Below are positions 1-64,000 of a stretch of 64,000 nt of DNA, in pieces. The stretch comes from Streptomyces hygroscopicus (GTDB lineage: Bacteria; Actinomycetota; Actinomycetes; Streptomycetales; Streptomycetaceae), in NCBI GenBank assembly GCA_002021875.1, contig CP018627.1, positions 8,804,001 through 8,868,000 on the forward strand, written 5' to 3'. A program made the position numbers and the translations under genes. The stretch's first letter is position 1. Every line of letters starts with the position of its first letter. Below the pieces are notes generated by a model. The model searched no databases and was not told the origin of the DNA. It was given only the letters and a program-made list of their open reading frames with translations.

Positions 1-1863
1 GTGGTGCTCGACGTGGTCGGCCTCACCGATTTGGCGGACGAGCGTCTCGGTGATCTGTCGACCGGGGCGGAGCGTCGTCTCGGGATCGCCATCGCTCTGC
101 TCGGGGACCCGCACACCCTGGTGCTCGACGAGCCCGCACGGGGCCTGTCGGCCCGGGAGACCGCCTGGCTCTACGGGCTGCTGCGCCAATTCGCCGCCCA
201 TGGCGGCGCCGTCCTCGTCGCCACCGAGAACGCCGAAGGCGCCATCCGCGTCGCGGACCAGGTGCTCACCCTGGAGTCGGGCCGACTGGTGGCCGATCAG
301 CCGGTGGACGAGTTCGCCCAGACCCGGCTGCGCCCCCGTGTCGTGGTCCACTCCCCGCTCGTCGGCCGGCTCGCCGCAGTCCTGGAGGAGGAGGTCCACG
401 CCGCCCGTCAGCTGGCCGAGGCCAAGGCGGAGGAGGAGGCCCGGGCCGCGGCCGGGCTCGCGGCCAAGGCCGAGGCGGCAAAGGCCGACGCCGCCCCGTC
501 CGACGTCGCCGAAGGGGTCGACGTCACCAAGGACGAGGGTGCCGGGCCCAAGGTCAGGAAGAGGGCGATCTGGCGCAAGGTCAGGAAGGCCCAGCCCGCT
601 GCCCGGGGCGCCGCTGTCGGGGCCGAGGAGAAGGCCACCGCGGAGGCCGCGGCCAACGACAAGGCGGCCCAGCCGGACGACAAGGCGCCCAAGCCGGACC
701 ACAAGACGGCCAAGTCGGATGGCAAGGCGGCCAAGTCGGACAAGGCGAAGAAGGCTGCCTCCGCCCCCGTCCCTGTCCCCGCCGCCTCTGTGCCCGCCCC
801 CGCTGCCGACGCCGATGCGGCCGTCGCGCGGACTGGGGCCGTGGCCGGGGCCGAGGAGGAGCCGGTCCCCGCGGTCGCCGACCCGTTCTCCGTGGTGCGG
901 GACGACGAGACCCACATCTCCGTCTACGGCCTGTCCCCCGCCTCCGTCGGGGAGACCGCCTACCGCCACGGCATCGTGGTCCACCGGCTGGTCGAGGAGA
1001 CCGCAGATCTTGGCCCGGGCACCTCCGCGGGCGCCCGCGCCCGCGACCCCGAGGCGCCCCCGCTGCGTCTGCTCCCCAAGCTCCGCTTCCCCGGCCCCGC
1101 CTGGCCGATGCGCTACGAGCTGCGCCGCACCACCGGCGTACGGACCGGCTGGCTGATCGGCGTCGCCGCCATCGTCGCCTCCCTCCTCGCCTCCGTGCTG
1201 CTCGCCCGCGCGGGTGGCGTCGGGGAACTGCACCGGCTCACCGGCTGGCCCGCCGATCTCCCGCTGCCTCCCGTCGCCATCGCGGCCGGCCTGCTGGGAG
1301 CCCTCGCCTTCGGGGACGAGTTCCGCTTTCCGGCACTGGCCGCGACCCGGGACGCCGTGCCCCGGCGGTTGGGGCTGCTGGCCGCCAAATTCGCGGTCTG
1401 CGCGGCCGGTGCCATCATGCTGTCGCTCGGCGTCATCGTGCTCGACAGCGCGGCGCTCCTGCTGCTCGTCGGCGGCAACGCGGTACCGCTGCCGGGCGAC
1501 TGGCCGGAGTTGGTGGTCGGCGTCTTCGGGCTGACCATCGGCTCGTCGTGGGCCGGGCTGCTCGCCGCCGGAGTCTTCCGGTCCACCGCCCTCGGGCTGG
1601 CCACCCTGCTCGCCGTGCCGATCCTCGCGGTGCCCGTCGTCCAGCGCGCGGCGGAAGATCCGTCGCTGCGAACGCTGGCCATGCTGCCGCACCGGCTGCG
1701 CGCGGCGACGCTGGACCGGCCGCCCTCCATGATCGACCGAGGACTGGCGGTCGCGCTGCGGCTCGCCTCCCAACCGGTCGGACAGGCCCTGATGTTGTCG
1801 GTCGCCGTCCTGCTGTGTGCCTACGCCCTCACCGGCCTGCGCGGCAGGAGCACTCGCCAGTAG
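1..1863 (+). CDS. ABC transporter ATPase-membrane fusion, 5' end cut by window
   Basis: This reading frame is open from the first base, so the true start and Walker A lie outside the window. The visible part begins near the ABC signature (LSTGAERR, residues 19-26), followed by Walker B LVLDEP (about 40-45), so the N-terminal part is an ATPase. Residues about 130-280 form an Ala/Lys/Asp-rich low-complexity linker with repeated AKSD/AKPD-like units, and the last 240 residues hold about six hydrophobic segments, which looks like a fused permease half. It probably acts as a membrane ABC transporter of unknown substrate. An ATPase-linker-membrane order in one chain is less usual than separate subunits. 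The GTG at position 1 may be internal. Family assignment is solid; transport direction and substrate cannot be told. Confidence 0.8.
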   Translation: MVLDVVGLTDLADERLGDLSTGAERRLGIAIALLGDPHTLVLDEPARGLSARETAWLYGLLRQFAAHGGAVLVATENAEGAIRVADQVLTLESGRLVADQPVDEFAQTRLRPRVVVHSPLVGRLAAVLEEEVHAARQLAEAKAEEEARAAAGLAAKAEAAKADAAPSDVAEGVDVTKDEGAGPKVRKRAIWRKVRKAQPAARGAAVGAEEKATAEAAANDKAAQPDDKAPKPDHKTAKSDGKAAKSDKAKKAASAPVPVPAASVPAPAADADAAVARTGAVAGAEEEPVPAVADPFSVVRDDETHISVYGLSPASVGETAYRHGIVVHRLVEETADLGPGTSAGARARDPEAPPLRLLPKLRFPGPAWPMRYELRRTTGVRTGWLIGVAAIVASLLASVLLARAGGVGELHRLTGWPADLPLPPVAIAAGLLGALAFGDEFRFPALAATRDAVPRRLGLLAAKFAVCAAGAIMLSLGVIVLDSAALLLLVGGNAVPLPGDWPELVVGVFGLTIGSSWAGLLAAGVFRSTALGLATLLAVPILAVPVVQRAAEDPSLRTLAMLPHRLRAATLDRPPSMIDRGLAVALRLASQPVGQALMLSVAVLLCAYALTGLRGRSTRQ

Positions 1864-2067
1864 TACCCACCCCACCCCACCCCGGGCCGCCGGGTCCGGC
1901 CCGCCGGTCGCCCCCCCCCGAAGCCAGTGGATCAGGCCCGAAGTGGATTCGCACACCCATAGCGCGAACTGCTCGCAACTCCCCGCAGCATGCTTCTTTC
2001 TGTCCGATTGAGCGTCAATTATGAGGTAATGGGCGATCACCCTTTCGTGTGCTTTTCACCAAAGACC

Positions 2068-2095
2068 TCAAGGGCTTCCGAGGCGTCGCCGACAA
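2068..2095 (+). promoter_or_regulatory. sigma-WhiG-like promoter of whiH
   Basis: TCAA (2068-2071), a 16-base spacer, then GCCGACAA (2088-2095). The published sigma-WhiG consensus is TAAA-N15/16-GCCGATAA, so 10 of 12 positions match with correct spacing. The box ends 7 bases before the GTG chosen for whiH, so the transcript could begin at or next to the start codon. Known biology (whiH depends on sigma-WhiG in S. coelicolor) agrees; the exact start point is inferred. Confidence 0.75.
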
Positions 2096-2102
2096 AGGAT
2101 GC

Positions 2103-2996
2103 GTGAGTACCCTTGCGCACACCACGATGACCGCGGCTCGCCCCGCCGACTCCGGCCTGGCCGGTTCGGGCGAGCTTGACCGCTACTCCTACGCCGACGC
2201 CCCCGGCCGCGGCAGCGCCCCCTCCTCCTGGGACGGCGCCGAGGCAGAGATCGGCCGGGTGGGCCGACGCGCGGCCGGCAACCGGGGCCGCGGGCTGCAC
2301 GGCCAACTCGTACAGCAGCTGGGCCAGATGATCGTCTCCGGCGACCTGGGCGCGGACCGTCCGCTCGTCCCCGAGGAGATCGGACAGCGCTTCGAGGTCT
2401 CCCGCACCGTCGTACGGGAGTCGCTGCGCGTCCTCGAGGCCAAGGGCCTGGTCAGCGCCCGCCCCAATGTGGGCACCCGGGTCCGCCCGGTCAGCGACTG
2501 GAATCTGCTCGATCCGGACATCATCGAGTGGCGCGCGTTCGGCCCACAGCGCGACGACCAGCGTCGCGAGCTGTGCGAGCTGCGCTGGACCATCGAGCCG
2601 CTGGCCGCCCGGCTCGCCGCCGGGCACGGCCGCGAGGAGGTGCAGCAGCGGCTCGCCGACATGGTCGAGATCATGACCCATGCGCTGACGCAGGGGGACA
2701 GTCTCACCTTCTCCCGCGCCGACGCCGAGTTCCACGGGCTGCTGCTGCAGGTCGGGGGCAACCGGATGCTGGAGCACCTGGCGGGCATCGTCGCCGCCGC
2801 GCTCCACGTCTCCGGGGCGCCCGTCTCCGGCTGCGACCGCCTCACCGAGGCGGGAGTCACCCACCACCGCAGGATCGTCGAGGCGATCGGCGAGGGCGAC
2901 GCCGCGGCGTCCGAGGCGGCGATGCGCCAGCTGCTGACCGTCCACCCGGATCTCGATCATGCCGAGGTCGGGGTGCCCGCGCCGCGCGAGCACTGA
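2103..2996 (+). CDS. whiH: Sporulation regulator WhiH, GntR/FadR family
   Basis: A 297-residue GntR-family regulator with an N-terminal winged helix (about residues 75-135, with the RFEVSRTVVRESLRVLEAKG recognition region) and a FadR-like C-terminal ligand domain (FCD). WhiH is a developmental regulator needed for septation of aerial hyphae in Streptomyces. The identification rests on strong resemblance to the remembered S. coelicolor WhiH and on its place directly upstream of hrdB. I chose GTG 2103 (VSTLAHTT...) instead of the open frame from 2049, because it has AAGGA just upstream and sits 7 bases after a sigma-WhiG-like promoter. The N-terminal 60 residues are variable and acidic/Gly-rich. 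Regulation by sigma-WhiG, and autoregulation as known for the family member, are likely. Confidence 0.88.
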   Translation: MSTLAHTTMTAARPADSGLAGSGELDRYSYADAPGRGSAPSSWDGAEAEIGRVGRRAAGNRGRGLHGQLVQQLGQMIVSGDLGADRPLVPEEIGQRFEVSRTVVRESLRVLEAKGLVSARPNVGTRVRPVSDWNLLDPDIIEWRAFGPQRDDQRRELCELRWTIEPLAARLAAGHGREEVQQRLADMVEIMTHALTQGDSLTFSRADAEFHGLLLQVGGNRMLEHLAGIVAAALHVSGAPVSGCDRLTEAGVTHHRRIVEAIGEGDAAASEAAMRQLLTVHPDLDHAEVGVPAPREH

Positions 2997-3463
2997 TCCG
3001 TCGGCGCGTCCGGTGCCCGGATCCCCGGGCGCCCGGAGCGTGCCGCGTACGACGTACGGCAAGACGGTGTCAGTAGGCGGCGAGTGCCGGCCCGATGGAT
3101 GCCGTACGGCGTACGAGAGGGCGTCGCCGGATCCCGCGCCGCGGGTTCGGCGGCGCGGCGCGACCGACCGGTCGGCACCGTACGACTCCCATCGGTGCGC
3201 GACTGGGAGTTTTCTGTCCCGTTGGATGGGCATTAAGACCGTTATGGGGTGTGACTCGGGCCACGAGTATTGGGCGTAACGCTCTTTGGGGTAGCGCGAT
3301 GATTAAAGAGGTGGCAGCCGCGGAGGGAATACGGATGTCGCTCGTAACGCTGTACTCCTCCGCACTCCGCCCGCGCCGTCGGTTCATCCCTGCCGGCGGT
3401 CGTCGGCTCCGGTCCCCACCGGACTGAGCCGGAAGCCGTTTCCAACGTTCCGAGAGGTTGTTC
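2997..3463 (+). other. Gene-free leader region of hrdB
   Basis: No credible coding sequence is seen in these 467 bases; the overlapping open frames have shadow codon use. The second half is less GC-rich than its surroundings and should carry the hrdB promoters. A GGAAT element at 3326-3330 is followed after 18 bases by GCT (see the separate entry). No confident terminator for whiH was found. Confidence 0.6.
3326..3351 (+). promoter_or_regulatory. Candidate sigma-R-type promoter of hrdB
   Basis: GGAAT (3326-3330), an 18-base spacer, then GCT (3349-3351). The sigma-R consensus is GGAAT-N18-GTT, so only one base of the -10 element differs. S. coelicolor hrdB is known to have a stress-inducible second promoter of this type. 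The match is short, so this is tentative. Confidence 0.4.
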
Positions 3464-5032
3464 GTGTCGGCCAGCACATCCCGTACGCTCCCGCCGGAGA
3501 TCGCCGAGTCGGAGTCTGTCATGGCGCTCATCGAGCGGGGAAAGGCTGAGGGGCAGATCGCAGGCGACGATGTGCGCCGGGCCTTCGAGGCTGACCAGAT
3601 TCCGCCAACCCAGTGGAAGAACGTACTGCGCAGCCTCAACCAGATCCTCGACGAGGAGGGTGTGACGCTGATGGTCAGTGCCGCAGAAGCGCCCAAGCGC
3701 ACCCGCAAGAGCGTCGCAGCGAAGAGCCCGGCAAAGCGCACCGCCACCAAGACTGTCGCGGCCAAGACGGTCACCGCCAAGAAGGCCCCCGCGGCCCCGG
3801 CCATTCCATCGGCGGACGCCGGCGATATCCCGGCCGATGAGGCCGCGGCGTCCCCCGCGAAGAAGGCCGCCGCCAAGAAGGCCACGGCCAAGAAGACGGT
3901 CGCCAAGAAGACCACCGCCGCCGCCAAGAAGACGGTCGCGAAGAAGACCACCGCCAAGAAGGACGTCACCGACGAGCTTCTCGAGGGCGACGAGGTCATC
4001 GAGGAGGCCGCACCGGGCAAGCCCGGTGCCGAGGGCGCCGAGGCCGAGCCCGAGAACGCGGGTTTCGTGCTCTCCGACGAGGACGAGGACGACGCCCCCG
4101 CGCAGCAGGTCGCCGCGGCCGGTGCCACGGCCGACCCGGTCAAGGACTACCTCAAGCAGATCGGCAAGGTCCCGCTGCTCAACGCCGAGCAGGAGGTCGA
4201 GCTCGCCAAGCGCATCGAGGCCGGTCTGTTCGCCGAGGACAAGCTCGCCAACTCGGACAAGCTGGCTCCCAAGCTCAAGCGTGAGCTGGAGATCATCGCC
4301 GAGGACGGCCGCCGCGCCAAGAACCACCTCCTGGAGGCCAACCTCCGTCTGGTGGTCTCCCTGGCCAAGCGCTACACGGGCCGCGGCATGCTCTTCCTGG
4401 ACCTCATCCAGGAGGGCAACCTCGGTCTGATCCGCGCCGTCGAGAAGTTCGACTACACCAAGGGCTACAAGTTCTCCACGTACGCCACCTGGTGGATCCG
4501 TCAGGCGATCACCCGCGCCATGGCCGACCAGGCCCGCACCATCCGTATCCCGGTGCACATGGTCGAGGTCATCAACAAGCTGGCGCGCGTCCAGCGCCAG
4601 ATGCTCCAGGACCTGGGCCGTGAGCCCACCCCGGAGGAGCTGGCCAAGGAGCTCGACATGACCCCCGAGAAGGTCATCGAGGTCCAGAAGTACGGCCGTG
4701 AGCCGATCTCGCTGCACACCCCGCTGGGCGAGGACGGCGACAGCGAGTTCGGTGACCTCATCGAGGACTCCGAGGCGGTCGTCCCGGCCGACGCGGTCAG
4801 CTTCACCCTGCTGCAGGAGCAGCTGCACTCCGTGCTCGACACGCTCAGCGAGCGTGAGGCGGGCGTGGTCTCGATGCGCTTCGGCCTCACCGACGGCCAG
4901 CCGAAGACCCTCGACGAGATCGGCAAGGTCTACGGCGTGACGCGTGAGCGCATCCGTCAGATCGAGTCCAAGACGATGTCGAAGCTGCGCCACCCGTCCC
5001 GCTCCCAGGTCCTCCGCGACTACCTGGACTGA
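3464..5032 (+). CDS. hrdB: Principal RNA polymerase sigma factor HrdB
   Basis: The 522-residue group 1 sigma-70 factor directs housekeeping transcription. It has sigma region 1.1-like sequence at the N terminus, a long Ala/Lys/Thr-rich segment (about residues 75-165, repeated KKA/AKK units), then regions 1.2 ([16 protein letters not shown]), 2 ([25 protein letters not shown]), 3 and 4 ([20 protein letters not shown]), ending in RDYLD. Sequence is near-identical to remembered S. coelicolor HrdB from region 1.2 onward. GTG 3464 ([16 protein letters not shown]) is preferred over the TTG six bases earlier because the known protein starts [16 protein letters not shown] and GAGAGG lies upstream. 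The gene is followed by a strong terminator and stands alone. Confidence 0.97.
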
Positions 5033-5064
5033 TGCGGACCGCCGCCGCATAACCGAAGCGGTAC

Positions 5065-5106
5065 AGCGCGAAGGCCGGGCCCCTCGAGGGGCCCGGCCTT
5101 CGCGCT
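5065..5106 (+). terminator. hrdB terminator
   Basis: A perfect 42-base palindrome (21-base arms, centre CCCTCGAGGG), beginning 32 bases after the hrdB stop. There is no T-run, as is common in Streptomyces. Confidence 0.85.
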
Positions 5107-5207
5107 GCCGCGGCGCCGTGTTCCCCGCTTGGCCCACTCGGGATGCGGTTTGCGACACAGGGGGTAACTCTGAGTGTGCGAGACGCTCCGTATGGTCAGG
5201 AGGCCGC

Positions 5208-6035
5208 ATGCGTACGTCGCTCCGCTCGCTCCTCGTCCTGGTGGTGCCGCTGGCCGCCGCGCTCGCGATGGTGCTCACCGCGCCCGCTCCGGCGACGGCC
5301 GACCGCGTCGTGATCGGCGGGCATCCGGCCCGTACGGTCGAGGCGCCCTGGACGGTGGCCCTGGCCAGCCGTGCGCTCTTCGGGGAGAAGAGGTCGGGCC
5401 AGTTCTGCGGCGGGGCGGTGGTGGGGCCCACGACGGTCGTCACGGCGGCCCACTGCCTGAGCCGTGGGGTGCTCGGCATGGACTGGCGGCAGGTCAAGGA
5501 CCTCAGGGTGATCATCGGCCGCAATGACCTTCGGAAGGCCGACGGGGTGGAGTACCCGACGGCGCGCGTGTGGGTCAATCCGGCATACGAGGGCGACAAC
5601 AGGGCCGGGGACATCGCGGTGCTCACCCTGGGCGTCGCGGTGCCGGCGGCCTACAGCATCCCCATGGCGGGCAGCGGCGACCGGGCGTACCGGCCGGGGG
5701 AAAAGGCCGCGGTGTACGGCTGGGGCGATACGCGGGGCGATGGCAGCTATGCGTCGGCGTTGCGCACGGCATCCGTGCAGGTGCTGGCCGACACGGTCTG
5801 TGAGCGCGCCTACCCGGGCAGCGCGGAGGGGGACTATGACCCGCGGTCCATGGTCTGCGCCGGGCTGCCGGACGGGGGCCGGGACGCCTGTCAGGGGGAC
5901 AGCGGAGGGCCGCTGGTCGCCCGGGGGCGGCTGGTGGGCCTGGTGTCCTGGGGCAGCGGATGCGCTGAGGCGGGGCGGCCCGGGGTCTACACGAGGATCT
6001 CGGCGGTGGCCGATCTGGTGGCCGCCCATGGCTGA
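5208..6035 (+). CDS. Secreted trypsin-like serine protease (S1 family)
   Basis: A 275-residue chymotrypsin-fold protease precursor. Residues 1-32 form a Sec-type signal peptide (basic MRTSLR, hydrophobic core, ATA-type cleavage site). The mature part starts near VVIGGHPA, the usual activation site. The catalytic triad is visible: His82 in TAAHC, Asp135 in GDIAVL, Ser232 in GDSGGP. Asp226, six residues before the serine, predicts trypsin-like cleavage after Arg/Lys. Six cysteines fit the family's disulfides. ATG 5208 has CAGGAGG four bases upstream, so the longer open frame starting at 4944, inside hrdB, is rejected. It lies between the hrdB terminator and a convergent small gene and is probably monocistronic. 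A role in extracellular protein turnover is likely. Confidence 0.92.
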
Positions 6036-6199
6036 GACGAGCCCCGTGATGGCGGTGGATCCTGGAGGGAGCCCCGGAGGGCCCCAGGGGTTGTGCGGAC
6101 GGACCCACGAAACGAGCGTGGGCGGCCGCCCCACTCGGGGGCAGACCGCCCGGAATCCGGCCCTGGGCCGGCGTCGCTCGTCGTCGTGGGTGTGAGGCC

Positions 6200-6430
6200 T
6201 CAGCGTTCGTCGTCGGACGTGGACGCCGGAGCTGCGGTGAGCCGCTCGGTCTCGTCCTGTATTTCCGCGGCGATCTTCTTGAGTTCCGGCTCGAACTTGC
6301 GCCCGTGATGGGCACAGAAGAGCAGTTCACCACCGCTGATCAGCACCACGCGCAGGTACGCCTGGGCGCCGCAGCGGTCGCAGCGGTCAGCGGCCGTCAA
6401 CGGGCTCGCGGGGGTCAGAACAGTAGTCAC
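6200..6430 (-). CDS. Small zinc-ribbon-like DUF7455 protein
   Basis: A 76-residue cytoplasmic protein, conserved next to hrdB/parE in streptomycetes as far as I recall. CxxC (CDRC, residues 17-20) and CAHHGR with Cys39, His41 and His42 suggest a single metal-binding ribbon, followed by a charged helix (EPELKKIAAEIQDETERL). The start ATG is at the 3' coordinate 6430. No function is known. It is transcribed towards the protease gene, and its upstream region is shared with the topoisomerase gene. Confidence 0.85.
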   Translation of the reverse strand: MTTVLTPASPLTAADRCDRCGAQAYLRVVLISGGELLFCAHHGRKFEPELKKIAAEIQDETERLTAAPASTSDDER

Positions 6431-6873
6431 GTCGCCTCTTCTCTAGCTCGACGAGCTGTCGTACCAGGGTCAACATCCAACCAGCCTGAAATCGTTCCCG
6501 CTCGTGGCTTTTTCCCAAAAATTGCTTCTGAGTAGGCCGGATGGTGACGTTTGGCGGCGAATGGGCCGTATTGCCTAGCTTTGGTGTATCGAGTCGTTTG
6601 TCTGGTTCACGCTCCCGGCCGGGTTGCCGGTTGTGAATGATGACGTGCCCGGAGCCTAAATGGTTCATGCCTGAAAGGGAACGTGATGTGTGCGTCACCC
6701 CCGTCAGGTATCGAACGTACGAGCGAAACAGTGGCCGGTGCGACTAGCATGGACGTTTCAACGGGTGGCGGCACAAAGGCTCTATCAGGCCTCGGTACGC
6801 TCTGACGGGCGCGACCATGCCACCATCGTGCCCACAACTGGGCCAACCAGAAATTCAGCGAGGAGCGAACCGC
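6431..6873. other. Divergent promoter region, DUF7455 and topoisomerase genes
   Basis: This 443-base stretch has no supported gene and is unusually AT-rich for the window around 6480-6620 (runs such as TTTTTCCCAAAAATTG). It must hold the promoters of both divergent genes. A TAGCAT hexamer at 6745-6750 is a possible -10 box for the topoisomerase gene, but no convincing -35 partner was found. Confidence 0.5.
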
Positions 6874-8997
6874 GTGACCGCCGACACGTCCGTGCCGTCC
6901 ACTGCGCTGCTGACCGGAGCAGACCGGGGCGGCTCCAACTACACCGCGCGGCACCTTCTCGTCCTCGAGGGGCTCGAGGCAGTGCGCAAGCGCCCTGGCA
7001 TGTACATCGGCTCGACCGACAGCCGTGGACTCAGCCACTGCCTCTGGGAGATCATCGACAACTCGGTGGACGAGGCCCTGGGCGGCTATTGCGATCACAT
7101 CGAGGTGATCCTCCACGACGACGGCTCTGTGGAGGTGCGCGACAACGGCCGGGGGATCCCGGTGGACGTCGAGCCCAAGACGGGGCTGTCCGGCGTCGAG
7201 GTCGTGATGACCAAGCTGCACGCCGGCGGAAAGTTCGGCGGCGGCGCGTACGCGGCCTCCGGCGGTCTGCACGGCGTCGGCGCCTCCGTGGTGAACGCGC
7301 TGTCCGCCCGTCTCGACGTGGAGGTGGACCTCCACGGCAAGACCCACGCGATCAGCTTCCGCCGCGGCGTCCCCGGGATCTTCACCGAATCCGGGCCGGA
7401 CGCTCCGTTCGACCCGTCCAGCGGCCTCCTCAAGGGCAAGAGGGTCCCCAAGACCCGCACCGGCACCCGCATCCGCTACTGGGCGGATCGCCAGATCTTC
7501 CTCAAGGACGCCAAGCTCTCCGTGGAGACGCTGTACGCCCGCGCCCGGCAGACCGCGTTCCTGGTGCCGGGGCTGACCCTGGTCGTCCGGGACGAGCGGG
7601 CCCTGGAGGGGCGGGAGGGGCCGGTCGAGGAGACCTTCCGCTACGACGGGGGGATCAGCGAGTTCTGCGAGTACCTCGCCCAGGACAAGGCCGTCTGCGA
7701 TGTGCTGCGGCTGTCCGGGCAGGGCACCTTCAAGGAGACCGTGCCGGTCCTCGACGAGCGCGGCCATATGACGCCGACCGAGGTCACCCGCGACCTGGGC
7801 GTCGATATCGCGCTGCGATGGGGCACCGGATACGACGCGACCGTGAAGTCGTTCGTCAACATCATCGCGACCCCCAAGGGCGGCACCCATGTCGCCGGCT
7901 TCGAGCGCGCGATCGCCAGGACGGTCAACGAGGCGCTGCGCTCCGCCAAGCTGCTGCGCGTCGCCGAGGACGACGTCGTCAAGGACGACGCCATGGAGGG
8001 CCTGACGGCGGTGGTGACCGTCCGGCTGGCCGAGCCGCAGTTCGAGGGCCAGACCAAGGAGGTGCTGGGCACCTCGGCGGCCTCCCGGATCGTGGCCAAT
8101 GTGGTCTCCAAGGAGCTCAAGGAGTTCCTGACCTCCTCCAAGCGGGATGCCAAGCAGCAGGCCCGCGCCGTCCTGGAGAAGGTCGTGGCCGCGGCCCGTA
8201 CGCGCATCGCGGCCCGCCAGCACAAGGAGGCGCAGCGCCGCAAGACCGCGCTGGAGACCTCCTCGCTGCCCGCGAAGCTGGCCGACTGCCGCAGCGACGA
8301 CGTGGGCCGCAGCGAGCTGTTCATCGTCGAGGGGGACTCGGCGCTGGGTACGGCCAAGCTGGCCCGGAACTCCGAGTTCCAGGCGCTGCTGCCGATCCGC
8401 GGCAAGATCCTGAATGTGCAGAAGTCGTCGATCTCGGACATGCTCAAGAACGCCGAGTGCGGCGCGATCATCCAGGTGATAGGGGCCGGATCGGGCCGGA
8501 CCTTCGACATCGACCAGGCGCGCTACGGCAAGGTGATCTTCCTCGCCGACGCCGATGTCGACGGCGCGCACATCCGCTGTCTGCTGCTGACCCTCTTCCA
8601 GCGCTATATGCGGCCGATGGTCGAGCAGGGACGGGTCTTCTCGGCGGTGCCGCCGCTGCACCGGGTGGAGCTGGTGAACCCCAAGCGGGGGCAGAGCAAG
8701 TATGTCTACACCTACTCCGACCAGGAGCTTCAGGAGACGCTGCTGGACCTCCAGCGCCGCGAGGTCCGCTACAAGGACGGCATCCAGCGCTACAAGGGTC
8801 TCGGCGAGATGGACGCCGACCAGCTCGCGGAGACCACGATGGACCCGCGTCACCGCACCCTGCGGCGCATCAACATCAGCGACCTGGAGGCCGCCGAGCG
8901 CGCCTTCGACCTGCTCATGGGCAATGAGGTCGCGCCCCGTAAGGAGTTCATCACCAACTCGGCGGCGACCCTGGACCGGTCGCGCATCGACGTCTGA
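6874..8997 (+). CDS. parE: DNA topoisomerase IV / gyrase-like subunit B
   Basis: A 707-residue ATPase subunit of a type IIA topoisomerase. The GHKL ATPase motif EIIDNSVDEALGG lies near residue 55, and the lid motif GGLHGVGASVVNALS near 130. The Toprim metal motifs are IVEGDSA, PIRGKILNV and ADADVDGAHI in the C-terminal half. The ending ALDRSRIDV-like tail fits ParE/GyrB2. The partner subunit A lies 5 kb away on the opposite strand, and a separate gyrBA pair is expected near oriC, so this is taken as the ParE-type copy used for decatenating chromosomes. GTG 6874 (VTADTSVPS) has AGGAGC seven bases upstream; the frame open from 6817 lacks this. A gyrase-like label cannot be excluded by sequence alone. 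Confidence 0.93.
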   Translation: MTADTSVPSTALLTGADRGGSNYTARHLLVLEGLEAVRKRPGMYIGSTDSRGLSHCLWEIIDNSVDEALGGYCDHIEVILHDDGSVEVRDNGRGIPVDVEPKTGLSGVEVVMTKLHAGGKFGGGAYAASGGLHGVGASVVNALSARLDVEVDLHGKTHAISFRRGVPGIFTESGPDAPFDPSSGLLKGKRVPKTRTGTRIRYWADRQIFLKDAKLSVETLYARARQTAFLVPGLTLVVRDERALEGREGPVEETFRYDGGISEFCEYLAQDKAVCDVLRLSGQGTFKETVPVLDERGHMTPTEVTRDLGVDIALRWGTGYDATVKSFVNIIATPKGGTHVAGFERAIARTVNEALRSAKLLRVAEDDVVKDDAMEGLTAVVTVRLAEPQFEGQTKEVLGTSAASRIVANVVSKELKEFLTSSKRDAKQQARAVLEKVVAAARTRIAARQHKEAQRRKTALETSSLPAKLADCRSDDVGRSELFIVEGDSALGTAKLARNSEFQALLPIRGKILNVQKSSISDMLKNAECGAIIQVIGAGSGRTFDIDQARYGKVIFLADADVDGAHIRCLLLTLFQRYMRPMVEQGRVFSAVPPLHRVELVNPKRGQSKYVYTYSDQELQETLLDLQRREVRYKDGIQRYKGLGEMDADQLAETTMDPRHRTLRRINISDLEAAERAFDLLMGNEVAPRKEFITNSAATLDRSRIDV

Positions 8998-9142
8998 CGC
9001 CCGGCCTGTCGCCACGGCCGGTTCGGCGGGGTCTCCCACCCGGGAGGCCCCGTCGGCGTTTCCCGCCAGGCCCGCGCCTGGAGCGCCGATTCCGGGTTGT
9101 TCATCACCTGAGTCACCTGATGGGGTGAACGTCCGGTATTGA

Positions 9143-9391
9143 AGGGTCCTGGATCTTTCTGATCTGCCCATCCTTGGTCACGCGGCGAATGCGGCAGTGA
9201 ACGCGATCTTCTCGGGGGTGGACTTCCGCCTCTTCCCGCTGCAGAACCCGGGCCTGGTCCCGGTGCCCCTCGGGTTCCTCGCGGGCTGGCTCGGGACGGT
9301 CACCTCACTCGCGCCCGCGGACGTCCCCGGCCATGCCGCCATGCACGCCGAGACGGAGGTGCGGGCCCTCACCGGGGCGGGCGCGGCCTGA
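9143..9391 (+). pseudogene. C-terminal remnant of an ActP/MctC-type sodium:solute symporter
   Basis: An open stretch after a TGA at 9140-9142 reads VNAIFSGVDFRLFPLQNPGL... then PLGFLAGWLGTV, ending AEMEVRSLTG-like as HAETEVRALTGAGAA. This closely resembles the last transmembrane helix and conserved tail of cation-acetate/monocarboxylate symporters (ActP, MctC), usually about 530 residues. Only about 80 residues remain; there is no start codon with a ribosome site, no upstream half, and no matching sequence between the topoisomerase stop and 9140. It looks like a deletion remnant. It sits next to a CitA/CitB-like system that in relatives may regulate such a transporter. Confidence 0.7.
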
Positions 9392-9445
9392 CGGACAGGG
9401 AACAGGGCGGGGGACAGACCCCCGCACGGCGGTGCTTGGCTGAGA

Positions 9446-10147
9446 TCAGACCCACACATACCGGTGCTCGGGGCGGCCGGTCTCGCCGTATTTCAGGCTG
9501 AGCCGCACCCGCCCCGTGCGCTCCAGCAGCTTCAGATAGCGCTGTGCGGTCTGTCGGCTGAGCGAGGAGCGCTCGGCCACCTCCTGCGCCGACAGCGGGC
9601 CCTCGGCGCCCCGCAGCACCTCTCGTACGAGATCGGCGGTGAGCGCCGAGTGGCCCTTGGGCAGCTCCGCGGGGCCGGCCGAGGCGCCGCCCAGGGCGCC
9701 GAAGATCCGGTCCACCTGGTCCTGTCCGGCCTCGCCGTCGCCCTCCAGCGCACGGCGCAGCGCCGCGTACCCCTCCAACTTGGCGCGCAGCCCCGCGAAG
9801 GTGAAGGGCTTGACCAGGTACTGCAGCGCACCATGGCGCATCGCTGCCTGGACGGTCGCGATATCGCGGGCCGCGGTCACCATGATGATGTCGGTGTGGT
9901 GGCCGAGCTGCCGCAGCCGCCGCACCAGCGACAGCCCCGTCCCATCCGGCAGATAGTGGTCGAGCAGCACCAGGTCGACGGGGGTGGTCTCCAGGACGGC
10001 CAGCGCCTCGGCGGCGGAGTGCGCCTGCCCCGCGACACGGAAACCGGCCACCTTTCCGACGTACGCGGCGTTGACCCGGGCCACCCGGACGTCGTCGTCC
10101 ACGACCAGCACCTCCAGGAGCCCGCCCGGTCCCGATCCAAGGGTCAT
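9446..10147 (-). CDS. CitB/DpiA-type response regulator
   Basis: A 233-residue response regulator. The receiver domain spans residues 11-125, with the acidic pocket DDD (17-19), phospho-acceptor Asp63 in LLDHYLPDG and Lys in LVKPF. The C-terminal domain has a helix-turn-helix (EVAERSSLSRQTAQRYLKLL) typical of CitT/DpiA/DctR regulators of organic-acid uptake. The frame is open upstream to 10435, but ATG 10147 overlaps the kinase stop in an ATGA junction and starts the receiver fold, so the longer N terminus is rejected. It is co-transcribed with and downstream of its kinase. The likely target is a C2-C4 carboxylate transporter, possibly the degraded symporter next door. Confidence 0.9.
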   Translation of the reverse strand: MTLGSGPGGLLEVLVVDDDVRVARVNAAYVGKVAGFRVAGQAHSAAEALAVLETTPVDLVLLDHYLPDGTGLSLVRRLRQLGHHTDIIMVTAARDIATVQAAMRHGALQYLVKPFTFAGLRAKLEGYAALRRALEGDGEAGQDQVDRIFGALGGASAGPAELPKGHSALTADLVREVLRGAEGPLSAQEVAERSSLSRQTAQRYLKLLERTGRVRLSLKYGETGRPEHRYVWV

Positions 10148-11814
10148 CGTGGCTCTCCTGTCGCGGTCAGCGGCGCCCCGGCCGGCTGTTCGGCCAGCGC
10201 CTCGGGGAGGACGACGGTGAACTCCGCGCCCCCGCCCTCGCGGTCGGACACGCGGACGCTGCCACCCTGGCGCCCGGCCAGGCGGCGGACCAGCGCGAGC
10301 CCTATGCCGCGTTTGCCGTGCGCGGGCGGCTCCTTGGTCGACCAGCCCTCGGTGAAGACCACATCGCGCCGGTCGGCGGGGATCCCGGGGCCGGTGTCGG
10401 AGACCCGCAGCAGCACCGTACGGTCGTCCGCGCACAGCTCCACCTCGACATGCGGCTCCCGCGAACCGACCGCCGCGTCCAAGGCGTTGTCGATGAGATT
10501 GCCGACGATCGTCACCAGCCCCGGCGGGTCCACCAGCCGGTTGGGCAGCAGGCTGTCCTCGGCGACGGACAGCGAGACCCCGCGTTCGGTGGCGACCGTG
10601 GCCTTGCCGACCAGCAGGGAGGCCAGCAGCGGATCGTGCACCCGCTCGGTGACCTGCTCGGCGGTGGCCCGGTGCACCCCGATCGCCTCGGTGATGAACT
10701 CCATCGCCTCGTCGTGCAGTTCGAGTTCGAGCAGGCCCAGGAGGGTGTGCATCCGGTTGGCGTGCTCATGGTCCTGCGCCCGCAGGGCGTCGATCAGCCC
10801 CCGGGTGCCGTCCAGCTCGCGGCCCAGCCGCTCCAGTTCGGTGCGGTCGCGGAGAGTGACCACCGCACCGCCGTCGTCCGTCGGCATCCGGTTGGCGACC
10901 AGCACCCGGCCGCCGCTGACGGTCAGCAGATCGGCGCCGCTGACCCGGCCGGACAGCACATCGGTCGTACGGCCCGGGGCGAGCACCGCCTCCAGGGGCC
11001 GGCCGGTGTCCTCGGGGCACAGCTCCAGCAGCCGCTGCGCCTCGTCGTTGACCAGCCGGATGCGGCCGTGGGCGTCGAGGGCGACGACGCCTTCCCGGAT
11101 GCCGTGGAGCATCGCCTCGCGCTCGGCGAGCAGCGCGGAGATGTCGGAGAAGGCCAGATCATGGGTGCGTCGCTGGAGCCGGCGGGCGACCACATACGCC
11201 GCGAGGGCGCCGACGGCGAGTGCGCCGCCCGCGTAGGCGAGCATCTCCGGGACCGAGGCGACGAGCCGGGCGCGCACGCTCTCGTAGGAGATGCCCACCG
11301 AGACGGCGCCCACGATACGGCCGCTCTCGGCGCGCAGTGGCACCTTGCCGCGGGCCGAGCGGCCGAGGGTGCCCTCGTCGATCTCCATGATCTCCCGGCC
11401 CTCGATGGCGTCGGTGGGGTCGGTGGATACATGCTTCCCGATCTCGCCCGGGGAGGTGTGCGACCAGCGCACCCCGCCCCGATCCATGATCACGACGTAT
11501 TCGGCGCCGGTCGCCCGGCGGATGCGCTCCGCCTCGGTCTGCACGGGCCCGTCGGCGGTGGGCCGGGTGCGCTGGAGCGCCTCGGCCAGCCGGGGCTCGG
11601 CGGCCGTGGTCTGGGCGATGGCGAGGGCTCGGCGCATGGCCTGGTCGTCGAGGTGGTCGCTGAGCGGCGCGAGGAAGAGGCCGGTCGCGAGCACGGTGAC
11701 ACCCGTGGCGATGGCCAGCTGCATCAGCAGGACCTGGGAGAAGACGCGTCGGGGCCAGCCGATGCGCCACCTTGTGGCCGTGGCTGTCTGCCCCGGCGGT
11801 ATCGCGGCGCTCAT
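10144..11814 (-). CDS. CitA/DcuS-type sensor histidine kinase
   Basis: A 556-residue membrane kinase. Transmembrane helices at about 27-50 and 188-211 flank an extracytoplasmic PAS-like sensor (single Cache, as in CitA/DcuS), then a cytoplasmic PAS (about 220-330), a SpoOB-type dimerisation helix with RAQDHEHANRMH (His349 or His351 as phospho-acceptor) and an HATPase domain (NLIDNALDA, DTGPGIP, GIGLALVRRL). It senses external carboxylates in known relatives. I prefer ATG 11814 (MSAAIPPG), which puts the first helix at a normal distance; the open frame reaches 11901, and neither start has a strong Shine-Dalgarno sequence. It overlaps the regulator by four bases. Confidence 0.9.
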   Translation of the reverse strand: MSAAIPPGQTATATRWRIGWPRRVFSQVLLMQLAIATGVTVLATGLFLAPLSDHLDDQAMRRALAIAQTTAAEPRLAEALQRTRPTADGPVQTEAERIRRATGAEYVVIMDRGGVRWSHTSPGEIGKHVSTDPTDAIEGREIMEIDEGTLGRSARGKVPLRAESGRIVGAVSVGISYESVRARLVASVPEMLAYAGGALAVGALAAYVVARRLQRRTHDLAFSDISALLAEREAMLHGIREGVVALDAHGRIRLVNDEAQRLLELCPEDTGRPLEAVLAPGRTTDVLSGRVSGADLLTVSGGRVLVANRMPTDDGGAVVTLRDRTELERLGRELDGTRGLIDALRAQDHEHANRMHTLLGLLELELHDEAMEFITEAIGVHRATAEQVTERVHDPLLASLLVGKATVATERGVSLSVAEDSLLPNRLVDPPGLVTIVGNLIDNALDAAVGSREPHVEVELCADDRTVLLRVSDTGPGIPADRRDVVFTEGWSTKEPPAHGKRGIGLALVRRLAGRQGGSVRVSDREGGGAEFTVVLPEALAEQPAGAPLTATGEPR

Positions 11815-11957
11815 GGCAACGAAGGGTAACCAAGGGCGGGCCGGAGGGGCCGCGTCAGGACCCCGGGGAGGGGGCCGGGAGCGGCGATCCCGTGGTGGCA
11901 TGGCGTGTCAGAGGGAAGGGTGGCGATCTCGGAGTGCCACGGGCGCGGGGCGTGGGC

Positions 11958-12932
11958 TCAGAGGCGGCCGGCGGCCATCGCCCGTACGCCATGCGCGGGC
12001 TGCCTCGCGACCCGGATCCCGACGACCTCCATCCGGGCCGGGGAGCCCAGGGGTGAGCCGCAGCTTTCGGGGCGCGGCGGCGCCGTGGCGACCTGCGCGA
12101 CGCTCACCCGCCAGGCCCGGCCGTCGCGGTGCGCGACGGTCACCGACCAGACCGGGGCCTCGCCCTCGGTCCCCGCGACGGTCAGCGCGTCCGCCCCGTC
12201 CTCGCCGGTCAGCTCGCGGACGGCCAGCTCCGCCGCCTGGCCGGGGCGCTCCCAGGCGGAGCGGCCTCGGCAGCTCTCGGTGACCACCCGGCCCTGCCGC
12301 AGCGCCTCGATGACGTCCTTGACGCCTTGCGCGGTGGCACGGCCGTAGGTGTAGCCGTGCGGCAGCACGACGAGGGTGGGGGAGAAGCGATGGCCGCCGA
12401 TATGGGTGATCTCCCAGGTGCCGTGGACACCGGAGGCGGCCAGCTCACCGGCCAGCGGGCGGCCGAGGAGGGCGCAGCAGCGGTCGCGCTTGCCGTTGGT
12501 GCACACCAGCACCAGCGGATCGCCGGTGTACTCCTCCCAGGCCGCGGGGTCGTGGGGGCGCAGGGTGAGCCCGCCGGGGTCGCCCGCGCCCAGCGCGGCG
12601 AAGTCCAGGCCGAGCAGCCGTGCGGGGTCGTCCAGGGCGGTGGTGCGGATCCAGGAGCGGCCGGGCCGGGTGTGGGCCACGAAGACCCGGTGCCGGGCGC
12701 CGGTGTGCAGATCGGCGTGACGGCCGGGGCGGCGGATCAGTGCGACCCGTACGCCGGTGTCCTCGGCGGCGCGCTCCAGCGCGCGTCCGAGGGCCCTGTC
12801 GAGCCTGCTGGCGGTGAGGGCCTCGGTGCCCCAGGGCCCGGGCTGTTCCACCAGCAGCCAGGTGGGGGCGGTGGCCGCCGTCCCGGCGAGCGGCTCGGAC
12901 AGGTCGCGGGAAGCGGTCGCGCACGTGCTCAC
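11958..12932 (-). CDS. Sucrase/ferredoxin-like protein
   Basis: A 324-residue protein of the Suc_Fer-like family, a thioredoxin-fold group related to [2Fe-2S] ferredoxins. The key cysteines are in VCTNGKRDRCC (about residue 150) with HIGGHRF downstream, matching the family's metal or cluster region. GTG 12932 (VSTCATASRDLS) is favoured because the family begins with a CxxA..RD segment; the frame open to 13106 adds Arg-rich shadow sequence. There is no Shine-Dalgarno sequence, and TAGGCT lies 7 bases before the start, so translation is probably leaderless. A 19-base iron box lies directly upstream, so iron-responsive repression by DmdR1/IdeR is likely. The precise biochemical role is unknown; reduction of iron compounds is possible. 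Confidence 0.82.
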   Translation of the reverse strand: MSTCATASRDLSEPLAGTAATAPTWLLVEQPGPWGTEALTASRLDRALGRALERAAEDTGVRVALIRRPGRHADLHTGARHRVFVAHTRPGRSWIRTTALDDPARLLGLDFAALGAGDPGGLTLRPHDPAAWEEYTGDPLVLVCTNGKRDRCCALLGRPLAGELAASGVHGTWEITHIGGHRFSPTLVVLPHGYTYGRATAQGVKDVIEALRQGRVVTESCRGRSAWERPGQAAELAVRELTGEDGADALTVAGTEGEAPVWSVTVAHRDGRAWRVSVAQVATAPPRPESCGSPLGSPARMEVVGIRVARQPAHGVRAMAAGRL

Positions 12933-12951
12933 GAAGGTAAGCCTAACCTCT
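12933..12951 (-). promoter_or_regulatory. Iron box (DmdR1/IdeR-type operator)
   Basis: Read on the minus strand, AGAGGTTAGGCTTACCTTC matches the DtxR-family iron box TTAGGTTAGGCTAACCTAA at 14 of 19 positions, including the core AGGTTAGGCT and ACCT. It covers the putative -10 hexamer TAGGCT and abuts the start codon, so a bound repressor would block RNA polymerase. Confidence 0.72.
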
Positions 12952-13157
12952 CTTGATCGATAGTGCGCGCCGGAGCCGTGAGCGTGCGCTGTGCGTGCGC
13001 ACCGGAGCCCCCGGAAGAACGAGCGGCGGGAGCCGCGTGGGCGCCTTACGGTCCGCATGCGACGGAGGGTGGCAGTCCGCATCCCGCCGTGTGCCTGCCG
13101 TTCCATGGGGTGGGAGCCAGGCGCGACAATGGCGCTTCGGGGGTGGAGGGGGCGGAT

Positions 13158-13562
13158 ATGGGCGGTTTATGGGCGCGATGGCGCAGGCGCCGGGGGAGAC
13201 GCGGGGCGCGCTCGCTGGACCCCGGGCTGAGGGCGATGGTGAGGGCGGCCTACGACGAGGGGCGGCCGATTCCGGAATCGCTCGCCCGTAGGGCGGCCGA
13301 GGCCGGTGATCCGCGGGGGATGACCGTCTACGGCATCGGGCTGGGCGAGCGGGGCGCGTACGCCGAGGCGGTCCACTGGCTCGGCAAGGCCGCCGCGACG
13401 GGTGATCTCTCGGCCATGGTGGTGCTCGGCACCGTCCATCTGGACCATGGTGAGCTGGGCGAGGCGGAGCGGCACTTCCGGCGGGCGGCGGACCGTGGCC
13501 ACACCGGTGCGCGCCTCGCCCTCCGGCAGCTGCGCGCCCGGCGCAACGGCAGCGGCCACTGA
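13158..13562 (+). CDS. Small Sel1/TPR-repeat protein
   Basis: A 134-residue protein: a basic N terminus (WARWRRRRGRRGAR), then helical repeats such as LARRAAEAGDPRGMTVYG, AVHWLGKAAATGDLSAMVVL and AERHFRRAADRGHTGARLAL, about 36 residues apart. The A..G pattern is typical of Sel1-like TPR repeats that mediate protein-protein contacts. ATG 13158 follows a GGAGGG run; the open frame from 12963 is rejected because its first 65 residues are Pro/Ala/Gly shadow. No partner can be named. It converges on the topoisomerase A gene across a repeat-rich terminator region. Confidence 0.72.
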   Translation: MGGLWARWRRRRGRRGARSLDPGLRAMVRAAYDEGRPIPESLARRAAEAGDPRGMTVYGIGLGERGAYAEAVHWLGKAAATGDLSAMVVLGTVHLDHGELGEAERHFRRAADRGHTGARLALRQLRARRNGSGH

Positions 13563-13647
13563 TACGTGTGCCGTGACCTTCCGCCGCCCGCGAGGGTCGG
13601 GGCCTTCCGTAAGCCTTCCGTCTGCCCAGGGCGCCGGGGCCAGGGGC

Positions 13648-13742
13648 GTGAACGGCGCGGGCGCCTGTGAACGCCGCGGGGGCCCGTGAACGGTGAGGGG
13701 GCCCGCGAAAGCCGCGGGGGCCCGGGAACGGCGAGGGGCGCG
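13648..13742 (+). repeat. Five imperfect 19-bp tandem repeats
   Basis: Five consecutive 19-base units start at 13648, 13667, 13686, 13705 and 13724; unit 2 is GTGAACGCCGCGGGGGCCC. Units share AAC/AAA at positions 4-6 and a G-run/C-run end. The length is not a multiple of three, and the array lies between convergent genes, so it is non-coding. The last unit runs into the terminator stem. Confidence 0.8.
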
Positions 13743-13766
13743 GCACCCTCGCGGTGCCGCGCCCCT
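13734..13766. terminator. Bidirectional terminator
   Basis: A 14-base perfect stem (13734-13747 with 13753-13766) around a 5-base loop, placed between the convergent Sel1-repeat gene and topoisomerase A gene. Confidence 0.75.
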
Positions 13767-13794
13767 GCTGCGTGCTCGTGCTGTTCGTGCCGGG

Positions 13795-16248
13795 CTACAC
13801 CGGTCCGGCCACCACCGTCACCGGCTTGGCGAGCGGCTCACCCGAGCCGTCCCGGCGCGGGTCGATCTCCGGCAGCGCCGCCGGGGTTCCGTTCGCCCCC
13901 GCCGCGCGGGCCGGGGTCGCGCCCGCCCAGGCCAGGACCAGGATGTCCTCGCCCTTCAGGAACCGCTGGCAGCGCACCCCGCCCGTGGCCCGGCCCTTGC
14001 GCGGGTACTGGTCGAAGGGGGTGAGCTTGGCCGACTGCTGTACCGAGTCATCGAGCGTGCCGCTCGAGCCCGCGATCGTGAAGACCACCGCGTCGCTCGC
14101 CGGGTCGACGGCCGTGAACGAGATCACCTTGGCGCCGGAGGCGAGCTTGACGCCCGCCATACCGCCCGCGGCGCGTCCCTGCGGCCGCACTTGGCTCGCC
14201 GCGTAGCGCAGTAGCTGGGCGTCGTCGGTGATGAAGACCAGATCCTCCTCGCCGGTGCGCAGTTCCACCGCGCCCACGATCCGGTCGCCCTCCTTGAGGC
14301 CGATGACCTCCAACTCGTCCTTGTTGGCCGGGTAGTCGGGGACCACGCGTTTGACAACGCCCTGCTCCGTGCCGATCGCGAGCCCCGGTGAGGACTCGTC
14401 CAGGGTGGTGAGGCAGATCAGCTCCTCGCCCTCCTCCAGGGAGAGGAACTCGGCGATGGGCGCTCCCCCCGCCAGATTGGGCGGCCCGGCCGACTCCGGG
14501 AGCATCGGGAGGTCGATCACCGTGAGCCGCAGCAGCCGCCCGGTCGAGGTCACCGCCCCCACGGATCCCCGGGCCGTCGCCGGGACCGCGGAGAGGATCA
14601 CATCGTGCTTGGCGCGCTTGACCTTCCCCTCGACCGGGAACGGCTCGCCGTCTGCGGTACGGGCCAGCAGCCCGGTGGAGGACAGCAGCACCCGGCAGGG
14701 GTCGTCCGCGACCTCCAGCGGCACCGCGGTCACCGGTGCGTTCGACGACTCCAGCAGCACCGTGCGGCGCGGGGTGCCGAACTTCTTGGCCACCGCGGCC
14801 AGTTCGCCGGAGACCAGCTTGCGCAGCTCGGCGTCGGAGTCGAGGATCCGGGTCAGCTCCTCGATCTCGGTTTTGAGCCGGTCGCGCTCCGACTCCAGCT
14901 CCAGCCGGTCGAACTTGGTCAGCCGGCGCAGCGGAGTGTCCAGGATGTACTGCGTCTGGACCTCGGAGAGGCCGAAGCGCTCGATGAGGGACCGCTTGGC
15001 CTCCGCCGCGTTGTCGCTCTGCCGGATGAGGCGGATGACCTCGTCGATGTCGAGGAGGGCCACCAGCAGACCCTCGACCAGGTGCAGCCGGTTGCGGCGC
15101 TTGGTGCGGCGGAACTCGCTGCGCCGCCGGACCACGTTGAAGCGGTGGTCGAGATAGACCTCCAGCAGCTCCTTGAGCCCCAGCGTGAGCGGCTGGCCGT
15201 CCACCAGCGCCACGTTGTTGATGCCGAAGGACTCCTCCATCGGCGTGAGCTTGTAGAGCTGCTCCAGTACGGCCTCGGGGTTGAAGCCGTTCTTGATCTC
15301 GATGACCAGCCGCAGCCCGTGCTCGCGGTCGGTGAGGTCCTTGACGTCCGCGATGCCCTGCAGCTTCTTCGCGCCGACCAGGTCCTTGATCTTGGAGATG
15401 ACCTTCTCGGGCCCCACGGCGAAGGGCAGCTCGGTGACGACGAGGCCCTTACGGCGGGCCGTCACGTCCTCCACGGCCACCGTGGCGCGGATCTTGAAGG
15501 TGCCGCGCCCGGTCTCGTACGCGTCCCGGATGCCGCTCATGCCCACGATCCGGCCGCCGGTGGGCAGGTCGGGGCCCGGCACATGGCGCATCAGGGTGTC
15601 GAGGTCCGCGCCCGGGTGCCTGATGAGATGGCGGGCGGCGGCGATGACCTCGCCGAGGTTGTGCGGCGGCATATTGGTCGCCATGCCGACCGCGATCCCG
15701 GACGTGCCGTTGACCAGCAGGTTCGGATAGGCGGCGGGGAGGGTGACCGGCTCCTGCTCACTGCCGTCGTAGTTCGGTGAGAAGTCGACCGTTTCCTCGT
15801 CGATCGACTCCGTCATCAGCGAGGTCGCCGACGCCATCCGGCACTCGGTGTACCGCATCGCGGCGGGCGGGTCGTCGTTGCCCAGGGAACCGAAGTTCCC
15901 GTGGCCGTCGACCATCGGCAGGCGCATGGAGAACGGCTGCGCCATGCGCACCAGCGCGTCATAGATCGACGCGTCGCCGTGCGGATGGAGCTTTCCCATC
16001 ACCTCACCGACGACGCGGGCGCACTTGACGAAGCCGCGCTCGGGGCGCAGCCCCATCTCGTTCATCTGGTAGAGGATGCGGCGGTGCACGGGCTTCAGTC
16101 CGTCACGGGCGTCGGGCAGCGCGCGCGAGTAGATGACCGAGTAGGCGTACTCGAGGTAGGAGCCCTGCATCTCGTCGACGACGTCGATGTCGAGGATGCG
16201 CTCCTCGAAGTCGTCCGGCGGCGGGGTCTTCGTGCTGCGGCGGGCCAT
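13795..16248 (-). CDS. parC: DNA topoisomerase IV / gyrase-like subunit A
   Basis: The 817-residue breakage-reunion subunit of a type IIA topoisomerase. The catalytic Tyr133 is in AMRYTECRM; the winged-helix region contains [11 protein letters not shown] (about 50-60) and the quinolone-pocket stretch [12 protein letters not shown] (88-99), with Ala93 and Asp97 at the resistance positions. The C-terminal half has beta-pinwheel blades (for example [19 protein letters not shown]). A canonical GyrA-box was not recognised, which favours ParC over GyrA. ATG 16248 ([10 protein letters not shown]) is preceded by GAAGGAG at 11 bases. It pairs with the subunit B gene at 6874-8997 on the other strand, a separation also remembered from S. 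coelicolor. Confidence 0.93.
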
Positions 16249-16561
16249 CGCGCTTGCGGCTCCTTCAACTGCCGATGCGGGATCTGACGCGGACCATTGT
16301 GGCCCGGGCCGCCGACAAGTGTGGAACGGCCCGGGGTCGCAAGGGCCGGCGCGGGCCCCGAAACCGGGTCCGGCGGCCCCGTGTGACGGCCTCTCGAAGG
16401 GCGACGCGCTGCGCCCGAGAGGCTGCGGAAACGGTTCGCGGCAGCTCGGGAGGGCGGGAACGGACCGGAACTTCGCCAGATGTCCGTCCCCTTGCATACA
16501 GTGACAGAAGCGCTGCGCATGCGGCTGGCACGCGCTCCATCACGCGATCGAAGGGACGTAC
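16249..16561. other. Divergent promoter region between parC and M16 peptidase genes
   Basis: In these 313 bases no gene is supported; the open frames are shadows. A possible -10 hexamer TACAGT at 16497-16502 faces the peptidase gene, with TTCGCC 19 bases upstream as a weak -35. Confidence 0.45.
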
Positions 16562-17932
16562 ATGCCCATGGGTCACACGGCCACGCAGCAGGCCGGCTCC
16601 GGCGGCCTGAAAGCGACCGAGCACCGCCTGGCCAATGGCCTGCGCGTGGTGCTCTCCGAGGACCATCTGACCCCGGTCGCCGCGGTCTGTCTGTGGTACG
16701 ACGTCGGCTCGCGCCATGAGGTCAAGGGGCGCACCGGCCTGGCTCACCTCTTCGAGCACCTGATGTTCCAGGGCTCGGCGCAGGTGACCGGCAACGGCCA
16801 CTTCGAGCTGGTGCAGGGGGCCGGCGGCTCGCTCAACGGCACGACCAGCTTCGAGCGCACCAATTACTTCGAGACGATGCCCGCCCACCAGGTCGAGCTC
16901 GCCCTGTGGCTGGAGGCCGACCGGATGGGGTCCCTCCTGACCGCGCTGGACGAGGAGAGCCTGGAGAACCAGCGCGACGTCGTCAAGAACGAGCGCCGCC
17001 AGCGGTACGACAACGTCCCGTACGGCACCGCCTTCGAGAAGCTCGTCTCCATGGCGTACCCCGAGGGCCACCCGTACCACCACACCCCGATCGGCTCCAT
17101 GGCCGACCTGGACGCGGCCTCCCTGGAGGACGCGCGGGAGTTCTTCCGCACCTACTACGCCCCGAACAACGCCGTGCTGTCGATCGTCGGTGACATCGAC
17201 CCCGAGCAGACGCTCGCCTGGATCGAGAAGTACTTCGGCTCCATCCCCTCCCACGACGGCAAGCGGCCGCCCCGCGACGGCACGCTCCCGGAGGTGATCG
17301 GCGACCAGCTGCGCGAGGTCGTGGAGGAAGAGGTCCCCGCCCGTGCCCTGATGGCCGCCTACCGGCTGCCGCACGACGGCACCCGTGAGGCCGACGCCGC
17401 CGATCTGGCGCTGACCGTCCTCGGCGGCGGGGAGTCCTCCCGGCTCCACAACCGCCTGGTGCGCCGTGACCGCACCGCCGTGGCCGCCGGATTCGGCCTG
17501 CTGCGGCTGTCCGGCGCCCCCTCGCTCGGCTGGCTGGACGTGAAGACCTCCGGCGGTGTCGAGGTGCCGGCCATCGAGACCGCCGTGGACGAGGAGCTGG
17601 CCCGCTTCGCCGAGGAGGGGCCGACCCCGCAGGAGATGGAGCGGGCGCAGGCGCAGATCGAGCGCGAGTGGCTGGACCGGCTGGCCACGGTCGGCGGCCG
17701 GGCCGACGAGCTCTGCCGGTACGCCGTGCTCTTCGGCGACCCGCAGCTGGCGCTGACCGCCGTGGAGCGGGTGCTCGACATCACCGCCGAGGAGGTGCGG
17801 GCCGTGGCCGCGGCGCGGCTGCGCCCCGACAACCGCGCCGTGCTGGTCTACGAGCCCGTCCAGGGCGCCGAGGACGCAGCCGACACCGCCGAAGCCGCCG
17901 AGACCGACGCAGAAGGGGAGGCGGCCCAGTGA
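16562..17932 (+). CDS. M16 zinc metallopeptidase, catalytic subunit
   Basis: A 456-residue insulinase/mitochondrial-processing-peptidase-family protein. The inverted zinc motif HxxEH is present as His62-Leu-Phe-Glu65-His66, with the distal glutamate expected in NQRDVVKNERRQR about 76 residues later, so it should be catalytically active. Two M16 domains follow in order. ATG 16562 has AAGGGA five bases upstream. The gene overlaps the next by GTGA, and the pair resembles the alpha/beta organisation of bacterial PqqF-like or MPP-like heterodimers. There is no signal peptide, so it is probably cytoplasmic and degrades peptides. Substrate unknown. Confidence 0.92.
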   Translation: MPMGHTATQQAGSGGLKATEHRLANGLRVVLSEDHLTPVAAVCLWYDVGSRHEVKGRTGLAHLFEHLMFQGSAQVTGNGHFELVQGAGGSLNGTTSFERTNYFETMPAHQVELALWLEADRMGSLLTALDEESLENQRDVVKNERRQRYDNVPYGTAFEKLVSMAYPEGHPYHHTPIGSMADLDAASLEDAREFFRTYYAPNNAVLSIVGDIDPEQTLAWIEKYFGSIPSHDGKRPPRDGTLPEVIGDQLREVVEEEVPARALMAAYRLPHDGTREADAADLALTVLGGGESSRLHNRLVRRDRTAVAAGFGLLRLSGAPSLGWLDVKTSGGVEVPAIETAVDEELARFAEEGPTPQEMERAQAQIEREWLDRLATVGGRADELCRYAVLFGDPQLALTAVERVLDITAEEVRAVAAARLRPDNRAVLVYEPVQGAEDAADTAEAAETDAEGEAAQ

Positions 17933-19335
17933 GCGACGCCGTCACCGCGACCATGACCTTCCACTCGCAGCCCAAGGGCGGTGCGCCCAAGCCGTGGGCG
18001 TTCCCGGCCCCCGAGCGCGGTGAGCTGCCCAACGGCCTTACGGTGCTGCGCTGTCACCGCCCCGGCCAGCAGGTCGTCGCCGTCGAGATCAATCTGGAGG
18101 CGCCGCTGGACGCCGAGCCGACCGGGCTCGAAGGCGTCGCCACGATCATGGCGCGCGCCCTGTCGGAGGGCACCGACAAGCACGACGCCGAGGAGTTCGC
18201 CGCCGAGCTCGAGCGCTGCGGCGCCACGCTGGACGCGCATGCCGACCACCCCGGCCTCCGCGTCTCCCTGGAGGTCCCGGTCTCCCGGCTGCCCAAGGCG
18301 CTCGGGCTGCTGGCCGACGCCCTGCGCGCCCCCGCCTTCCCGGACGGCGAGGTCGAGCGGCTGGTGCGCAACCGGCTGGACGAGATCCCCCATGAGCTGG
18401 CCAACCCGGCCCGCCGCGCCTCGATGGCCCTCTCCGCGGCCCTCTTCCCGGCCGAATCGCGGATGTCCCGGCCGCGCCAGGGCACCCAGGAGACCATCGA
18501 GGGCATCGACGCCGCGGCCGTGCGGGCCTTCTACGAGGCGCATGTCCGCCCCTCCACCGCCACCGCCGTCATCGTGGGCGATCTCACCGGGGTCGACCTC
18601 GACGGGGCGCTCGCCGACACCCTGGGCGCCTGGACGGGCGGGGCGGGCGCGCCGCGCACGGTTCCCCCGATCGTCGCGGACGACCTCGGCCGTGTGGTGA
18701 TCGTCGACCGGCCGGGCGCGGTGCAGACCCAGCTGCTCATCGGGCGCGTCGGCGCCGACCGCCATGACCGGGTCTGGCCCGCGCAGGTGCTCGGCACGTA
18801 CTGCCTGGGTGGCACCCTCACCTCCCGCCTCGACCGTGTGCTGCGCGAGGAGAAGGGCTACACCTACGGGGTGCGCGCCTTCGGCCAGGTGCTGCGCTCC
18901 GCGCCCCCGGCGCCCTCGGGCGGCTCCGCGGGCGCCGCCATGCTGGCGATCAGCGGCTCGGTGGCCACCGAGGTCACCGGGCCCGCGCTGGAGGACCTCT
19001 GGAAGGTGCTGCGCACGCTGAAGGAGGAGGGGCTCACCGACGAGGAGCGCGATGTCGCGGTGCAGAACCTGGTGGGCGTCGCCCCGCTGAAGTACGAGAC
19101 GGCGGCGTCCGTCGCGGGCACCCTCGCCGACCAGGTCGAGCAGCACCTTCCGGACGATTTCCAGGCGCAGTTGTACACCCGCCTCGCGGAGACCGGCACG
19201 GTGGAGGCGACCGCCGCGGTGGTGTCCGCCTTCCCGGCGGACCGGCTGGTCACGGTGCTGGTCGGGGACGCCTCGGCGATCGAGGAGCCGGTCCGGGCGC
19301 TGGGCATCGGTGAGGTGCGCGTCATCTCGGGCTGA
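17929..19335 (+). CDS. M16 peptidase-like partner without zinc motif
   Basis: A 468-residue M16-family protein that lacks HxxEH; the corresponding region reads GVATIMARALSEGT. It is therefore expected to be the non-catalytic partner, like the alpha subunit of mitochondrial processing peptidase. The C-terminal half keeps the RxxY-type segment (LREEKGYTYGVRAF) used for substrate binding in M16 enzymes. GTG 17929 overlaps the previous stop (GTGA), which indicates translational coupling and stoichiometric production. The open frame from 17668 is a shadow of the preceding gene and is not used. Confidence 0.9.
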   Translation: MSDAVTATMTFHSQPKGGAPKPWAFPAPERGELPNGLTVLRCHRPGQQVVAVEINLEAPLDAEPTGLEGVATIMARALSEGTDKHDAEEFAAELERCGATLDAHADHPGLRVSLEVPVSRLPKALGLLADALRAPAFPDGEVERLVRNRLDEIPHELANPARRASMALSAALFPAESRMSRPRQGTQETIEGIDAAAVRAFYEAHVRPSTATAVIVGDLTGVDLDGALADTLGAWTGGAGAPRTVPPIVADDLGRVVIVDRPGAVQTQLLIGRVGADRHDRVWPAQVLGTYCLGGTLTSRLDRVLREEKGYTYGVRAFGQVLRSAPPAPSGGSAGAAMLAISGSVATEVTGPALEDLWKVLRTLKEEGLTDEERDVAVQNLVGVAPLKYETAASVAGTLADQVEQHLPDDFQAQLYTRLAETGTVEATAAVVSAFPADRLVTVLVGDASAIEEPVRALGIGEVRVISG

Positions 19336-19454
19336 GCCGCCCGGAGTTGGCCGGTTGGCCGGATCCGGACCAAGACCCCGCGATCCGGCCGGCTCGCTGA
19401 CGATCCGGGTCCACTGGACGATCCGGCAGCCGGTCCGGTCAACGAGCTCACCGC

Positions 19455-19493
19455 GGAAGGACCCTGGCCCCGTAAGGGTGCCGGGGTCCTTCC
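19455..19493 (+). terminator. M16 operon terminator
   Basis: A 10-base perfect stem (19455-19464 with 19484-19493) and a further partly paired interior, about 120 bases after the operon stop. The intervening stretch carries several copies of CGATCCGG of unknown meaning. Confidence 0.65.
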
Positions 19494-19639
19494 TTCATGC
19501 CCGATTTGCGGGAGTGACGGCTTGTTTGGTTTGTGGCGAGAGCAACAAAAAACCGGAACCGTTTGGTGATCGAAAGCGGGCCCGTTTAGCGTCAGTCCGG
19601 CTGTTCGCCAGCAACCCGCCGCACCCGCGGCACGGACAG

Positions 19640-19787
19640 TCATCGCCGAGTCCCCGTACGGCGCGAGCCAGGGGAGCCGGGGACCCACACGTCCCCAGGG
19701 GTGAATCGGGCGCCTTCCCCGGCCGGGGGAGGAGTCCGTAGGAGACCTTCCTGCTCCGAACCCGTCAGCTAACCCGGTAGGCGAGAA
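19640..19787 (+). ncRNA. ydaO/yuaA-type cyclic-di-AMP riboswitch
   Basis: The leader of the M23 hydrolase gene carries the conserved blocks of this RNA class in order: a closing arm TCGCCGAG (19643-19650), GAGCCAGGGGAGCCGGGGACC, then GGGGTGAATCGGG, and late in the element CCGAACCCGTCAGCTAACC, closed by GGTAGGCGA (about 19775-19783). Known biology: ydaO riboswitches bind c-di-AMP and in actinobacteria switch off cell-wall hydrolase genes when ligand is high. The ribosome site (AAGGAAGGAAAGG) follows directly, so control of either transcription or translation is possible. Exact ends are approximate. Confidence 0.88.
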
Positions 19788-19799
19788 GGAAGGAAAGGA

Positions 19800-20606
19800 G
19801 TGCGCCTCAGTATGGCGTCCACCCGCACTGCCACCGGGAAACACCGCCGCACCACCAAGATCAACGTCCGCACCGGCGCGAACGTCGTGGGCATCACCAC
19901 CGTCGCCTCGGGCGTCGTCGCCGGGATCACCGGACAGGCGTTCGCCGCCGACACCGGCCCCAGCCCCCAGCAGACCGGTCTGACCCAGGCGATCGTGATC
20001 GGCGACGGGATCGCGGACCACATCGAGGCCCAGGCGCAGTCCCAGGAGACCGCCGCCGAGCAGGCCGCCGCCAAGGCCAAGGCGGAGGCGATCGCCCGCC
20101 AGGAGGCCGCCAGAAAGGCGGAGGCCGCGGCGAAGAAGGCCAAGGCCGAGCGCGAGGCCAAGGAGCGCGCGGCGCGCGAGGCCGAGCGCAAGCGCCTCAA
20201 CACCTTCGAGACGCCGATCAGCGGCTCCTACGTCTCCACCGGCTACGAGGCGGCCAGCGGACTGTGGTCCTCCGGCAGCCACACCGGCATCGACTTCCAC
20301 GCCTCCTCCGGCACCTCGGTGCACTCCGTGGGCATGGGCGAGATCGTCGAGGCGGGCTGGGGCGGCTCCTACGGCAACAACGTCGTCATCAAGATGAACG
20401 ACGGCACCTACACCCAGTACGGCCACCTGTCGTCGATCAGCGTCTCGGTCGGCCAGAAGGTCACCCCCGGCCAGCAGATCGGCCTGTCGGGCGCCACCGG
20501 CAACGTCACCGGACCGCATCTGCACTTCGAGGCCCGCACCAGCCCGGACTACGGCTCGGACATCGACCCCTTGGCGTATCTGCGCTCGCACGGCGTCAAC
20601 GTCTGA
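19800..20606 (+). CDS. Secreted M23 peptidoglycan endopeptidase
   Basis: A 268-residue exported cell-wall hydrolase. Residues about 24-50 are a signal sequence ending GQAFAAD; residues 75-135 form a long Ala/Lys/Glu coiled coil; the LytM/M23 domain spans 136-268 with zinc ligands His161 and Asp165 (HTGID), His240/His242 (GPHLHFE) and catalytic His209 (QYGHL). It should cut peptide cross-links of peptidoglycan during growth or spore germination. GTG 19800 has a strong AAGGAAGG at 5 bases; an ATG at 19812 (MASTRTATGK) is an equally natural protein start. It lies directly behind the c-di-AMP riboswitch, so expression is probably lowered when c-di-AMP is high. Confidence 0.9.
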   Translation: MRLSMASTRTATGKHRRTTKINVRTGANVVGITTVASGVVAGITGQAFAADTGPSPQQTGLTQAIVIGDGIADHIEAQAQSQETAAEQAAAKAKAEAIARQEAARKAEAAAKKAKAEREAKERAAREAERKRLNTFETPISGSYVSTGYEAASGLWSSGSHTGIDFHASSGTSVHSVGMGEIVEAGWGGSYGNNVVIKMNDGTYTQYGHLSSISVSVGQKVTPGQQIGLSGATGNVTGPHLHFEARTSPDYGSDIDPLAYLRSHGVNV

Positions 20607-20676
20607 CCTCGCGGGACTCCGCGCACGTCCGACCCCGCGGGACTCCGCGCACGCTCGCGGTCCCGCGAGAATCCGA

Positions 20677-20705
20677 GAAGGCCCCGTCCACCGGACGGGG
20701 CCTTC
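20677..20705 (+). terminator. M23 gene terminator
   Basis: A 13-base perfect stem (20677-20689 with 20693-20705) around ACC. Two 18-base direct copies of CGCGGGACTCCGCGCACG (20610, 20636) lie between the stop codon and the hairpin. Confidence 0.85.
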
Positions 20706-20843
20706 GGCGTGCCGCCGCCGGCTGACCAAAAAATATCCATGAAATGCACTCCGCCATCGGAAATGACGTCCGATTGGAATAGAGTCGTTCAACGCGCGTT
20801 CCATGGATGCGTTTCGCGGGCGTTAAGGCGGAGGTTCGACAAT

Positions 20844-21623
20844 GTGGGACCGGAAGTGAGCGGGGATACGACCGCGGTCCAGGGCGGTCGCCGGATTTCG
20901 GCGCATGCGGTGTGTACGGCGATTCGCGACGACATCGTCTCCGGCACATATCAGCCCGGCAGCCGGCTCACCGAGGAACTTCTCGCCCGGCGCTACGGCG
21001 TCTCGCGGGTGCCGGTCCGCGAGGCCCTGCGCACCCTGGAGTCCGAGGGCTTCGTGACGACCCGGCGGCACGCCGGTGCCTGCGTCGCCCAGCCCTCCGA
21101 GCGCGAGGCGGCCGATCTGCTGGACATCCGGGCGCTGCTGGAGCCGCTGGGCGCCGCACGGGCCGCACAGCGCCGCACCGAGGCTCATCTGAAGGTGCTG
21201 CGCGGGCTGGTCCGGCTCGGCCGGGAGCGGGCCCAGCACGGCCGGCTCGGTGAACTGCGGCCGCTGGGCGACTGGTTTCACGAGACCCTCGCCCAGGCGT
21301 CCGGCAGTCCGAGCCTGGCCGCGATGCTCGTCCAGCTGCGCCGCAAGACCGTGTGGGTGTACGCGGCCGCTCCTGCGCCGCAGCCCGTAGCGCACGCCGC
21401 ACCGCCCGGGGGCGCCCGGCGTCCCGACCCGGCCGCGCGGGCCGTGGAGTCCTGGGCGGAGCACGGCGCGCTGGTGGACGCGGTGGCGCGCGGCGACGCC
21501 GACCGGGCGCGGGCGCTCGCCGCCGCGCACACCGAGCGCGCGCTGGCGGAATACCGGCAGCGCCGCCCCACTCCGGTGAGGGCTTCGAAACATTCCGTAA
21601 ACACGGCGAGCGGCCGGAATTAA
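20844..21623 (+). CDS. GntR-family transcriptional regulator (FadR-like)
   Basis: A 259-residue GntR regulator: an N-terminal winged helix (ISAHAVCTAIRDDIVSGTYQ, LARRYGVSRVPVREALRTLE) and a helical FCD-type effector domain (EREAADLLDIRALLEPLGAA). GTG 20844 (VGPEVSGDTTAV) has GGAGG nine bases upstream; the longer open frame from 20709 crosses the terminator of the previous gene. The C-terminal third (about residues 172-259) has an Ala/Pro-rich insertion, making it longer than a typical family member. Gene neighbours are ptsH (convergent) and the M23 hydrolase. The ligand and targets are unknown; it is a separate gene from dasR. Confidence 0.85.
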   Translation: MGPEVSGDTTAVQGGRRISAHAVCTAIRDDIVSGTYQPGSRLTEELLARRYGVSRVPVREALRTLESEGFVTTRRHAGACVAQPSEREAADLLDIRALLEPLGAARAAQRRTEAHLKVLRGLVRLGRERAQHGRLGELRPLGDWFHETLAQASGSPSLAAMLVQLRRKTVWVYAAAPAPQPVAHAAPPGGARRPDPAARAVESWAEHGALVDAVARGDADRARALAAAHTERALAEYRQRRPTPVRASKHSVNTASGRN

Positions 21624-21718
21624 CAGCGATCCCGTATACAACTCCCGGGAATTCCCGGCGCGGTTTCGCGGTGCCCGGTTCCCGGTCCTCCGAGTCGGGG
21701 TGGAAACGGAAAAGCAAC

Positions 21719-21753
21719 GGGGCCGCGGTGGCCGTAATGGCCACCGCGGCCCC
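21719..21753. terminator. Bidirectional terminator between gntR-type gene and ptsH
   Basis: A 15-base perfect stem (21719-21733 with 21739-21753) with loop GTAAT between two convergent genes. Confidence 0.88.
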
Positions 21754-21816
21754 GCCGTGCCGAATCCTTGATCCACGCGGGAATCACACGGGAATCACCT
21801 GTGAATCAGAGGGGGA

Positions 21817-22098
21817 TCAGACGGTCTCGGGAAGCTCCTCGAGGCCCTCCGCCACCAGCCTCGCCAGCCGGTCGAGCGCGGCCTCGGCATCGTCCGCGTC
21901 GGAGGCGAGGACGACCACCTCGCCGCCCTGGGCGCCGAGGCCCAGCACGGCCAGCATGGAGGCGGCGTTGACCGGGGTGCCGTCGCCCTTGGCGATCGTG
22001 ATGGGGACGCCGGCGGCGGTGGCCGCCCGGACGAAGATCGACGCAGGGCGGGCGTGCAGGCCCTCGGCCCAGCCGATGGTGACGCGGCGCTCAGCCAT
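21817..22098 (-). CDS. ptsH: Phosphocarrier protein HPr
   Basis: The 93-residue HPr of the phosphoenolpyruvate:sugar phosphotransferase system. The active-site His15 is in EGLHARPAS; the Ser47 region NAASMLAVLGLG aligns with the regulatory serine of Gram-positive HPr, though the flanks differ from the HPr-kinase consensus. It relays phosphate from EI to EIIA domains, for example for N-acetylglucosamine uptake. The gene stands alone, away from ptsI and crr, as in other streptomycetes. A DasR-type operator lies 29 bases upstream of the ATG. Confidence 0.97.
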   Translation of the reverse strand: MAERRVTIGWAEGLHARPASIFVRAATAAGVPITIAKGDGTPVNAASMLAVLGLGAQGGEVVVLASDADDAEAALDRLARLVAEGLEELPETV

Positions 22099-22126
22099 GG
22101 TGTTGCCCTTCAGGTGTGACGGGTGC

Positions 22127-22142
22127 TGTTGTCTAGACCAAA
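22127..22142 (-). promoter_or_regulatory. DasR-type operator (dre) upstream of ptsH
   Basis: TGTTGTCTAGACCAAA matches the 16-base dre consensus ACTGGTCTAGACCAGT at 11 positions, including the whole core GTCTAGACCA. DasR control of ptsH is established in S. coelicolor, so GlcN-6-P-sensitive repression is expected. Confidence 0.8.
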
Positions 22143-22275
22143 ATCATACGGTGTCCGGATTCACCCGGCCGATGTCCGAGTGAGCCCGGGCATGCCCGGA
22201 CTGGCCCGATACGGACCTTCCCCCGACACTTGGCCCCGACGCAAGGGTGTCCACCATCCGGACCGGGCGGGCCCG

Positions 22276-22281
22276 TACCCT
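22276..22281 (+). promoter_or_regulatory. -10 box of leaderless patA-like gene
   Basis: TACCCT sits 7 bases before the ATG at 22289 and no Shine-Dalgarno sequence is present, so the message probably begins at the start codon. Confidence 0.5.
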
Positions 22282-22288
22282 GGGCCCC

Positions 22289-25237
22289 ATGCGGAGCCCG
22301 TCGGACCATCACGCCTACCCGACCCACTGGGAAGCCGATGTGGTGCTCCGGGACGGCGGTACGGCACAGATCCGTCCCATCACCCCCGATGACGCCCAGC
22401 GGCTGGTCAGCTTCTACGAGCGGGTCTCGGACGAGTCGAAGTACTACCGCTTCTTCGCGCCCTACCCCCGCCTCTCCGACCGCGACGTCCACCGCTTCAC
22501 CCACCACGACTACGTCGACCGGGTGGGCCTGGCGGCCATCGTGGGGGATGAGTTCATCGCCACGGTGCGTTACGACCGCATCGACGGACGGGGGATGCCG
22601 GCCGCGGCCCCCGCCGACGAGGCCGAGGTCGCCTTCCTCGTCCAGGACGCCCACCAGGGCCGCGGAGTGGCCTCCGCGCTCCTCGAACACATCGCCGCCG
22701 TCGCACGCGAGCGGGACATCCGCCGGTTCGCCGCCGAGGTGCTGCCCGCCAACACCAAGATGATCAAGGTGTTCACGGACGCGGGCTACACCCAGAAGCG
22801 CAGCTTCGAGGACGGCGTCGTCCGCCTCGAATTCGACCTCGAACCCACCGACCGCTCCCTGGCCGTCATGCGCGCCCGCGAGCAGCGGGCCGAGGCCCGC
22901 TCCGTCCAGCGGCTGCTCGCGCCCGGCTCCGTGGCCGTCATCGGCACCAGCCGCACGCCCGGCGGAGTCGGCCGCACCGTGCTGCGCAACCTCCTGGACG
23001 GCGGCTTCACGGGGCGCGTCCACGCCGTCAACCACGCCTTCCCCGACGACATGGCGCACCTGGAGCCCGAGGGGGTCCCGGCCCACCGCTCGCTGCGCGC
23101 CATAGAGGAGCCCGTGGACCTCGCCGTCGTCGCCGTCCCCGCCGAGCGGGTGCCCGCCGTCGTGGCCGAATGCGGCGAGCACGGCGTCCAGGGCCTTGTC
23201 GTGCTCTCCGCCGGATACGCCGAGAGCGGGAGCGAGGGCCGCGACCGGCAGCGCGACCTCGTCCGCCAGGCCCGCTCCTACGGCATGCGCGTCATCGGCC
23301 CCAACGCCTTCGGCGTCAGCAACACCGCCGAGGGCGTCCGGTTGAACGCCTCCCTGTCCCCGCAGCTGCCCAACCCCGGCCGGCTCGGCCTGTTCACCCA
23401 GTCCGGGGCGATCGGCATCGCGCTGCTGTCCGGGCTGCACCGGCGCGGCGCCGGGCTGGCGAGCCTCGCCGGGATCGCGGGGATATCGACCTTCGTATCC
23501 GCGGGGAACCGCGCCGACGTCTCGGGCAACGACCTCCTCCAGTACTGGTACGACGATCCGCGCACCGACGTCGTCCTGATGTACCTGGAGTCGATCGGCA
23601 ACCCCCGCAAGTTCACCCGGCTCGCGCGGCGCACCGCCGCCGTCAAACCGGTGGTCGTCGTCAAGGGCGCCCGCCACACCGGCAGCGCCCCCACCGGCCA
23701 TGCCGTGCCCACCACACAGATCCCGGACGCCACCGTCTCCGATCTGCTGCGGCAGGCGGGCGTCATCCGGGTCGACACCGTCACCGAACTCGCCGACACC
23801 GGGGTGCTGCTCGCCTCCCAGCCGCTGCCCGCAGGTCCGCGCGTCGCCATCCTCGGCAACTCCGAGTCGCTCGGCCTGATCACCTACGACGCCTGCCTCA
23901 CCGAGGGGCTCCGCCCGCTACCGCCCCGCGACCTGACCACGGCCGCCGCCCCGGACGACTTCCGGCGCGCCCTGGCCGAGGCCCTTACCGACGACGCCTG
24001 CGACGCCGTCGTGGTCACCGCCATCCCCTGGGTCGGCGACGGGAATGCCGGCCCTGGGGACGGCGACGGCAGCGCGAAGGCCCTCGCGACGGCCGTAAGG
24101 GAGGCGGCCCAGGCTTCCGGGCCCGGTCCGGCCAAGCCGGTGGCCGTGGTCCACCTGGAGATCCAGGAGCTCGCGGAGGCCCTGGCCGGCACCGGCGGCG
24201 AGCCCGCCCCTGGCACCCGCCGGATCCCCGCCTACCCCGCCGCCGAGCGGGCCGTGCGCGCGCTCGCCGAGGCGGTGCGGTACGCGCACTGGCGGCAGGA
24301 GGCCGCCGAGCCCGGGCGGGTCCCCGAGTACGACGACATCGACGAGGCGGGTGCGGCCGCCGACATCCAGGTGCTGCTCGCCCCGGCCGACGGCACCCCG
24401 GCCGACGGCGCGGGCCGCGGGACCGGCGACGGTAAGGGCGACGGCACGGACGGCGGGACAGGCGAAGCCACGGGCGTCCGGACCGGCGACGGTAAGGGCG
24501 GCGGGACCGGCGAAGCCACGGGCAGCGTGCCCGGCGACGACGCGGGCCTCGGCGTCGAGCTGTCCGCCGCCGACACCCAGCGCCTCCTGGCCCGCTACGG
24601 CGTCAGCGTGCTGCCCGCCCTCCCCGCGCCCGACCCCGACGCCGCCGTGCGGGCCGCCGAGCGGCTCGGTTTCCCGGTCGCGCTCAAGCCCACCGCCGCC
24701 CACCTGCGCCACCGCGCCGACCTCGGCGGGGTACGGCTGGAGCTGGGCAGCGAGACGGAACTGCGCCGGGCCTACGCCGAGTTGACCGACTACCTGGGCC
24801 GGCCCGAGGAACTGGGGCTGGTCGTGCAGCGGATGGCGCCACGCGGCGTGGACACCGTCGTCCGGGCCGCCATCGACCCCGCCGCCGGGGCCGTGCTCTC
24901 CTTCGGGCTCGCCGGCGCCCCCTCCGAACTGCTCGGCGACACCGCCCACGGCCTCGTCCCCGTCACCGGCCGGGACGCCGCCGAGCTGATCCGGTCCATC
25001 CGGACCGCGCCGCTGCTGTTCGGCTGGCGCGGCTCCAAGCCCGTGGACACCGCGGCCCTGGAGGAACTGCTGCTGCGGGTGTCCCGCCTGGTGGACGACC
25101 AACCCGAGATGGTCGCCGTCGACCTCGAACCCGTCGTCGTCGCCCAGCAGGGCCTCTCCGTGCTCGGCGCCTCGGCGCGGCTCGCCCCGCCGCCCCCGCG
25201 CACCGACCTGGGCCCCCGCCACATGCCCGCCTACTGA
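22289..25237 (+). CDS. PatA-type protein lysine acetyltransferase fused to NDP-forming acyl-CoA ligase
   Basis: A 982-residue fusion. Residues about 15-190 form a GNAT acetyltransferase (acetyl-CoA loop QDAHQGRGVASALL). From about 205 follow a CoA-binding domain (GSVAVIGTSRTPGGVGRTVL), succinyl-CoA-ligase-like domains (VIGPNAFGVSN) and an ATP-grasp portion (VALKPTAAHLRHRADLGGV, to the end). Such Pat/PatA proteins acetylate acetyl-CoA synthetases and other enzymes, with the ligase-like part acting as a regulatory domain. A Gly/Thr/Asp-rich linker (24415-24530) with repeated DNA separates two ligase subdomains. ATG 22289 is chosen because the -10-like TACCCT lies 7 bases upstream; the frame open from 22247 is rejected. 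It is divergent from ptsH. Confidence 0.9.
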   Translation: MRSPSDHHAYPTHWEADVVLRDGGTAQIRPITPDDAQRLVSFYERVSDESKYYRFFAPYPRLSDRDVHRFTHHDYVDRVGLAAIVGDEFIATVRYDRIDGRGMPAAAPADEAEVAFLVQDAHQGRGVASALLEHIAAVARERDIRRFAAEVLPANTKMIKVFTDAGYTQKRSFEDGVVRLEFDLEPTDRSLAVMRAREQRAEARSVQRLLAPGSVAVIGTSRTPGGVGRTVLRNLLDGGFTGRVHAVNHAFPDDMAHLEPEGVPAHRSLRAIEEPVDLAVVAVPAERVPAVVAECGEHGVQGLVVLSAGYAESGSEGRDRQRDLVRQARSYGMRVIGPNAFGVSNTAEGVRLNASLSPQLPNPGRLGLFTQSGAIGIALLSGLHRRGAGLASLAGIAGISTFVSAGNRADVSGNDLLQYWYDDPRTDVVLMYLESIGNPRKFTRLARRTAAVKPVVVVKGARHTGSAPTGHAVPTTQIPDATVSDLLRQAGVIRVDTVTELADTGVLLASQPLPAGPRVAILGNSESLGLITYDACLTEGLRPLPPRDLTTAAAPDDFRRALAEALTDDACDAVVVTAIPWVGDGNAGPGDGDGSAKALATAVREAAQASGPGPAKPVAVVHLEIQELAEALAGTGGEPAPGTRRIPAYPAAERAVRALAEAVRYAHWRQEAAEPGRVPEYDDIDEAGAAADIQVLLAPADGTPADGAGRGTGDGKGDGTDGGTGEATGVRTGDGKGGGTGEATGSVPGDDAGLGVELSAADTQRLLARYGVSVLPALPAPDPDAAVRAAERLGFPVALKPTAAHLRHRADLGGVRLELGSETELRRAYAELTDYLGRPEELGLVVQRMAPRGVDTVVRAAIDPAAGAVLSFGLAGAPSELLGDTAHGLVPVTGRDAAELIRSIRTAPLLFGWRGSKPVDTAALEELLLRVSRLVDDQPEMVAVDLEPVVVAQQGLSVLGASARLAPPPPRTDLGPRHMPAY
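24421..24523 (+). repeat. In-frame direct repeats in the linker of the patA-like gene
   Basis: A 20-base block GACCGGCGACGGTAAGGGCG occurs at 24421 and exactly at 24481, and GGCGAAGCCACGGGC at 24461 and 24509. Spacings of 60 and 48 are multiples of three, so the reading frame is kept. The result is a Gly-rich disordered linker, likely to vary in length between strains. Confidence 0.85.
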
Positions 25238-25286
25238 GTCGTCCGGCGCCTTGGCGGGCACCGGCGCCGGTGTCGGCGCGGCCCCG

Positions 25287-25292
25287 TAGGAT
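25287..25292 (+). promoter_or_regulatory. -10 box of leaderless DUF5998 gene
   Basis: TAGGAT lies 7 bases before the ATG at 25300. The match to TANNNT is good, and no -35 at normal spacing was recognised. Confidence 0.55.
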
Positions 25293-25299
25293 GGTGCAC

Positions 25300-25896
25300 A
25301 TGGCGAAGACCGGTACGACGACCCAGGGGCTGCGCGCGGCGATCGAGCGCAGCGGCTATTACCCGGCACTCGTGGCCGAAGCGGTGGAGGCCGCCGTGGG
25401 TGGTGAGCCCATCGTGTCGTACCTGGTCCATCAGGAGACCACCTTCGACGCCAACGAGGTCCGCCGCCATGTCACGGTCCTGGTCCTCACCGGCAACCGC
25501 TTCATCGTCAGCCACACCGACGAGCAGGCCGCGGACGGCACCTCCCCTTCGCCGTACGCCACCACCTCCACCGAGTCCGTGAAGCTCCAGCGGATCTCCT
25601 CGGTCGTGCTCAGCCGGGTCGTGGCCAACCCCGAGTCGTACACGCCGGGCACACTGCCCCGCGAGGTGGTGCTGACCATCGGCTGGGGGGCCGTCAGCCG
25701 CCTCGACCTGGAGCCCGCCGCCTGCGGCGACCCCAACTGCGAGGCCGACCACGGCTACACGGGCTCGTCCACCGCCGACGACCTCAGCCTGCGTGTCAGC
25801 GAGGCCGGGGACGGCCCCGACACCGTGCGCCAGACCCTGGCCTTCGCCCAGGCGCTCTCCGAGGCCACCGCGGCCACGCCGGACACCGGCCGCTGA
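25300..25896 (+). CDS. DUF5998 family protein
   Basis: A 198-residue cytoplasmic protein conserved in actinobacteria. It has no signal peptide or membrane segment. A Cys/His-containing segment CGDPNCEADH (about residues 145-155) may bind metal. The rest looks like a compact alpha/beta domain (ETTFDANEVRRHVTVLVLTG). ATG 25300 is favoured over the frame open from 25270 because of the -10 box 7 bases upstream. It overlaps the next gene's start by one base (TGATG), so the two are translated together. Function unknown. Confidence 0.8.
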   Translation: MAKTGTTTQGLRAAIERSGYYPALVAEAVEAAVGGEPIVSYLVHQETTFDANEVRRHVTVLVLTGNRFIVSHTDEQAADGTSPSPYATTSTESVKLQRISSVVLSRVVANPESYTPGTLPREVVLTIGWGAVSRLDLEPAACGDPNCEADHGYTGSSTADDLSLRVSEAGDGPDTVRQTLAFAQALSEATAATPDTGR

Positions 25897-27137
25897 TGTC
25901 CGGCTCCGCCACCGGCCCGCTGCCCTCCGCCGCCTCCTTCTGGCCAGAGCCCACGCCGCTCGACCCCCGCTCCGCCCCCCTGCCGAAGTACGGCACCGGC
26001 TCGCTCGCCGATCTGCTGCCCGCCGTCGCCGCGGGCCAGGAGGTCCCGGGGCTCTCCTCCGGTCTGGGGCTCGCACCCGCCGACCGCGTCTGCGTCTTCC
26101 TGGTCGACGGCCTCGGCTGGGAGCTGCTGCGCGCCCACCCCGGCGAGGCGCCCTTCCTGACCTCGCTGCTGCCCAGTTCGCTGGGCGGTGCCGGGAAGCC
26201 GCTCACCGCGGGCTTCCCGTCCACCACCGCGACCTCGCTCGCCTCGGTGGGCACCGGACTGCCTCCCGGCGCCCACGGCCTGCCCGGCTATACGGTGCGG
26301 GACCCCGGCACCGGCCAGCTGATGAACCAGCTGCGCTGGCAGCCCTGGACGGATCCGCACGACTGGCAGCCGTATCCGACCGTCTTCCAGCTCGCGGATG
26401 CCGCGGGCGTGCACACCTGCCAGGTCTCCGCGCCGACGTTCGCCGAGACCCCGCTCACCAAGATCGCCCTGAGTGGCGGCACCTTCCACGGGCGGCTCAC
26501 CGGTGAGGAGCGGATGGACCTCGCGGCCGAGCAACTCGGCGCCGCGGGCCGCTCGCTGGTCTACACGTACTACAGCGAGGTGGACGGCAAGGGGCACCGC
26601 TTCGGCGTGGACTCGCCCGAGTGGCGTGATCAGCTCCGCTATGTCGACGGGCTCGCCCAGCGGCTCGCCGAACAGCTCCCGCCCCGCTCGGCGCTCTATG
26701 TGACCGCCGACCACGGCATGATCGACATCCCCTTCGACCCGGAGTCGCGCATCGACTTCGACGAGGACTGGGAGCTGCGCGCGGGCGTCTCGCTGCTGGG
26801 CGGCGAGGGCCGCGCCCGCCATGTGTACGCCGTTCCCGGCGCCGCGGGCGATGTGCTGGCCGTCTGGCGTGAGGTGCTGGGGGAGCGGATGTGGGTGGCC
26901 GGCCGTGACGAGGCCATCGAGGCGGGCTGGTTCGGCGGGCCCGGCGGTGCCGATGGCGGCGGTAAGGGCGTCGACGACCGGGTCTACCGCCGCATCGGCG
27001 ATATCGTGGCCGCCGCGTGCGACGACGTCGCGATCGTCGCCTCGCACACCGAGCCGAAGGAGTCCGCCATGGTCGGGCTGCACGGTTCGATGACCCCCGT
27101 GGAGCAGCTGGTGCCGCTCCTCGAAGTACGCTCCTGA
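25896..27137 (+). CDS. Alkaline-phosphatase-superfamily phosphodiesterase/pyrophosphatase
   Basis: A 413-residue enzyme of the type I phosphodiesterase / nucleotide pyrophosphatase clan. Metal ligands are visible in CVFLVDGLGW (first Asp), the Thr nucleophile in GFPSTTATSL, and TADHGMIDIP (Asp-His) plus SHTEPKESAMVGLHG near the C terminus. There is no signal peptide, so it is expected in the cytoplasm. The start ATG overlaps the stop of the DUF5998 gene. It is followed after 43 bases by thymidine kinase, and the three may form one operon. Substrate unknown; hydrolysis of a nucleotide or phosphonate ester is the family norm. Confidence 0.88.
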   Translation: MSGSATGPLPSAASFWPEPTPLDPRSAPLPKYGTGSLADLLPAVAAGQEVPGLSSGLGLAPADRVCVFLVDGLGWELLRAHPGEAPFLTSLLPSSLGGAGKPLTAGFPSTTATSLASVGTGLPPGAHGLPGYTVRDPGTGQLMNQLRWQPWTDPHDWQPYPTVFQLADAAGVHTCQVSAPTFAETPLTKIALSGGTFHGRLTGEERMDLAAEQLGAAGRSLVYTYYSEVDGKGHRFGVDSPEWRDQLRYVDGLAQRLAEQLPPRSALYVTADHGMIDIPFDPESRIDFDEDWELRAGVSLLGGEGRARHVYAVPGAAGDVLAVWREVLGERMWVAGRDEAIEAGWFGGPGGADGGGKGVDDRVYRRIGDIVAAACDDVAIVASHTEPKESAMVGLHGSMTPVEQLVPLLEVRS

Positions 27138-27180
27138 GCGCCCCCGTTCACCCCCGCCCTACGAAAGGCTCCGCTTCCCC

Positions 27181-27825
27181 ATGCCCGAGCTGGTGTTCTT
27201 TTCCGGAACGATGGACTGCGGAAAGAGCACCCTCGCTCTGCAGATCCAGCACAACCGCTCGGCGCGCGGGCTCCAGGGCATGATCTACACCCGGGACGAC
27301 CGGGCGGGCGAGGGCAAGCTCTCCTCACGGCTGGGTCTTGCCACCGAGGCGGTCGAGGTCGCCGACGGCCTCGACTTCTACGACCATGTGGTCCAGGCCC
27401 TGACCGCCGGGGGCCGGGTCGACTACGTCATCGTGGACGAGGCGCAGTTCCTGATCCCGCCCCAGATCGACCAACTCGCCCGGGTGGTGGACGATCTGGA
27501 GCTGGACGTCTTCGCCTTCGGCATCACCACCGACTTCCGCAGCAAGCTCTTCCCCGGCTCCCAGCGCCTGGTGGAGCTCGCCGACCGGGTGGAGGTGCTG
27601 CAGGTGGAGGCGCTGTGCTGGTGCGGCGCCCGGGCGACGCACAACGCCCGTACCGTCGGCGGCCAGATGGTCGTCGAGGGCGCCCAGGTCGTCGTGGGCG
27701 ACGTCAACCGGCCGGAGAGCGAGGTCGGTTACGAGGTGCTGTGCCGACGTCACCACCGGCGCCGGGTGACGGCCGCCGGAGCCCGCGTCGCCGCCCTGTC
27801 GCCGGATGTGCTGCCCGTCGACTGA
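27181..27825 (+). CDS. tdk: Thymidine kinase
   Basis: A 214-residue type II thymidine kinase that phosphorylates thymidine for salvage. The P-loop SGTMDCGKST spans residues 8-17; catalytic Glu87 is in VIVDEAQF; zinc ligands are Cys146/Cys148 (LCWCGA) and Cys188/His191 (LCRRHH). Length and order match bacterial TdK. ATG 27181 follows AAAGG at about 12 bases, a long spacing, so coupling to the upstream phosphodiesterase gene may help. Cytoplasmic. Confidence 0.95.
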   Translation: MPELVFFSGTMDCGKSTLALQIQHNRSARGLQGMIYTRDDRAGEGKLSSRLGLATEAVEVADGLDFYDHVVQALTAGGRVDYVIVDEAQFLIPPQIDQLARVVDDLELDVFAFGITTDFRSKLFPGSQRLVELADRVEVLQVEALCWCGARATHNARTVGGQMVVEGAQVVVGDVNRPESEVGYEVLCRRHHRRRVTAAGARVAALSPDVLPVD

Positions 27826-27880
27826 GGGGTCTCCCGTTGACCAGCCCCTCAGCCCCTGGCCCTCCGGCCGGCGCTCCCGC

Positions 27881-28654
27881 CTATCCCTCGGCGCGCCGTA
27901 CGACGGTGAAGGCGGCCCCTTCCGGGTCCCGCACCGTGGCCCGGTGGCCGGTCGCTCCCCGCGACGGCGGCCGCACCACCTGACCGCCCAACTCGGTCAC
28001 CCGGCGCACCGTGTCGTCCACATCGTCCACCGCGAAGTGCGTCATCCAGTACGGGCCCCGGTCGCGCGGCAGGGCGTCGCCCACGCTCTGGATCGCGCAG
28101 ACCGGCCGGCCGTCCAGGTGCAGGGTGCGGCAGCCGGGCTCCTCCCCGGCCGCCGTCTCCGCCTGGTAGCCGAAGACCATCCGGTAGAACTTGTGGACCC
28201 CGGTGCCCTCACGGGTCAGCAGCTCGTGCCAGACCGGGGTGCCCGGCGCCCCGGTCTCCTCCGCCGTGTACGTGGACTCCTGCCAGACCCCGAACACCGC
28301 GCCCTCGGGGTCGGCGGCGATCAGCATCCGGCCGGCCTCGTCGGCGTCCAGCGGGCCCACCGCCACGGTGCCGCCGCAGGCGCGGATCATCTCGGCGGTC
28401 TCATCGGCGTCGTCGGACGCCAGATAGGTCGTCCAGGCCACGGGCAAATGGCGTTCCGGAGGCAGCTCGCTCAATCCGGCGACCGGCCGGCCGCCCTGGA
28501 CCGCGCGGACGTACGCGCCGAGCTGCTGTGGGCCCGGTGTGAACTCCCAGCCGAACAGGGAGTGGTAGAAGTCCTGTGTCGCGGCAAGGCTGTGCACCAT
28601 CAGACTCGTCCAGCAGGGCGTGCCCGGTGTGCGCCGAGTCGCTGCCTGGGTCAT
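27881..28654 (-). CDS. Two-domain VOC (glyoxalase/bleomycin-resistance fold) protein
   Basis: A 257-residue protein with two vicinal-oxygen-chelate domains (about 10-120 and 135-255), each with the pattern ...FYHSLFGWEF / KFYRMVFGYQ, MIRACGGTVAVGP / RVTELGGQVVRPP and a terminal VxDPEGA motif. Such tandem VOC proteins are common in Streptomyces and usually lack a known substrate. ATG 28654 has GAGGAGAG about 8 bases upstream. It faces away from the sulfurtransferase gene. An exact enzyme label cannot be justified. Confidence 0.85.
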   Translation of the reverse strand: MTQAATRRTPGTPCWTSLMVHSLAATQDFYHSLFGWEFTPGPQQLGAYVRAVQGGRPVAGLSELPPERHLPVAWTTYLASDDADETAEMIRACGGTVAVGPLDADEAGRMLIAADPEGAVFGVWQESTYTAEETGAPGTPVWHELLTREGTGVHKFYRMVFGYQAETAAGEEPGCRTLHLDGRPVCAIQSVGDALPRDRGPYWMTHFAVDDVDDTVRRVTELGGQVVRPPSRGATGHRATVRDPEGAAFTVVRRAEG

Positions 28655-28941
28655 ACGTCAATCTCTCCTCGGACCATCGTGGTGGACATGCGGCCCCGGG
28701 CCGGTCGGCGGCGCGGGACGGTCGTGCGGAGGTGCTGATGCGGGGGGTCCGACCGATGTTTTCACCACCTGTCGCACATGGCGCCCTGGTGGAACCGCAA
28801 TTCGCCGCGCCCCACAGCAGAATGTCTGAATTACTACCGCACGTCCGTTTCGGCTTCATTGCGCTCTGGTGTCACTCGGACGTACACCGGGTGACCGGGT
28901 GGTCCAATCGACGCAGAGATATCTACGCAAGGATGGTTCCT

Positions 28942-29778
28942 ATGCATGCCATCATCACCGCATCCGATCTCATGAGTGAGCTGGCGGAGGAGCAGCCTCC
29001 GCTCCTGCTCGATGTGCGCTGGCAACTCGGCGGGCCGCCCGGCCGCCCCGCATACGAGGCGGGGCATCTGCCCGGTGCCGTCTACGTCGATCTCGACACC
29101 GAGCTCGCGGCCCCACCCGGAAAGACCGGCCGCCACCCCCTGCCCGATCTTTCCGCGTTTGCGGCCGCGATGCGCCGGGCCGGGGTGAGCGGGGACCGGC
29201 GCGTAGTGGCGTACGACGGCGGACAGGGGTGGGCCGCGGCGCGCGCGTGGTGGCTGCTGCGCTGGGCGGGGCAGCCGTCCGTCAGGGTGCTCGACGGAGG
29301 TCTGCCCGCCTGGACGGCGGTCGGCGGCGCCCTGTCCACCGATGAACCGGACGCGCCCGAGGGCGACTTCGTTCCGCGGCCCGGGGCCCTGCCACTGCTG
29401 GAGGCGGACGATGCGGCGGCGCTCGCGCGGCGCGGGGTGCTGCTGGACGCGCGCGCGGCCGAGCGCTACCGGGGCGAGGTCGAGCCCATCGACCCCGTCG
29501 GCGGCCATATCCCGGGCGCGGTCTCCGCCCCCACGGTGGAGAACGTCACGGCCGACGGTCACTTCCTGCCCGCCGACCGGCTGGCCGAGCGATTCGCGGC
29601 CCTGGGCGCCACTGAGGACGGCGAGGTCGGGGTGTACTGCGGCTCCGGGGTCTCGGCCGCGCACCAGGTCCTGGCGCTGGCCGTCGCGGGCGTTCCGGCG
29701 GCGCTGTACGTCGGCTCCTGGAGCGAATGGTCCTCCGACGGCGGCCGTCCGGTGGCCACGGGCCCCGAGCGGGGCTGA
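28942..29778 (+). CDS. Thiosulfate/3-mercaptopyruvate-type sulfurtransferase
   Basis: A 278-residue tandem rhodanese. The N-terminal domain is inactive; the C-terminal domain carries the active-site Cys233 in VYCGSGVSA, the loop type of the SseA/TST family. It moves sulfur from thiosulfate or mercaptopyruvate to thiophilic acceptors. ATG 28942 is preceded by GCAAGGA at 8 bases; an in-frame ATG at 28933 is too close to that site, and the open frame from 28576 is a shadow of the VOC gene. A bidirectional terminator follows. Neighbour sepH is convergent. Confidence 0.9.
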   Translation: MHAIITASDLMSELAEEQPPLLLDVRWQLGGPPGRPAYEAGHLPGAVYVDLDTELAAPPGKTGRHPLPDLSAFAAAMRRAGVSGDRRVVAYDGGQGWAAARAWWLLRWAGQPSVRVLDGGLPAWTAVGGALSTDEPDAPEGDFVPRPGALPLLEADDAAALARRGVLLDARAAERYRGEVEPIDPVGGHIPGAVSAPTVENVTADGHFLPADRLAERFAALGATEDGEVGVYCGSGVSAAHQVLALAVAGVPAALYVGSWSEWSSDGGRPVATGPERG

Positions 29779-29788
29779 ACACGCCGAC

Positions 29789-29820
29789 GGGCCCCGCCAC
29801 CGGCGGCGGTGGCGGGGCCC
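29789..29820. terminator. Bidirectional terminator between sulfurtransferase and sepH
   Basis: A 14-base perfect stem (29789-29802 with 29807-29820), loop GCGG, between convergent genes. A second GC-rich hairpin follows at about 29825-29857. Confidence 0.85.
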
Positions 29821-29867
29821 GGATCGGCCGCCGCCGGCCGTGGTGCGGCCGGCGGCTTCCTTCGCCG

Positions 29868-30917
29868 CTACTCCTGCTTCTTGCGGCGGGTGCCGAAGAC
29901 GATCTCGTCCCAGCTCGGCACCGCGGCCCGGCGGCCCGGACGGACGCCGTCCGCCTCCGCCTGGCGGTCCGTCGTACCGGTCAGCCGGTCGCGGTGGCCC
30001 GCCACCGAACGCGGCATCAGCACATCCGCGTACGCCGAACCCGCGCTCGCCGCGGAGGCGGGCGGCTCGACGGCCTCCGGCTCCTCGTCGGGCTCCTCCG
30101 GCGGAGCGGCCGACGCGACCGGCGACTCCGGTACGACCATGTCGCCCCGGAAGTTGGGCACGGCCTCCAGCAGGCTGGTGAGCGAGTCCCGCTCACCGAG
30201 ACCGTCGTCCAGCGAGGCGGACGCGGGCGTGGCCGACGGGGAGTCGTCGTCGAAGCGCTCGGACGACGGCCGGTCGCGGTCCCGATCCCGGTCACGCGGC
30301 AGCCGGGCGATCCGCGGCACGAACGGGAAGCTGGGCTCGGGCGTGTCGTCGGCCTCGCCGATCAGCGCCCGCGCCTCGTCGTCCACCGCCTGGACCAGCC
30401 GCCGGGGCGGGTCATAGGTCCAGCTCGCCGAGTGCGGCTCACCGGCGACCCGGTAGACCAGCAGCACCTCCCAGGTGCCGTCGTCGCGCCGCCAGGAGTC
30501 CCACTGCGTGGTGTCCTTCTCGGCGCCACGCAGCAGCAGTCGCTCCGCTACGGCCTCGCCGAGCTGCGGTCCGGTGTTCTCGCCGGGGCGGCGCACGGGA
30601 GTCTTACGGGCGCGCTCGGCCATGAAGGCGCGCTCCGCGAGCACCGGGCCCTCGAAGCGCCGCACGCGGTCGACGGGGATGCCCGCCATCTGCGCGACCT
30701 CTTCGGCCGTGGCGCCGGCACGTATACGGGCCTGGATGTCACGGGGCCGCAGATGGCTCTCGACCTCGATCTCGATCTGGCCGAGCCGAGCACGGTCATT
30801 GCGCACCGCGGCGCGCAGTCGCTCGTCGATGGGAAGCGTGTACTCCGTGCTGTCCGCAGCCTTGAGCACCAGCCGTGTGCCGTCGTTGCTGACGGCCACG
30901 ACACGCAGTTCGGGCAT
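29868..30917 (-). CDS. sepH: Cell-division regulator SepH
   Basis: A 349-residue actinobacterial protein that stimulates FtsZ assembly. Residues 1-170 include the conserved PELRVVAVSNDGTRLVLKA start and a helix-turn-helix-like segment (GATAEEVAQMAGIPVDRVRRFEG, about 65-88). The middle (200-320) is acidic and Pro/Ser-rich, and the last 20 residues carry the conserved tail VPSWDEIVFGTRRK. Length and both ends agree with S. venezuelae/S. coelicolor SepH (DUF3071). ATG 30917 has GGGAGG five bases upstream; the frame extends to 30950 without a better start. Cytoplasmic, at septa. Confidence 0.93.
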   Translation of the reverse strand: MPELRVVAVSNDGTRLVLKAADSTEYTLPIDERLRAAVRNDRARLGQIEIEVESHLRPRDIQARIRAGATAEEVAQMAGIPVDRVRRFEGPVLAERAFMAERARKTPVRRPGENTGPQLGEAVAERLLLRGAEKDTTQWDSWRRDDGTWEVLLVYRVAGEPHSASWTYDPPRRLVQAVDDEARALIGEADDTPEPSFPFVPRIARLPRDRDRDRDRPSSERFDDDSPSATPASASLDDGLGERDSLTSLLEAVPNFRGDMVVPESPVASAAPPEEPDEEPEAVEPPASAASAGSAYADVLMPRSVAGHRDRLTGTTDRQAEADGVRPGRRAAVPSWDEIVFGTRRKKQE

Positions 30918-31306
30918 GGGAACCTCCCGGGTGGTGCCTGCCGACGTCACGGTTGCGTCGCTGCTCTCCCGCTAGACGAGTGTGGCCTGCCCGGGTGCAG
31001 CCTGCCACAACTTTGCCGAGTTGCCCGGGCCGGTTGGTTGCCGCCTTCTGACCCCTCCCGCTGGGTCCGGGCGGCCGGACGGGAAAGCGGGGCCAGGGCT
31101 CGCCACAGTACTCCATTCGGGCCGCTCGGGTGGAGCGGCACGCCAGCCGAGTTCATGGCCGGAAGGGGGATCGGAGCCTGAATCCTTCGAAGTGAGGCCC
31201 AATTTGGGTGGCAAGTTTCACAGAATCGACAGAATCGGAACGATCTGCTTCGTTTATCGGTCACTTCTCCCTGCAGGCTGGAACGAATGTCCAAGCGAGG
31301 CGGGAG
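30918..31306. other. Divergent intergenic region upstream of sepH
   Basis: In these 389 bases no gene is supported. The right half (31200-31290) is less GC-rich (AATCGACAGAATCGGAACG) and may hold the promoter of the membrane-protein gene at 31307, but no clear -35/-10 pair was recognised. Confidence 0.45.
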
Positions 31307-32140
31307 ATGCACGGTAAGGCCGACGGCGACGGACAACCCAAGAGCGGGCGGATAGAGCTGAGCGTGGCCCATGTGGCCGGCAGCGCGCTGGCGGCCATCG
31401 CCGCCGCGGTTCTCGCCTCCAAACTGGGCGTCTACGGGACGATCCTGGGCGCCGGTGTGATGAGCGTGGTGGCGACCGCGGGCGGCACCGTCTTCCAGCA
31501 TCTGTTCCACCGCACCGGTGAGCAGATCAAGGAGGTGCGGGTCCAGACGGGGCCCCGGCGGCCCGCCGGGCCCGTCACGCTCCGGCGGAAGGGGGCGGCC
31601 GGTGAGTACGGCGAGCCGACCACGCACGGCACCCGGCTGCGCGGGAGGCGGCGCCACGTCCTCGGGGCGCTGGCGGTCTTCGTCACCGCCATGAGCGTCA
31701 TCACGGGGATCGAGATGTACTCCGGAGGCCCGGTGTCCAACGTCTGGGGGGAGAGCCGGAGCGGAACCACCGTCAGCGACAGCGTGAGCGGCTCCTCCGG
31801 GTCGAAGTCCACCCCCGGCCCCTCGCGCCCCGGCCCGGCCGCCCCGTCCCAGGGCCCCGGCGCCTCCCGGGGCGGCGGCGATCCGGCACCGTCTCCACGT
31901 ACCTCCCGCGGGGGCGGCGCGGCCGACGCGTCGACCACGCCGACGCCCGGTTCGTCCGGAACGTCCGGGTCCGGCAAGGGTTCCGGCCCCGAGAGCGGCA
32001 CCGGCGGCACGACCGCGCCCGGCACCTCCGCGCCCGCCACCCCCGGCCCCTCCCGGACCCCGTCCGGAGGTGCCACGGCGGGCGGAACGGATGGTTCCGG
32101 CGATGCCACGCCCACGCCCGGCGCCACCGGCGGGCCGTGA
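31307..32140 (+). CDS. Membrane protein with long Pro/Ser/Thr/Gly-rich tail
   Basis: A 277-residue protein, not assigned to a family. Residues about 18-60 hold a hydrophobic segment with Ala/Gly helices (AAIAAAVLASKLGVYGTILGAG), a basic stretch (70-110), a second transmembrane helix (about 115-135, HVLGALAVFVTAMSVITGIEM), then some 140 residues very rich in Pro, Ser, Thr and Gly, as in wall-spanning or surface stalks. ATG 31307 (MHGKADGDGQ) has a GAGGCGGGAG ribosome-site region upstream; the open frame from 31208 is less likely. It lies just before the convergent lactone oxidase gene, with 4 bases between the stops. Function unknown. Confidence 0.68.
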   Translation: MHGKADGDGQPKSGRIELSVAHVAGSALAAIAAAVLASKLGVYGTILGAGVMSVVATAGGTVFQHLFHRTGEQIKEVRVQTGPRRPAGPVTLRRKGAAGEYGEPTTHGTRLRGRRRHVLGALAVFVTAMSVITGIEMYSGGPVSNVWGESRSGTTVSDSVSGSSGSKSTPGPSRPGPAAPSQGPGASRGGGDPAPSPRTSRGGGAADASTTPTPGSSGTSGSGKGSGPESGTGGTTAPGTSAPATPGPSRTPSGGATAGGTDGSGDATPTPGATGGP

Positions 32141-32144
32141 CGCG

Positions 32145-33476
32145 TCAGTCGCCCAGCACCCGCCGCAGATAGTCGTTGGTGAACAGCCGGTCCGGGTCCA
32201 GCCGGTCGCGTACCGCCGTGAACTCACCGAACCGCGGATAGACCCCGGACAGGTAGCCCGCGTCGCGGCTGTGCAGCTTGCCCCAGTGCGGACGGCCGCC
32301 GTGGGCGATCATGATCTGCTCGGCCGCCGTGAAGTACGCCCGGTGCGGGGTGCCCCGGTACAGGTGGACGGCGATGTACGCGGTCTCGCGCCCGGAGGCG
32401 GTGGACAGCGCGATGTCGTCGGCGGGCGCGGTGCGCACCTCCACCGGGAAGCTGACCCGCAGTCCGGACCGGTCGACGGTTGATTTGAGCTCGCGCAGCA
32501 CGGTGACCGCGGCCTCGCGCGGCACGGCGTACTCCATCTCCAGGAAGCGCACTCGGCGCGGAGAGGTGAAGACTTTGTAAGGGATGTCCGTGTAGGTCCG
32601 GGCAGACAGGGCGCGGCTGGAGATTTTGGCGATTCCGGGGATGGTGGCGGGGACCGCCCGGCCCACCGAACAGGCCACCTGGAAGATGCCGTTGGACAGC
32701 AGCTCGTCGTCCACCCAGCCGCTGACCCGGCCCACGGGGGCGGCTGGGCCGGTGCTGCGGTTGTTGCGTTTGGTGTTGCAGTTGCCGGTGTGCGGGAACC
32801 AGTAGAACTCGAAGTGCTCGTTCTCGGCCACGAGCCTTTCGAAATCGGCCATGACGCGGTCGAAAGGCATCGGCTCCTCGCGCGCGGTGAGCAGGAACTC
32901 CGGTTCCACGGCGAAGGTGATCGCGCTGACCACGCCGAGCGCGCCGAGCCCGATCCGGGCGGCCGCGAAGATCTCCGGGTTCTCCGCCGCCGAGCAGCGC
33001 AGCACCGAACCGTCCGCCGTCACCAGCTCCAGGCCCTTGATCTGGGCGGCGATCGAGGCGCTGTCCCGGCCGGTGCCGTGGGTGCCGGTGGCGGTCGCCC
33101 CGGCCACGGTCTGCTCCATGATGTCGCCCATATTGGCCAGCGACAGCCCGTGGGCCGACAGCGTCTCGTTGAGCTGCCGGAGCGGGGTGCCGGCGGCCAC
33201 GGTCACGGTCCCCGCCTCGCGGTCCAGCCCGCGCACGCCCGCCATGCGGTCGGGGCGTATGAGCAGCCCGTCGGTGGCGGCCGTGGTGGTGAAGGAGTGC
33301 CCGGAGCCCACCGCCTTCACCTTCAACCCCTCCGCCGCCGCCCGGCGGACCACCTCGGCGAGCTCCTGAGTGGACGACGGCGCGACGCTCCGCACCGGGC
33401 GGGCCGTCACGTTCCCCGCCCAGTTACGCCACACGCTGCTCCGTACGGTCTTCATGGTCTTGACGGCCATCCGCAC
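32145..33476 (-). CDS. FAD-dependent sugar-1,4-lactone oxidase (ALO family)
   Basis: A 443-residue flavoprotein of the D-arabinono-1,4-lactone oxidase / L-gulonolactone oxidase family. The PCMH FAD domain spans about 20-190 (KAVGSGHSFT with the conserved His, TGTHGTG binding the flavin pyrophosphate); the ALO C-terminal domain ends with RPHWGKLHS and FTNDYLRRVLG. It oxidises an aldonolactone or similar polyol using oxygen. GTG 33476 has GGGAGG at 5 bases; an internal ATG (33470) is possible. It overlaps the upstream MFS gene by 53 bases and is probably in the same operon. The natural substrate is not known. Confidence 0.88.
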   Translation of the reverse strand: MRMAVKTMKTVRSSVWRNWAGNVTARPVRSVAPSSTQELAEVVRRAAAEGLKVKAVGSGHSFTTTAATDGLLIRPDRMAGVRGLDREAGTVTVAAGTPLRQLNETLSAHGLSLANMGDIMEQTVAGATATGTHGTGRDSASIAAQIKGLELVTADGSVLRCSAAENPEIFAAARIGLGALGVVSAITFAVEPEFLLTAREEPMPFDRVMADFERLVAENEHFEFYWFPHTGNCNTKRNNRSTGPAAPVGRVSGWVDDELLSNGIFQVACSVGRAVPATIPGIAKISSRALSARTYTDIPYKVFTSPRRVRFLEMEYAVPREAAVTVLRELKSTVDRSGLRVSFPVEVRTAPADDIALSTASGRETAYIAVHLYRGTPHRAYFTAAEQIMIAHGGRPHWGKLHSRDAGYLSGVYPRFGEFTAVRDRLDPDRLFTNDYLRRVLGD

Positions 33477-34680
33477 CCGACCCCTCCCGCTGTGGCGCCG
33501 GCCGGAGCCGGCGGTACCCGAGGAACGCCACCGCCGCCGCGAACACCCCGGCCACGGCCGGCACCGCGTACCCCGCCCGGGCGCCGGCCGCGTCCACCAC
33601 CCCTCCGGCGGCCGACGAGCCGAGCGCCACCCCGACCGCGAGCCCGGTGCTCACCCAGGTCATCCCCTCGGTCAGATGCGCGCGTGGTACGTGGCGTTCG
33701 ACGAGGGCCATGGTGGTGACCATCGTGGGTGCGATGGCCAGGCCCGCGACGAAGAGCGCCACGGCCAGGAACGGCAGGTTCCCGACCAGTTGGAGCGGGA
33801 TCATACTCACGGCGATCGCACAAATACCCCACAACCAACGACGGGACACCGATGCGCTCAGCCGCAGCAGCCCGAAGACCGCGCCCGCGAGACAGGAGCC
33901 CAGCGCGTACACCGCCAGGACCAGGCTCGCCGCGCCCTTGTGGCCCTCGTCCTCGGCGAAGGCCACCGTCACCACGTCGATCGCCCCGAAGATCGCGCCG
34001 GTCGCCACGAAGGTGGCCACCAGCACCTGGAGCCCGCGCGAGCGCAGCGCCGAACGGCCGGTGTGCTGTCCGCGCGGATGCGGTACGGGCTCGGTGGCCC
34101 GCTGCGCGGTCAGCGAGAAGACCCCGGCCGCCAGGAAGCAGGCGGCCAGCAGCGGGCCCGCTTCCGGGAACCAGGTGGTGGACAGCCCGATCGAGATGAC
34201 CGGCCCGAAGATGAAGCAGACCTCGTCGACGATGGACTCCCAGGCGTACGCGGCGTGCAGCTCGCGCGGGGAGTCCCCGTAGATCGCCGCCCAGCGGGCC
34301 CGCACCATGGAGCCCACGCTGGGCACACAGCCGGCCCCGGCGGCGAAGACGAACAGCGTCCAGTCGGGCCAGCCCCGGTGCGCGCTCAGCAGCAGTCCGC
34401 AGACGGCGGTGAGCGCCACGAGGGTCGCCGGGCGCAGCACCCGGCGCTGTCCGTGCCGGTCGACCAGCCGGGATATCTGTGGGCCGATGGAGGCGGCGGA
34501 GAGCGCCAGCATGGCCGACAGGGCGCCCGCGAGCCCGTACCGGCCGGTGAGTTCGGACACCATGGTGACGACGCCGATGCCCGCCATGGACAGCGTCATC
34601 CGCCCGAGGAAGCCGGCCGCGGAGAACTCCTTGGTTCCGGGGGCGGCGAAGATCGCACGATAGGGGCTGGTACTGGGCAA
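33424..34680 (-). CDS. MFS transporter
   Basis: A 418-residue major-facilitator protein with 12 predicted helices in two sets of six. The loop 2-3 motif is [13 protein letters not shown], a form of the GxxxDRxGRR signature A. The start is TTG 34680 (translated [11 protein letters not shown]), with GGAG seven bases upstream; no better ATG is in frame before helix 1. The closest shape is SetA/ProP-like or general drug/sugar exporters. Its last 53 bases lie inside the start of the lactone oxidase gene, in another frame, which couples the two genes. The transported compound is unknown. Confidence 0.86.
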
Positions 34681-34785
34681 GGCAGGCTCCGCCGTGAGCA
34701 GGGTAAGGATCGTACGAGCTGATACAGATTACGGGCAGGTCCCTGGTTCGCGCAGGGCCGTTTCCCGCCGGTCAGCGGCTGGTGG

Positions 34786-34791
34786 CAGGAT
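34786..34791 (+). promoter_or_regulatory. -10 box of leaderless ferrochelatase gene
   Basis: CAGGAT lies 7 bases before the ATG at 34799 with no Shine-Dalgarno sequence between, so the mRNA probably starts at the codon. Confidence 0.45.
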
Positions 34792-34798
34792 CGGAAGC

Positions 34799-35950
34799 AT
34801 GCCGGATCAGTCAGTACAGCCTTCCCCCGACCCTTATGACGCACTGCTGTTGCTCTCCTTCGGCGGGCCGGAAGGCCCCGAGGACGTCGTGCCGTTCCTG
34901 GAGAACGTCACGCGCGGGCGGGGCATCCCCCGCGAGCGGCTGAAGGAGGTCGGCCGGCATTACTTCCTCTTCGGCGGGGTCAGCCCGATCAACGCGCAGA
35001 ACCGCGAGCTGCTGCACGCGCTGCGCAAGGACTTCGCCGAGCACGGCCTGGACCTGCCGGTCTACTGGGGCAATCGCAACTGGGCGCCGTATCTGACCGA
35101 CACCCTGCGCGAGATGGCCGCCGACGGCCACCGCCGCATCCTGGTGCTGGCCACCAGCGCCTACGCCTCGTACTCCGGCTGCCGCCAGTACCGCGAGAAC
35201 CTCGCGGACGCCCTGGCCGCCCTGGAGGGCGAGGGGCTGCCGCTGCCGCGCGTCGACAAGCTGCGGCACTACTTCAACCACCCCGGCTTCGTGCGGCCCA
35301 TGGTGGACGCCACGCTGGCCGCCCTCGCCCAGCTGCCCGAGGAGCGCCGCGCCGGGGCCCACCTCGCCTTCACCACGCACTCCATCCCGACCGCCGCCGC
35401 CGACACCTCCGGCCCGGTGGAGGCGCACACGGAGGACGGGGAGGGCGGCGCGTATGTCGCCCAGCACCTCGATGTGGCCCGGCTGATCGCCGGCGCGGTG
35501 CGCGCGGAGACCGGCGGCGAGCACCCCTGGCGGCTGGTCTACCAGTCGCGCAGCGGCGCGCCGCACATCCCCTGGCTGGAGCCGGACATCTGCGATCACC
35601 TCGAGGAGCTGCACGGCGAGGGCGCGCCCGCCGTCGTCATGGTCCCGATCGGCTTCGTCTCGGACCATATGGAGGTCAAGTACGACCTCGACACCGAGGC
35701 CACGGCCAAGGCCGCCGAGCTCGGTCTGCCGGTCTCCCGCGCCTCGACGGTCGGCGCCGATCCGCGGTTCGCCGCGGGCGTGCGCGATCTGGTGCTGGAG
35801 CGTGCGGCCACCGAGCGCTTCGCCGAGGACCGGGCCGCGGCCGCCCCGGAGCGCTGCGCCCTGGGCGCCCTCGGCCCGAGCCATGACGTATGCCCGGTGG
35901 GCTGCTGTCCGGCCCGCTCGCCGCGCCCCGCCGCCGCGGGCTCGGACTGA
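34799..35950 (+). CDS. hemH: Coproporphyrin III ferrochelatase (CpfC/HemH)
   Basis: A 383-residue ferrochelatase that inserts Fe(II) into coproporphyrin III in the actinobacterial haem pathway. Conserved segments are [14 protein letters not shown] (residue 17 on), MRYWNP-like [11 protein letters not shown], the metal/porphyrin His in FTTHSIP, and VYQSRSG. The C terminus has four cysteines ([18 protein letters not shown]), matching the [2Fe-2S] cluster ligands reported for actinobacterial enzymes. ATG 34799 is chosen because of the leaderless signature. The frame open from 34694 extends only into non-coding sequence. Cytoplasmic or peripheral membrane. Confidence 0.95.
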
Positions 35951-36005
35951 GCGTCCCCGCCCCGCCACCGCCGCTGCCCGTCCGGGCAATCCGCTAAGGA
36001 GCACG

Positions 36006-36806
36006 ATGACCGACTCGCTCATGACCGAACTCCTCGATACGGCGCTGGAGGCCGCCCGTGGCGCGGGGGACCTGCTGCGCGACGGCCGCCCGGCCGACCT
36101 CGGGGTGGCGGCCACCAAGACCAGCCCGATCGACGTCGTCACCGAGATGGACATCGCCGCCGAGAAGCTGATCACCGACCTCCTCGCGCGCCGCCGCCCG
36201 CAGGACGGCGTGCTCGGGGAGGAAGGCGCCAACAGCGAGGGCAGCAGCGGGGTGCGCTGGGTGATCGACCCGCTCGACGGCACGGTGAACTACCTCTACG
36301 GCCTGCCGTCGTGGGCGGTCAGCATCGCCGCCGAGAAGGACGGCGAGACGGTCGTCGGGGTGGTGACCGCCCCGATGCGTGGCGAGACCTTTCAGGCGGT
36401 CCTGGGCCGCGGCGCCCGGTTGAACGGGGAGCCGGTGCACTGCCGCCCCGCGGCCCCGCTGGAGGAGTCGCTGATCGGCACCGGCTTCGGGTATGTGCGC
36501 GAGCGCCGCATCGGGCAGGCCAGGGTGCTCAACGATGTGTTGCCGCGGGTGCGGGACATCCGGCGCGGCGGATCGGCCGCCATCGACCTGTGCGATGTGG
36601 CCTGCGGCCGGCTCAACGGCTACTACGAGCGCGGGCTCAACCCCTGGGACTTCGGGGCCGGTGCCCTCATAGCGCGCGAGGCGGGCGCGCTCACCGGAGG
36701 GCGGCCTGGCGTCCCTGCCTCCACGGAGCTGACCATCGCCGCCGCCCCCGGCCTTTTCGAGCCGCTGAGGGGGCTTCTGGACGACCTGGGCGCCTGGCAC
36801 GACTGA
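36006..36806 (+). CDS. Inositol monophosphatase family protein (SuhB-like)
   Basis: A 266-residue magnesium-dependent phosphatase. Metal sites: GEEGANS-like LGEEGANS (about residue 71-78), the DPLDGTVNYLYG signature (about 88-99), and NPWDFGAGALI near the C terminus. Substrates may be inositol-1-phosphate or related sugar phosphates. ATG 36006 has AAGGAG four bases upstream. The position relative to hrdB and dut matches suhB in the mycobacterial sigA block. Not part of an obvious operon; the ferrochelatase gene ends 55 bases earlier and may be co-transcribed. Confidence 0.93.
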   Translation: MTDSLMTELLDTALEAARGAGDLLRDGRPADLGVAATKTSPIDVVTEMDIAAEKLITDLLARRRPQDGVLGEEGANSEGSSGVRWVIDPLDGTVNYLYGLPSWAVSIAAEKDGETVVGVVTAPMRGETFQAVLGRGARLNGEPVHCRPAAPLEESLIGTGFGYVRERRIGQARVLNDVLPRVRDIRRGGSAAIDLCDVACGRLNGYYERGLNPWDFGAGALIAREAGALTGGRPGVPASTELTIAAAPGLFEPLRGLLDDLGAWHD

Positions 36807-36866
36807 TTCCGCCCCCGGGTCCACACACCCCCGGTCCACACCCCCGCCCACACACGGAAACGGAAA

Positions 36867-36895
36867 CGCCCCGGAGTCACAAGGACACCGGGGCG
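36867..36895 (+). terminator. Probable terminator after inositol monophosphatase gene
   Basis: CGCCCCGG (36867-36874) pairs with CCGGGGCG (36888-36895) over a 13-base loop. The stem is only 8 bases, so it is moderate evidence. Confidence 0.5.
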
Positions 36896-37002
36896 CTTCG
36901 GCGTGGTTACCGGATGCTTTCTGGATCACCATCCGGAGGTGAATGGGAATCGGCTACATGGAGGGAATCCGGATCTGGATCGGGTCCGGAATCCACAAGG
37001 GA

Positions 37003-37176
37003 TCAAGCAAACGAGGCGCTTACTTCGACACCGTGCTCGGCGGCGAGGCGACGGAGGTCTTCCAGCTCCGACTGCTCCACGTCCACAAGAAAATCGTCGC
37101 CCGTCTCACGGGCGCGAATGAGATCGGTCTTGGTGTTCTCTATGCGCTGCAGAATGCCTGCGGTGAACGCGTCCAT
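37003..37176 (-). CDS. Small acidic conserved protein upstream of cutRS
   Basis: A 57-residue soluble protein, MDAFTAGILQRIENTKTDLI..., predicted to be almost entirely helical and acidic. I choose ATG 37176 over the frame open to 37206 because GAGGGG lies about six bases upstream. I recall similar small proteins in other streptomycetes near cutR but no function is known. It is divergent from cutR. Confidence 0.7.
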   Translation of the reverse strand: MDAFTAGILQRIENTKTDLIRARETGDDFLVDVEQSELEDLRRLAAEHGVEVSASFA

Positions 37177-37534
37177 GTGCGCCCCCTCGTCGTGGGTCGG
37201 TGGCACGGGGGTGTGCCGACGGCGGGACGATCACGTGCGTGGCCCTTGCCGACGGCAATGACAGTGAGGGATGCCGGAGGCAAGGCGTGATCGCGGGTGT
37301 GCAGTCGTCCTCCCCACCCCGTCCTGGGCGGAAACCTCGGGCCCCGAAAGAATCTGAATTCGGCGTTCCGGCCGCTGCCGCCCCTGCCACCGCGTCCATG
37401 ATCGGGCCGAGGGATCCCGAGGCGATCCCTCTTACCGCCGGTTTATGAGACTTCGAGGCAGGATGGAGGCGCCGAACACTCATCGAGTTTGGCGAGGTCA
37501 TGCCCAGTGCGGCAATCAAGGAAGGACTAACGAC
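37177..37534. other. Divergent upstream region of cutRS
   Basis: These 358 bases hold no supported gene. The direct sequence around 37460-37500 contains CAGGAT (37462-37467) as a possible -10 for cutR; no -35 was found. Confidence 0.4.
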
Positions 37535-38188
37535 GTGCGCGTACTCGTCGTCGAGGACGAGCAGCTGCTCGCCGATGCGGTGGCCACCGGACTGCGCCGG
37601 GAGGCCATGGCCGTCGACGTCGTGTATGACGGAGCCGCCGCCTTGGAGCGCATCGCCGTCAACGACTACGACGTTGTCGTCCTCGACCGGGACCTGCCCC
37701 TCGTGCACGGCGATGATGTCTGCCGCAAGATTGTCGAACTCGGCATCCCCACCCGGGTCCTGATGCTCACCGCCTCCGGCGACGTCAGCGACCGCGTGGA
37801 GGGCCTGGAGATCGGCGCGGACGACTATCTGCCCAAGCCCTTCGCCTTCAGCGAACTGATCGCGCGCGTGCGTGCGCTCGGCCGCCGGACGACCGTCGCC
37901 CTGCCGCCCGTCCTGGAGCGCGCCGGGATCAAGCTGGACCCCAACCGCCGTGAGGTGTTCCGGGACGGCAAGGAGATCCAGCTGGCGCCGAAGGAGTTCG
38001 CGGTCCTGGAGGTGCTCATGCGCAGCGAGGGCGCCGTGGTCTCCGCGGAGCAGCTGCTGGAGAAGGCGTGGGACGAGAACACCGACCCGTTCACCAACGT
38101 GGTGCGGGTGACCGTGATGACCCTGCGCCGCAAGCTGGGCGAGCCCGCGGTGATCGTCACCGTCCCCGGCTCGGGTTACCGGATCTGA
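37535..38188 (+). CDS. cutR: Response regulator CutR (OmpR family)
   Basis: A 217-residue OmpR/PhoB-type regulator: receiver (acidic pair Glu7/Asp8, phospho-acceptor Asp51 in VVVLDRDLP, Lys in LPKPFAF) and a C-terminal winged helix (LAPKEFAVLEVLMR ... VRVTVMTLRRKLG). It strongly resembles S. coelicolor/S. lividans CutR, first linked to copper and antibiotic production and later to cell-envelope protein quality. GTG 37535 with AAGGAAGGA seven bases upstream is the start; the open frame from 37445 is not conserved. Its kinase follows six bases after the stop. Confidence 0.92.
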   Translation: MRVLVVEDEQLLADAVATGLRREAMAVDVVYDGAAALERIAVNDYDVVVLDRDLPLVHGDDVCRKIVELGIPTRVLMLTASGDVSDRVEGLEIGADDYLPKPFAFSELIARVRALGRRTTVALPPVLERAGIKLDPNRREVFRDGKEIQLAPKEFAVLEVLMRSEGAVVSAEQLLEKAWDENTDPFTNVVRVTVMTLRRKLGEPAVIVTVPGSGYRI

Positions 38189-38194
38189 TCCGGC

Positions 38195-39442
38195 ATGGCG
38201 ACGACTCCGACCCCGCTGCCGCCGACGGCACCGCCCAAGCCCAGCTGGGACCCCGAGGGCGCCTCGCGCCCCAACCCCTGGCTGCGCCCCACGATCCGGA
38301 TACGGCTCACCCTGCTGTACGGCGGGATGTTCCTGATCGCCGGGGTGGTGCTGCTGACGATCATCTACCTGCTGGCCGCCCAGGCCCTGCACGTCGGCAA
38401 CGAGCTGCCGTTCAAACTGGTCGGCGGCAGTGTCCAGCCGACCAACAACACCTGCCCCGAGATCATCGGCCAGAGCAGCCCGGACCAGTTCAACGCGGTC
38501 CTGAACACCTGCATGAAGGAGCAGCGCCAGCTCGCCCTGGACGGGCTGCTGCGCCGCTCCCTGATAGCCCTCCTGGGCCTGTCCGTGATCGCCTTCGCCT
38601 TCGGCTACGCGATGGCCGGGCGGGTGCTCTCGCCGCTCGGCCGGATCACCCGGACCGCGCGCCAGGTGGCGGGCTCGGACCTGTCCCGCCGGATCGAGCT
38701 GGACGGCCCGGACGATGAGCTCAAGGAGCTCGCCGACACCTTCGACGAGATGCTGGAGCGCCTGGACCGGGCGTTCACCGCCCAGCAGCGGTTCGTCGCC
38801 AACGCCTCGCACGAGCTGCGCACCCCGCTGGCGATCAACCGCACTCTGCTGGAGGTGCAGCTCTCGGACCCCCAGGCGTCCCCGGAGCTGGTCCAGCTGG
38901 GCAAGACCCTGCTGGCCACCAACGAGCGCAGCGAGCAGCTCGTGGAGGGTCTGCTGCTGCTGGCCCGCAGCGACAACGAGATCGTCGACCGCAAGCCGGT
39001 GGATCTCGCCGAGGTGGCCTCCCAGGCGATGGAGCAGGTCCGGGCGGAGGCCGAGGGCAAGGGCGTGGAGCTGCGCGGACAGCGCGCTCCGGCGGTGGTC
39101 CAGGGCAATGGAGTGCTGCTCGAGCGGATCGCGCTGAACCTCGTCCAGAACGCGGTGCGGTACAACATCGCGGAGGATGGCTGGGTGGAGGTCACCACCG
39201 AGAGCCGGCCGGGCCAGGCCGTGCTGGTGGTGGCGAACACCGGTCCGGTGGTCCCCGCCTACGAGATGGACAACATTTTCGAACCCTTCCGCAGGCTCCG
39301 TACCGAGCGCACGGGCAGCGACAAGGGCGTCGGCCTCGGGCTGTCGATCGCGCGGTCCGTGGCGCGCGCCCACGGCGGCAGGATCGCGGCGGAGCCGCGT
39401 GAGGGAGGTGGCCTGGTGATGCGGGTGGTGCTCCCGGTCTGA
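38195..39442 (+). CDS. cutS: Sensor histidine kinase CutS
   Basis: A 415-residue membrane kinase. Two transmembrane helices (about 45-68 and 122-143) flank a short extracytoplasmic domain of about 55 residues with two cysteines (NTCPEI and NTCMKE), then HAMP, the HisKA box FVANASHELRTPL, and HATPase motifs (NLVQNAVRYN, GVGLGLSIARS). Two cysteines in such a small sensor domain fit a redox or disulfide-sensing role, as recently suggested for CutS; that is inference here. The ATG lies 6 bases after the cutR stop without a clear ribosome site, so it is translated by coupling. Confidence 0.92.
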   Translation: MATTPTPLPPTAPPKPSWDPEGASRPNPWLRPTIRIRLTLLYGGMFLIAGVVLLTIIYLLAAQALHVGNELPFKLVGGSVQPTNNTCPEIIGQSSPDQFNAVLNTCMKEQRQLALDGLLRRSLIALLGLSVIAFAFGYAMAGRVLSPLGRITRTARQVAGSDLSRRIELDGPDDELKELADTFDEMLERLDRAFTAQQRFVANASHELRTPLAINRTLLEVQLSDPQASPELVQLGKTLLATNERSEQLVEGLLLLARSDNEIVDRKPVDLAEVASQAMEQVRAEAEGKGVELRGQRAPAVVQGNGVLLERIALNLVQNAVRYNIAEDGWVEVTTESRPGQAVLVVANTGPVVPAYEMDNIFEPFRRLRTERTGSDKGVGLGLSIARSVARAHGGRIAAEPREGGGLVMRVVLPV

Positions 39443-39465
39443 CGCCGGGAAATCCGAGGCCGGGG

Positions 39466-39526
39466 GCCTACCTGGGAGGTGTTCGCTTTGGGCGGAATTT
39501 TCGTGATCCGCCCACCCGAGGTAGGC
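39466..39526 (+). terminator. cutRS terminator (two nested stems)
   Basis: Outer arms GCCTACCT (39466-39473) and AGGTAGGC (39519-39526) enclose an inner stem GGGCGGA (39490-39496) / TCCGCCC (39507-39513). The two stems have different centres, so the whole is asymmetric. Confidence 0.6.
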
Positions 39527-39528
39527 TG

Positions 39529-39631
39529 TGTGATCGATCACATGGGCGATTTTCCGGCCATATACTCTGCGTGATCGTCACGGTTGACGGAAAGCCGGGA
39601 AAATCCGGGTTTTCGGGGACCGTGATCACGG
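39529..39631. promoter_or_regulatory. Cluster of GTGATC palindromes upstream of DUF4193 gene
   Basis: Three palindromes share the half-site GTGATC: TGTGATCGATCACA (39529-39542, perfect), CGTGATCGTCACG (39570-39582) and CCGTGATCACGG (39620-39631, perfect). A further inverted repeat GGACCGT-GT-ACGGTCC lies at 39668-39683. A TATACT hexamer (39561-39566) between the first two is a good -10 box, which would place the first palindrome over the -35 region. This looks like an operator array for one dimeric regulator. The first site fits GTG-N6-CAC, loosely like Crp sites, but spacing differs between the three. The gene-free interval is 39443-39849. Confidence 0.5.
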
Positions 39632-39849
39632 GAAGTACACGTCATGGCGCATGCAAGTGCGACATGCGGACCGTGTACGGTCCCGATGGCCATCCAACCC
39701 GATCACCTCTTCAGGGGCGCGGTTGGGTGTCGATTGAGTAACAGACCTTGATGTGAGGCAAAATCTCCGCCTCGGGTCGGGCACAAGTCCGGCCTCTCAC
39801 GCGTTACGTGCGCTGGAGACACCACAGACACCCAGAGGGGGAGAGCGAC

Positions 39850-40152
39850 ATGGCAACGGACTACGACACCCCACGCAAGACCGACGATGACGTCAACGAG
39901 GACAGCATCGAGGAACTGAAGGCCCGGCGGAACGACAAGTCTGCGTCCACCGTCGACGTCGACGAGTTCGAGCAGGCCGAGGGACTCGAGCTGCCCGGTG
40001 CGGACCTCTCCAATGAGGAGTTGTCCGTCCGGGTGCTGCCTCGTCAGGCGGACGAGTTCACCTGCATGAGCTGCTTCCTCGTGCACCACCGCAGTCAGCT
40101 GGCCGCCGAGACCAAGAACGGCCAGCCGATCTGCCGCGACTGCGCGGCCTGA
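39850..40152 (+). CDS. DUF4193 zinc-finger-like protein
   Basis: A 100-residue actinobacterial protein. An acidic N-terminal half (DDDVNEDSIEELKARRNDK) precedes a C-terminal metal site with CxxC (FTCMSCF) and CxxC (ICRDCA). The family is conserved beside dut and DUF3093 in many actinobacteria, including the mycobacterial Rv2699c. ATG 39850 follows AGAGGGGGAGAGC. Function unknown; the C-terminal ribbon resembles RNA-polymerase- or ribosome-associated zinc proteins, but that is speculation. Preceded by the palindrome cluster. Confidence 0.88.
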   Translation: MATDYDTPRKTDDDVNEDSIEELKARRNDKSASTVDVDEFEQAEGLELPGADLSNEELSVRVLPRQADEFTCMSCFLVHHRSQLAAETKNGQPICRDCAA

Positions 40153-40166
40153 ACCGCGGGGTCGGC

Positions 40167-40868
40167 GTGGAGGCGGAGCACGACGACGTGGACGAGGCCG
40201 AGCGAGGCCGGATGGCCTCGCTCGCGACCAACCTCGGCCGCGGTGTGCGAAGAGGTGGCGAGCGCGCGAGAGCGGGGGTCTACGCGGTCGCCGACCGGAT
40301 CATCGCCAATGCTCCACGCATCCCGGTCCGCGATCTCGCGACCCTGCGCGAGCAGTTCCCGGGGCTCGGCCCCGAACAGCTCGCGGACAAACTGGTGGCC
40401 GGTGCCGCGGGCGGCACCGCCACAGTGGGCGCGGGCGTCGGCGCAGCGGCGATGCTGCCGGCCCCGCCCGCCATGCCCACCGAGCTGGCCGCCGAGATCG
40501 TCGGCGTGGCCTCCATAGAGTTCAAGCTGATCGCCGAGCTGCACGAGGTCTACGGCGTGCGGGCGCCCGGCACGGTGCGTCAGCGCGCCATCGCGTATCT
40601 CGGCTGCTGGGCCGAGGAGCGCGGCATCGACGTCGCCCAGCCGGCGAGCGTCAACGCGGCCCTGGGCGTCCAGATGAAGCGCGAGCTGCGGCAGCAGGTC
40701 CTCAGACGCGGCTTCCGGAACATGCCGGTCCTGGCGCCCTTCATGGTCGGCGCGGCCGTGGGAGCCGCGATGAACCGGCGCGACACCAAGAAGCTCGCGC
40801 GCAAGGTCCGCAAGGATCTGCGGGCCAAGCAGATCCCCTGGGACCTCCCGCTGTCCCTGGAGAGATGA
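40167..40868 (+). CDS. EcsC-like uncharacterised protein
   Basis: A 233-residue protein with no certain family. The helical pattern, the central Gly/Ala-rich segment (about 75-100, GTATVGAGVGAAAM) and the late hydrophobic segment FMVGAAVGAAMNRRD recall EcsC-like proteins. The ends are basic (LARKVRKDLRAKQIPWD). GTG 40167 is 14 bases after the DUF4193 stop, suggesting one transcript, but its ribosome site is weak. It may associate with the membrane. Confidence in coding status is good, in family low. Confidence 0.72.
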   Translation: MEAEHDDVDEAERGRMASLATNLGRGVRRGGERARAGVYAVADRIIANAPRIPVRDLATLREQFPGLGPEQLADKLVAGAAGGTATVGAGVGAAAMLPAPPAMPTELAAEIVGVASIEFKLIAELHEVYGVRAPGTVRQRAIAYLGCWAEERGIDVAQPASVNAALGVQMKRELRQQVLRRGFRNMPVLAPFMVGAAVGAAMNRRDTKKLARKVRKDLRAKQIPWDLPLSLER

Positions 40869-40887
40869 GCGCCTCGCGCGGCCCCGC

Positions 40888-41334
40888 TCAGGCGGGTCGC
40901 ACGGCCGTGAGCGCGGCGGCCAGCGCCTCCGGATTCCGTGTGGACACATACACATACGGTGTCGGGTCCTCCGGATCGGTGACTTCCACCCGCAGCGCGG
41001 TCGGGATGTAGCTGCGCAGCAGCATGAACGCCCGCGGATCGGCCTTGTAGGTCCGCCAGGCCGCCGTCTCGGCGGCGTCCAGCACCTGCGGGGTCCCCAG
41101 GGCCGACACCGGGATCCGCGCCTCGCCGGCCACCAGCGAGTCCGCCACCACGCGCACCCGGGCCGATCCGTACGAACTCACCGCGACGCAGGCCAGCGCC
41201 GCACCGCCGATCAGCCCGCCGAGCATCGGCAGAGTGCCGAACGGCAGCATGATCAACCCCACGGAAACCCCGATCAGAACGGCGATGAACCACCAGGAAC
41301 GGGGCGCGCTGAGGCGTTCTTCGTAAGGCTGCAT
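40888..41334 (-). CDS. DUF3093 membrane protein
   Basis: A 148-residue protein: two adjacent transmembrane helices (about 15-55, WWFIAVLIGVSVGLIMLPFG and GGLIGGAALACVAVSSYG) and a cytoplasmic beta-rich PH-like domain. Matches the DUF3093 family, found next to dut across actinobacteria (Rv2698 in M. tuberculosis). ATG 41334 (MQPYEERLSAP) is the family start; the frame open to 41442 adds unrelated sequence. Divergent from the thioesterase-dut genes. Function unknown. Confidence 0.88.
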   Translation of the reverse strand: MQPYEERLSAPRSWWFIAVLIGVSVGLIMLPFGTLPMLGGLIGGAALACVAVSSYGSARVRVVADSLVAGEARIPVSALGTPQVLDAAETAAWRTYKADPRAFMLLRSYIPTALRVEVTDPEDPTPYVYVSTRNPEALAAALTAVRPA

Positions 41335-41379
41335 GCGTATCAGCTTGGCACGGCCGCCGAACCGGACTGTTCTCGCGGG

Positions 41380-41385
41380 TAAGGT
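41380..41385 (+). promoter_or_regulatory. -10 box of leaderless thioesterase gene
   Basis: TAAGGT lies 8 bases before the GTG at 41394; no Shine-Dalgarno sequence is seen. Confidence 0.45.
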
Positions 41386-41393
41386 CAGCCGTT

Positions 41394-41975
41394 GTGACTG
41401 GACGAACGACAGGGCTGACGCCACCGGAGGGAGCCACGGCACCCGTGCGCCACCCCGACGCGCCCGCGCCAGGGAAGCCCCTCGGCGTGCACTACGACCA
41501 GTGCTTCGGCTGCGGCGATCAGCCGGGGGGCCTGGGACTGATCGCGCGGGCGGGCGAGGACGTGAGCGTCACCGCCGAGTTCACGGTGCGCCCCGGCCAT
41601 CAGGGCGCGCCGGGCCTGGCCCACGGCGGGGTGCTGGCCGCGGCGCTGGACGAGACGCTCGGGGCGCTCAACTGGCTGCACCGGGCGATCACGGTGACCG
41701 GGCGGCTGGAGACCGACTTCGTACGGCCCGTGCCGGTCGGCACCGAGCTGCATCTGGAGGCACGGGTGACCGCCGTGCACGGCCGGAAGGTCTACTGCTC
41801 GGCCACGGGCCGGCTCGGCGCTCCGGACGGCCCCGTCGCGGTGCGGGCGCAGGCCCTCTTCATAGAGGTGCGGGTCGACCACTTCATCGAGAACGGCCGG
41901 GCGGAGGAGATCGGCGCGGCGCTCGCCGATCCGGATCAGGTGAAGGTCGCGCGCGCTTTCGAGGTGAACCCATGA
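41394..41975 (+). CDS. PaaI-type hotdog thioesterase
   Basis: A 193-residue hotdog-fold protein. The catalytic region HGGVLAAALDETLG (about residues 82-95) has the His-Gly-Gly and downstream Asp of PaaI/4HBT thioesterases, which hydrolyse acyl- or phenylacetyl-CoA thioesters. An extra N-terminal 35 residues contain CFGCG (about residues 37-41). GTG 41394 has a -10 box 8 bases upstream. The stop overlaps the dut start (ATGA). Its linkage to dut is a streptomycete feature not present in the mycobacterial block. Physiological substrate unknown. Confidence 0.85.
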   Translation: MTGRTTGLTPPEGATAPVRHPDAPAPGKPLGVHYDQCFGCGDQPGGLGLIARAGEDVSVTAEFTVRPGHQGAPGLAHGGVLAAALDETLGALNWLHRAITVTGRLETDFVRPVPVGTELHLEARVTAVHGRKVYCSATGRLGAPDGPVAVRAQALFIEVRVDHFIENGRAEEIGAALADPDQVKVARAFEVNP

Positions 41976-42487
41976 GTCCGCTGCCCGTCGACGTGCTGAT
42001 CCGCAGGGTGGACCCCGAGGTGCCGATCCCCGGGTACGCCCACCCCGGCGACGCGGGGGCCGACCTGGTCACCACCGAGGCGGCCGAGCTGGCTCCGGGG
42101 GAGCGCGCGGTTCTGCCCACCGGAGTGTCTATCGCGCTCCCGGAGGGGTATGCCGCCTTCGTGCATCCACGGTCCGGACTTGCCGCGCGCTGCGGCGTAG
42201 CCATGGTGAATGCCCCGGGGACCATCGATGCCGGGTACCGTGGAGAGATCAAGGTGATCGTGGTCAATCTGGACCCGCGCGAGAGCGTGCGGTTCGAGCG
42301 CTTCGACCGGATCGCCCAGTTGGTCGTCCAGCAGGTCGAGAAGGTGCGCTTCCAGGAGGTGGCGGAGCTTCCCGGGTCGGCGCGGGCCGAAGGGGGCTTC
42401 GGGTCCACCGGCGGTCATGCCGCTGTGGACGGCACAACGGGTGGGAATGGATTCGCTTCGGTCGGTTCCGACCGGGAAGGACGATGA
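41972..42487 (+). CDS. dut: Deoxyuridine 5'-triphosphate nucleotidohydrolase (dUTPase)
   Basis: A 171-residue trimeric dUTPase that hydrolyses dUTP to dUMP and pyrophosphate. Motifs 1-5 are visible: PGDAGADL (1), HPRSGLAAR (2), GTIDAGYRGEI (3), RFDRIAQLVV (4), GGFGSTG (5). The start ATG overlaps the thioesterase stop. The C terminus extends about 25 residues beyond motif 5 with low-complexity GGNGFASVGSD, not essential in relatives. Position matches Rv2697c. Confidence 0.95.
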   Translation: MSPLPVDVLIRRVDPEVPIPGYAHPGDAGADLVTTEAAELAPGERAVLPTGVSIALPEGYAAFVHPRSGLAARCGVAMVNAPGTIDAGYRGEIKVIVVNLDPRESVRFERFDRIAQLVVQQVEKVRFQEVAELPGSARAEGGFGSTGGHAAVDGTTGGNGFASVGSDREGR

Positions 42488-42488
42488 C

Positions 42489-43274
42489 GTGTTCGGACGT
42501 CGCCGCAAGCGCAGCAAGGAGGACGTCGAGTCGCTCGACGTGACCTCCGACGAGTTGGCCGAGGACGCGGAGGACGCGGACGGCGCTGAGGACACCGCCG
42601 CACCCGTGGAGGCCGGCCGGGTGAGCCTGCCGCCGGCCCCGCGCCCCGAGGGCCCCTGGGACGTATCCGAGGTGCGCGAGCCCGGCGAGGGCCGGGTGGA
42701 CCTCGGTGGTCTGTTCGTACCCGGCGTCGAGGGCATGGAGCTGCGGGTGGAGGTCGCGGGGGACGCGATCGTCGCCGCGACCGTGGTGCTGCGGGACAGC
42801 GCCGTGCAGCTCCAGGGCTTCGCAGCGCCCAAGAAGGAAGGCATCTGGGGCGAGGTGCGCGACGAGATCGCCACCGGCATCACCCAGCAGGGCGGGGTCG
42901 TCGACGAGGTCGAGGGCCCGCTCGGCTGGGAGCTGCGCGCCCAGGTCCCGGTGCAGCTCCCGGACGGCAAGAACGGCGTGCAGGTGGTCCGCTTCGTCGG
43001 TGTGGACGGGCCCCGCTGGTTCCTGCGCGGTGTGATCTCCGGGCAGGGCGCGGTGCAGCCCGAGACCGGCAGCCTCCTGGAGGCGGTCTTCCGGGACACG
43101 GTCGTCGTGCGCGGCGAGGGCCCGATGGCCCCGCGCGACCCGATCGTCCTCAAGCTGCCGGACGACGCGCAGATGGTGCCCGACGGGGTGCAGCAGGACG
43201 AGGCGCAGGGCTCGCGGTTCGCGGGCGGCGCCGACCGGCTCCAGCGCGGCCCGGAGATCTCCGAGGTCCGCTGA
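42489..43274 (+). CDS. DUF3710 family protein
   Basis: A 261-residue actinobacterial protein directly behind dut, as in the mycobacterial block (Rv2696c). The N terminus is short, basic and then acidic (FGRRRKRSKEDVESLD); the conserved beta-rich core begins near PEGPWDVSEV and includes GVDGPRWFLRGVISG. There is no signal peptide or membrane segment. GTG 42489 has GAAGGA seven bases upstream; an open frame from 42417 is rejected. Function unknown. Ends in a strong terminator. Confidence 0.9.
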   Translation: MFGRRRKRSKEDVESLDVTSDELAEDAEDADGAEDTAAPVEAGRVSLPPAPRPEGPWDVSEVREPGEGRVDLGGLFVPGVEGMELRVEVAGDAIVAATVVLRDSAVQLQGFAAPKKEGIWGEVRDEIATGITQQGGVVDEVEGPLGWELRAQVPVQLPDGKNGVQVVRFVGVDGPRWFLRGVISGQGAVQPETGSLLEAVFRDTVVVRGEGPMAPRDPIVLKLPDDAQMVPDGVQQDEAQGSRFAGGADRLQRGPEISEVR

Positions 43275-43304
43275 GCCGCCGTCGCGCATGGCAGGAGACA
43301 AGGC

Positions 43305-43342
43305 CCGAAGGGGCCCGGGGCAGGGCCCCCGGGCCCCTTCGG
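43305..43342 (+). terminator. dut operon terminator
   Basis: A 16-base perfect stem (43305-43320 with 43327-43342), loop CAGGGC. Confidence 0.9.
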
Positions 43343-43499
43343 CGTTTCCCGGAGGCCGCTTCGGGGATTTCGCGCGACACGGTGAACACACCGGCCGCAC
43401 CGGCCGTACTCATGGGCGCGAGACCTTGTGACGCTCCGAGGGGGAGAGGGCGCGTCGCGAGAGATACCCCTGTCCGACCTCAACGAGGTGAGTGATCAG

Positions 43500-44402
43500 A
43501 TGTCGCGTGGCCTTCCGTTACTGCACCGCCGGAGAATCCTCGTCTCCGGCGCGATCGGCGGTATCACCTGTGCGGCCGTCGTGGTGGGAGCCGCCATGGC
43601 CGATCAGGACGACGGCAGCGGCGACGCCAATGCGTCGACCAAGGCCGCCCAGACCATCAGCTGCTCCGCGGTGGCCGGTTCCCTCCCGGAGATCCCGGCG
43701 GCGGCCCAGGCCGAGGTGGACCGTAACCTCGCCCTGCTGGACACGCAGCTGGCGGAGGCCAACAAGCGGCTCAGCACGAGCCAGGGCGAGGGCGGCCCCA
43801 ACTTCGTGCAGAACGCCATCCTCGGTCCCCTGGCGGACAAGCGGAAGTCCACCCTGGACCGCATCGCGATCTCCATCGGACGGCGCGCCGAGAAGCCGGC
43901 CGGGCTGGACGCGCTCGCCGAGTGCACCCTCTCGGGCGGTGAGGCGGGAGCGGGCTCCGGCACCGGCGCGGGCGGCGAGGCGGACAGCGGCGCGACGCCG
44001 ACCACCGCCGCGTCCGAGCCCGCGGGCGGAGGAGCCGAGCAGGGCTCCGGGGCCGGGCAGGGCGGGGGAGCCGAGCAGGGCGGCGGGGCCGACGCGGGCT
44101 CCGGCCAGACAATCAGCTGCCCGGATGTCGCCTCGAAGATCAGCGGCGTGCCGGCGGCGGCCCAGGCCGAGGTGGACCGCAATGTCGCGCTGCTCCAGAC
44201 GCAGCTCGACGAGGCCAACAAGCGGCTCAGCACGAGCCAGGGCGAGGGCGGCCCCAACTTCGTGCAGAACGCCATCCTGGGCCCGCTGAAGGACAAGCGG
44301 GCCTCGACGATCGACCGCATCGAACTCTCCTTCTCCCGCCAGGGCTCGACCGCCCCCTCCGGTCTCGACGCCCTGGCGGGCTGCTCGCTCACATCCGGCT
44401 GA
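43500..44402 (+). CDS. Secreted protein with internal duplication
   Basis: A 300-residue exported protein without a known family. Residues 1-35 are a signal sequence with an Arg-rich HRRRILVSG start (weak Tat-like) and a hydrophobic core. The mature part is two copies of an 85-residue module (about 47-135 and 200-300), each starting with QTISC, continuing AAAQAEVDRN and GGPNFVQNAILGPL, and ending with one cysteine (LAECTLSGG / LAGCSLTSG), joined by a Gly/Ala/Ser-rich linker. Each module likely holds one disulfide. ATG 43500 has GAGGTG nine bases upstream; the frame open from 43428 is less likely. Function unknown. Confidence 0.75.
   Translation: MSRGLPLLHRRRILVSGAIGGITCAAVVVGAAMADQDDGSGDANASTKAAQTISCSAVAGSLPEIPAAAQAEVDRNLALLDTQLAEANKRLSTSQGEGGPNFVQNAILGPLADKRKSTLDRIAISIGRRAEKPAGLDALAECTLSGGEAGAGSGTGAGGEADSGATPTTAASEPAGGGAEQGSGAGQGGGAEQGGGADAGSGQTISCPDVASKISGVPAAAQAEVDRNVALLQTQLDEANKRLSTSQGEGGPNFVQNAILGPLKDKRASTIDRIELSFSRQGSTAPSGLDALAGCSLTSG
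43755..43822 (+). repeat. Long direct repeat, first copy
   Basis: A 68-base stretch is identical to 44211-44278. It encodes the core of the first module (EANKRLSTSQGEGGPNFVQN region). Confidence 0.92.
44211..44278 (+). repeat. Long direct repeat, second copy
   Basis: Identical to 43755-43822 over all 68 bases; the flanking parts of the two modules have diverged, so the identity points to conversion or recent homogenisation. Confidence 0.92.
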
Positions 44403-44438
44403 GCCGACGGCGCAAGGCCCGGCCCGAGGTGAGCGTCT

Positions 44439-44485
44439 GCCGGTGGGCCGTACTCTTCTCTGCGGAGTACGGCCCACCGGCTTTT
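44439..44485 (+). terminator. Strong terminator with T-run
   Basis: A 16-base perfect stem (44439-44454 with 44466-44481) followed by TTTT (44482-44485), a classic intrinsic terminator. Confidence 0.93.
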
Positions 44486-44666
44486 CGTATGGGTTCGCCC
44501 GGGGTTGGGCGGCCGGACGTCAAGGGCGCGTCAAGACGGCGCCGACGACCGTAAGGGAGCCGTCAAGGAACGGCCGGCCCGGCCGGAGACGAGGTTTGCT
44601 CTACAAGCATCGCCCTCTGGCAGCTCGCCATGAGCTCAGGCGCCGTCCAACAGGGAAAATAGGGGT

Positions 44667-47279
44667 ATGGGACGCGGAAAGTTGCGGATCTACCTCGGTG
44701 CGGCACCGGGCGTGGGCAAGACGTACGCGATGCTGTCCGAGGGGCATCGCCGGGTCGAGCGGGGCGCGGACCTCGTGGTCGGCTTCGTGGAGCACCACGG
44801 CCGTCGCCGTACCCAGGTGATGATGCACGGGCTCGAGGAGGTGCCCCGCCGCGAGCTGGAGTACCGGGGGAGCACCTTCACCGAGATGGACGTGGACGCG
44901 GTGCTGGCGCGCCACCCCGCCATCGCGCTCGTCGACGAGCTCGCCCACACCAACGTCCCCGGCTCCCGGAATGAAAAGCGCTGGCAGGACGTCGAGGAGC
45001 TGCTGCGCGCGGGCATCGACGTGGTCTCCACCGTCAACATCCAGCACCTGGAGTCGCTGGGCGACGTGGTGGAGTCGATCACGGGGGTGCGCCAGCGGGA
45101 GACCCTCCCGGACGAGGTGGTGCGCCGGGCCGACCAGATCGAGCTGGTCGACATGTCGCCCCAGGCGCTGCGCCGCCGTATGGCACACGGCAACATCTAC
45201 GCGCCCGACAAGGTCGACGCCGCGCTGTCGAACTACTTCCGGCCCGGGAACCTGACCGCGCTGCGCGAGCTGGCCCTGCTGTGGACCGCCGACCGGGTCG
45301 ACGAATACCTCCAGCAGTACCGCGACGAGCACTCCATCCGCTCCACCTGGCAGGCGCGTGAGCGCATCGTCGTCGGGCTGACCGGCGGCCCGGAGGGACG
45401 GACCCTGATCCGCCGCGCCGCCCGGATGGCCGCCAAGGGCTCCGGCAGCGAGATCCTCGCCGTCTACATCGCCCGCAGCGACGGCCTGACCTCGGCCTCC
45501 CCCAAGGAGCTGGCGGTCCAGCGCACCCTCGTGGAGGACCTCGGCGGCACCTTCCACCACGTCATAGGGGAGGACATCCCGGGGGCGCTGCTGGAGTTCG
45601 CCCGCGGTGTCAACGCGACCCAGATCGTGCTCGGTTCCAGCCGCCGCAAGACCTGGCAGTACATCTTCGGACCCGGGGTGGGCGCCACGGTCGCCCGTGA
45701 CTCCGGGCCCGACCTGGACGTCCACATCGTCACCCATGACGAGGTCGCCAAGGGCCGCGGGCTGCCGGTCGCGCGCGGCGCCCGGCTCGGCCGCTCCCGG
45801 CTGATCGCGGGCTGGGTGGTCGGGGTGGCCGGACCGGCCCTGCTCACGCTGCTGCTCACCGGCACCGGCGCCACCCTCGCCTCCGAGGCCGGGCCCGGCT
45901 TCGCCAACGAGGTGCTGCTCTTCCTGTTCCTCAATGTGCTGGCCGCCCTGCTGGGCGGCATGGTGCCCGCCCTCGCCTCGGCGGCCGTCGGCTCGCTGCT
46001 GCTCAACTACTACTTCACCCCGCCCACCCACACCCTGACCATCGCCGACCCCGAGAACATCGTCGCCATAGCGATCTTCGTGGCGGTCGCCGTCTGCGTG
46101 GCCTCGGTGGTCGATCTCGCCGCCCGCCGCACCCACCAGGCCGCCCGGCTGCGGGCCGAGTCCGAGATACTGTCGTTCCTCGCGGGCAGCGTGCTGCGCG
46201 GCGAGACCAGCCTGGAGGCGCTGCTGGAGCGGGTCCGCGAGACGTTCGCCATGGACTCGGTGGCGCTGCTGGAGCGGGAGAGCGACGTCGCCCCGTGGAC
46301 CTGCGCGGGCAGCGTCGGCAGCCACGACGGGACCCCGGCGCCCGAACGGCCCGAGGACGCGGAGGTGGACATGCCGGTCGGCGACCATATGGCGCTCGCG
46401 CTCTCCGGCCGGGTCCTGCCCGCCGAGGACCGCCGGGTGCTCGCCGCCTTCGCCGCCCAGGCCGCCGTCGTCCTCGACCGGCAGCGGCTGGCCCAGCAGG
46501 CCGGGCAGGCCCGTGAGCTGGCCGAGGGGAACCGCATCCGCACCGCGCTGCTCGCCGCCGTCAGCCACGATCTGCGTACCCCGCTCGCGGCCATCAAGGC
46601 GGCCGTGAGCTCCCTGCGCTCCGATGACGTCGCCTGGTCGGAGGAGGACGAGGCCGAGCTGCTGGAGGGCATCGAGGACGGCGCCGACCGGCTGGACCAC
46701 CTGGTGGGGAACCTCCTGGACATGTCCCGGCTGCAGACCGGCACCGTCACCCCGCTCATCCGGGAGATCGACCTGGACGAGGTGGTGCCGATGGCGCTCG
46801 TCGGCGTCCCCATGGCCAAGGTCACCCTCGACATCCCCGAGGAGCTGCCGATGGTCGCGGTCGACCCCGGGCTGCTGGAGCGCGGCGTCGCCAACATCGT
46901 CGAGAACGCGGTGAAGTACAGCCCGCCGGACCGCCCCGTGCTGGTCTCCGCGAGCGCCCTCGGCGACCGTGTGGAGCTGCGCGTGGCCGACGGCGGCCCG
47001 GGCGTGCCGGACAGCGAGAAGGACCGCATCTTCGAGCCCTTCCAGCGGTACGGGGACGCCCCGCGCGGCGCCGGGGTCGGCCTCGGGCTGGCCGTCGCCC
47101 GCGGCTTCGCCGAGGCCATGGGCGGCCGGCTGACCGCCGAGGACACCCCCGGCGGCGGTATGACCATGGTGCTCACGCTGCGTGTCGCCGCCGGCCGCCC
47201 GCCGGTCGACCCCGGCCTCCCGGTCCAGGTCGGCTCCACGTCAGGCACAACGGAACGGAAAGGCAGGCCCGCCCCATGA
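44667..47279 (+). CDS. kdpD: Sensor histidine kinase KdpD
   Basis: An 870-residue kinase. The N-terminal KdpD domain has Walker A GAAPGVGKT (11-19) and DELAHTN (90-96); a USP domain (about 235-360) follows; four clustered transmembrane helices (about 385-485) give the short loops typical of KdpD; then a GAF-like domain and the kinase core (LLAAVSHDLRTPL, NIVENAVKYS, GVGLGLAVARG). It senses low potassium or osmotic change and controls kdpFABC, but no kdpFABC lies in this window. The start ATG 44667 has no clear ribosome site. Overlaps kdpE by ATGA. Confidence 0.95.
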   Translation: MGRGKLRIYLGAAPGVGKTYAMLSEGHRRVERGADLVVGFVEHHGRRRTQVMMHGLEEVPRRELEYRGSTFTEMDVDAVLARHPAIALVDELAHTNVPGSRNEKRWQDVEELLRAGIDVVSTVNIQHLESLGDVVESITGVRQRETLPDEVVRRADQIELVDMSPQALRRRMAHGNIYAPDKVDAALSNYFRPGNLTALRELALLWTADRVDEYLQQYRDEHSIRSTWQARERIVVGLTGGPEGRTLIRRAARMAAKGSGSEILAVYIARSDGLTSASPKELAVQRTLVEDLGGTFHHVIGEDIPGALLEFARGVNATQIVLGSSRRKTWQYIFGPGVGATVARDSGPDLDVHIVTHDEVAKGRGLPVARGARLGRSRLIAGWVVGVAGPALLTLLLTGTGATLASEAGPGFANEVLLFLFLNVLAALLGGMVPALASAAVGSLLLNYYFTPPTHTLTIADPENIVAIAIFVAVAVCVASVVDLAARRTHQAARLRAESEILSFLAGSVLRGETSLEALLERVRETFAMDSVALLERESDVAPWTCAGSVGSHDGTPAPERPEDAEVDMPVGDHMALALSGRVLPAEDRRVLAAFAAQAAVVLDRQRLAQQAGQARELAEGNRIRTALLAAVSHDLRTPLAAIKAAVSSLRSDDVAWSEEDEAELLEGIEDGADRLDHLVGNLLDMSRLQTGTVTPLIREIDLDEVVPMALVGVPMAKVTLDIPEELPMVAVDPGLLERGVANIVENAVKYSPPDRPVLVSASALGDRVELRVADGGPGVPDSEKDRIFEPFQRYGDAPRGAGVGLGLAVARGFAEAMGGRLTAEDTPGGGMTMVLTLRVAAGRPPVDPGLPVQVGSTSGTTERKGRPAP

Positions 47280-47959
47280 ACCGGGTGCTTGTGGTCGACG
47301 ACGAGCCGCAGATCGTACGCGCCCTCGTGATCAACCTGAAGGCGCGCAAGTACGAGGTCGACGCCGCCGGGGACGGCGCCACCGCGCTCCGGCTGGCCGC
47401 CGCCCGCCATCCCGATGTGATCGTGCTCGACCTCGGCCTGCCCGATATGGACGGGGTGGAGGTGATCAAGGGGCTCCGGGGCTGGACCCGGGTGCCGATC
47501 CTGGTGCTCTCCGCCCGTCAGACCTCGGACGAGAAGGTCGAGGCCCTGGACGCCGGGGCGGACGACTACGTCACCAAGCCGTTCGGCATGGACGAACTCC
47601 TGGCCCGGCTGCGCGCGGCCGTCCGCCGTGCCGAGCCCGCCGGGCAGCCGGACGACTCGGTGATGGTGGAGACCGATTCGTTCACCGTCGACCTGGCCGC
47701 CAAGAAGGCCCATCGCGACGGCCGCGATGTGCGGCTGACCCCCACCGAATGGCATCTGCTGGAGGTCCTGGTGCGCAACGCCGGCCGCCTGGTCAGCCAG
47801 AAGCAGCTGCTGCAGGAGGTCTGGGGCCCCTCGTACGGCACCGAGAGCAACTACCTGCGGGTCTATATGGCGCAGTTGCGCCGCAAGCTGGAGGCCGACC
47901 CCTCGCATCCGCGCCACTTCGTCACCGAGCCGGGGATGGGCTACCGGTTCGAGCGATGA
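47276..47959 (+). CDS. kdpE: Response regulator KdpE
   Basis: A 227-residue OmpR-type regulator: receiver (Asp8/Asp9, phospho-acceptor Asp52 in LDLGLPDMDG, Lys in VTKPFGM) and a C-terminal winged helix (LTPTEWHLLEVLVRN ... YLRVYMAQLRRKLE), ending GMGYRFER. The start overlaps the kdpD stop (ATGA), so the two are translationally coupled. The regulated potassium pump genes are not nearby. Confidence 0.95.
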   Translation: MNRVLVVDDEPQIVRALVINLKARKYEVDAAGDGATALRLAAARHPDVIVLDLGLPDMDGVEVIKGLRGWTRVPILVLSARQTSDEKVEALDAGADDYVTKPFGMDELLARLRAAVRRAEPAGQPDDSVMVETDSFTVDLAAKKAHRDGRDVRLTPTEWHLLEVLVRNAGRLVSQKQLLQEVWGPSYGTESNYLRVYMAQLRRKLEADPSHPRHFVTEPGMGYRFER

Positions 47960-48009
47960 GTGGGTCGGGCGATGAGTGCGGGGACGGCGTTTCGGCGCCG
48001 ACGCACCGG

Positions 48010-48015
48010 TACGCT
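48010..48015 (+). promoter_or_regulatory. -10 box of OB-fold gene
   Basis: TACGCT lies 6 bases before the ATG at 48022; no Shine-Dalgarno sequence lies between, consistent with a leaderless mRNA. Confidence 0.45.
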
Positions 48016-48021
48016 GGCCGT

Positions 48022-48450
48022 ATGAGTTCCGTACCCCACCCCTCCGACGGGGCCGACAGGGGAGTCAGGTCCGACAAACCGGTCGGCCGGTTCCGGCGGA
48101 TGCTGGACCGGCTGTCGAGCTCCCAGGAGGAACTGCACTCCGCCGAGCTGCAGCAGGACGCGGAGGCCGCGGGCTGCACCAAGATCGGCGACTGCGGCGA
48201 CCGTCAGATCGTCAAGGTGACGGGAACGCTGCGCACGGTGACGCTCAGACCGCGGGCCGGAGTTCCCGCTCTGGAGGCGGAGCTCTTCGACGGCACCGCC
48301 GCGCTGGACGTGGTGTGGCTGGGCCGTCGCTCCATCATCGGGATAGAACCGGGGCGCAAGCTGATCGCCTCGGGCCGGATCTCCATGAGCCATGGGCGCC
48401 GGGTGCTGTTCAATCCGAAGTACGAACTCCGACCGCTCGGACAGGAGTAG
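48022..48450 (+). CDS. OB-fold nucleic-acid-binding-like protein
   Basis: A 142-residue protein with an N-terminal helix (RFRRMLDRLSSSQEELHSAEL) and a C-terminal OB-fold (IVKVTGTLRTVTLRP, ALDVVWLGRRSIIGIEPG, LIASGRIS) like that of RecG wedge and tRNA anticodon-binding proteins. Conserved as Rv2694c in the mycobacterial block. ATG 48022 is used because the leaderless signature precedes it. The stop is 3 bases before the DUF3159 start. Nucleic-acid binding is inferred from the fold only. Confidence 0.85.
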   Translation: MSSVPHPSDGADRGVRSDKPVGRFRRMLDRLSSSQEELHSAELQQDAEAAGCTKIGDCGDRQIVKVTGTLRTVTLRPRAGVPALEAELFDGTAALDVVWLGRRSIIGIEPGRKLIASGRISMSHGRRVLFNPKYELRPLGQE

Positions 48451-48453
48451 CCG

Positions 48454-49266
48454 GTGACGCCAGACGACAAGACGACCCCGACCGGGCACCGAAGCGCCGC
48501 CGCCGACAGCAGGGCGGCGGCGGACACCGCGCTCCTGGAGGCGTTCGGCGGGGTGCGGGGCATGGTGGACACCACCGTCCCCGGTCTGGTCTTCGTCCTG
48601 CTGTACACGATCAACCGCGACATCCATCTCGCCGCGATCGCCGCGATCAGTCTCACCGTGCTGCTCGCGGTCGCCCGGCTGGTGCGCAAGGAGACGCTGA
48701 AGCACGCCTTCAGCGGGGTGTTCGGGGTCGCGTTCGGCGCGATCTTCGCGATGATGTCCGGCGACGCGAAGAACTTCTATCTGCCGGGCATGCTCTACAC
48801 CCTGGGGCTGGCGATCGCCTACATTCTCTCGGCGATCTTCCGCTTTCCGCTGATCGGGGTGTTGCTCGGGCCGATGCTCAAGGAGAACCTCTCCTGGCGC
48901 ACCCGTAACCCCGGCCGGTTCCGCGCCTACACCCGGTCCACCTGGGCGTGGGGGCTGATTCTGCTGGCCAAGTCTGCGGTGCTGTTCCCGCTCTACTGGT
49001 GGGGGGACGCCACCCAGCTCGGCTGGGTCAAGGTCGCGCTCGGCATTCCGCCGTTCCTGCTCTGTGTCTATCTGACCTGGATCTTCCTCGCCAAGGCTCC
49101 GCCGCCGATCGATGTGATCGCGGAGATGGAGGCGGAGGAGAAGGCCGAGCGGGAGCGGAAGTCCCAGGTCGGCAATGCCGCCGATCCGGTGCTCTCGGAG
49201 TGGACCGACCAGATCGTGTCCGAGGCCCGTACCGAATCGGCCGACCGGCAGCCGCCCCGGCACTGA
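48454..49266 (+). CDS. DUF3159 membrane protein
   Basis: A 270-residue integral membrane protein with about six helices (for example GLVFVLLYTI, LAAIAAISLTVLLAVARL, LIGVLLGPML, WGLILLAKSAVLFPLYW, FLLCVYLTWIFLA) and a long charged C-terminal tail. Matches DUF3159 (Rv2693c), always linked to the Trk genes. GTG 48454 has GGAG eight bases upstream. Probably in one operon with the OB-fold gene. A transport role is guessed from context only. Confidence 0.9.
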   Translation: MTPDDKTTPTGHRSAAADSRAAADTALLEAFGGVRGMVDTTVPGLVFVLLYTINRDIHLAAIAAISLTVLLAVARLVRKETLKHAFSGVFGVAFGAIFAMMSGDAKNFYLPGMLYTLGLAIAYILSAIFRFPLIGVLLGPMLKENLSWRTRNPGRFRAYTRSTWAWGLILLAKSAVLFPLYWWGDATQLGWVKVALGIPPFLLCVYLTWIFLAKAPPPIDVIAEMEAEEKAERERKSQVGNAADPVLSEWTDQIVSEARTESADRQPPRH

Positions 49267-49292
49267 GGCCACCCAGGCCACCTGGGCCACTG

Positions 49293-49338
49293 AGACCGCG
49301 GCCCGGACTCCCCGTATGGAGAGCCCGGGCCGCGGTCT
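49293..49338. terminator. Bidirectional terminator between DUF3159 and trk genes
   Basis: A 14-base perfect stem (49293-49306 with 49325-49338), with further pairing in the interior, between convergent genes. Confidence 0.88.
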
Positions 49339-49355
49339 TCGCCCGTGGTGGCGTC

Positions 49356-50033
49356 CTAGCCCGTGGCGTCCTGGCGCTGGACGGACAGCAGCTGCTCGAG
49401 CTGCTCCTCGCGCGCCTGTGCCGCGACGAACAGCAGCTCGTCACCGGCCTCCAGCACATCGTCCTTGTTCGGGGTCAGCACGCGGGTGCCGCGGATGATG
49501 GTGACCAGCGTGGTGTCCTCCGGCCACTCCACATCGCCGACCCGGGTGCCCACCAGCGCCGCCTCCGGCGGCAGCGTCAGCTCCACCAGATTGGCGTCGC
49601 CGTGGCTGAAGCGGAGCAGCCGCACCAGATCGCCGACGCTCACCGCCTCCTCGACCAGCGCCGACATCAGACGCGGGGTGGAGACGGCGACATCGACGCC
49701 CCATGCCTCGTTGAACAGCCACTCGTTCTTGGGGTTGTTGACCCGGGCGACCACCCGGGGCACCCCGTACTCGGTCTTGGCGAGCAGCGAGACGACCAGG
49801 TTGACCTTGTCGTCACCGGTGGCCGCGATGACCACGTTGCAGCGCTGCAGCGCCGCCTCGTCCAGGGAGGTGATCTCGCACGCGTCGGCCAGCAGCCACT
49901 CGGCCTGCGGCACCCGCTCCACCGAGATGGCGGTCGGCGCCTTGTCGATGAGGAGCACCTCGTGCCCGTTCTCCAGCAGCTCGCTCGCGATGGAACGCCC
50001 CACGGCGCCCGCACCCGCAATGGCAACCCTCAT
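49356..50033 (-). CDS. TrkA-family potassium-uptake regulator (CeoC-like)
   Basis: A 225-residue RCK protein. The N-terminal Rossmann fold has GxGxxG as GAGAVG (about residues 7-12) and Asp30 at the NAD site (LLIDKA); the C-terminal RCK_C domain (about 140-215) is the site that binds c-di-AMP in some relatives. It gates a potassium channel or transporter. The start overlaps the preceding trkA-type gene by ATGA. Its order and strand match ceoC (Rv2692) in M. tuberculosis. Confidence 0.92.
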   Translation of the reverse strand: MRVAIAGAGAVGRSIASELLENGHEVLLIDKAPTAISVERVPQAEWLLADACEITSLDEAALQRCNVVIAATGDDKVNLVVSLLAKTEYGVPRVVARVNNPKNEWLFNEAWGVDVAVSTPRLMSALVEEAVSVGDLVRLLRFSHGDANLVELTLPPEAALVGTRVGDVEWPEDTTLVTIIRGTRVLTPNKDDVLEAGDELLFVAAQAREEQLEQLLSVQRQDATG

Positions 50034-50698
50034 CGGTTCGCCTCCTCAGGCCCCTTTTCGAAGGCTGCCTCGACCTTCTCCACCTCGTCGGTGCGCATCA
50101 TCACATGCACCAGGTCGCCCTCCTGCAGCACCGTCCCGGAGGTCGGCAGCATCGCCTCGCCGAGCCGGGTGAGGAACGCGACCCGCACTCCGGTCTCCTC
50201 CTGGAGCACGCTGACCTTGTGGCCCACCCACGAGGGGGAGATGTGCACCTCGGCGAGCTGCACTCCGCCGCTGGGGTCCCGCCAATGCGGCTCCGCGCCG
50301 GACGGCAGCAGCCGCCGCAGCATCTGGTCGGCGGTCCAGCGCACCGTGGCCACGGTCGGGATGCCGAGGCGCTGGTAGACCTCGGCGCGGCGGGGGTCGT
50401 AGATACGGGCCGCCACGTTCTCCACCCCGAACATCTCGCGGGCCACCCGGGCCGCGATGATGTTGGAGTTGTCGCCGCTGCTCACCGCGGCGAAGGCCCC
50501 GGCCTCCTCGATGCCCGCCTCGCGCAGGGTGTCCTGGTCGAAGCCGACGCCGGTCACCCGGCGCCCGCCGAAGCCCCCACCCAGGCGGCGGAAGGCGGTG
50601 GGGTCCTGGTCGACGACCGCGACCGTGTGCCCCTGTTGCTCCAGGGTCTGGGCGAGGGCCGCGCCCACCCGGCCACAGCCCATGATCACGATATGCAT
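50030..50698 (-). CDS. TrkA-family potassium-uptake regulator (CeoB-like)
   Basis: A 222-residue RCK protein with the NAD-binding start HIVIMGCGRVGAALA (GxGxxG, residues 8-13) and Asp at DQDPTAF, plus a C-terminal RCK_C domain (SVLQEETGVRVAFLTR). Matches ceoB (Rv2691). In the ancestral order it would be divergent from, and next to, the APC permease gene, but here 6.1 kb separates the two. Start ATG 50698 is the first codon with family homology. Confidence 0.92.
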   Translation of the reverse strand: MHIVIMGCGRVGAALAQTLEQQGHTVAVVDQDPTAFRRLGGGFGGRRVTGVGFDQDTLREAGIEEAGAFAAVSSGDNSNIIAARVAREMFGVENVAARIYDPRRAEVYQRLGIPTVATVRWTADQMLRRLLPSGAEPHWRDPSGGVQLAEVHISPSWVGHKVSVLQEETGVRVAFLTRLGEAMLPTSGTVLQEGDLVHVMMRTDEVEKVEAAFEKGPEEANR

Positions 50699-51320
50699 GC
50701 GTCTTACCCCGCACTCCAGATGACCGTGCCGACCTGCGCAAACACCCTGCTCACATCTTCCTTCCAGGACCTACGGGGCGACAGCGGGGCGGGACCCCGG
50801 TGCCGGTGCCCGGGGACGACGGGAGTCGGCCGCCGCGGCACCTGTCCCCACCGTATCCGTACCGGCGGCCCGCTCCCCCGTCCGCGCGCGACGGCCGGGA
50901 GATGTACGTGGTGACGTACGACATAGCGGGAAAGTTCCCGCGATGATCGGCGATGCGGGGAGGCGGTCGGAGGTGATCGCAGACGTGCCGGGAGGGAAGG
51001 GGCAGGGAAGGGTAACGATCATTTCCGGTTGCGGACGCGGAGTGAAAAGGCTGTTGGTGATCAGCCTCGACCACTACGGTGGGCCCGGGTTACGGCGCCT
51101 CATCGGTGGTCGCGACCCTTCATCTTTGCCTGAAATCCCGGATCTTCACCGAAACCACATGACAAATGCCGAGCGAATGCCGCTGGTTCGAACTTTGTCG
51201 CGGGCGTCGGATACTAGGTCACGACATGGCTAAGATGATCGCCGTATTCCGTTTCCGGACGGGACATCAGGGCTCTGAATCGTTCCTTCCGCGCCCGCGT
51301 TCTTCTGCACGAGGTTCCTG
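50699..51320. other. Gene-free region between trk gene and conservon
   Basis: In these 622 bases no gene is supported. The left half is GC-rich with short inverted repeats; the right half (about 51100-51260) is less GC-rich (GACAAATGCCGAG, GGATACTAGG) and probably holds the conservon promoter, but no consensus -35/-10 pair at proper spacing was found. This is a likely left junction of the inserted operon. Confidence 0.45.
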
Positions 51321-52832
51321 ATGACTGATCACATAACGGAGGCGGTGAGCTGGTGTCTGGCCGCCGCGCTTCTCGTCGTCCTGGTGCTTCTGATCCGCCA
51401 GCGGCAGATCACCGCCGGAGTCCGCAGGCGCAACGCCACTCTCGAGGACAGCCTGCGGTCCCGTGACGAGGAGGTGCAGCACCTCGTCGACGTACGCCTC
51501 CCGTCGATCGCCGATGTGCTGAGCCAGCCCGGCCCGCTGCCGGGCCTGCGGGACGAGAAACTGGCCGGTACGGCCTTCGCCCAGAGCCTGCACGCCGTCA
51601 TGGAACAGTTCACCCGCGCGGTGGACAAGGCACAGACGCGCGCCGACGCCTCCGCCAAGGCGGCGCTCAAGGCGTCCATGCGAGCCGTCCAGGGACTCGC
51701 CAACGAGCAGCAGGTGTCCATCTCCGAGATGCAGGAGCGGCACGACAACCCCGATGTGCTGCGGGACCTGCTGGAGATCGACCACGCCAACGCCCAGTTC
51801 GGCCGGCGCGCCCAGGCCATCGCCGTGCTCTGCGGCTCCTGGCCCGGCCGTCAGCGGCTGGCCTCCTCGCTGACCGATGTCGTCCGCGGCTCCAAGTCGC
51901 GTATCCGCGACTACCAGCGGGTGCAGGTGCACGCCCTGATCGACGTCGCCGTGGTGAGCCGGGCCGTGGAGCCCGTCGTGCTCGCGGTCGCCGAGCTGCT
52001 GGACAACGCCGCCCGCCACTCGCAGCCCAACACCTCCGTGGAGGTCAGCCTCCAGCCGGTGCACAACGGGGCCTGCATCGTGATCGACGACGCCGGTGTG
52101 GGCATGGACGGCCTGGAGGTCCAGCGGGCCGCCGCCCTGCTCTCCGGCCAGCGCGCCGTGGACGTCTCCCGGCTCGGCGATCCGCCGCAGTTCGGCTTCG
52201 CCGTGGTGGGCCTGCTGGCCGCGCGGTACGGCTTCAGCGTCTCGGTGGACACCCGGTCCCCGTACGGCGGTGTGCGTGCCGTGCTGTTCCTCCCGAGCGA
52301 GCTGCTCACCCATATCGACCCCGACGGACGGTCGGGCACCGCGGCGCAGGACCCCGAGGGCGCCGAGCCGCTGCACACCCTGCCCTCCCGCCGCACCCGC
52401 GCCCCCAGAAGAGCACGGCAGGCGCAGACCGCTCCGGCCGAGGCCCAGGCCCCGCCCCGGGCCCAGGTCCCGCCCCAGGCCCCGCCTCTGGCGCCCGCTC
52501 CCACTCCCGCGCCCGCCCCGGCCCCGGCACCCGCCCCGGCGCCTCAGCCGTCCCTGGGCGACGACGAGGCCACGCGCGTGTACGGCACCACGCAGGGCGG
52601 TCTGCCCAAGCGCCGCCGCAGGCAGGCCGCCGCCACTCCGCCGGCCGCCGACTGGTCCATTGGGGCCGGGCGGACCGGCGCCGCCGAATCCGACGACACC
52701 GGCGCGCACCGCGCGCGTTCGGCGGAGGAAACCGCCTCGCGGTTGGGCGCGTTCGCGCGCGGCACCCGCTCCGGCCGTGCCGACACCCAGGACTCCGCCC
52801 CTCACCATGACGAAGGGAATCGCCAGGCATGA
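51321..52832 (+). CDS. cvnA: Conservon protein CvnA, histidine-kinase-like sensor
   Basis: A 503-residue protein: one N-terminal transmembrane helix (about 8-26), a helical linker, and a GHKL ATPase domain (AELLDNAARHS, DDAGVGM, GFAVVGLLAARYG). Instead of a canonical HisKA box it has the LLEIDHANAQFGRRAQ helix. From about residue 340 to the end it is a Pro/Ala-rich disordered tail. This is the kinase-like member of conservons, which in Streptomyces work like a G-protein-coupled module. ATG 51321 has GAGG five bases upstream. It overlaps cvnB by ATGA. Confidence 0.92.
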   Translation: MTDHITEAVSWCLAAALLVVLVLLIRQRQITAGVRRRNATLEDSLRSRDEEVQHLVDVRLPSIADVLSQPGPLPGLRDEKLAGTAFAQSLHAVMEQFTRAVDKAQTRADASAKAALKASMRAVQGLANEQQVSISEMQERHDNPDVLRDLLEIDHANAQFGRRAQAIAVLCGSWPGRQRLASSLTDVVRGSKSRIRDYQRVQVHALIDVAVVSRAVEPVVLAVAELLDNAARHSQPNTSVEVSLQPVHNGACIVIDDAGVGMDGLEVQRAAALLSGQRAVDVSRLGDPPQFGFAVVGLLAARYGFSVSVDTRSPYGGVRAVLFLPSELLTHIDPDGRSGTAAQDPEGAEPLHTLPSRRTRAPRRARQAQTAPAEAQAPPRAQVPPQAPPLAPAPTPAPAPAPAPAPAPQPSLGDDEATRVYGTTQGGLPKRRRRQAAATPPAADWSIGAGRTGAAESDDTGAHRARSAEETASRLGAFARGTRSGRADTQDSAPHHDEGNRQA

Positions 52833-53257
52833 ACGACCATCTCAACAACGAGCTCGGCTGGATGCTCGACGAGGTCGTCAAGATGCCGGAGGCACGGCAC
52901 GCGATCCTGCTCTCCGCGGACGGGATGCTGCGGGCGTACTCCGAGGGCATCGCCCGCGACGAGGCCGAGCGCCAGGCCGCCGCACTCTCCGGGCTGCAGT
53001 CGATCAGCCGCTCCACCTCCGAGTTCTGTGATCCGAACGAGACGCCCTGGCAGCAGACGCTGGTCGAGTTCGTCGGCGGGTACGTCTTCCTGATCGCCGC
53101 CGGGCCCGGCGCGTATCTGGCGGTCTCGGCCACCGAGGCCGTGGACATGGAGGCGGTCAGCTACCGGATGCAGAAGCTGGTCGACCGGCTCGGCAAGGAG
53201 CTCACCAGCCCGCCGCGGCAGGGCCTCCCGCGGCAGGGGATCGGCAGCCGCGCATGA
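52829..53257 (+). CDS. cvnB: Conservon protein CvnB, roadblock/LC7 domain
   Basis: A 142-residue Roadblock/LC7 protein (ELGWMLDEVVKMPEARHAIL ... LIAAGPGAYLAV). In conservons it is thought to act as a GTPase-activating or scaffold partner of CvnD, similar to MglB. Overlaps cvnA and cvnC by ATGA on both sides. Cytoplasmic. Confidence 0.93.
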   Translation: MNDHLNNELGWMLDEVVKMPEARHAILLSADGMLRAYSEGIARDEAERQAAALSGLQSISRSTSEFCDPNETPWQQTLVEFVGGYVFLIAAGPGAYLAVSATEAVDMEAVSYRMQKLVDRLGKELTSPPRQGLPRQGIGSRA

Positions 53258-53610
53258 GTCCGGGGCGGCGCGAACGAGGGTTGGTACGGCCGTATGTGGT
53301 CACCGACGGCCGTGCCTACCCGACTCGCAACACCTTCGACCTGGTGACCCTGGTCATGGCCCACCCCGACCGGCCGCTCACCGGGCTCAGCCCCGAGAAG
53401 CGGCGGGTCATGGAGCTGTGCCTGGGCGGCGCGCTCTCGGTGGCCGAGGTCTCCGGGTACCTGGAGCTGCCCGTCAGCGTCACCAAGGTCCTGCTCGGTG
53501 ACCTCGTGGACAGCGGCCACGTCTCCACGCGGTCCCCGATCCCCGCCGCCGACGTCCCCGACACCCAGCTGCTGCAGGAGGTGCTCGATGGACTCCGCGC
53601 TCGCCTCTGA
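53254..53610 (+). CDS. cvnC: Conservon protein CvnC, DUF742
   Basis: A 118-residue DUF742 protein: GRRERGLVRPYVVTDGRAYP start and a central helix-turn-helix-like segment ALSVAEVSGYLELPVSVTKV, ending LLQEVLDGLRARL. The DUF742 family is the conserved third conservon member. It overlaps cvnB by ATGA and its last 23 bases overlap cvnD. Confidence 0.93.
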   Translation: MSPGRRERGLVRPYVVTDGRAYPTRNTFDLVTLVMAHPDRPLTGLSPEKRRVMELCLGGALSVAEVSGYLELPVSVTKVLLGDLVDSGHVSTRSPIPAADVPDTQLLQEVLDGLRARL

Positions 53611-54202
53611 CGACAAGGCGGTCTATCTGCCCCATACGGTGCGGGTGGCGGCGAAGATCCTGGTCGTCGGACACTTCGCCGTCGGCAAGACGACCTACGT
53701 GGGCTCGCTGTCCGAGATCCGGCCGCTGCGCACCGAGGAGACGATGACCCAGGCCGGTGCGCTCATCGACGACCTGCGGGGCACCGAGGACAAGACGACC
53801 ACCACCGTCGCCATGGACTTCGGCCGGCTCACCCTCAGCGAGTCCCTGGTGCTCTATCTGTTCGGCGCGCCGGGACAGCGGCGCTTCACCCGGCTGTGGC
53901 GGGACATGACGAACGGGGCGCTGGGCGCGCTCGTCCTGGCCGACACCCGGCGGCTGGAGCAGTCCTTCCCGGTGATGGCCGTCCTGGAGGAGCACGGACT
54001 GCCGTACGCCGTCGCCGTCAACCAGTTCGAGGGCTCTCCCCGCTTCGCGGAGCCGGAGGTCAGGGAGGCCCTCGATCTGCTTCCGGAAACCCCCCTGGTG
54101 ACCTGTGACGCCCGGGACCGGATCTCCTCCACCCACGCGCTGATCGCCCTCGTCCAATATCTACAGGCCCGCCAGACCCGTAGTTCTCAGGAGATTGTGT
54201 GA
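53588..54202 (+). CDS. cvnD: Conservon protein CvnD, small GTPase
   Basis: A 204-residue Ras-like ATP/GTP-binding protein. P-loop GHFAVGKTT (about residues 25-33), switch II FGAPGQRRF (G3 DxxG replaced by APGQ), and NQFE at the NKxD position, all typical for CvnD. ATG 53588 (MDSALASDD) is the start; the open frame from 53498 adds Pro/Ser shadow sequence. It is expected to be localised at the membrane via CvnA. It overlaps the P450 gene by GTGA. Confidence 0.93.
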   Translation: MDSALASDDKAVYLPHTVRVAAKILVVGHFAVGKTTYVGSLSEIRPLRTEETMTQAGALIDDLRGTEDKTTTTVAMDFGRLTLSESLVLYLFGAPGQRRFTRLWRDMTNGALGALVLADTRRLEQSFPVMAVLEEHGLPYAVAVNQFEGSPRFAEPEVREALDLLPETPLVTCDARDRISSTHALIALVQYLQARQTRSSQEIV

Positions 54203-55671
54203 CCAACCGTCCAGCCGCCGGCCCCGTTCCCCCACCGGGCTGCCCCGCGCACGCGGGCCCCGCCGAGGCCGTGGGCGCCACCGGGCAGAGCGCGGCCGTA
54301 CCGATGTACGGTCCCGAGTTCGCCGCCGACCCGCACGGCACCTACGCGCGGATGCGCGCCACCCATGGGCCGATCGCACCGGTCGAGCTGACGCCGGGGG
54401 TGTACGCCTCGCTGGTCACCAGCTACCCGCTCGGCCTGGAGATCCTGCGCGACACCGAACGGTTCGCCAAGGACCCGCGCGGCTGGCGGGCGATGGCGGA
54501 CGGGAGCGTGGGGCCGGACAACCCGGTCGCCCCGATGATGATGTACCGGCCGAACGCGCTGTTCTGCGACGGCGAGGCACACGCCCGGCTGCGCGGGGCG
54601 ATCACCGACAGCCTGGACCGGGTGGACCCGCACGCCCTCAGCGAGTACGTCGAGCGCAGCGCCGAGACGCTGATCGACGCCTTCGCCTCCCGGGGCGAGG
54701 CCGAACTGATCACCGAGTACGCGTCGGTGCTTCCGCTGCTGGTCTTCAACCAGCTCTTCGGCGCACGCCCCGCGGACGGGCCGAAGCTGGTCGAGACGAT
54801 GATGAAGCTCTTCGACAGCGGCGAGGAGGCGGCGGCGGCCAACGACGAGCTGCTCCACTGGATCTCCGGCCTGCTGGCGGACAAGCGCCGGCAGCTCTCC
54901 GCCGACGTCACCTCCTGGCTGATCGCGCATCCCTCGCAGCTCACCGACGACGAGCTGATGCAGCAGATGATCCTGCTGATGGCGGCCGGTACCGACCCCC
55001 AGCAGAACCTGATCGCCAACGCGCTGCGCCTGCTGCTGTCGGACGACCGCTTCGCCGGTGAGCTGTCCGGCGGCAGCATGCCCGTCCAGGACGCCCTGGA
55101 CGAGGTCCTGTGGAACGACCCGCCGATGGCCAACTACGGCACCCGGTTCCCCCGGTACGACTGCGACGTGGCGGGCGTACGGCTGCGCAAGGGCGAACCG
55201 GTGCTCATCAGCTACGCCGCAGCCAACCACGAGGCGTCCCTGGCCTCCGACCGCCGGTCCGGCAACAAGGCCCATCTGGCCTGGAGCGCGGGCGCCCACC
55301 GCTGCCCCGCCGAGCGGCCCGCCCGGGTGATCGCCTCCGTGGCCATCGAGCGGCTCCTGGACCGCCTCCCGGACATGGAACTGGCGGTCCCCGTCGAGCG
55401 GCTGACCTGGCGGACCGGGCCCTTCACCCGCGCCCTGGCCGCCCTGCCGGTGCGCTTCCCCGCCCAAGCGGTCGCCGTGAACGAGCCGTTCGCGGCGTCC
55501 GTGTCCGAGCCGGTCCGATTCGACGAGACCTCTGGAGTCAGCCAATGGAACCCCGTCCCATCGTCCTCGACCCCGCCGGCCGCGACATCGCCGGAGAGGC
55601 AGCCCGAGTCGCCGCAGGCGGCGAGGCGACGCTTGTTGAGCTTCCTGACGGCGTGGTGGCGTGGGCAATAA
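54199..55671 (+). CDS. Cytochrome P450 of the CYP157 family, lacking ExxR
   Basis: A 490-residue P450 ending the conservon operon. The haem Cys369 is present in AWSAGAHRCPAERPA (the usual FGxGxHxC with Trp and Ala changes). The K-helix ExxR is replaced by Glu302-Val-Leu-Trp305 (EVLW), and the I-helix reads AGTDPQQ (263-269) without the usual acid-threonine pair. Loss of ExxR is the published hallmark of CYP157 proteins, which are linked to conservons. GTG 54199 overlaps the cvnD stop. After the P450 fold (about residue 430) there is a 60-residue tail, whose last 127 bases overlap the next P450 gene. Catalytic role uncertain. Confidence 0.88.
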   Translation: MTNRPAAGPVPPPGCPAHAGPAEAVGATGQSAAVPMYGPEFAADPHGTYARMRATHGPIAPVELTPGVYASLVTSYPLGLEILRDTERFAKDPRGWRAMADGSVGPDNPVAPMMMYRPNALFCDGEAHARLRGAITDSLDRVDPHALSEYVERSAETLIDAFASRGEAELITEYASVLPLLVFNQLFGARPADGPKLVETMMKLFDSGEEAAAANDELLHWISGLLADKRRQLSADVTSWLIAHPSQLTDDELMQQMILLMAAGTDPQQNLIANALRLLLSDDRFAGELSGGSMPVQDALDEVLWNDPPMANYGTRFPRYDCDVAGVRLRKGEPVLISYAAANHEASLASDRRSGNKAHLAWSAGAHRCPAERPARVIASVAIERLLDRLPDMELAVPVERLTWRTGPFTRALAALPVRFPAQAVAVNEPFAASVSEPVRFDETSGVSQWNPVPSSSTPPAATSPERQPESPQAARRRLLSFLTAWWRGQ

Positions 55672-56768
55672 CCCGCCAGCGGACCCTCAAGGAGCTGCTG
55701 ACCGACCCCCGGGTCTCCAAGGACCCCCGGCAGCACTGGCCCGTGTGGATCAACGGTGAGATCACGCCCGAGTGGCCGCTGATCACCTGGGTCGCCGTCG
55801 AGAACATGTTCACCGCCTACGGCGGCGACCACCGGCGGCTGCGCACCCTGGTCTCCAAGGCGTTCACCGCCCGGCGCACCGCCGCCCTGCGGCCGCGCGT
55901 CGAGGAGATCTGCACCACGCTCCTGGACGACCTGGCCGCCGCGCCGGGCGAGGTGGTCGACCTGCGCGAGGCGTACGCGTACCCGCTGCCGATCCAGGTG
56001 ATCTCCGAGCTGTTCGGGCTCGACGACGAGAACCTGCGCGAGCGGATGCGCCGGGTCGTGGACAGCATCTTCCACACCTCCGCCTCCCCGGAGGAGGTCA
56101 CCGCCACCTTCAACGAGATGTACGCCGTCCTCGGCGAGCTGGTGGCCACCAAGCGCGAGCGGCCCGGCGACGACCTCACCAGCGGGCTGATCGCGGTGCG
56201 GGACGAGGAGAGCGGCTCCAAGCTCAGCGAGAAGGAGCTGACCGACACCCTCGCCCTGTTCCTCTCGGCCGGCCATGAGACCACGGTCAACCTCCTGGAC
56301 AACGCCATCCACGCGCTGCTCACCCGGCCCGAGCAGCTCGAGCACGTCCGGGCCGGCCGGGCCACCTGGGAGGACGTGATCGAGGAGACGCTGCGGCACT
56401 CCGCCCCGGTCGCCAACCTGCCACTGCGCTACGCCGTGGAGGACATCGAGCTGGACAGCGGCGTGGTGCTGCACCAGGGCGACGCGATCCTGGCCGCCTA
56501 CGCGGCCGCCGGACGCGACCCGGAGGTGCACGGCGCGGACGCGGACCGCTTCGACGTCACCCGGCGGCTCAAGAGCCACCTGGCGTTCGGCCACGGCGTC
56601 CATCTGTGCGTCGGCGCCCCGCTGGGCCGGCTGGAGGCCGCGATCGCGCTCCCGGCGCTCTTCGACCGCTTCCCCGGGCTCACGCTCGCGTCCGGGCAGG
56701 AGCCGCTGGAGCCCGTGGAGTCCTTCATCTCCAACGGCCACCGCACGCTGCCCGCGCGCCTGGCCTGA
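55545..56768 (+). CDS. Cytochrome P450, CYP154-like
   Basis: A 407-residue soluble P450 with all standard motifs: I-helix AGHETT (242-247), ExxR as Glu281-Thr-Leu-Arg284, and haem loop FGHGVHLCVGAPLGR with Cys355. It resembles the CYP154 family, the usual conservon partner of CYP157. ATG 55545 has TGGAG seven bases upstream and lies 127 bases inside the preceding gene, in another frame; the open frame from 55110 is a shadow of the first P450. Electron donors (ferredoxin/reductase) are not in the window. Substrate unknown; CYP154 enzymes hydroxylate steroids or macrolides in vitro. Confidence 0.9.
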   Translation: MEPRPIVLDPAGRDIAGEAARVAAGGEATLVELPDGVVAWAITRQRTLKELLTDPRVSKDPRQHWPVWINGEITPEWPLITWVAVENMFTAYGGDHRRLRTLVSKAFTARRTAALRPRVEEICTTLLDDLAAAPGEVVDLREAYAYPLPIQVISELFGLDDENLRERMRRVVDSIFHTSASPEEVTATFNEMYAVLGELVATKRERPGDDLTSGLIAVRDEESGSKLSEKELTDTLALFLSAGHETTVNLLDNAIHALLTRPEQLEHVRAGRATWEDVIEETLRHSAPVANLPLRYAVEDIELDSGVVLHQGDAILAAYAAAGRDPEVHGADADRFDVTRRLKSHLAFGHGVHLCVGAPLGRLEAAIALPALFDRFPGLTLASGQEPLEPVESFISNGHRTLPARLA

Positions 56769-56843
56769 TCGCCTCCGGCGCACTGCTCCCGCCCGCCCCT
56801 TTTCCCGGGGGTGGGCGGGTGGGCGGGGGCCCGGGCTACCCCT

Positions 56844-56849
56844 TACGAT
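56844..56849 (+). promoter_or_regulatory. -10 box of leaderless KimA-like permease gene
   Basis: TACGAT lies exactly 7 bases before the GTG at 56857, and no ribosome site is present. Confidence 0.55.
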
Positions 56850-56856
56850 CCTCTGC

Positions 56857-58947
56857 GTGTCCAAACTGACCGACCTCCCGAAACGGATCCTGATCGGGCG
56901 GGCCCTGCGCAGCGACAAGCTGGGGGAGACTCTCCTCCCCAAGCGCATCGCGCTCCCCGTCTTCGCTTCCGACCCCCTGTCCTCCGTCGCGTATGCGCCG
57001 GGGCAGGTGATGATCGTTCTGTCCGTGGCGGGTGCGTCGGCCTACCACTACAGCCCGTGGATCACGATCGCCATCATCGTGCTGATGTTCACGGTGGTCG
57101 CCTCGTACCGCCAGAACGTGCACGCGTACCCCAGCGGGGGTGGTGACTACGAGGTCGCCACCACCAACCTCGGCCCCAAGGCGGGTCTGACGGTCGCCAG
57201 CGCCCTGCTGGTCGACTACGTCCTCACGGTGGCGGTGTCGATCTCCTCCGGTGTGGAGAACCTCGGTTCGGCCGTCCCCTTCTTCGTCGAGAACAAGACA
57301 CTGTGCGCGGTCGGGATCATCCTGCTGCTGACGCTCATGAACCTGCGGGGCGTACGGGAGTCGGGCAAGCTCTTCGCGATCCCCACCTATGTCTTCGTCG
57401 GCGGCGTCTTCGTGATGATCCTGTGGGGCGCCTACCGCGGGCTGGTCCTGGGTGACGACATGAAGGCCCCCACCGCGGGCTTCGAGGTCCACGCCGAGCA
57501 GACCGGGCTGGCCGGCTTCGCGCTGATCTTCCTGCTGCTGCGCGCGTTCTCCGATGGCTGCGCGGCCCTGACCGGCGTCGAGGCGATCAGCAACGGCGTG
57601 CCCGCCTTCCGCAAGCCCAAGAGCCGTAACGCGGCGACGACGCTGGCGCTGATGGGCGGCCTCGCCGTGACCATGTTCGTCGGCATCATCACGCTGGCCC
57701 TGGTGACCAACGTCAAGATGGCCGAGAACCCCGCGCACGACCTGCTGAAGAACGGCACCCCGCTCGGCGCCGACTACACCCAGAACCCGGTGATCTCGCA
57801 GGTCGCGGCCGCGGTCTTCGGCGACGGCTCGTTCTTCTTCGTGGTGCTGGCCGCGGCCACCGCGCTGGTGCTGTTCCTGGCCGCCAACACCGCGTACAAC
57901 GGCTTCCCGCTGCTCGGCTCGATCCTGGCCCAGGACCGCTATCTGCCCCGCCAGCTGCACACCCGCGGCGACCGGCTCGCCTTCTCCAACGGCATCGTGC
58001 TGCTCGCCTCGGCCGCCGCGGTCCTGGTCTACCTCTACGGGGCCGACTCCACCCGGCTGATCCAGCTCTACATCGTCGGCGTCTTCGTCTCCTTCACCCT
58101 CAGCCAGACCGGCATGGTGCGGCACTGGAACCGCCATCTGGCCACCGAGCGGGACCCGAACGCCCGCCGCCGGATGGTCCGCGCCCGTGCGATCAACACC
58201 TTCGGGGCCTTCTTCACCGGCCTGGTGCTGGTCGTGGTGCTGCTGACGAAGTTCACCCACGGCGCCTGGGTCGCCCTGCTCGGCATGGTCATCTTCTACG
58301 TCACCATGACGGCCATCAGGCGCCACTACGACGGCGTCTCCGAGGAACTCGCGGCGGCCACCGAACAGCTCGACGAGGAGGAGGTGCGCCCCTCCCGGGT
58401 GCACTCCCTCGTGCTGGTCTCGAAGGTCCACAAGCCGACGCTGCGCGCCCTGGCCTACGCCAAGCTGATGCGCTCGCACCGGCTGGAGGCGCTGAGCATC
58501 AACGTGGACCCCGCCGAGACCAAGGCGCTGCAGCGGGTGTGGCAGGAGCGCGGCATCGATGTGCCGCTGAAGATCCTCGACTCGCCCTACCGCGAGATCA
58601 CCCGGCCGGTCATCGACTACGTCAAGAGCCTGCGCCGGGAGAGCCCGCGCGATGTGGTCTCCGTCTTCATCCCCGAGTACGTGGTCGGCCACTGGTACGA
58701 GCATCTGCTGCACAACCAGAGCGCGCTGCGGCTCAAGGGGCGGCTGCTGTTCACCCCGGGCGTCATGGTCACCTCAGTGCCGTGGCAGCTCGACTCCTCC
58801 GAGCTGGCCCGGAAGCGGGCGCGCAAGCGGGCCGAGTGGAACGCCCCGGGGGCGGTGCGGCGCGGCCCGGTGATTCCGGCCAAGCGGGAGAAGGGCGAGA
58901 AGGGGCCCAAGGGCGAGAAGCCGGGCGTCACCTCGCAGGTCCCCTGA
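56857..58947 (+). CDS. APC-superfamily potassium permease, KimA-like
   Basis: A 696-residue membrane protein with about 12 helices followed by a 200-residue cytoplasmic domain. Shared blocks with Bacillus subtilis KimA: DPLSSVAYAPGQ, SYRQNVHAYPSGGGDY, LLVDYVLTVAVSIS, DGCAALTGVEAISNGVPAF, RGDRLAFSNGI and FTLSQTGM. KimA is a potassium:proton symporter, so potassium uptake is the best guess, against a generic amino-acid permease label. GTG 56857 is leaderless. In the mycobacterial order this gene (Rv2690c) lies beside ceoB. The C-terminal domain has a Lys-rich end (KREKGEKGPKGEKPG). Confidence 0.88.
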   Translation: MSKLTDLPKRILIGRALRSDKLGETLLPKRIALPVFASDPLSSVAYAPGQVMIVLSVAGASAYHYSPWITIAIIVLMFTVVASYRQNVHAYPSGGGDYEVATTNLGPKAGLTVASALLVDYVLTVAVSISSGVENLGSAVPFFVENKTLCAVGIILLLTLMNLRGVRESGKLFAIPTYVFVGGVFVMILWGAYRGLVLGDDMKAPTAGFEVHAEQTGLAGFALIFLLLRAFSDGCAALTGVEAISNGVPAFRKPKSRNAATTLALMGGLAVTMFVGIITLALVTNVKMAENPAHDLLKNGTPLGADYTQNPVISQVAAAVFGDGSFFFVVLAAATALVLFLAANTAYNGFPLLGSILAQDRYLPRQLHTRGDRLAFSNGIVLLASAAAVLVYLYGADSTRLIQLYIVGVFVSFTLSQTGMVRHWNRHLATERDPNARRRMVRARAINTFGAFFTGLVLVVVLLTKFTHGAWVALLGMVIFYVTMTAIRRHYDGVSEELAAATEQLDEEEVRPSRVHSLVLVSKVHKPTLRALAYAKLMRSHRLEALSINVDPAETKALQRVWQERGIDVPLKILDSPYREITRPVIDYVKSLRRESPRDVVSVFIPEYVVGHWYEHLLHNQSALRLKGRLLFTPGVMVTSVPWQLDSSELARKRARKRAEWNAPGAVRRGPVIPAKREKGEKGPKGEKPGVTSQVP

Positions 58948-59004
58948 CGGTGGGCCCGCGGGCCCGGGACATCAGGGCGTGACGGGGTGAGGGCGGGCGC
59001 GACG

Positions 59005-59010
59005 TAGACT
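59005..59010 (+). promoter_or_regulatory. -10 box upstream of RNA methyltransferase gene
   Basis: TAGACT would start transcription near 59018-59020, giving either a 45-base leader for ATG 59065 or a leaderless TTG at 59020. Confidence 0.45.
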
Positions 59011-59064
59011 GGTGGGCTGTTGTCCCACCGCGCCCCCTCACCCCCTCTGGAGCCTGAACCCGCC

Positions 59065-60408
59065 ATGCAAAGTGAACCCAAGGCATCGCTGGTCGGCGAG
59101 GAGTACGAGGTCGAGGTCGGCCCGGTGGCGCACGGCGGCCACTGCATCGCCCGGACCGGCGAGGGCCAGGTGCTCTTCGTCCGGCACGCGCTGCCCGGTG
59201 AGCGGGTCGTCGCCCGGGTGACCGAGGGCGAGGAGGGCGCGCGCTTCCTGCGCGCCGACGCGGTGCGGGTGCTGGACGCCTCCAAGGACCGGGTCGAGGC
59301 GCCGTGCCCGTTCGCCGGCCCCGGCAAATGCGGCGGCTGCGACTGGCAGCACGCGGCCCCCGGCGCCCAGCGCAGGCTGAAGGCCGAGGTGATCACCGAG
59401 CAGCTCGCCCGGCTGGCGGGGCTCACCCCCGAGGAGGCGGGCTGGGACGGCACGGTCGAGCCCGCGCCCGGCGACAAGGTGGCCCGCGGCGAGGTCCCGG
59501 CCTGGCGCACCCGGGTGCAGTACGCGGTGGACGAGCAGGGCCGGCCCGGACTGCGCCGCCACCGCTCGCACGAGGTCGAGCCGATCGACCACTGCCTGAT
59601 CGCCGCCCCCGGCGTCACCGAACTCGGCGTCGAGAAGCGCGAATGGCCCCAGATCGCCAGCGTGGAGGCCATCGCCGCCACCGGCTCCTCCGACCGCCAG
59701 GTCGTCCTCACCCCGCGCCCCGGCGGCCGGCTGCCGATCGTCGAACTGGACCGGCCGGTCTCGGTGCTGCGGGTCAGCGAGTCCCGCGGCCGTGACCGGA
59801 CCCGTCTGGTGCACCGCGTCCACGGCCGCCCCTTCGTCCGCGAGCGCGCGGCGGGCCGCACCTGGCGGGTCGGCGAGGCCGGTTTCTGGCAGGTCCACCC
59901 CAAGGCGGCGGACGTCCTGGTCGAGGCCGTCATGCAGGGCCTGATGCCCCGCCAGGGCGAGACGGCCCTCGATCTGTACTGCGGGGTCGGCCTCTTCGCG
60001 GGCGCGATCGCCGAGCGGGTGGGGGAGCGCGGCGCGGTGCTGGGCATCGAGTCCAGCAAGCGCTCGGTGGAGGACGCCCGGCACAACCTCCAGGACCTGG
60101 AGCGCGTCCGCATCGAGCACGGCAAGGTCGAGCAGGTGCTGCCCCGCACCGGGATCACCGAGGCCGACCTCATCGTCCTGGACCCGCCCCGCGCGGGCGC
60201 GGGCAAGGAGACGGTGACCCGCCTCGCGGCCCTGGGCGCCCGCCGTATCGCCTACGTCGCCTGCGACCCGGCGGCACTCGCCCGCGACCTGAAGTACTTC
60301 CGCGAGGAGGGCTACTCCCCGCGCCGCACACGTGCCTTCGACCTCTTCCCGGTCACGCACCATGTGGAGTGCGTGGCGGTGCTGGAGCCCACGCGCGAGG
60401 GACGCTGA
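59065..60408 (+). CDS. TRAM-domain RNA uracil-5-methyltransferase (RumA/TrmA-like)
   Basis: A 447-residue SAM-dependent RNA methyltransferase. N-terminal TRAM domain (EEYEVEVGPVAHGGHCIAR ... ADAVRVL), then an iron-sulfur site (CPFAGPGKCGGCDWQH, with a fourth Cys at HCL), and a Rossmann domain with LYCGVGLFAG; the catalytic Cys is in VACDPAALARD and the C-terminal HHVECVAVLE is typical of the family. It makes m5U in rRNA or tRNA. ATG 59065 (MQSEPKASL) is favoured; a TTG at 59020 is an alternative. Position matches Rv2689c. Confidence 0.92.
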   Translation: MQSEPKASLVGEEYEVEVGPVAHGGHCIARTGEGQVLFVRHALPGERVVARVTEGEEGARFLRADAVRVLDASKDRVEAPCPFAGPGKCGGCDWQHAAPGAQRRLKAEVITEQLARLAGLTPEEAGWDGTVEPAPGDKVARGEVPAWRTRVQYAVDEQGRPGLRRHRSHEVEPIDHCLIAAPGVTELGVEKREWPQIASVEAIAATGSSDRQVVLTPRPGGRLPIVELDRPVSVLRVSESRGRDRTRLVHRVHGRPFVRERAAGRTWRVGEAGFWQVHPKAADVLVEAVMQGLMPRQGETALDLYCGVGLFAGAIAERVGERGAVLGIESSKRSVEDARHNLQDLERVRIEHGKVEQVLPRTGITEADLIVLDPPRAGAGKETVTRLAALGARRIAYVACDPAALARDLKYFREEGYSPRRTRAFDLFPVTHHVECVAVLEPTREGR

Positions 60409-60444
60409 GGCGGAAGGCTTCGGCCTCGGCGCGCCCGCGCGGCA

Positions 60445-61386
60445 TCAGCCGGGCGGGGCGGCGGCCACTTCCGGGCGGGTCCGGGACGGGCCCCGGGTGA
60501 GCGTCCACATCATCGCGCCGCCCGCCGCGACGGCGCACAGGTGCAGGGCGATCGCGAGGCCCAACTGCTCGGGGAGCGTGACGTCCGGGGGCGCCGCGAT
60601 CGCGACGTACAGCGTGAAGGGCAGCTTCCAGCCGCTCCACGCGAACAGCGAGCCCGAGCCGAGCCAGCCGAGGACCGATGGCAGCCAGCGGGGGAGCCGT
60701 CCGGGTCCTTCGCGGCCCGGCCGTGCCACGGCGAACGCGGCGACCAGCGCCCATGTGCCGCAGATCCCGCACAGCAGGCGCCAGGTGGCGCGGCCCTCGT
60801 CGGGGTGGGCGAGCCCGGCGGTGCCGCCCGCCGCCCAGTACAGCCACATCAGCCCGACAGCGGCACCGAGGACCACGGCCGCCCGGCCGAGCGGTGAGGG
60901 CCCGCCGCCCGGGTTGGCGAACGCCTCCGGCCAGCGCCTGCGCAGATAGGCGGGGAGCGCGAGGGTGAGGCCCAGGCCCATGCCGATGAAGCCGAACTGG
61001 ATCAGCGCCGCCTCCCAGCCGGGCATCTTGGGGTCGCTGTCGCCCCCGGAGGTGTCCGGCTCCGACAGCAGCGAGTCGGCCAGCGCGTACGGCAGCATCG
61101 ACACCAGGAACCCCGCGCCGACCCAGGCGCAGAACACCAGCGGCACCCCGGGCAGCCGCATCCCCCAGGGCCGGGCCAGCGCCAGCCCGAGAGCGATCCC
61201 GACGGCCGCCATGCCGACCGTCACGGTGTTGAGCACCACCCACTCGGCGAGCCCGAACCCGGCCCCGACCGGCGCCAGTCCGAGCAGCGAGCCGACCACC
61301 CACGACACCTTGATCACGGCATACGGGGCCATGGCGGCGGCGCCCCCGTACGCGGCCAGCCGCCCCATCCGGTCCCACCGGTCCAT
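60445..61386 (-). CDS. Multipass membrane protein of unknown function
   Basis: A 313-residue protein with about eight hydrophobic helices (for example YAVIKVSWVVGSLLGL, EWVVLNTVTVGMAAVGIALG, LVFCAWVGAGFLVSMLPYAL, FGFIGMGLGLTLALPAYL). It starts MDRWDRMGRLAAYGGAAA. ATG 61386 has AAGGAGAG six bases upstream, so the frame open to 61473 is not used. No transporter or enzyme motif was recognised. Convergent with the methyltransferase gene. Confidence 0.8.
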   Translation of the reverse strand: MDRWDRMGRLAAYGGAAAMAPYAVIKVSWVVGSLLGLAPVGAGFGLAEWVVLNTVTVGMAAVGIALGLALARPWGMRLPGVPLVFCAWVGAGFLVSMLPYALADSLLSEPDTSGGDSDPKMPGWEAALIQFGFIGMGLGLTLALPAYLRRRWPEAFANPGGGPSPLGRAAVVLGAAVGLMWLYWAAGGTAGLAHPDEGRATWRLLCGICGTWALVAAFAVARPGREGPGRLPRWLPSVLGWLGSGSLFAWSGWKLPFTLYVAIAAPPDVTLPEQLGLAIALHLCAVAAGGAMMWTLTRGPSRTRPEVAAAPPG

Positions 61387-62061
61387 CGAGCTCTCCTTCT
61401 GTGCGTTGCGATCATCTTCGCGCTCGGCGTCGGGGACCGCCTCCCTCTCCGGGACCATCCGGCTCCGCCGCACGGGGGAGCCGGATTCGTTCCCCGGCAG
61501 GACGGGCGGGGAGCGGAAAGCGCGGCCGAATTCATTCCGTTTGCGCGGCTGATTTCTTTATCGCTCAACAAAAAAGGGTTCAATTCGTGGCGCTTTTCAG
61601 CCGATATCGCCGACCGAAAATGCCTGGTGTTGATGTGGTCATTGCCGCCTACTGTGGCGTAAGGTGCTCGATCGGCCCCTGGGGCTGTGCCATCACGTGA
61701 TCACCGTAGGCAACAAGGTGCCTGTGAGGGAGCGGTGTTGACCTCAAGAGGACACTGGTGTGGCGAAGGGTGACCATGCGTGTGCGGTGCGGTGTGAAAG
61801 GGAGGGAGAGCCGTTCCGCTTAGAGGGTCGGTGCGCAGCAACCTGACAGCGACGGCGCATCGGTGCACGCTTTCACGGAAAACGGTCGTTTACTTGTTCT
61901 TTGGCTGGTGAGCGCCTTGACCTGCTGACGGTTGACCCAATCTGTTCGCTCAATCTAGTGTCCAATACACTGCTACGCACGGTGTCATTCCGCTGGGGCG
62001 AATTCTCAGGGCTCGGCGGGTGATGATGAGCCGGTGCATGCCAATCGACGGGGGAGTCGGG
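61387..62061. other. Long gene-free region upstream of LuxR-type regulators
   Basis: In these 675 bases no gene is supported on either strand, and base composition is more AT-rich than its surroundings at 61540-61640 and 61885-61990. A promoter candidate lies at its right end (separate entry). This may mark the edge of an accessory region. Confidence 0.5.
61932..61961 (+). promoter_or_regulatory. Promoter candidate of first LuxR-type gene
   Basis: TTGACC (61932-61937), an 18-base spacer, TAGTGT (61956-61961). The -10 box overlaps an inverted repeat AGTGT-CCAAT-ACACT (61957-61971), a possible operator. The leader to the ATG would be about 94 bases. Confidence 0.55.
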
Positions 62062-62853
62062 ATGGGTGTGGCAATTGATCCACGTGGTATTGATCCACGT
62101 GGTGCCGACGAGAAGGCGGAGCGGGCCGATGAGTCGGCCTCTCATCTGGAACAGGCGCTGTTGCAGGCGCGCAAGCTGATCGAGTCCACGGTCCTGCTGC
62201 ACTCGCGCAGGCTGACGACGCCGTCCCCGGTGGTGCGCACCGACGGTGCCCGGCTCGGCGACTCTCTCGCCCAGCTCATCGCCGGCGCCCGGTACTCGGT
62301 GTCCGTGACCCTCACCGGCGCGGGCGCCTTCGAGAGCGCCGTGACCGAGGAGCTGGACCGTACTCCGAGCCGGGCGGTGGTCCGGGTGCTGTGCAACGTG
62401 CCGGCCGCGGAGGGAGTGGCCGAGCGGCTGCGTCCGCTCACCCGGGTCCGTCCCGAAGTTCGCGTGTCGCAGAGCGAGTTGCGCGGCATCGTGGTGGTCG
62501 ACGGCGCCTCGGCACTGGTGCAGACGCATGTCCAGGAGCCGGAGGGGCAGGTCGCCGTCGTCAACGACCTGGGCGCCGTACGGGCCTTGGAGCTCCTCTT
62601 CGCCGGCGCCTGGTCCCGGGGGCGGAAGCTGGCGGATCACCTCGGGCTCGCGCCGAGGCTGCGCACGGAGTTCGCCCGGACTGTTCTGGAGGCCCTGCGC
62701 GCCGGTCACACCGATGAGACCGCGGCGCGGGGGATCAATGTGTCGCTGCGCACCTATCGCCGGCATGTCGCGGAGATCATGCGGGAGCTGGACGCCAGCT
62801 CGCGCTTCCAGGCCGGGGCGCGCGCGGTCGAGCTCGGCCTGCTCGCCGACTGA
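62062..62853 (+). CDS. LuxR-type HTH regulator with PLD-like N-terminal domain (copy 1)
   Basis: A 263-residue regulator. The C-terminal 65 residues form a LuxR-type helix-turn-helix (ARGINVSLRTYRRHVAEIMREL). The N-terminal part has a helical segment (ASHLEQALLQARKLIESTVLLH) and an alpha/beta domain (LIAGARYSVSVTLTG, VVVDGASALV) similar to the phospholipase-D-like sensor of TrmB-type regulators, but without an HKD motif. No receiver or kinase is nearby, so its signal is unknown. ATG 62062 has GGGGGAG five bases upstream; ATG 62038 is an alternative. Paralogue of the next gene. Confidence 0.8.
   Translation: MGVAIDPRGIDPRGADEKAERADESASHLEQALLQARKLIESTVLLHSRRLTTPSPVVRTDGARLGDSLAQLIAGARYSVSVTLTGAGAFESAVTEELDRTPSRAVVRVLCNVPAAEGVAERLRPLTRVRPEVRVSQSELRGIVVVDGASALVQTHVQEPEGQVAVVNDLGAVRALELLFAGAWSRGRKLADHLGLAPRLRTEFARTVLEALRAGHTDETAARGINVSLRTYRRHVAEIMRELDASSRFQAGARAVELGLLAD
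62074..62103 (+). repeat. Tandem 15-bp repeat at the start of the LuxR-type gene
   Basis: ATTGATCCACGTGGT occurs twice without a gap (62074-62088 and 62089-62103), encoding IDPRG twice. A recent slippage duplication. Confidence 0.93.
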
Positions 62854-62940
62854 GGGCGAACGACACAACGCTGTCGGGACCGGGCCGTCACGGGGGACCC
62901 CGGCGGCCCGCTGATCCACATCTTCAGGGGGATGGTTGGC

Positions 62941-63729
62941 ATGTCCGGTTGGCGCGAGGACGAACTCGAAAAGGCCCTGTTGGAAGCGAAGGCGCGCATC
63001 GAGTCGATGGTCGCGCTGCACCGGGACCGCAGCTCCCAGGAACAGCTCATCACCGTGGTCGACAACGCCTATGACGTCGTGCTGGAGACGGCCGCGGGCC
63101 TCGTCAAGGAGGCGACGACCAGCATCGACATCATCCACGCGCGACGGCCGTCCAGGGCCGACCGGATCCAGCGGCGCACCGATCAGGACGAGCGGGCCCT
63201 GCTCTACGGCGCCCAGGAGGGTGTGACGATCCGGCTGCTGACCACGCCCACGCTGCTGGACGACGACTTTGTCCGCGAACAGCTGGGCCGGGAGCGGCCC
63301 GTGGCCATCCGGGTGGCCCATATGCCGCCGCTCCAGGCGCTCGTCGTGGACGACAGTGTCGCGCTCGTCGTGGCCGAGTCGGCGGCCGGCCGGCGGACCT
63401 CGGTGATACGGGTGGCGGAACTGCTGCACTCGCTGCGCATGCTCTTCGACAGCATCTGGAAAGACGCCTTCCGGGCCGGGGAACGGTTTGTCTTCGGGGA
63501 CCGCACCCGGGCGGCATTCGCCCGCCGCATCCTGAGGTACCTCCAGGCCGGGGTCACCGACGAGGTCGCGGCCCGCGAACTCACCGTTTCGGTGCGCACC
63601 TACCGGCGCTACGTCGCCGACATCATGTCCCAGCTCGGTGCCAACTCCCGCTTCCAGGCCGGGGTTCGTGCCGCTGAGCTGGGGCTTCTCCCGCCCACGC
63701 CCGGGGCGGAGCCGGGGGGCCGGGGCTAG
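62941..63729 (+). CDS. LuxR-type HTH regulator with PLD-like N-terminal domain (copy 2)
   Basis: A 262-residue paralogue of the preceding regulator: an N-terminal ELEKALLEAKARIESMVALH helix, a PLD-like alpha/beta core (LVVDDSVALVVAESAA), and a C-terminal LuxR-type HTH (ARELTVSVRTYRRYVADIMSQL). Residues differ widely in the sensor part but the HTH is well kept. ATG 62941 has AGGGGG nine bases upstream; ATG 62932 is too close to that site. The 87-base gap from copy 1 lacks a terminator, so the two may be co-transcribed. Such genes often sit near specialised-metabolite clusters. Confidence 0.82.
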   Translation: MSGWREDELEKALLEAKARIESMVALHRDRSSQEQLITVVDNAYDVVLETAAGLVKEATTSIDIIHARRPSRADRIQRRTDQDERALLYGAQEGVTIRLLTTPTLLDDDFVREQLGRERPVAIRVAHMPPLQALVVDDSVALVVAESAAGRRTSVIRVAELLHSLRMLFDSIWKDAFRAGERFVFGDRTRAAFARRILRYLQAGVTDEVAARELTVSVRTYRRYVADIMSQLGANSRFQAGVRAAELGLLPPTPGAEPGGRG

Positions 63730-64000
63730 GGCCGAGCGGGCTGGGCGGCCTGGCAGTTTCCTGTCTCTGGCGTTGCCCGGCTCCCGGGCCGTCCGATTTG
63801 ATGGGGCGTATCAGAGCGGGGGACCGGCGAGCGGCAGCTCCCGCCCCGTCCCGGCGGCCGGTTGCCACTTCTGCGAGCCGTCGGTGTGCGGGATTCCGGC
63901 GCCGCGTGGCCCCGGAGCCTCGCGCCATCCGGTGTCCGCCGTGCGGAAGGCGAGTCCTCCATGAGTCACATGCCGATCGGTCCGGTATATCGGCGCGCCG
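63730..64000. other. Unassigned right end of the window
   Basis: No gene is established in this 271-base stretch. An ATG at 63961 opens a frame (MSHMPIGPVYRRA) to the window edge, with AAGG about 12 bases upstream; this may be the start of the next gene but cannot be supported further. Confidence 0.35.

Follow-up and report, generated by a model that had tools for sequence, protein, structure and literature searches.

The window analyzed here, a stretch of 64,000 nucleotides from a Streptomyces hygroscopicus genome of 12.0 Mb, carries a complete conservon on its forward strand: according to the open reading frames and Pfam matches in these 64 kb, cvnA, cvnB, cvnC and cvnD are followed by a CYP157-like cvnE and then by a CYP154 gene. 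The first gene, cvnA (51321..52832), encodes a histidine-kinase-like protein with a HATPase_c domain. Its hydropathy exceeds 1.6 in windows at residues ~4-34, the one N-terminal hydrophobic segment, with a weaker stretch at residues 205-227 that adjoins the HATPase domain, and neither Pfam nor a NIT search of the host genome gave a NIT sensor-domain match at this gene. The C-terminal part of the same protein (52300-52832) is long, Pro/Ala-rich and probably disordered, and carries GLPKRRRRQ at residue 427. Then come cvnB (52829..53257; Robl_LC7, Roadblock/LC7, E 2.6e-18), cvnC (53254..53610; DUF742, E 3e-37) and cvnD (53588..54202; ATP_bind_1, E 5.7e-27), the last encoding a Ras-like GTPase whose start we place by inference at the ATG at 53588, while the list of open reading frames has a GTG at 53498. 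Directly downstream, and overlapping cvnD by 4 bases, cvnE (54199..55671) begins with GTG and encodes a P450 of 490 amino acids. Beyond its core, this protein has a linker that is probably disordered (residues 421-471; 55459..55611) and a Trp-rich C-terminal tail (residues 472-490; 55612..55668) that ends ARRRLLSFLTAWWRGQ. The CYP154 gene (55545..56768, within the open reading frame 55110-56768 on the same strand) matches Pfam p450 and has normal ExxR, helix I and haem-loop motifs. It starts at the ATG at 55545, with GGAG at 55534-55537, so that the 3′ end of the CYP157 gene and the 5′ end of the CYP154 gene overlap by 127 nt (55545..55671) in different frames.

The statements on the family made below rest on several sets of sequences. 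CYP157-like proteins were collected from the host genome, from 41 genomes of the genus (the host included) and from 296 genomes of the class; a match was present in 41/41 genus genomes (weakest best E-value 2.6e-74) and, at 1e-40, in 70/296 class genomes. The alignment comprises 146 CYP157-like proteins, the window protein included, which were chosen by similarity to the latter, represent part of the listed matches and are a non-random sample; a fragment (L021) and a P450 with ExxR (L022) were left out. The 80 loci from named organisms are the best 80 of 573, and 77 of them are complete. Within this set the nearest loci, from Streptomyces violaceusniger and S. sabulosicollis, have 90-91% protein identity. 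For the CYP157 itself, identity is 60% to the nearest copy in its own genome, 97% to the nearest other loci and 91% to the nearest named locus.

The initial annotation had read cvnE as a P450 with EVLW in place of ExxR, with AGTDPQQ in helix I and with a haem loop beginning AWSAGAHRC, and these readings were borne out: the three motifs occupy residues 302-305, 263-269 and 361-369, respectively, of the 54199..55671 translation. The Arg of the ExxR motif of the P450 superfamily is lacking, and the Cys haem ligand before helix L is present as C369. Residues E302 to R316 align with PikC without a gap, which places W305 opposite the Arg of ExxR; in the alignment with 6a7j, the chain with the highest score, a one-residue gap falls at the W305 site and is compensated by a gap after it. 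Among the 146 proteins, 121 carry W at position 305, three carry R and 22 carry another residue, and W stands at the position of the ExxR Arg in 79/80 named loci (best 80 of 573). On the evidence of these alignments, the EVLW reading is not due to chance. In the tree, the three proteins with R at this position (L060, L088 and L153) lie within groups of W and H forms, as though the Arg had been regained.

The P450 fold is retained in the AlphaFold2 model (mean pLDDT 85.9), and Foldseek lists chains of CYP154C5, CYP154C1 and PikC among its first rows with TM scores of 0.85-0.89 (by target length). Pfam p450 gave no match to the protein at the 1e-3 threshold, and Pfam-based counts of P450s may hence omit CYP157s of this kind. 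In helix I, the acidic residue D266 is kept and the Thr is replaced by P267, so that the acid-Thr pair is absent. The claim that helix I lacks its Thr thus stands for this protein, with the correction that the acid remains and that the change is clade specific: position 267 is P in 83/146 and T in 26/146 aligned proteins, and many CYP157C-type relatives retain ETT. The further claim that the cysteine alone is intact went too far. C369 and G365 are invariant (146/146), P370 is kept in 143/146, and H128 (140/146), H367 (136/146) and R132 (124/146) are largely retained, with R in 65/146 and H in 53/146 at position 316. These positions are taken to have the haem-binding roles of their P450cam counterparts. 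Moreover, E302 is E in 59/146. Since the Cys and the loop Gly are invariant while the motif loss is family-wide, the haem loop is held fixed and the K-helix pair not. All 46 downstream CYP154s of at least 300 amino acids have ExxR as well as ETT in helix I, which makes the loss of motifs a trait of the CYP157 side. A Cys-Pro pair (PPPGCPAH type; 54241-54246 in the window) also occurs in the first 45 residues of 119/164 CYP157-like proteins; CP pairs can be haem-regulatory motifs.

The missing ExxR is not new in kind. Rupasinghe and others (2006, FEBS Letters) reportedly gave the primary report on the ExxR exception of CYP157. According to PMC3599690, CYP157A2 of S. avermitilis and Svu023/157A have EVLW, CYP157C1 and CYP157C2 have EQSLW and Svu024/157C has EQILW; the linkage of CYP157 to conservons is mentioned there as well. 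P450 genes in conservons 9 to 12 of S. coelicolor are described in PMC8510531. The window protein resembles CYP157A and CYP157C of Streptomyces in its EVLW K helix with the published Trp, in its kept Cys and in the conservon, cvnA to cvnD, directly upstream. In the aligned set, cvnC and/or cvnD were detected upstream of 127/146 CYP157-like proteins, the window included, and likewise in 75/80 named loci (best 80 of 573); in 19/146 loci neither cvnC nor cvnD was detected by one-way tblastn with the window proteins as queries and short flanks, a search in which misses are possible. Membership of the window protein in CYP157, as proposed in the initial annotation, is supported by EVLW and the complete conservon, the tree being one that holds no named CYP157 member. 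Within its complete conservon the gene takes the place of cvnE, and it is of the CYP157A type. It differs from the published CYP157A and CYP157C in its 127-nt overlap with CYP154 and its Trp tail, and from the published cvnE genes in the overlapping CYP154 gene that follows. Both features go beyond the initial annotation, and no description of either was found in the accessible parts of the open-licence literature, including PMC3599690 and PMC7369989; the words tail, tryptophan and C-terminal are absent from the text of the 2026 mBio paper (PMC13343842).

That paper bears directly on which conservon component CvnE works with. It names the P450-type accessory protein CvnE, states that neither accessory type had previously been assessed biochemically, and reports that CvnE and CvnF accessory proteins go with CvnA kinases that have no sensor domain, that CvnF8 stimulates CvnA8 in vitro and that AlphaFold2 predicts contact of CvnE11 with the HATPase domains of CvnA11 (PMC13343842). 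In the literature consulted, no P450-type accessory protein was found to have been assayed biochemically. The window conservon agrees with published CvnE conservons in its order cvnA-B-C-D-E and in a CvnA without an extracytoplasmic sensor domain, as judged from the missing NIT match and the single N-terminal hydrophobic segment. Moreover, the host genome has 12 DUF742 genes in 12 conservons, and in six of these a CYP157 gene comes right after cvnD. No NIT match at 1e-3 was found in these six conservons. Every one of the other six has a match, which exceeds the cut-off in five and falls short of it, with 22.8 bits, in the sixth; over the 12 conservons, CYP157 and NIT matches are thus mutually exclusive. 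This split agrees with the published rule and implicates CvnA, and the sensorless kinase is a better-fitting partner for CvnE than CvnD. In the conservon with the weak NIT match (L258), a P450 with normal motifs (EELLR, AGHETT and FGVGAHSC) lies ~0.5 kb after cvnD, and three other CYP157 copies of the host genome (L013, L015 and L020) lie outside conservons.

The C-terminal tail is widespread in the family. Where the sequence beyond the core is 40 residues or longer (113 of 164 CYP157-like proteins), W accounts for 248/2260 (11.0%) of the last 20 residues, 39/4933 (0.8%) of the linker and 672/46560 of the core; the linker between the core and the Trp-rich end varies greatly in length. By the rule that a tail requires at least 30 residues beyond the core and that its last 20 must hold a minimum of one W or two W/F, it is present in 108/164 proteins: in 13/13 with an overlapping CYP154 gene, in 1/34 with a separate one and in 94/117 with none found behind. 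The 77 complete named loci (from the best 80 of 573) give 20/20 for overlap, 51/54 without CYP154 and 2/3 counted as separate. Of the two separate loci with a tail, L178 (S. violaceusniger) is an overlap whose CYP154 goes out of frame just past it, possibly by sequencing error, and L256 lies at the rule limit of -90. Mutual exclusion between the tail and a separate CYP154 was considered (33/34 have no tail, and L072 has one stray W). It is not claimed, as the link is not independent on the tree (sign test, median p 0.5).

In the AlphaFold2 model of the window protein, pLDDT is 80 at residues 421-430 and 43-49, by tens, at 431-470, and the tail is modeled as a helix at 472-487 with pLDDT about 60-71. 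The distant CYP157 L082 has the same plan, with a confident core, a low-confidence linker and a terminal helix at ~60-71. An amphipathic tail helix is not indicated, the hydrophobic moment not being above that of shuffles (mean z 0.31 in 108 tails). The CvnF accessory proteins occupy the same place after cvnD and differ from CvnE in having a GAF domain instead of the P450. Of the four proteins behind cvnD that were sampled from 20 conservon stretches and confirmed as GAF proteins by Pfam, 0/4 have a Trp-rich tail after a linker, and two carry aromatic residues near the end; on this small sample, the tail is not a general CvnA-docking motif.

Outside the conservons, a group of nine P450s without ExxR was met (L116-L121, L131, L122 and L123), with MNRVVM in seven and VERAAL or VNRAAL in two. 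Those with MNRVVM have no helix I Thr either, and they carry a Trp-bearing tail (RSSLWRYL type). No conservon gene was detected beside any of the nine; a quick tree, which carried a long-branch warning, separates them from the remaining CYP157-like rows with support 100. One of them, L117, follows a berberine-bridge-type oxidase gene.

At the window locus, the last residues of the CYP157 tail, AWWRGQ and the stop, and the segment GVVAWAIT of CYP154 are encoded by common DNA. The third codon position of CYP154 is the second codon position of CYP157; at the two valines of the VV pair, GTG hence gives W, GTT gives L (F if C follows) and GTC gives S in the CYP157 frame. Overlaps were found in 33 loci by rule, the window included, and 29 remain after the near-duplicates L160, L179, L185 and L190 are dropped. 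In these 29 overlaps, valine codons that would yield Ser occur in 0/29, 0/29 and 2/27 cases in the overlap columns versus 55% elsewhere. The VV pair itself is encoded by GTG in 25 and 20 cases, by GTT in 4 and 5 and by GTC in 0/29 and 2/27 valines, whereas the other valines of the same CYP154 genes use GTC 401, GTG 318, GTT 9 and GTA 3 times. In 23 separate CYP154s, the first VV site is GTG in 12, GTC in eight, GTA in two and GTT in one. Since the loci share ancestry, binomial and Fisher p values come out too small, and a column-by-column comparison is fairer. Over 13 other conserved-valine columns of the 29 genes, the GTC fraction runs from 0.07 to 0.79 and GTT appears once; the three tail columns contain 14 GTT and two GTC codons. 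A fourth column coincides with the CYP157 stop and has GTG 14 and GTA 11 times and no GTC. A low GTC count (2/29) is also seen in one column that lies outside the overlap. The rare GTT codons of the tail columns are found across several genera (Wenjunlia, Kitasatospora, Saccharothrix and Actinopolyspora), as is predicted by selection for a hydrophobic tail.

These data suggest, from the near absence of Ser-giving valine codons in the overlap, that the tail is probably translated and selected. Over the tail overlap as a whole, synonymous change is only weakly suppressed: in 31 loci, differences at four-fold sites of CYP154 amount to 0.377 in the tail overlap, 0.356 in the linker overlap and 0.419 in the rest, and the signal is confined to the valine and stop columns. 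The named overlap loci include Actinosynnema, Kibdelosporangium, Saccharothrix and Actinopolyspora, and the lineage in which the tail would be dual-coded with the first strand of CYP154 extends over Streptomyces, Kitasatospora, Saccharothrix, Actinosynnema and other genera. In two loci the CYP154 start looks decayed; the CYP157 Trp tail is retained in one of them (L132) and the CYP157 end is altered in the other (L187). As an instance of probable dual coding the overlap is clear: the codons used in one gene depend on which residues the other gene keeps.

The reading that we favor, by a little over an even chance, is that CvnE is a haem-binding regulatory subunit of the conservon that acts on CvnA and is not a normal oxygenase. 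It is built on the loss of motifs, the kept haem positions, the operon linkage, the sensorless CvnA, the conservation of the tail and the codon signs of dual coding. CvnE has lost the Glu-Arg pair of the K helix and, in this lineage, also the Thr that activates oxygen, but its P450 fold probably still binds haem via Cys369, with H128, R132, R316 and H367 placed for the haem propionates. Most likely it would be a cytosolic sensing or modulating subunit that binds haem, and perhaps a gas or small molecule as well, and acts on the sensorless CvnA, which in turn would drive the CvnB/CvnC/CvnD GTPase switch. The Trp-rich tail on its flexible linker would anchor CvnE either to a partner or to the membrane next to CvnA. 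Of the two P450s, CYP154, whose overlapping gene is probably co-translated, would be the true oxygenase and would produce or clear the ligand. The suggestion in the initial annotation of a redox sensor or partner instead of an oxygenase is a plausible possibility.

An alternative is that CYP157 functions as a monooxygenase in which other contacts, with Trp305 in place of Arg, keep the K helix in position, and that the conservon only controls expression. The P450 fold of the model, the invariant Cys and loop Gly, the mostly kept propionate positions and the ETT of many CYP157C-type relatives agree with this proposal, and a secondary source, PMC3990721, calls Streptomyces P450s with EVLW and EQILW proved functional. 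However, in this lineage the helix I Thr has become Pro (P in 83/146), the operon is a signaling operon and the neighboring CYP154 with its normal motifs is the obvious oxygenase; we regard a monooxygenase as unlikely. CYP154A1 and CYP154C1 share the P450 fold with CYP157, and CYP154C structures head the fold search. Unlike CYP157, the CYP154s examined carry the normal ExxR and helix I Thr, and CYP154 is the neighbor gene; among solved chains this neighbor is closest to CYP154A1 (1ODO; 430.7 bits versus 345.8 for CYP154C1). A somewhat smaller probability attaches to a scaffold that has no haem or is indifferent to it and functions through protein contact alone, as the P450-derived glycosyltransferase activators do, in which a P450 fold has been turned to modulating a partner. 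The window protein matches the NCBIfam model for these, TIGR04515, at 69.2 bits, far below the cut-off of 343, and the low-confidence linker and tail would suit protein contacts. Nonetheless, the Cys and the loop Gly are invariant in 146/146 proteins, and for these residues a scaffold would have no use. The Cys, kept in CYP157, is not known to occur in the glycosyltransferase activators.

The partner named in the initial annotation, CvnD, would make CYP157 a redox effector of the GTPase. The position of cvnD directly upstream, with its 4-base overlap, speaks for such a pairing. It is nevertheless the weaker choice and improbable, since the accessory-protein study (PMC13343842) places these proteins at CvnA kinases without a sensor domain and the NIT split of the host genome is alike. 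The C-terminal tail, in turn, could be a mere by-product of reading into CYP154, as its letters follow from the CYP154 frame in overlapping loci and the four-fold sites of CYP154 differ little less in the tail overlap than in the rest (0.377 versus 0.419). To this we give only a slim chance: Trp-bearing ends occur in 94/117 CYP157s with no CYP154 found behind and in 51/54 such complete named loci, the valine codons of the overlap favor W and L over S, and the second valine is V in 12/13 overlapping CYP154s versus 0/34 separate copies.

Returning to CvnE as a haem-binding subunit that acts on CvnA, a more specific version can be put forward tentatively, at somewhat under an even chance. CYP157/CvnE would act via the selected Trp-rich helix, which would dock to a partner or to the membrane, and CYP154 would be co-coded with it; the former would be a tethered haem sensor whose partner makes or clears the ligand. 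If true, a regulator and an oxygenase would be locked in one overlapping, co-translated gene pair. This arrangement would bear on how conservons take in signals, and the tail would provide a concrete handle on CvnA and the GTPase switch.
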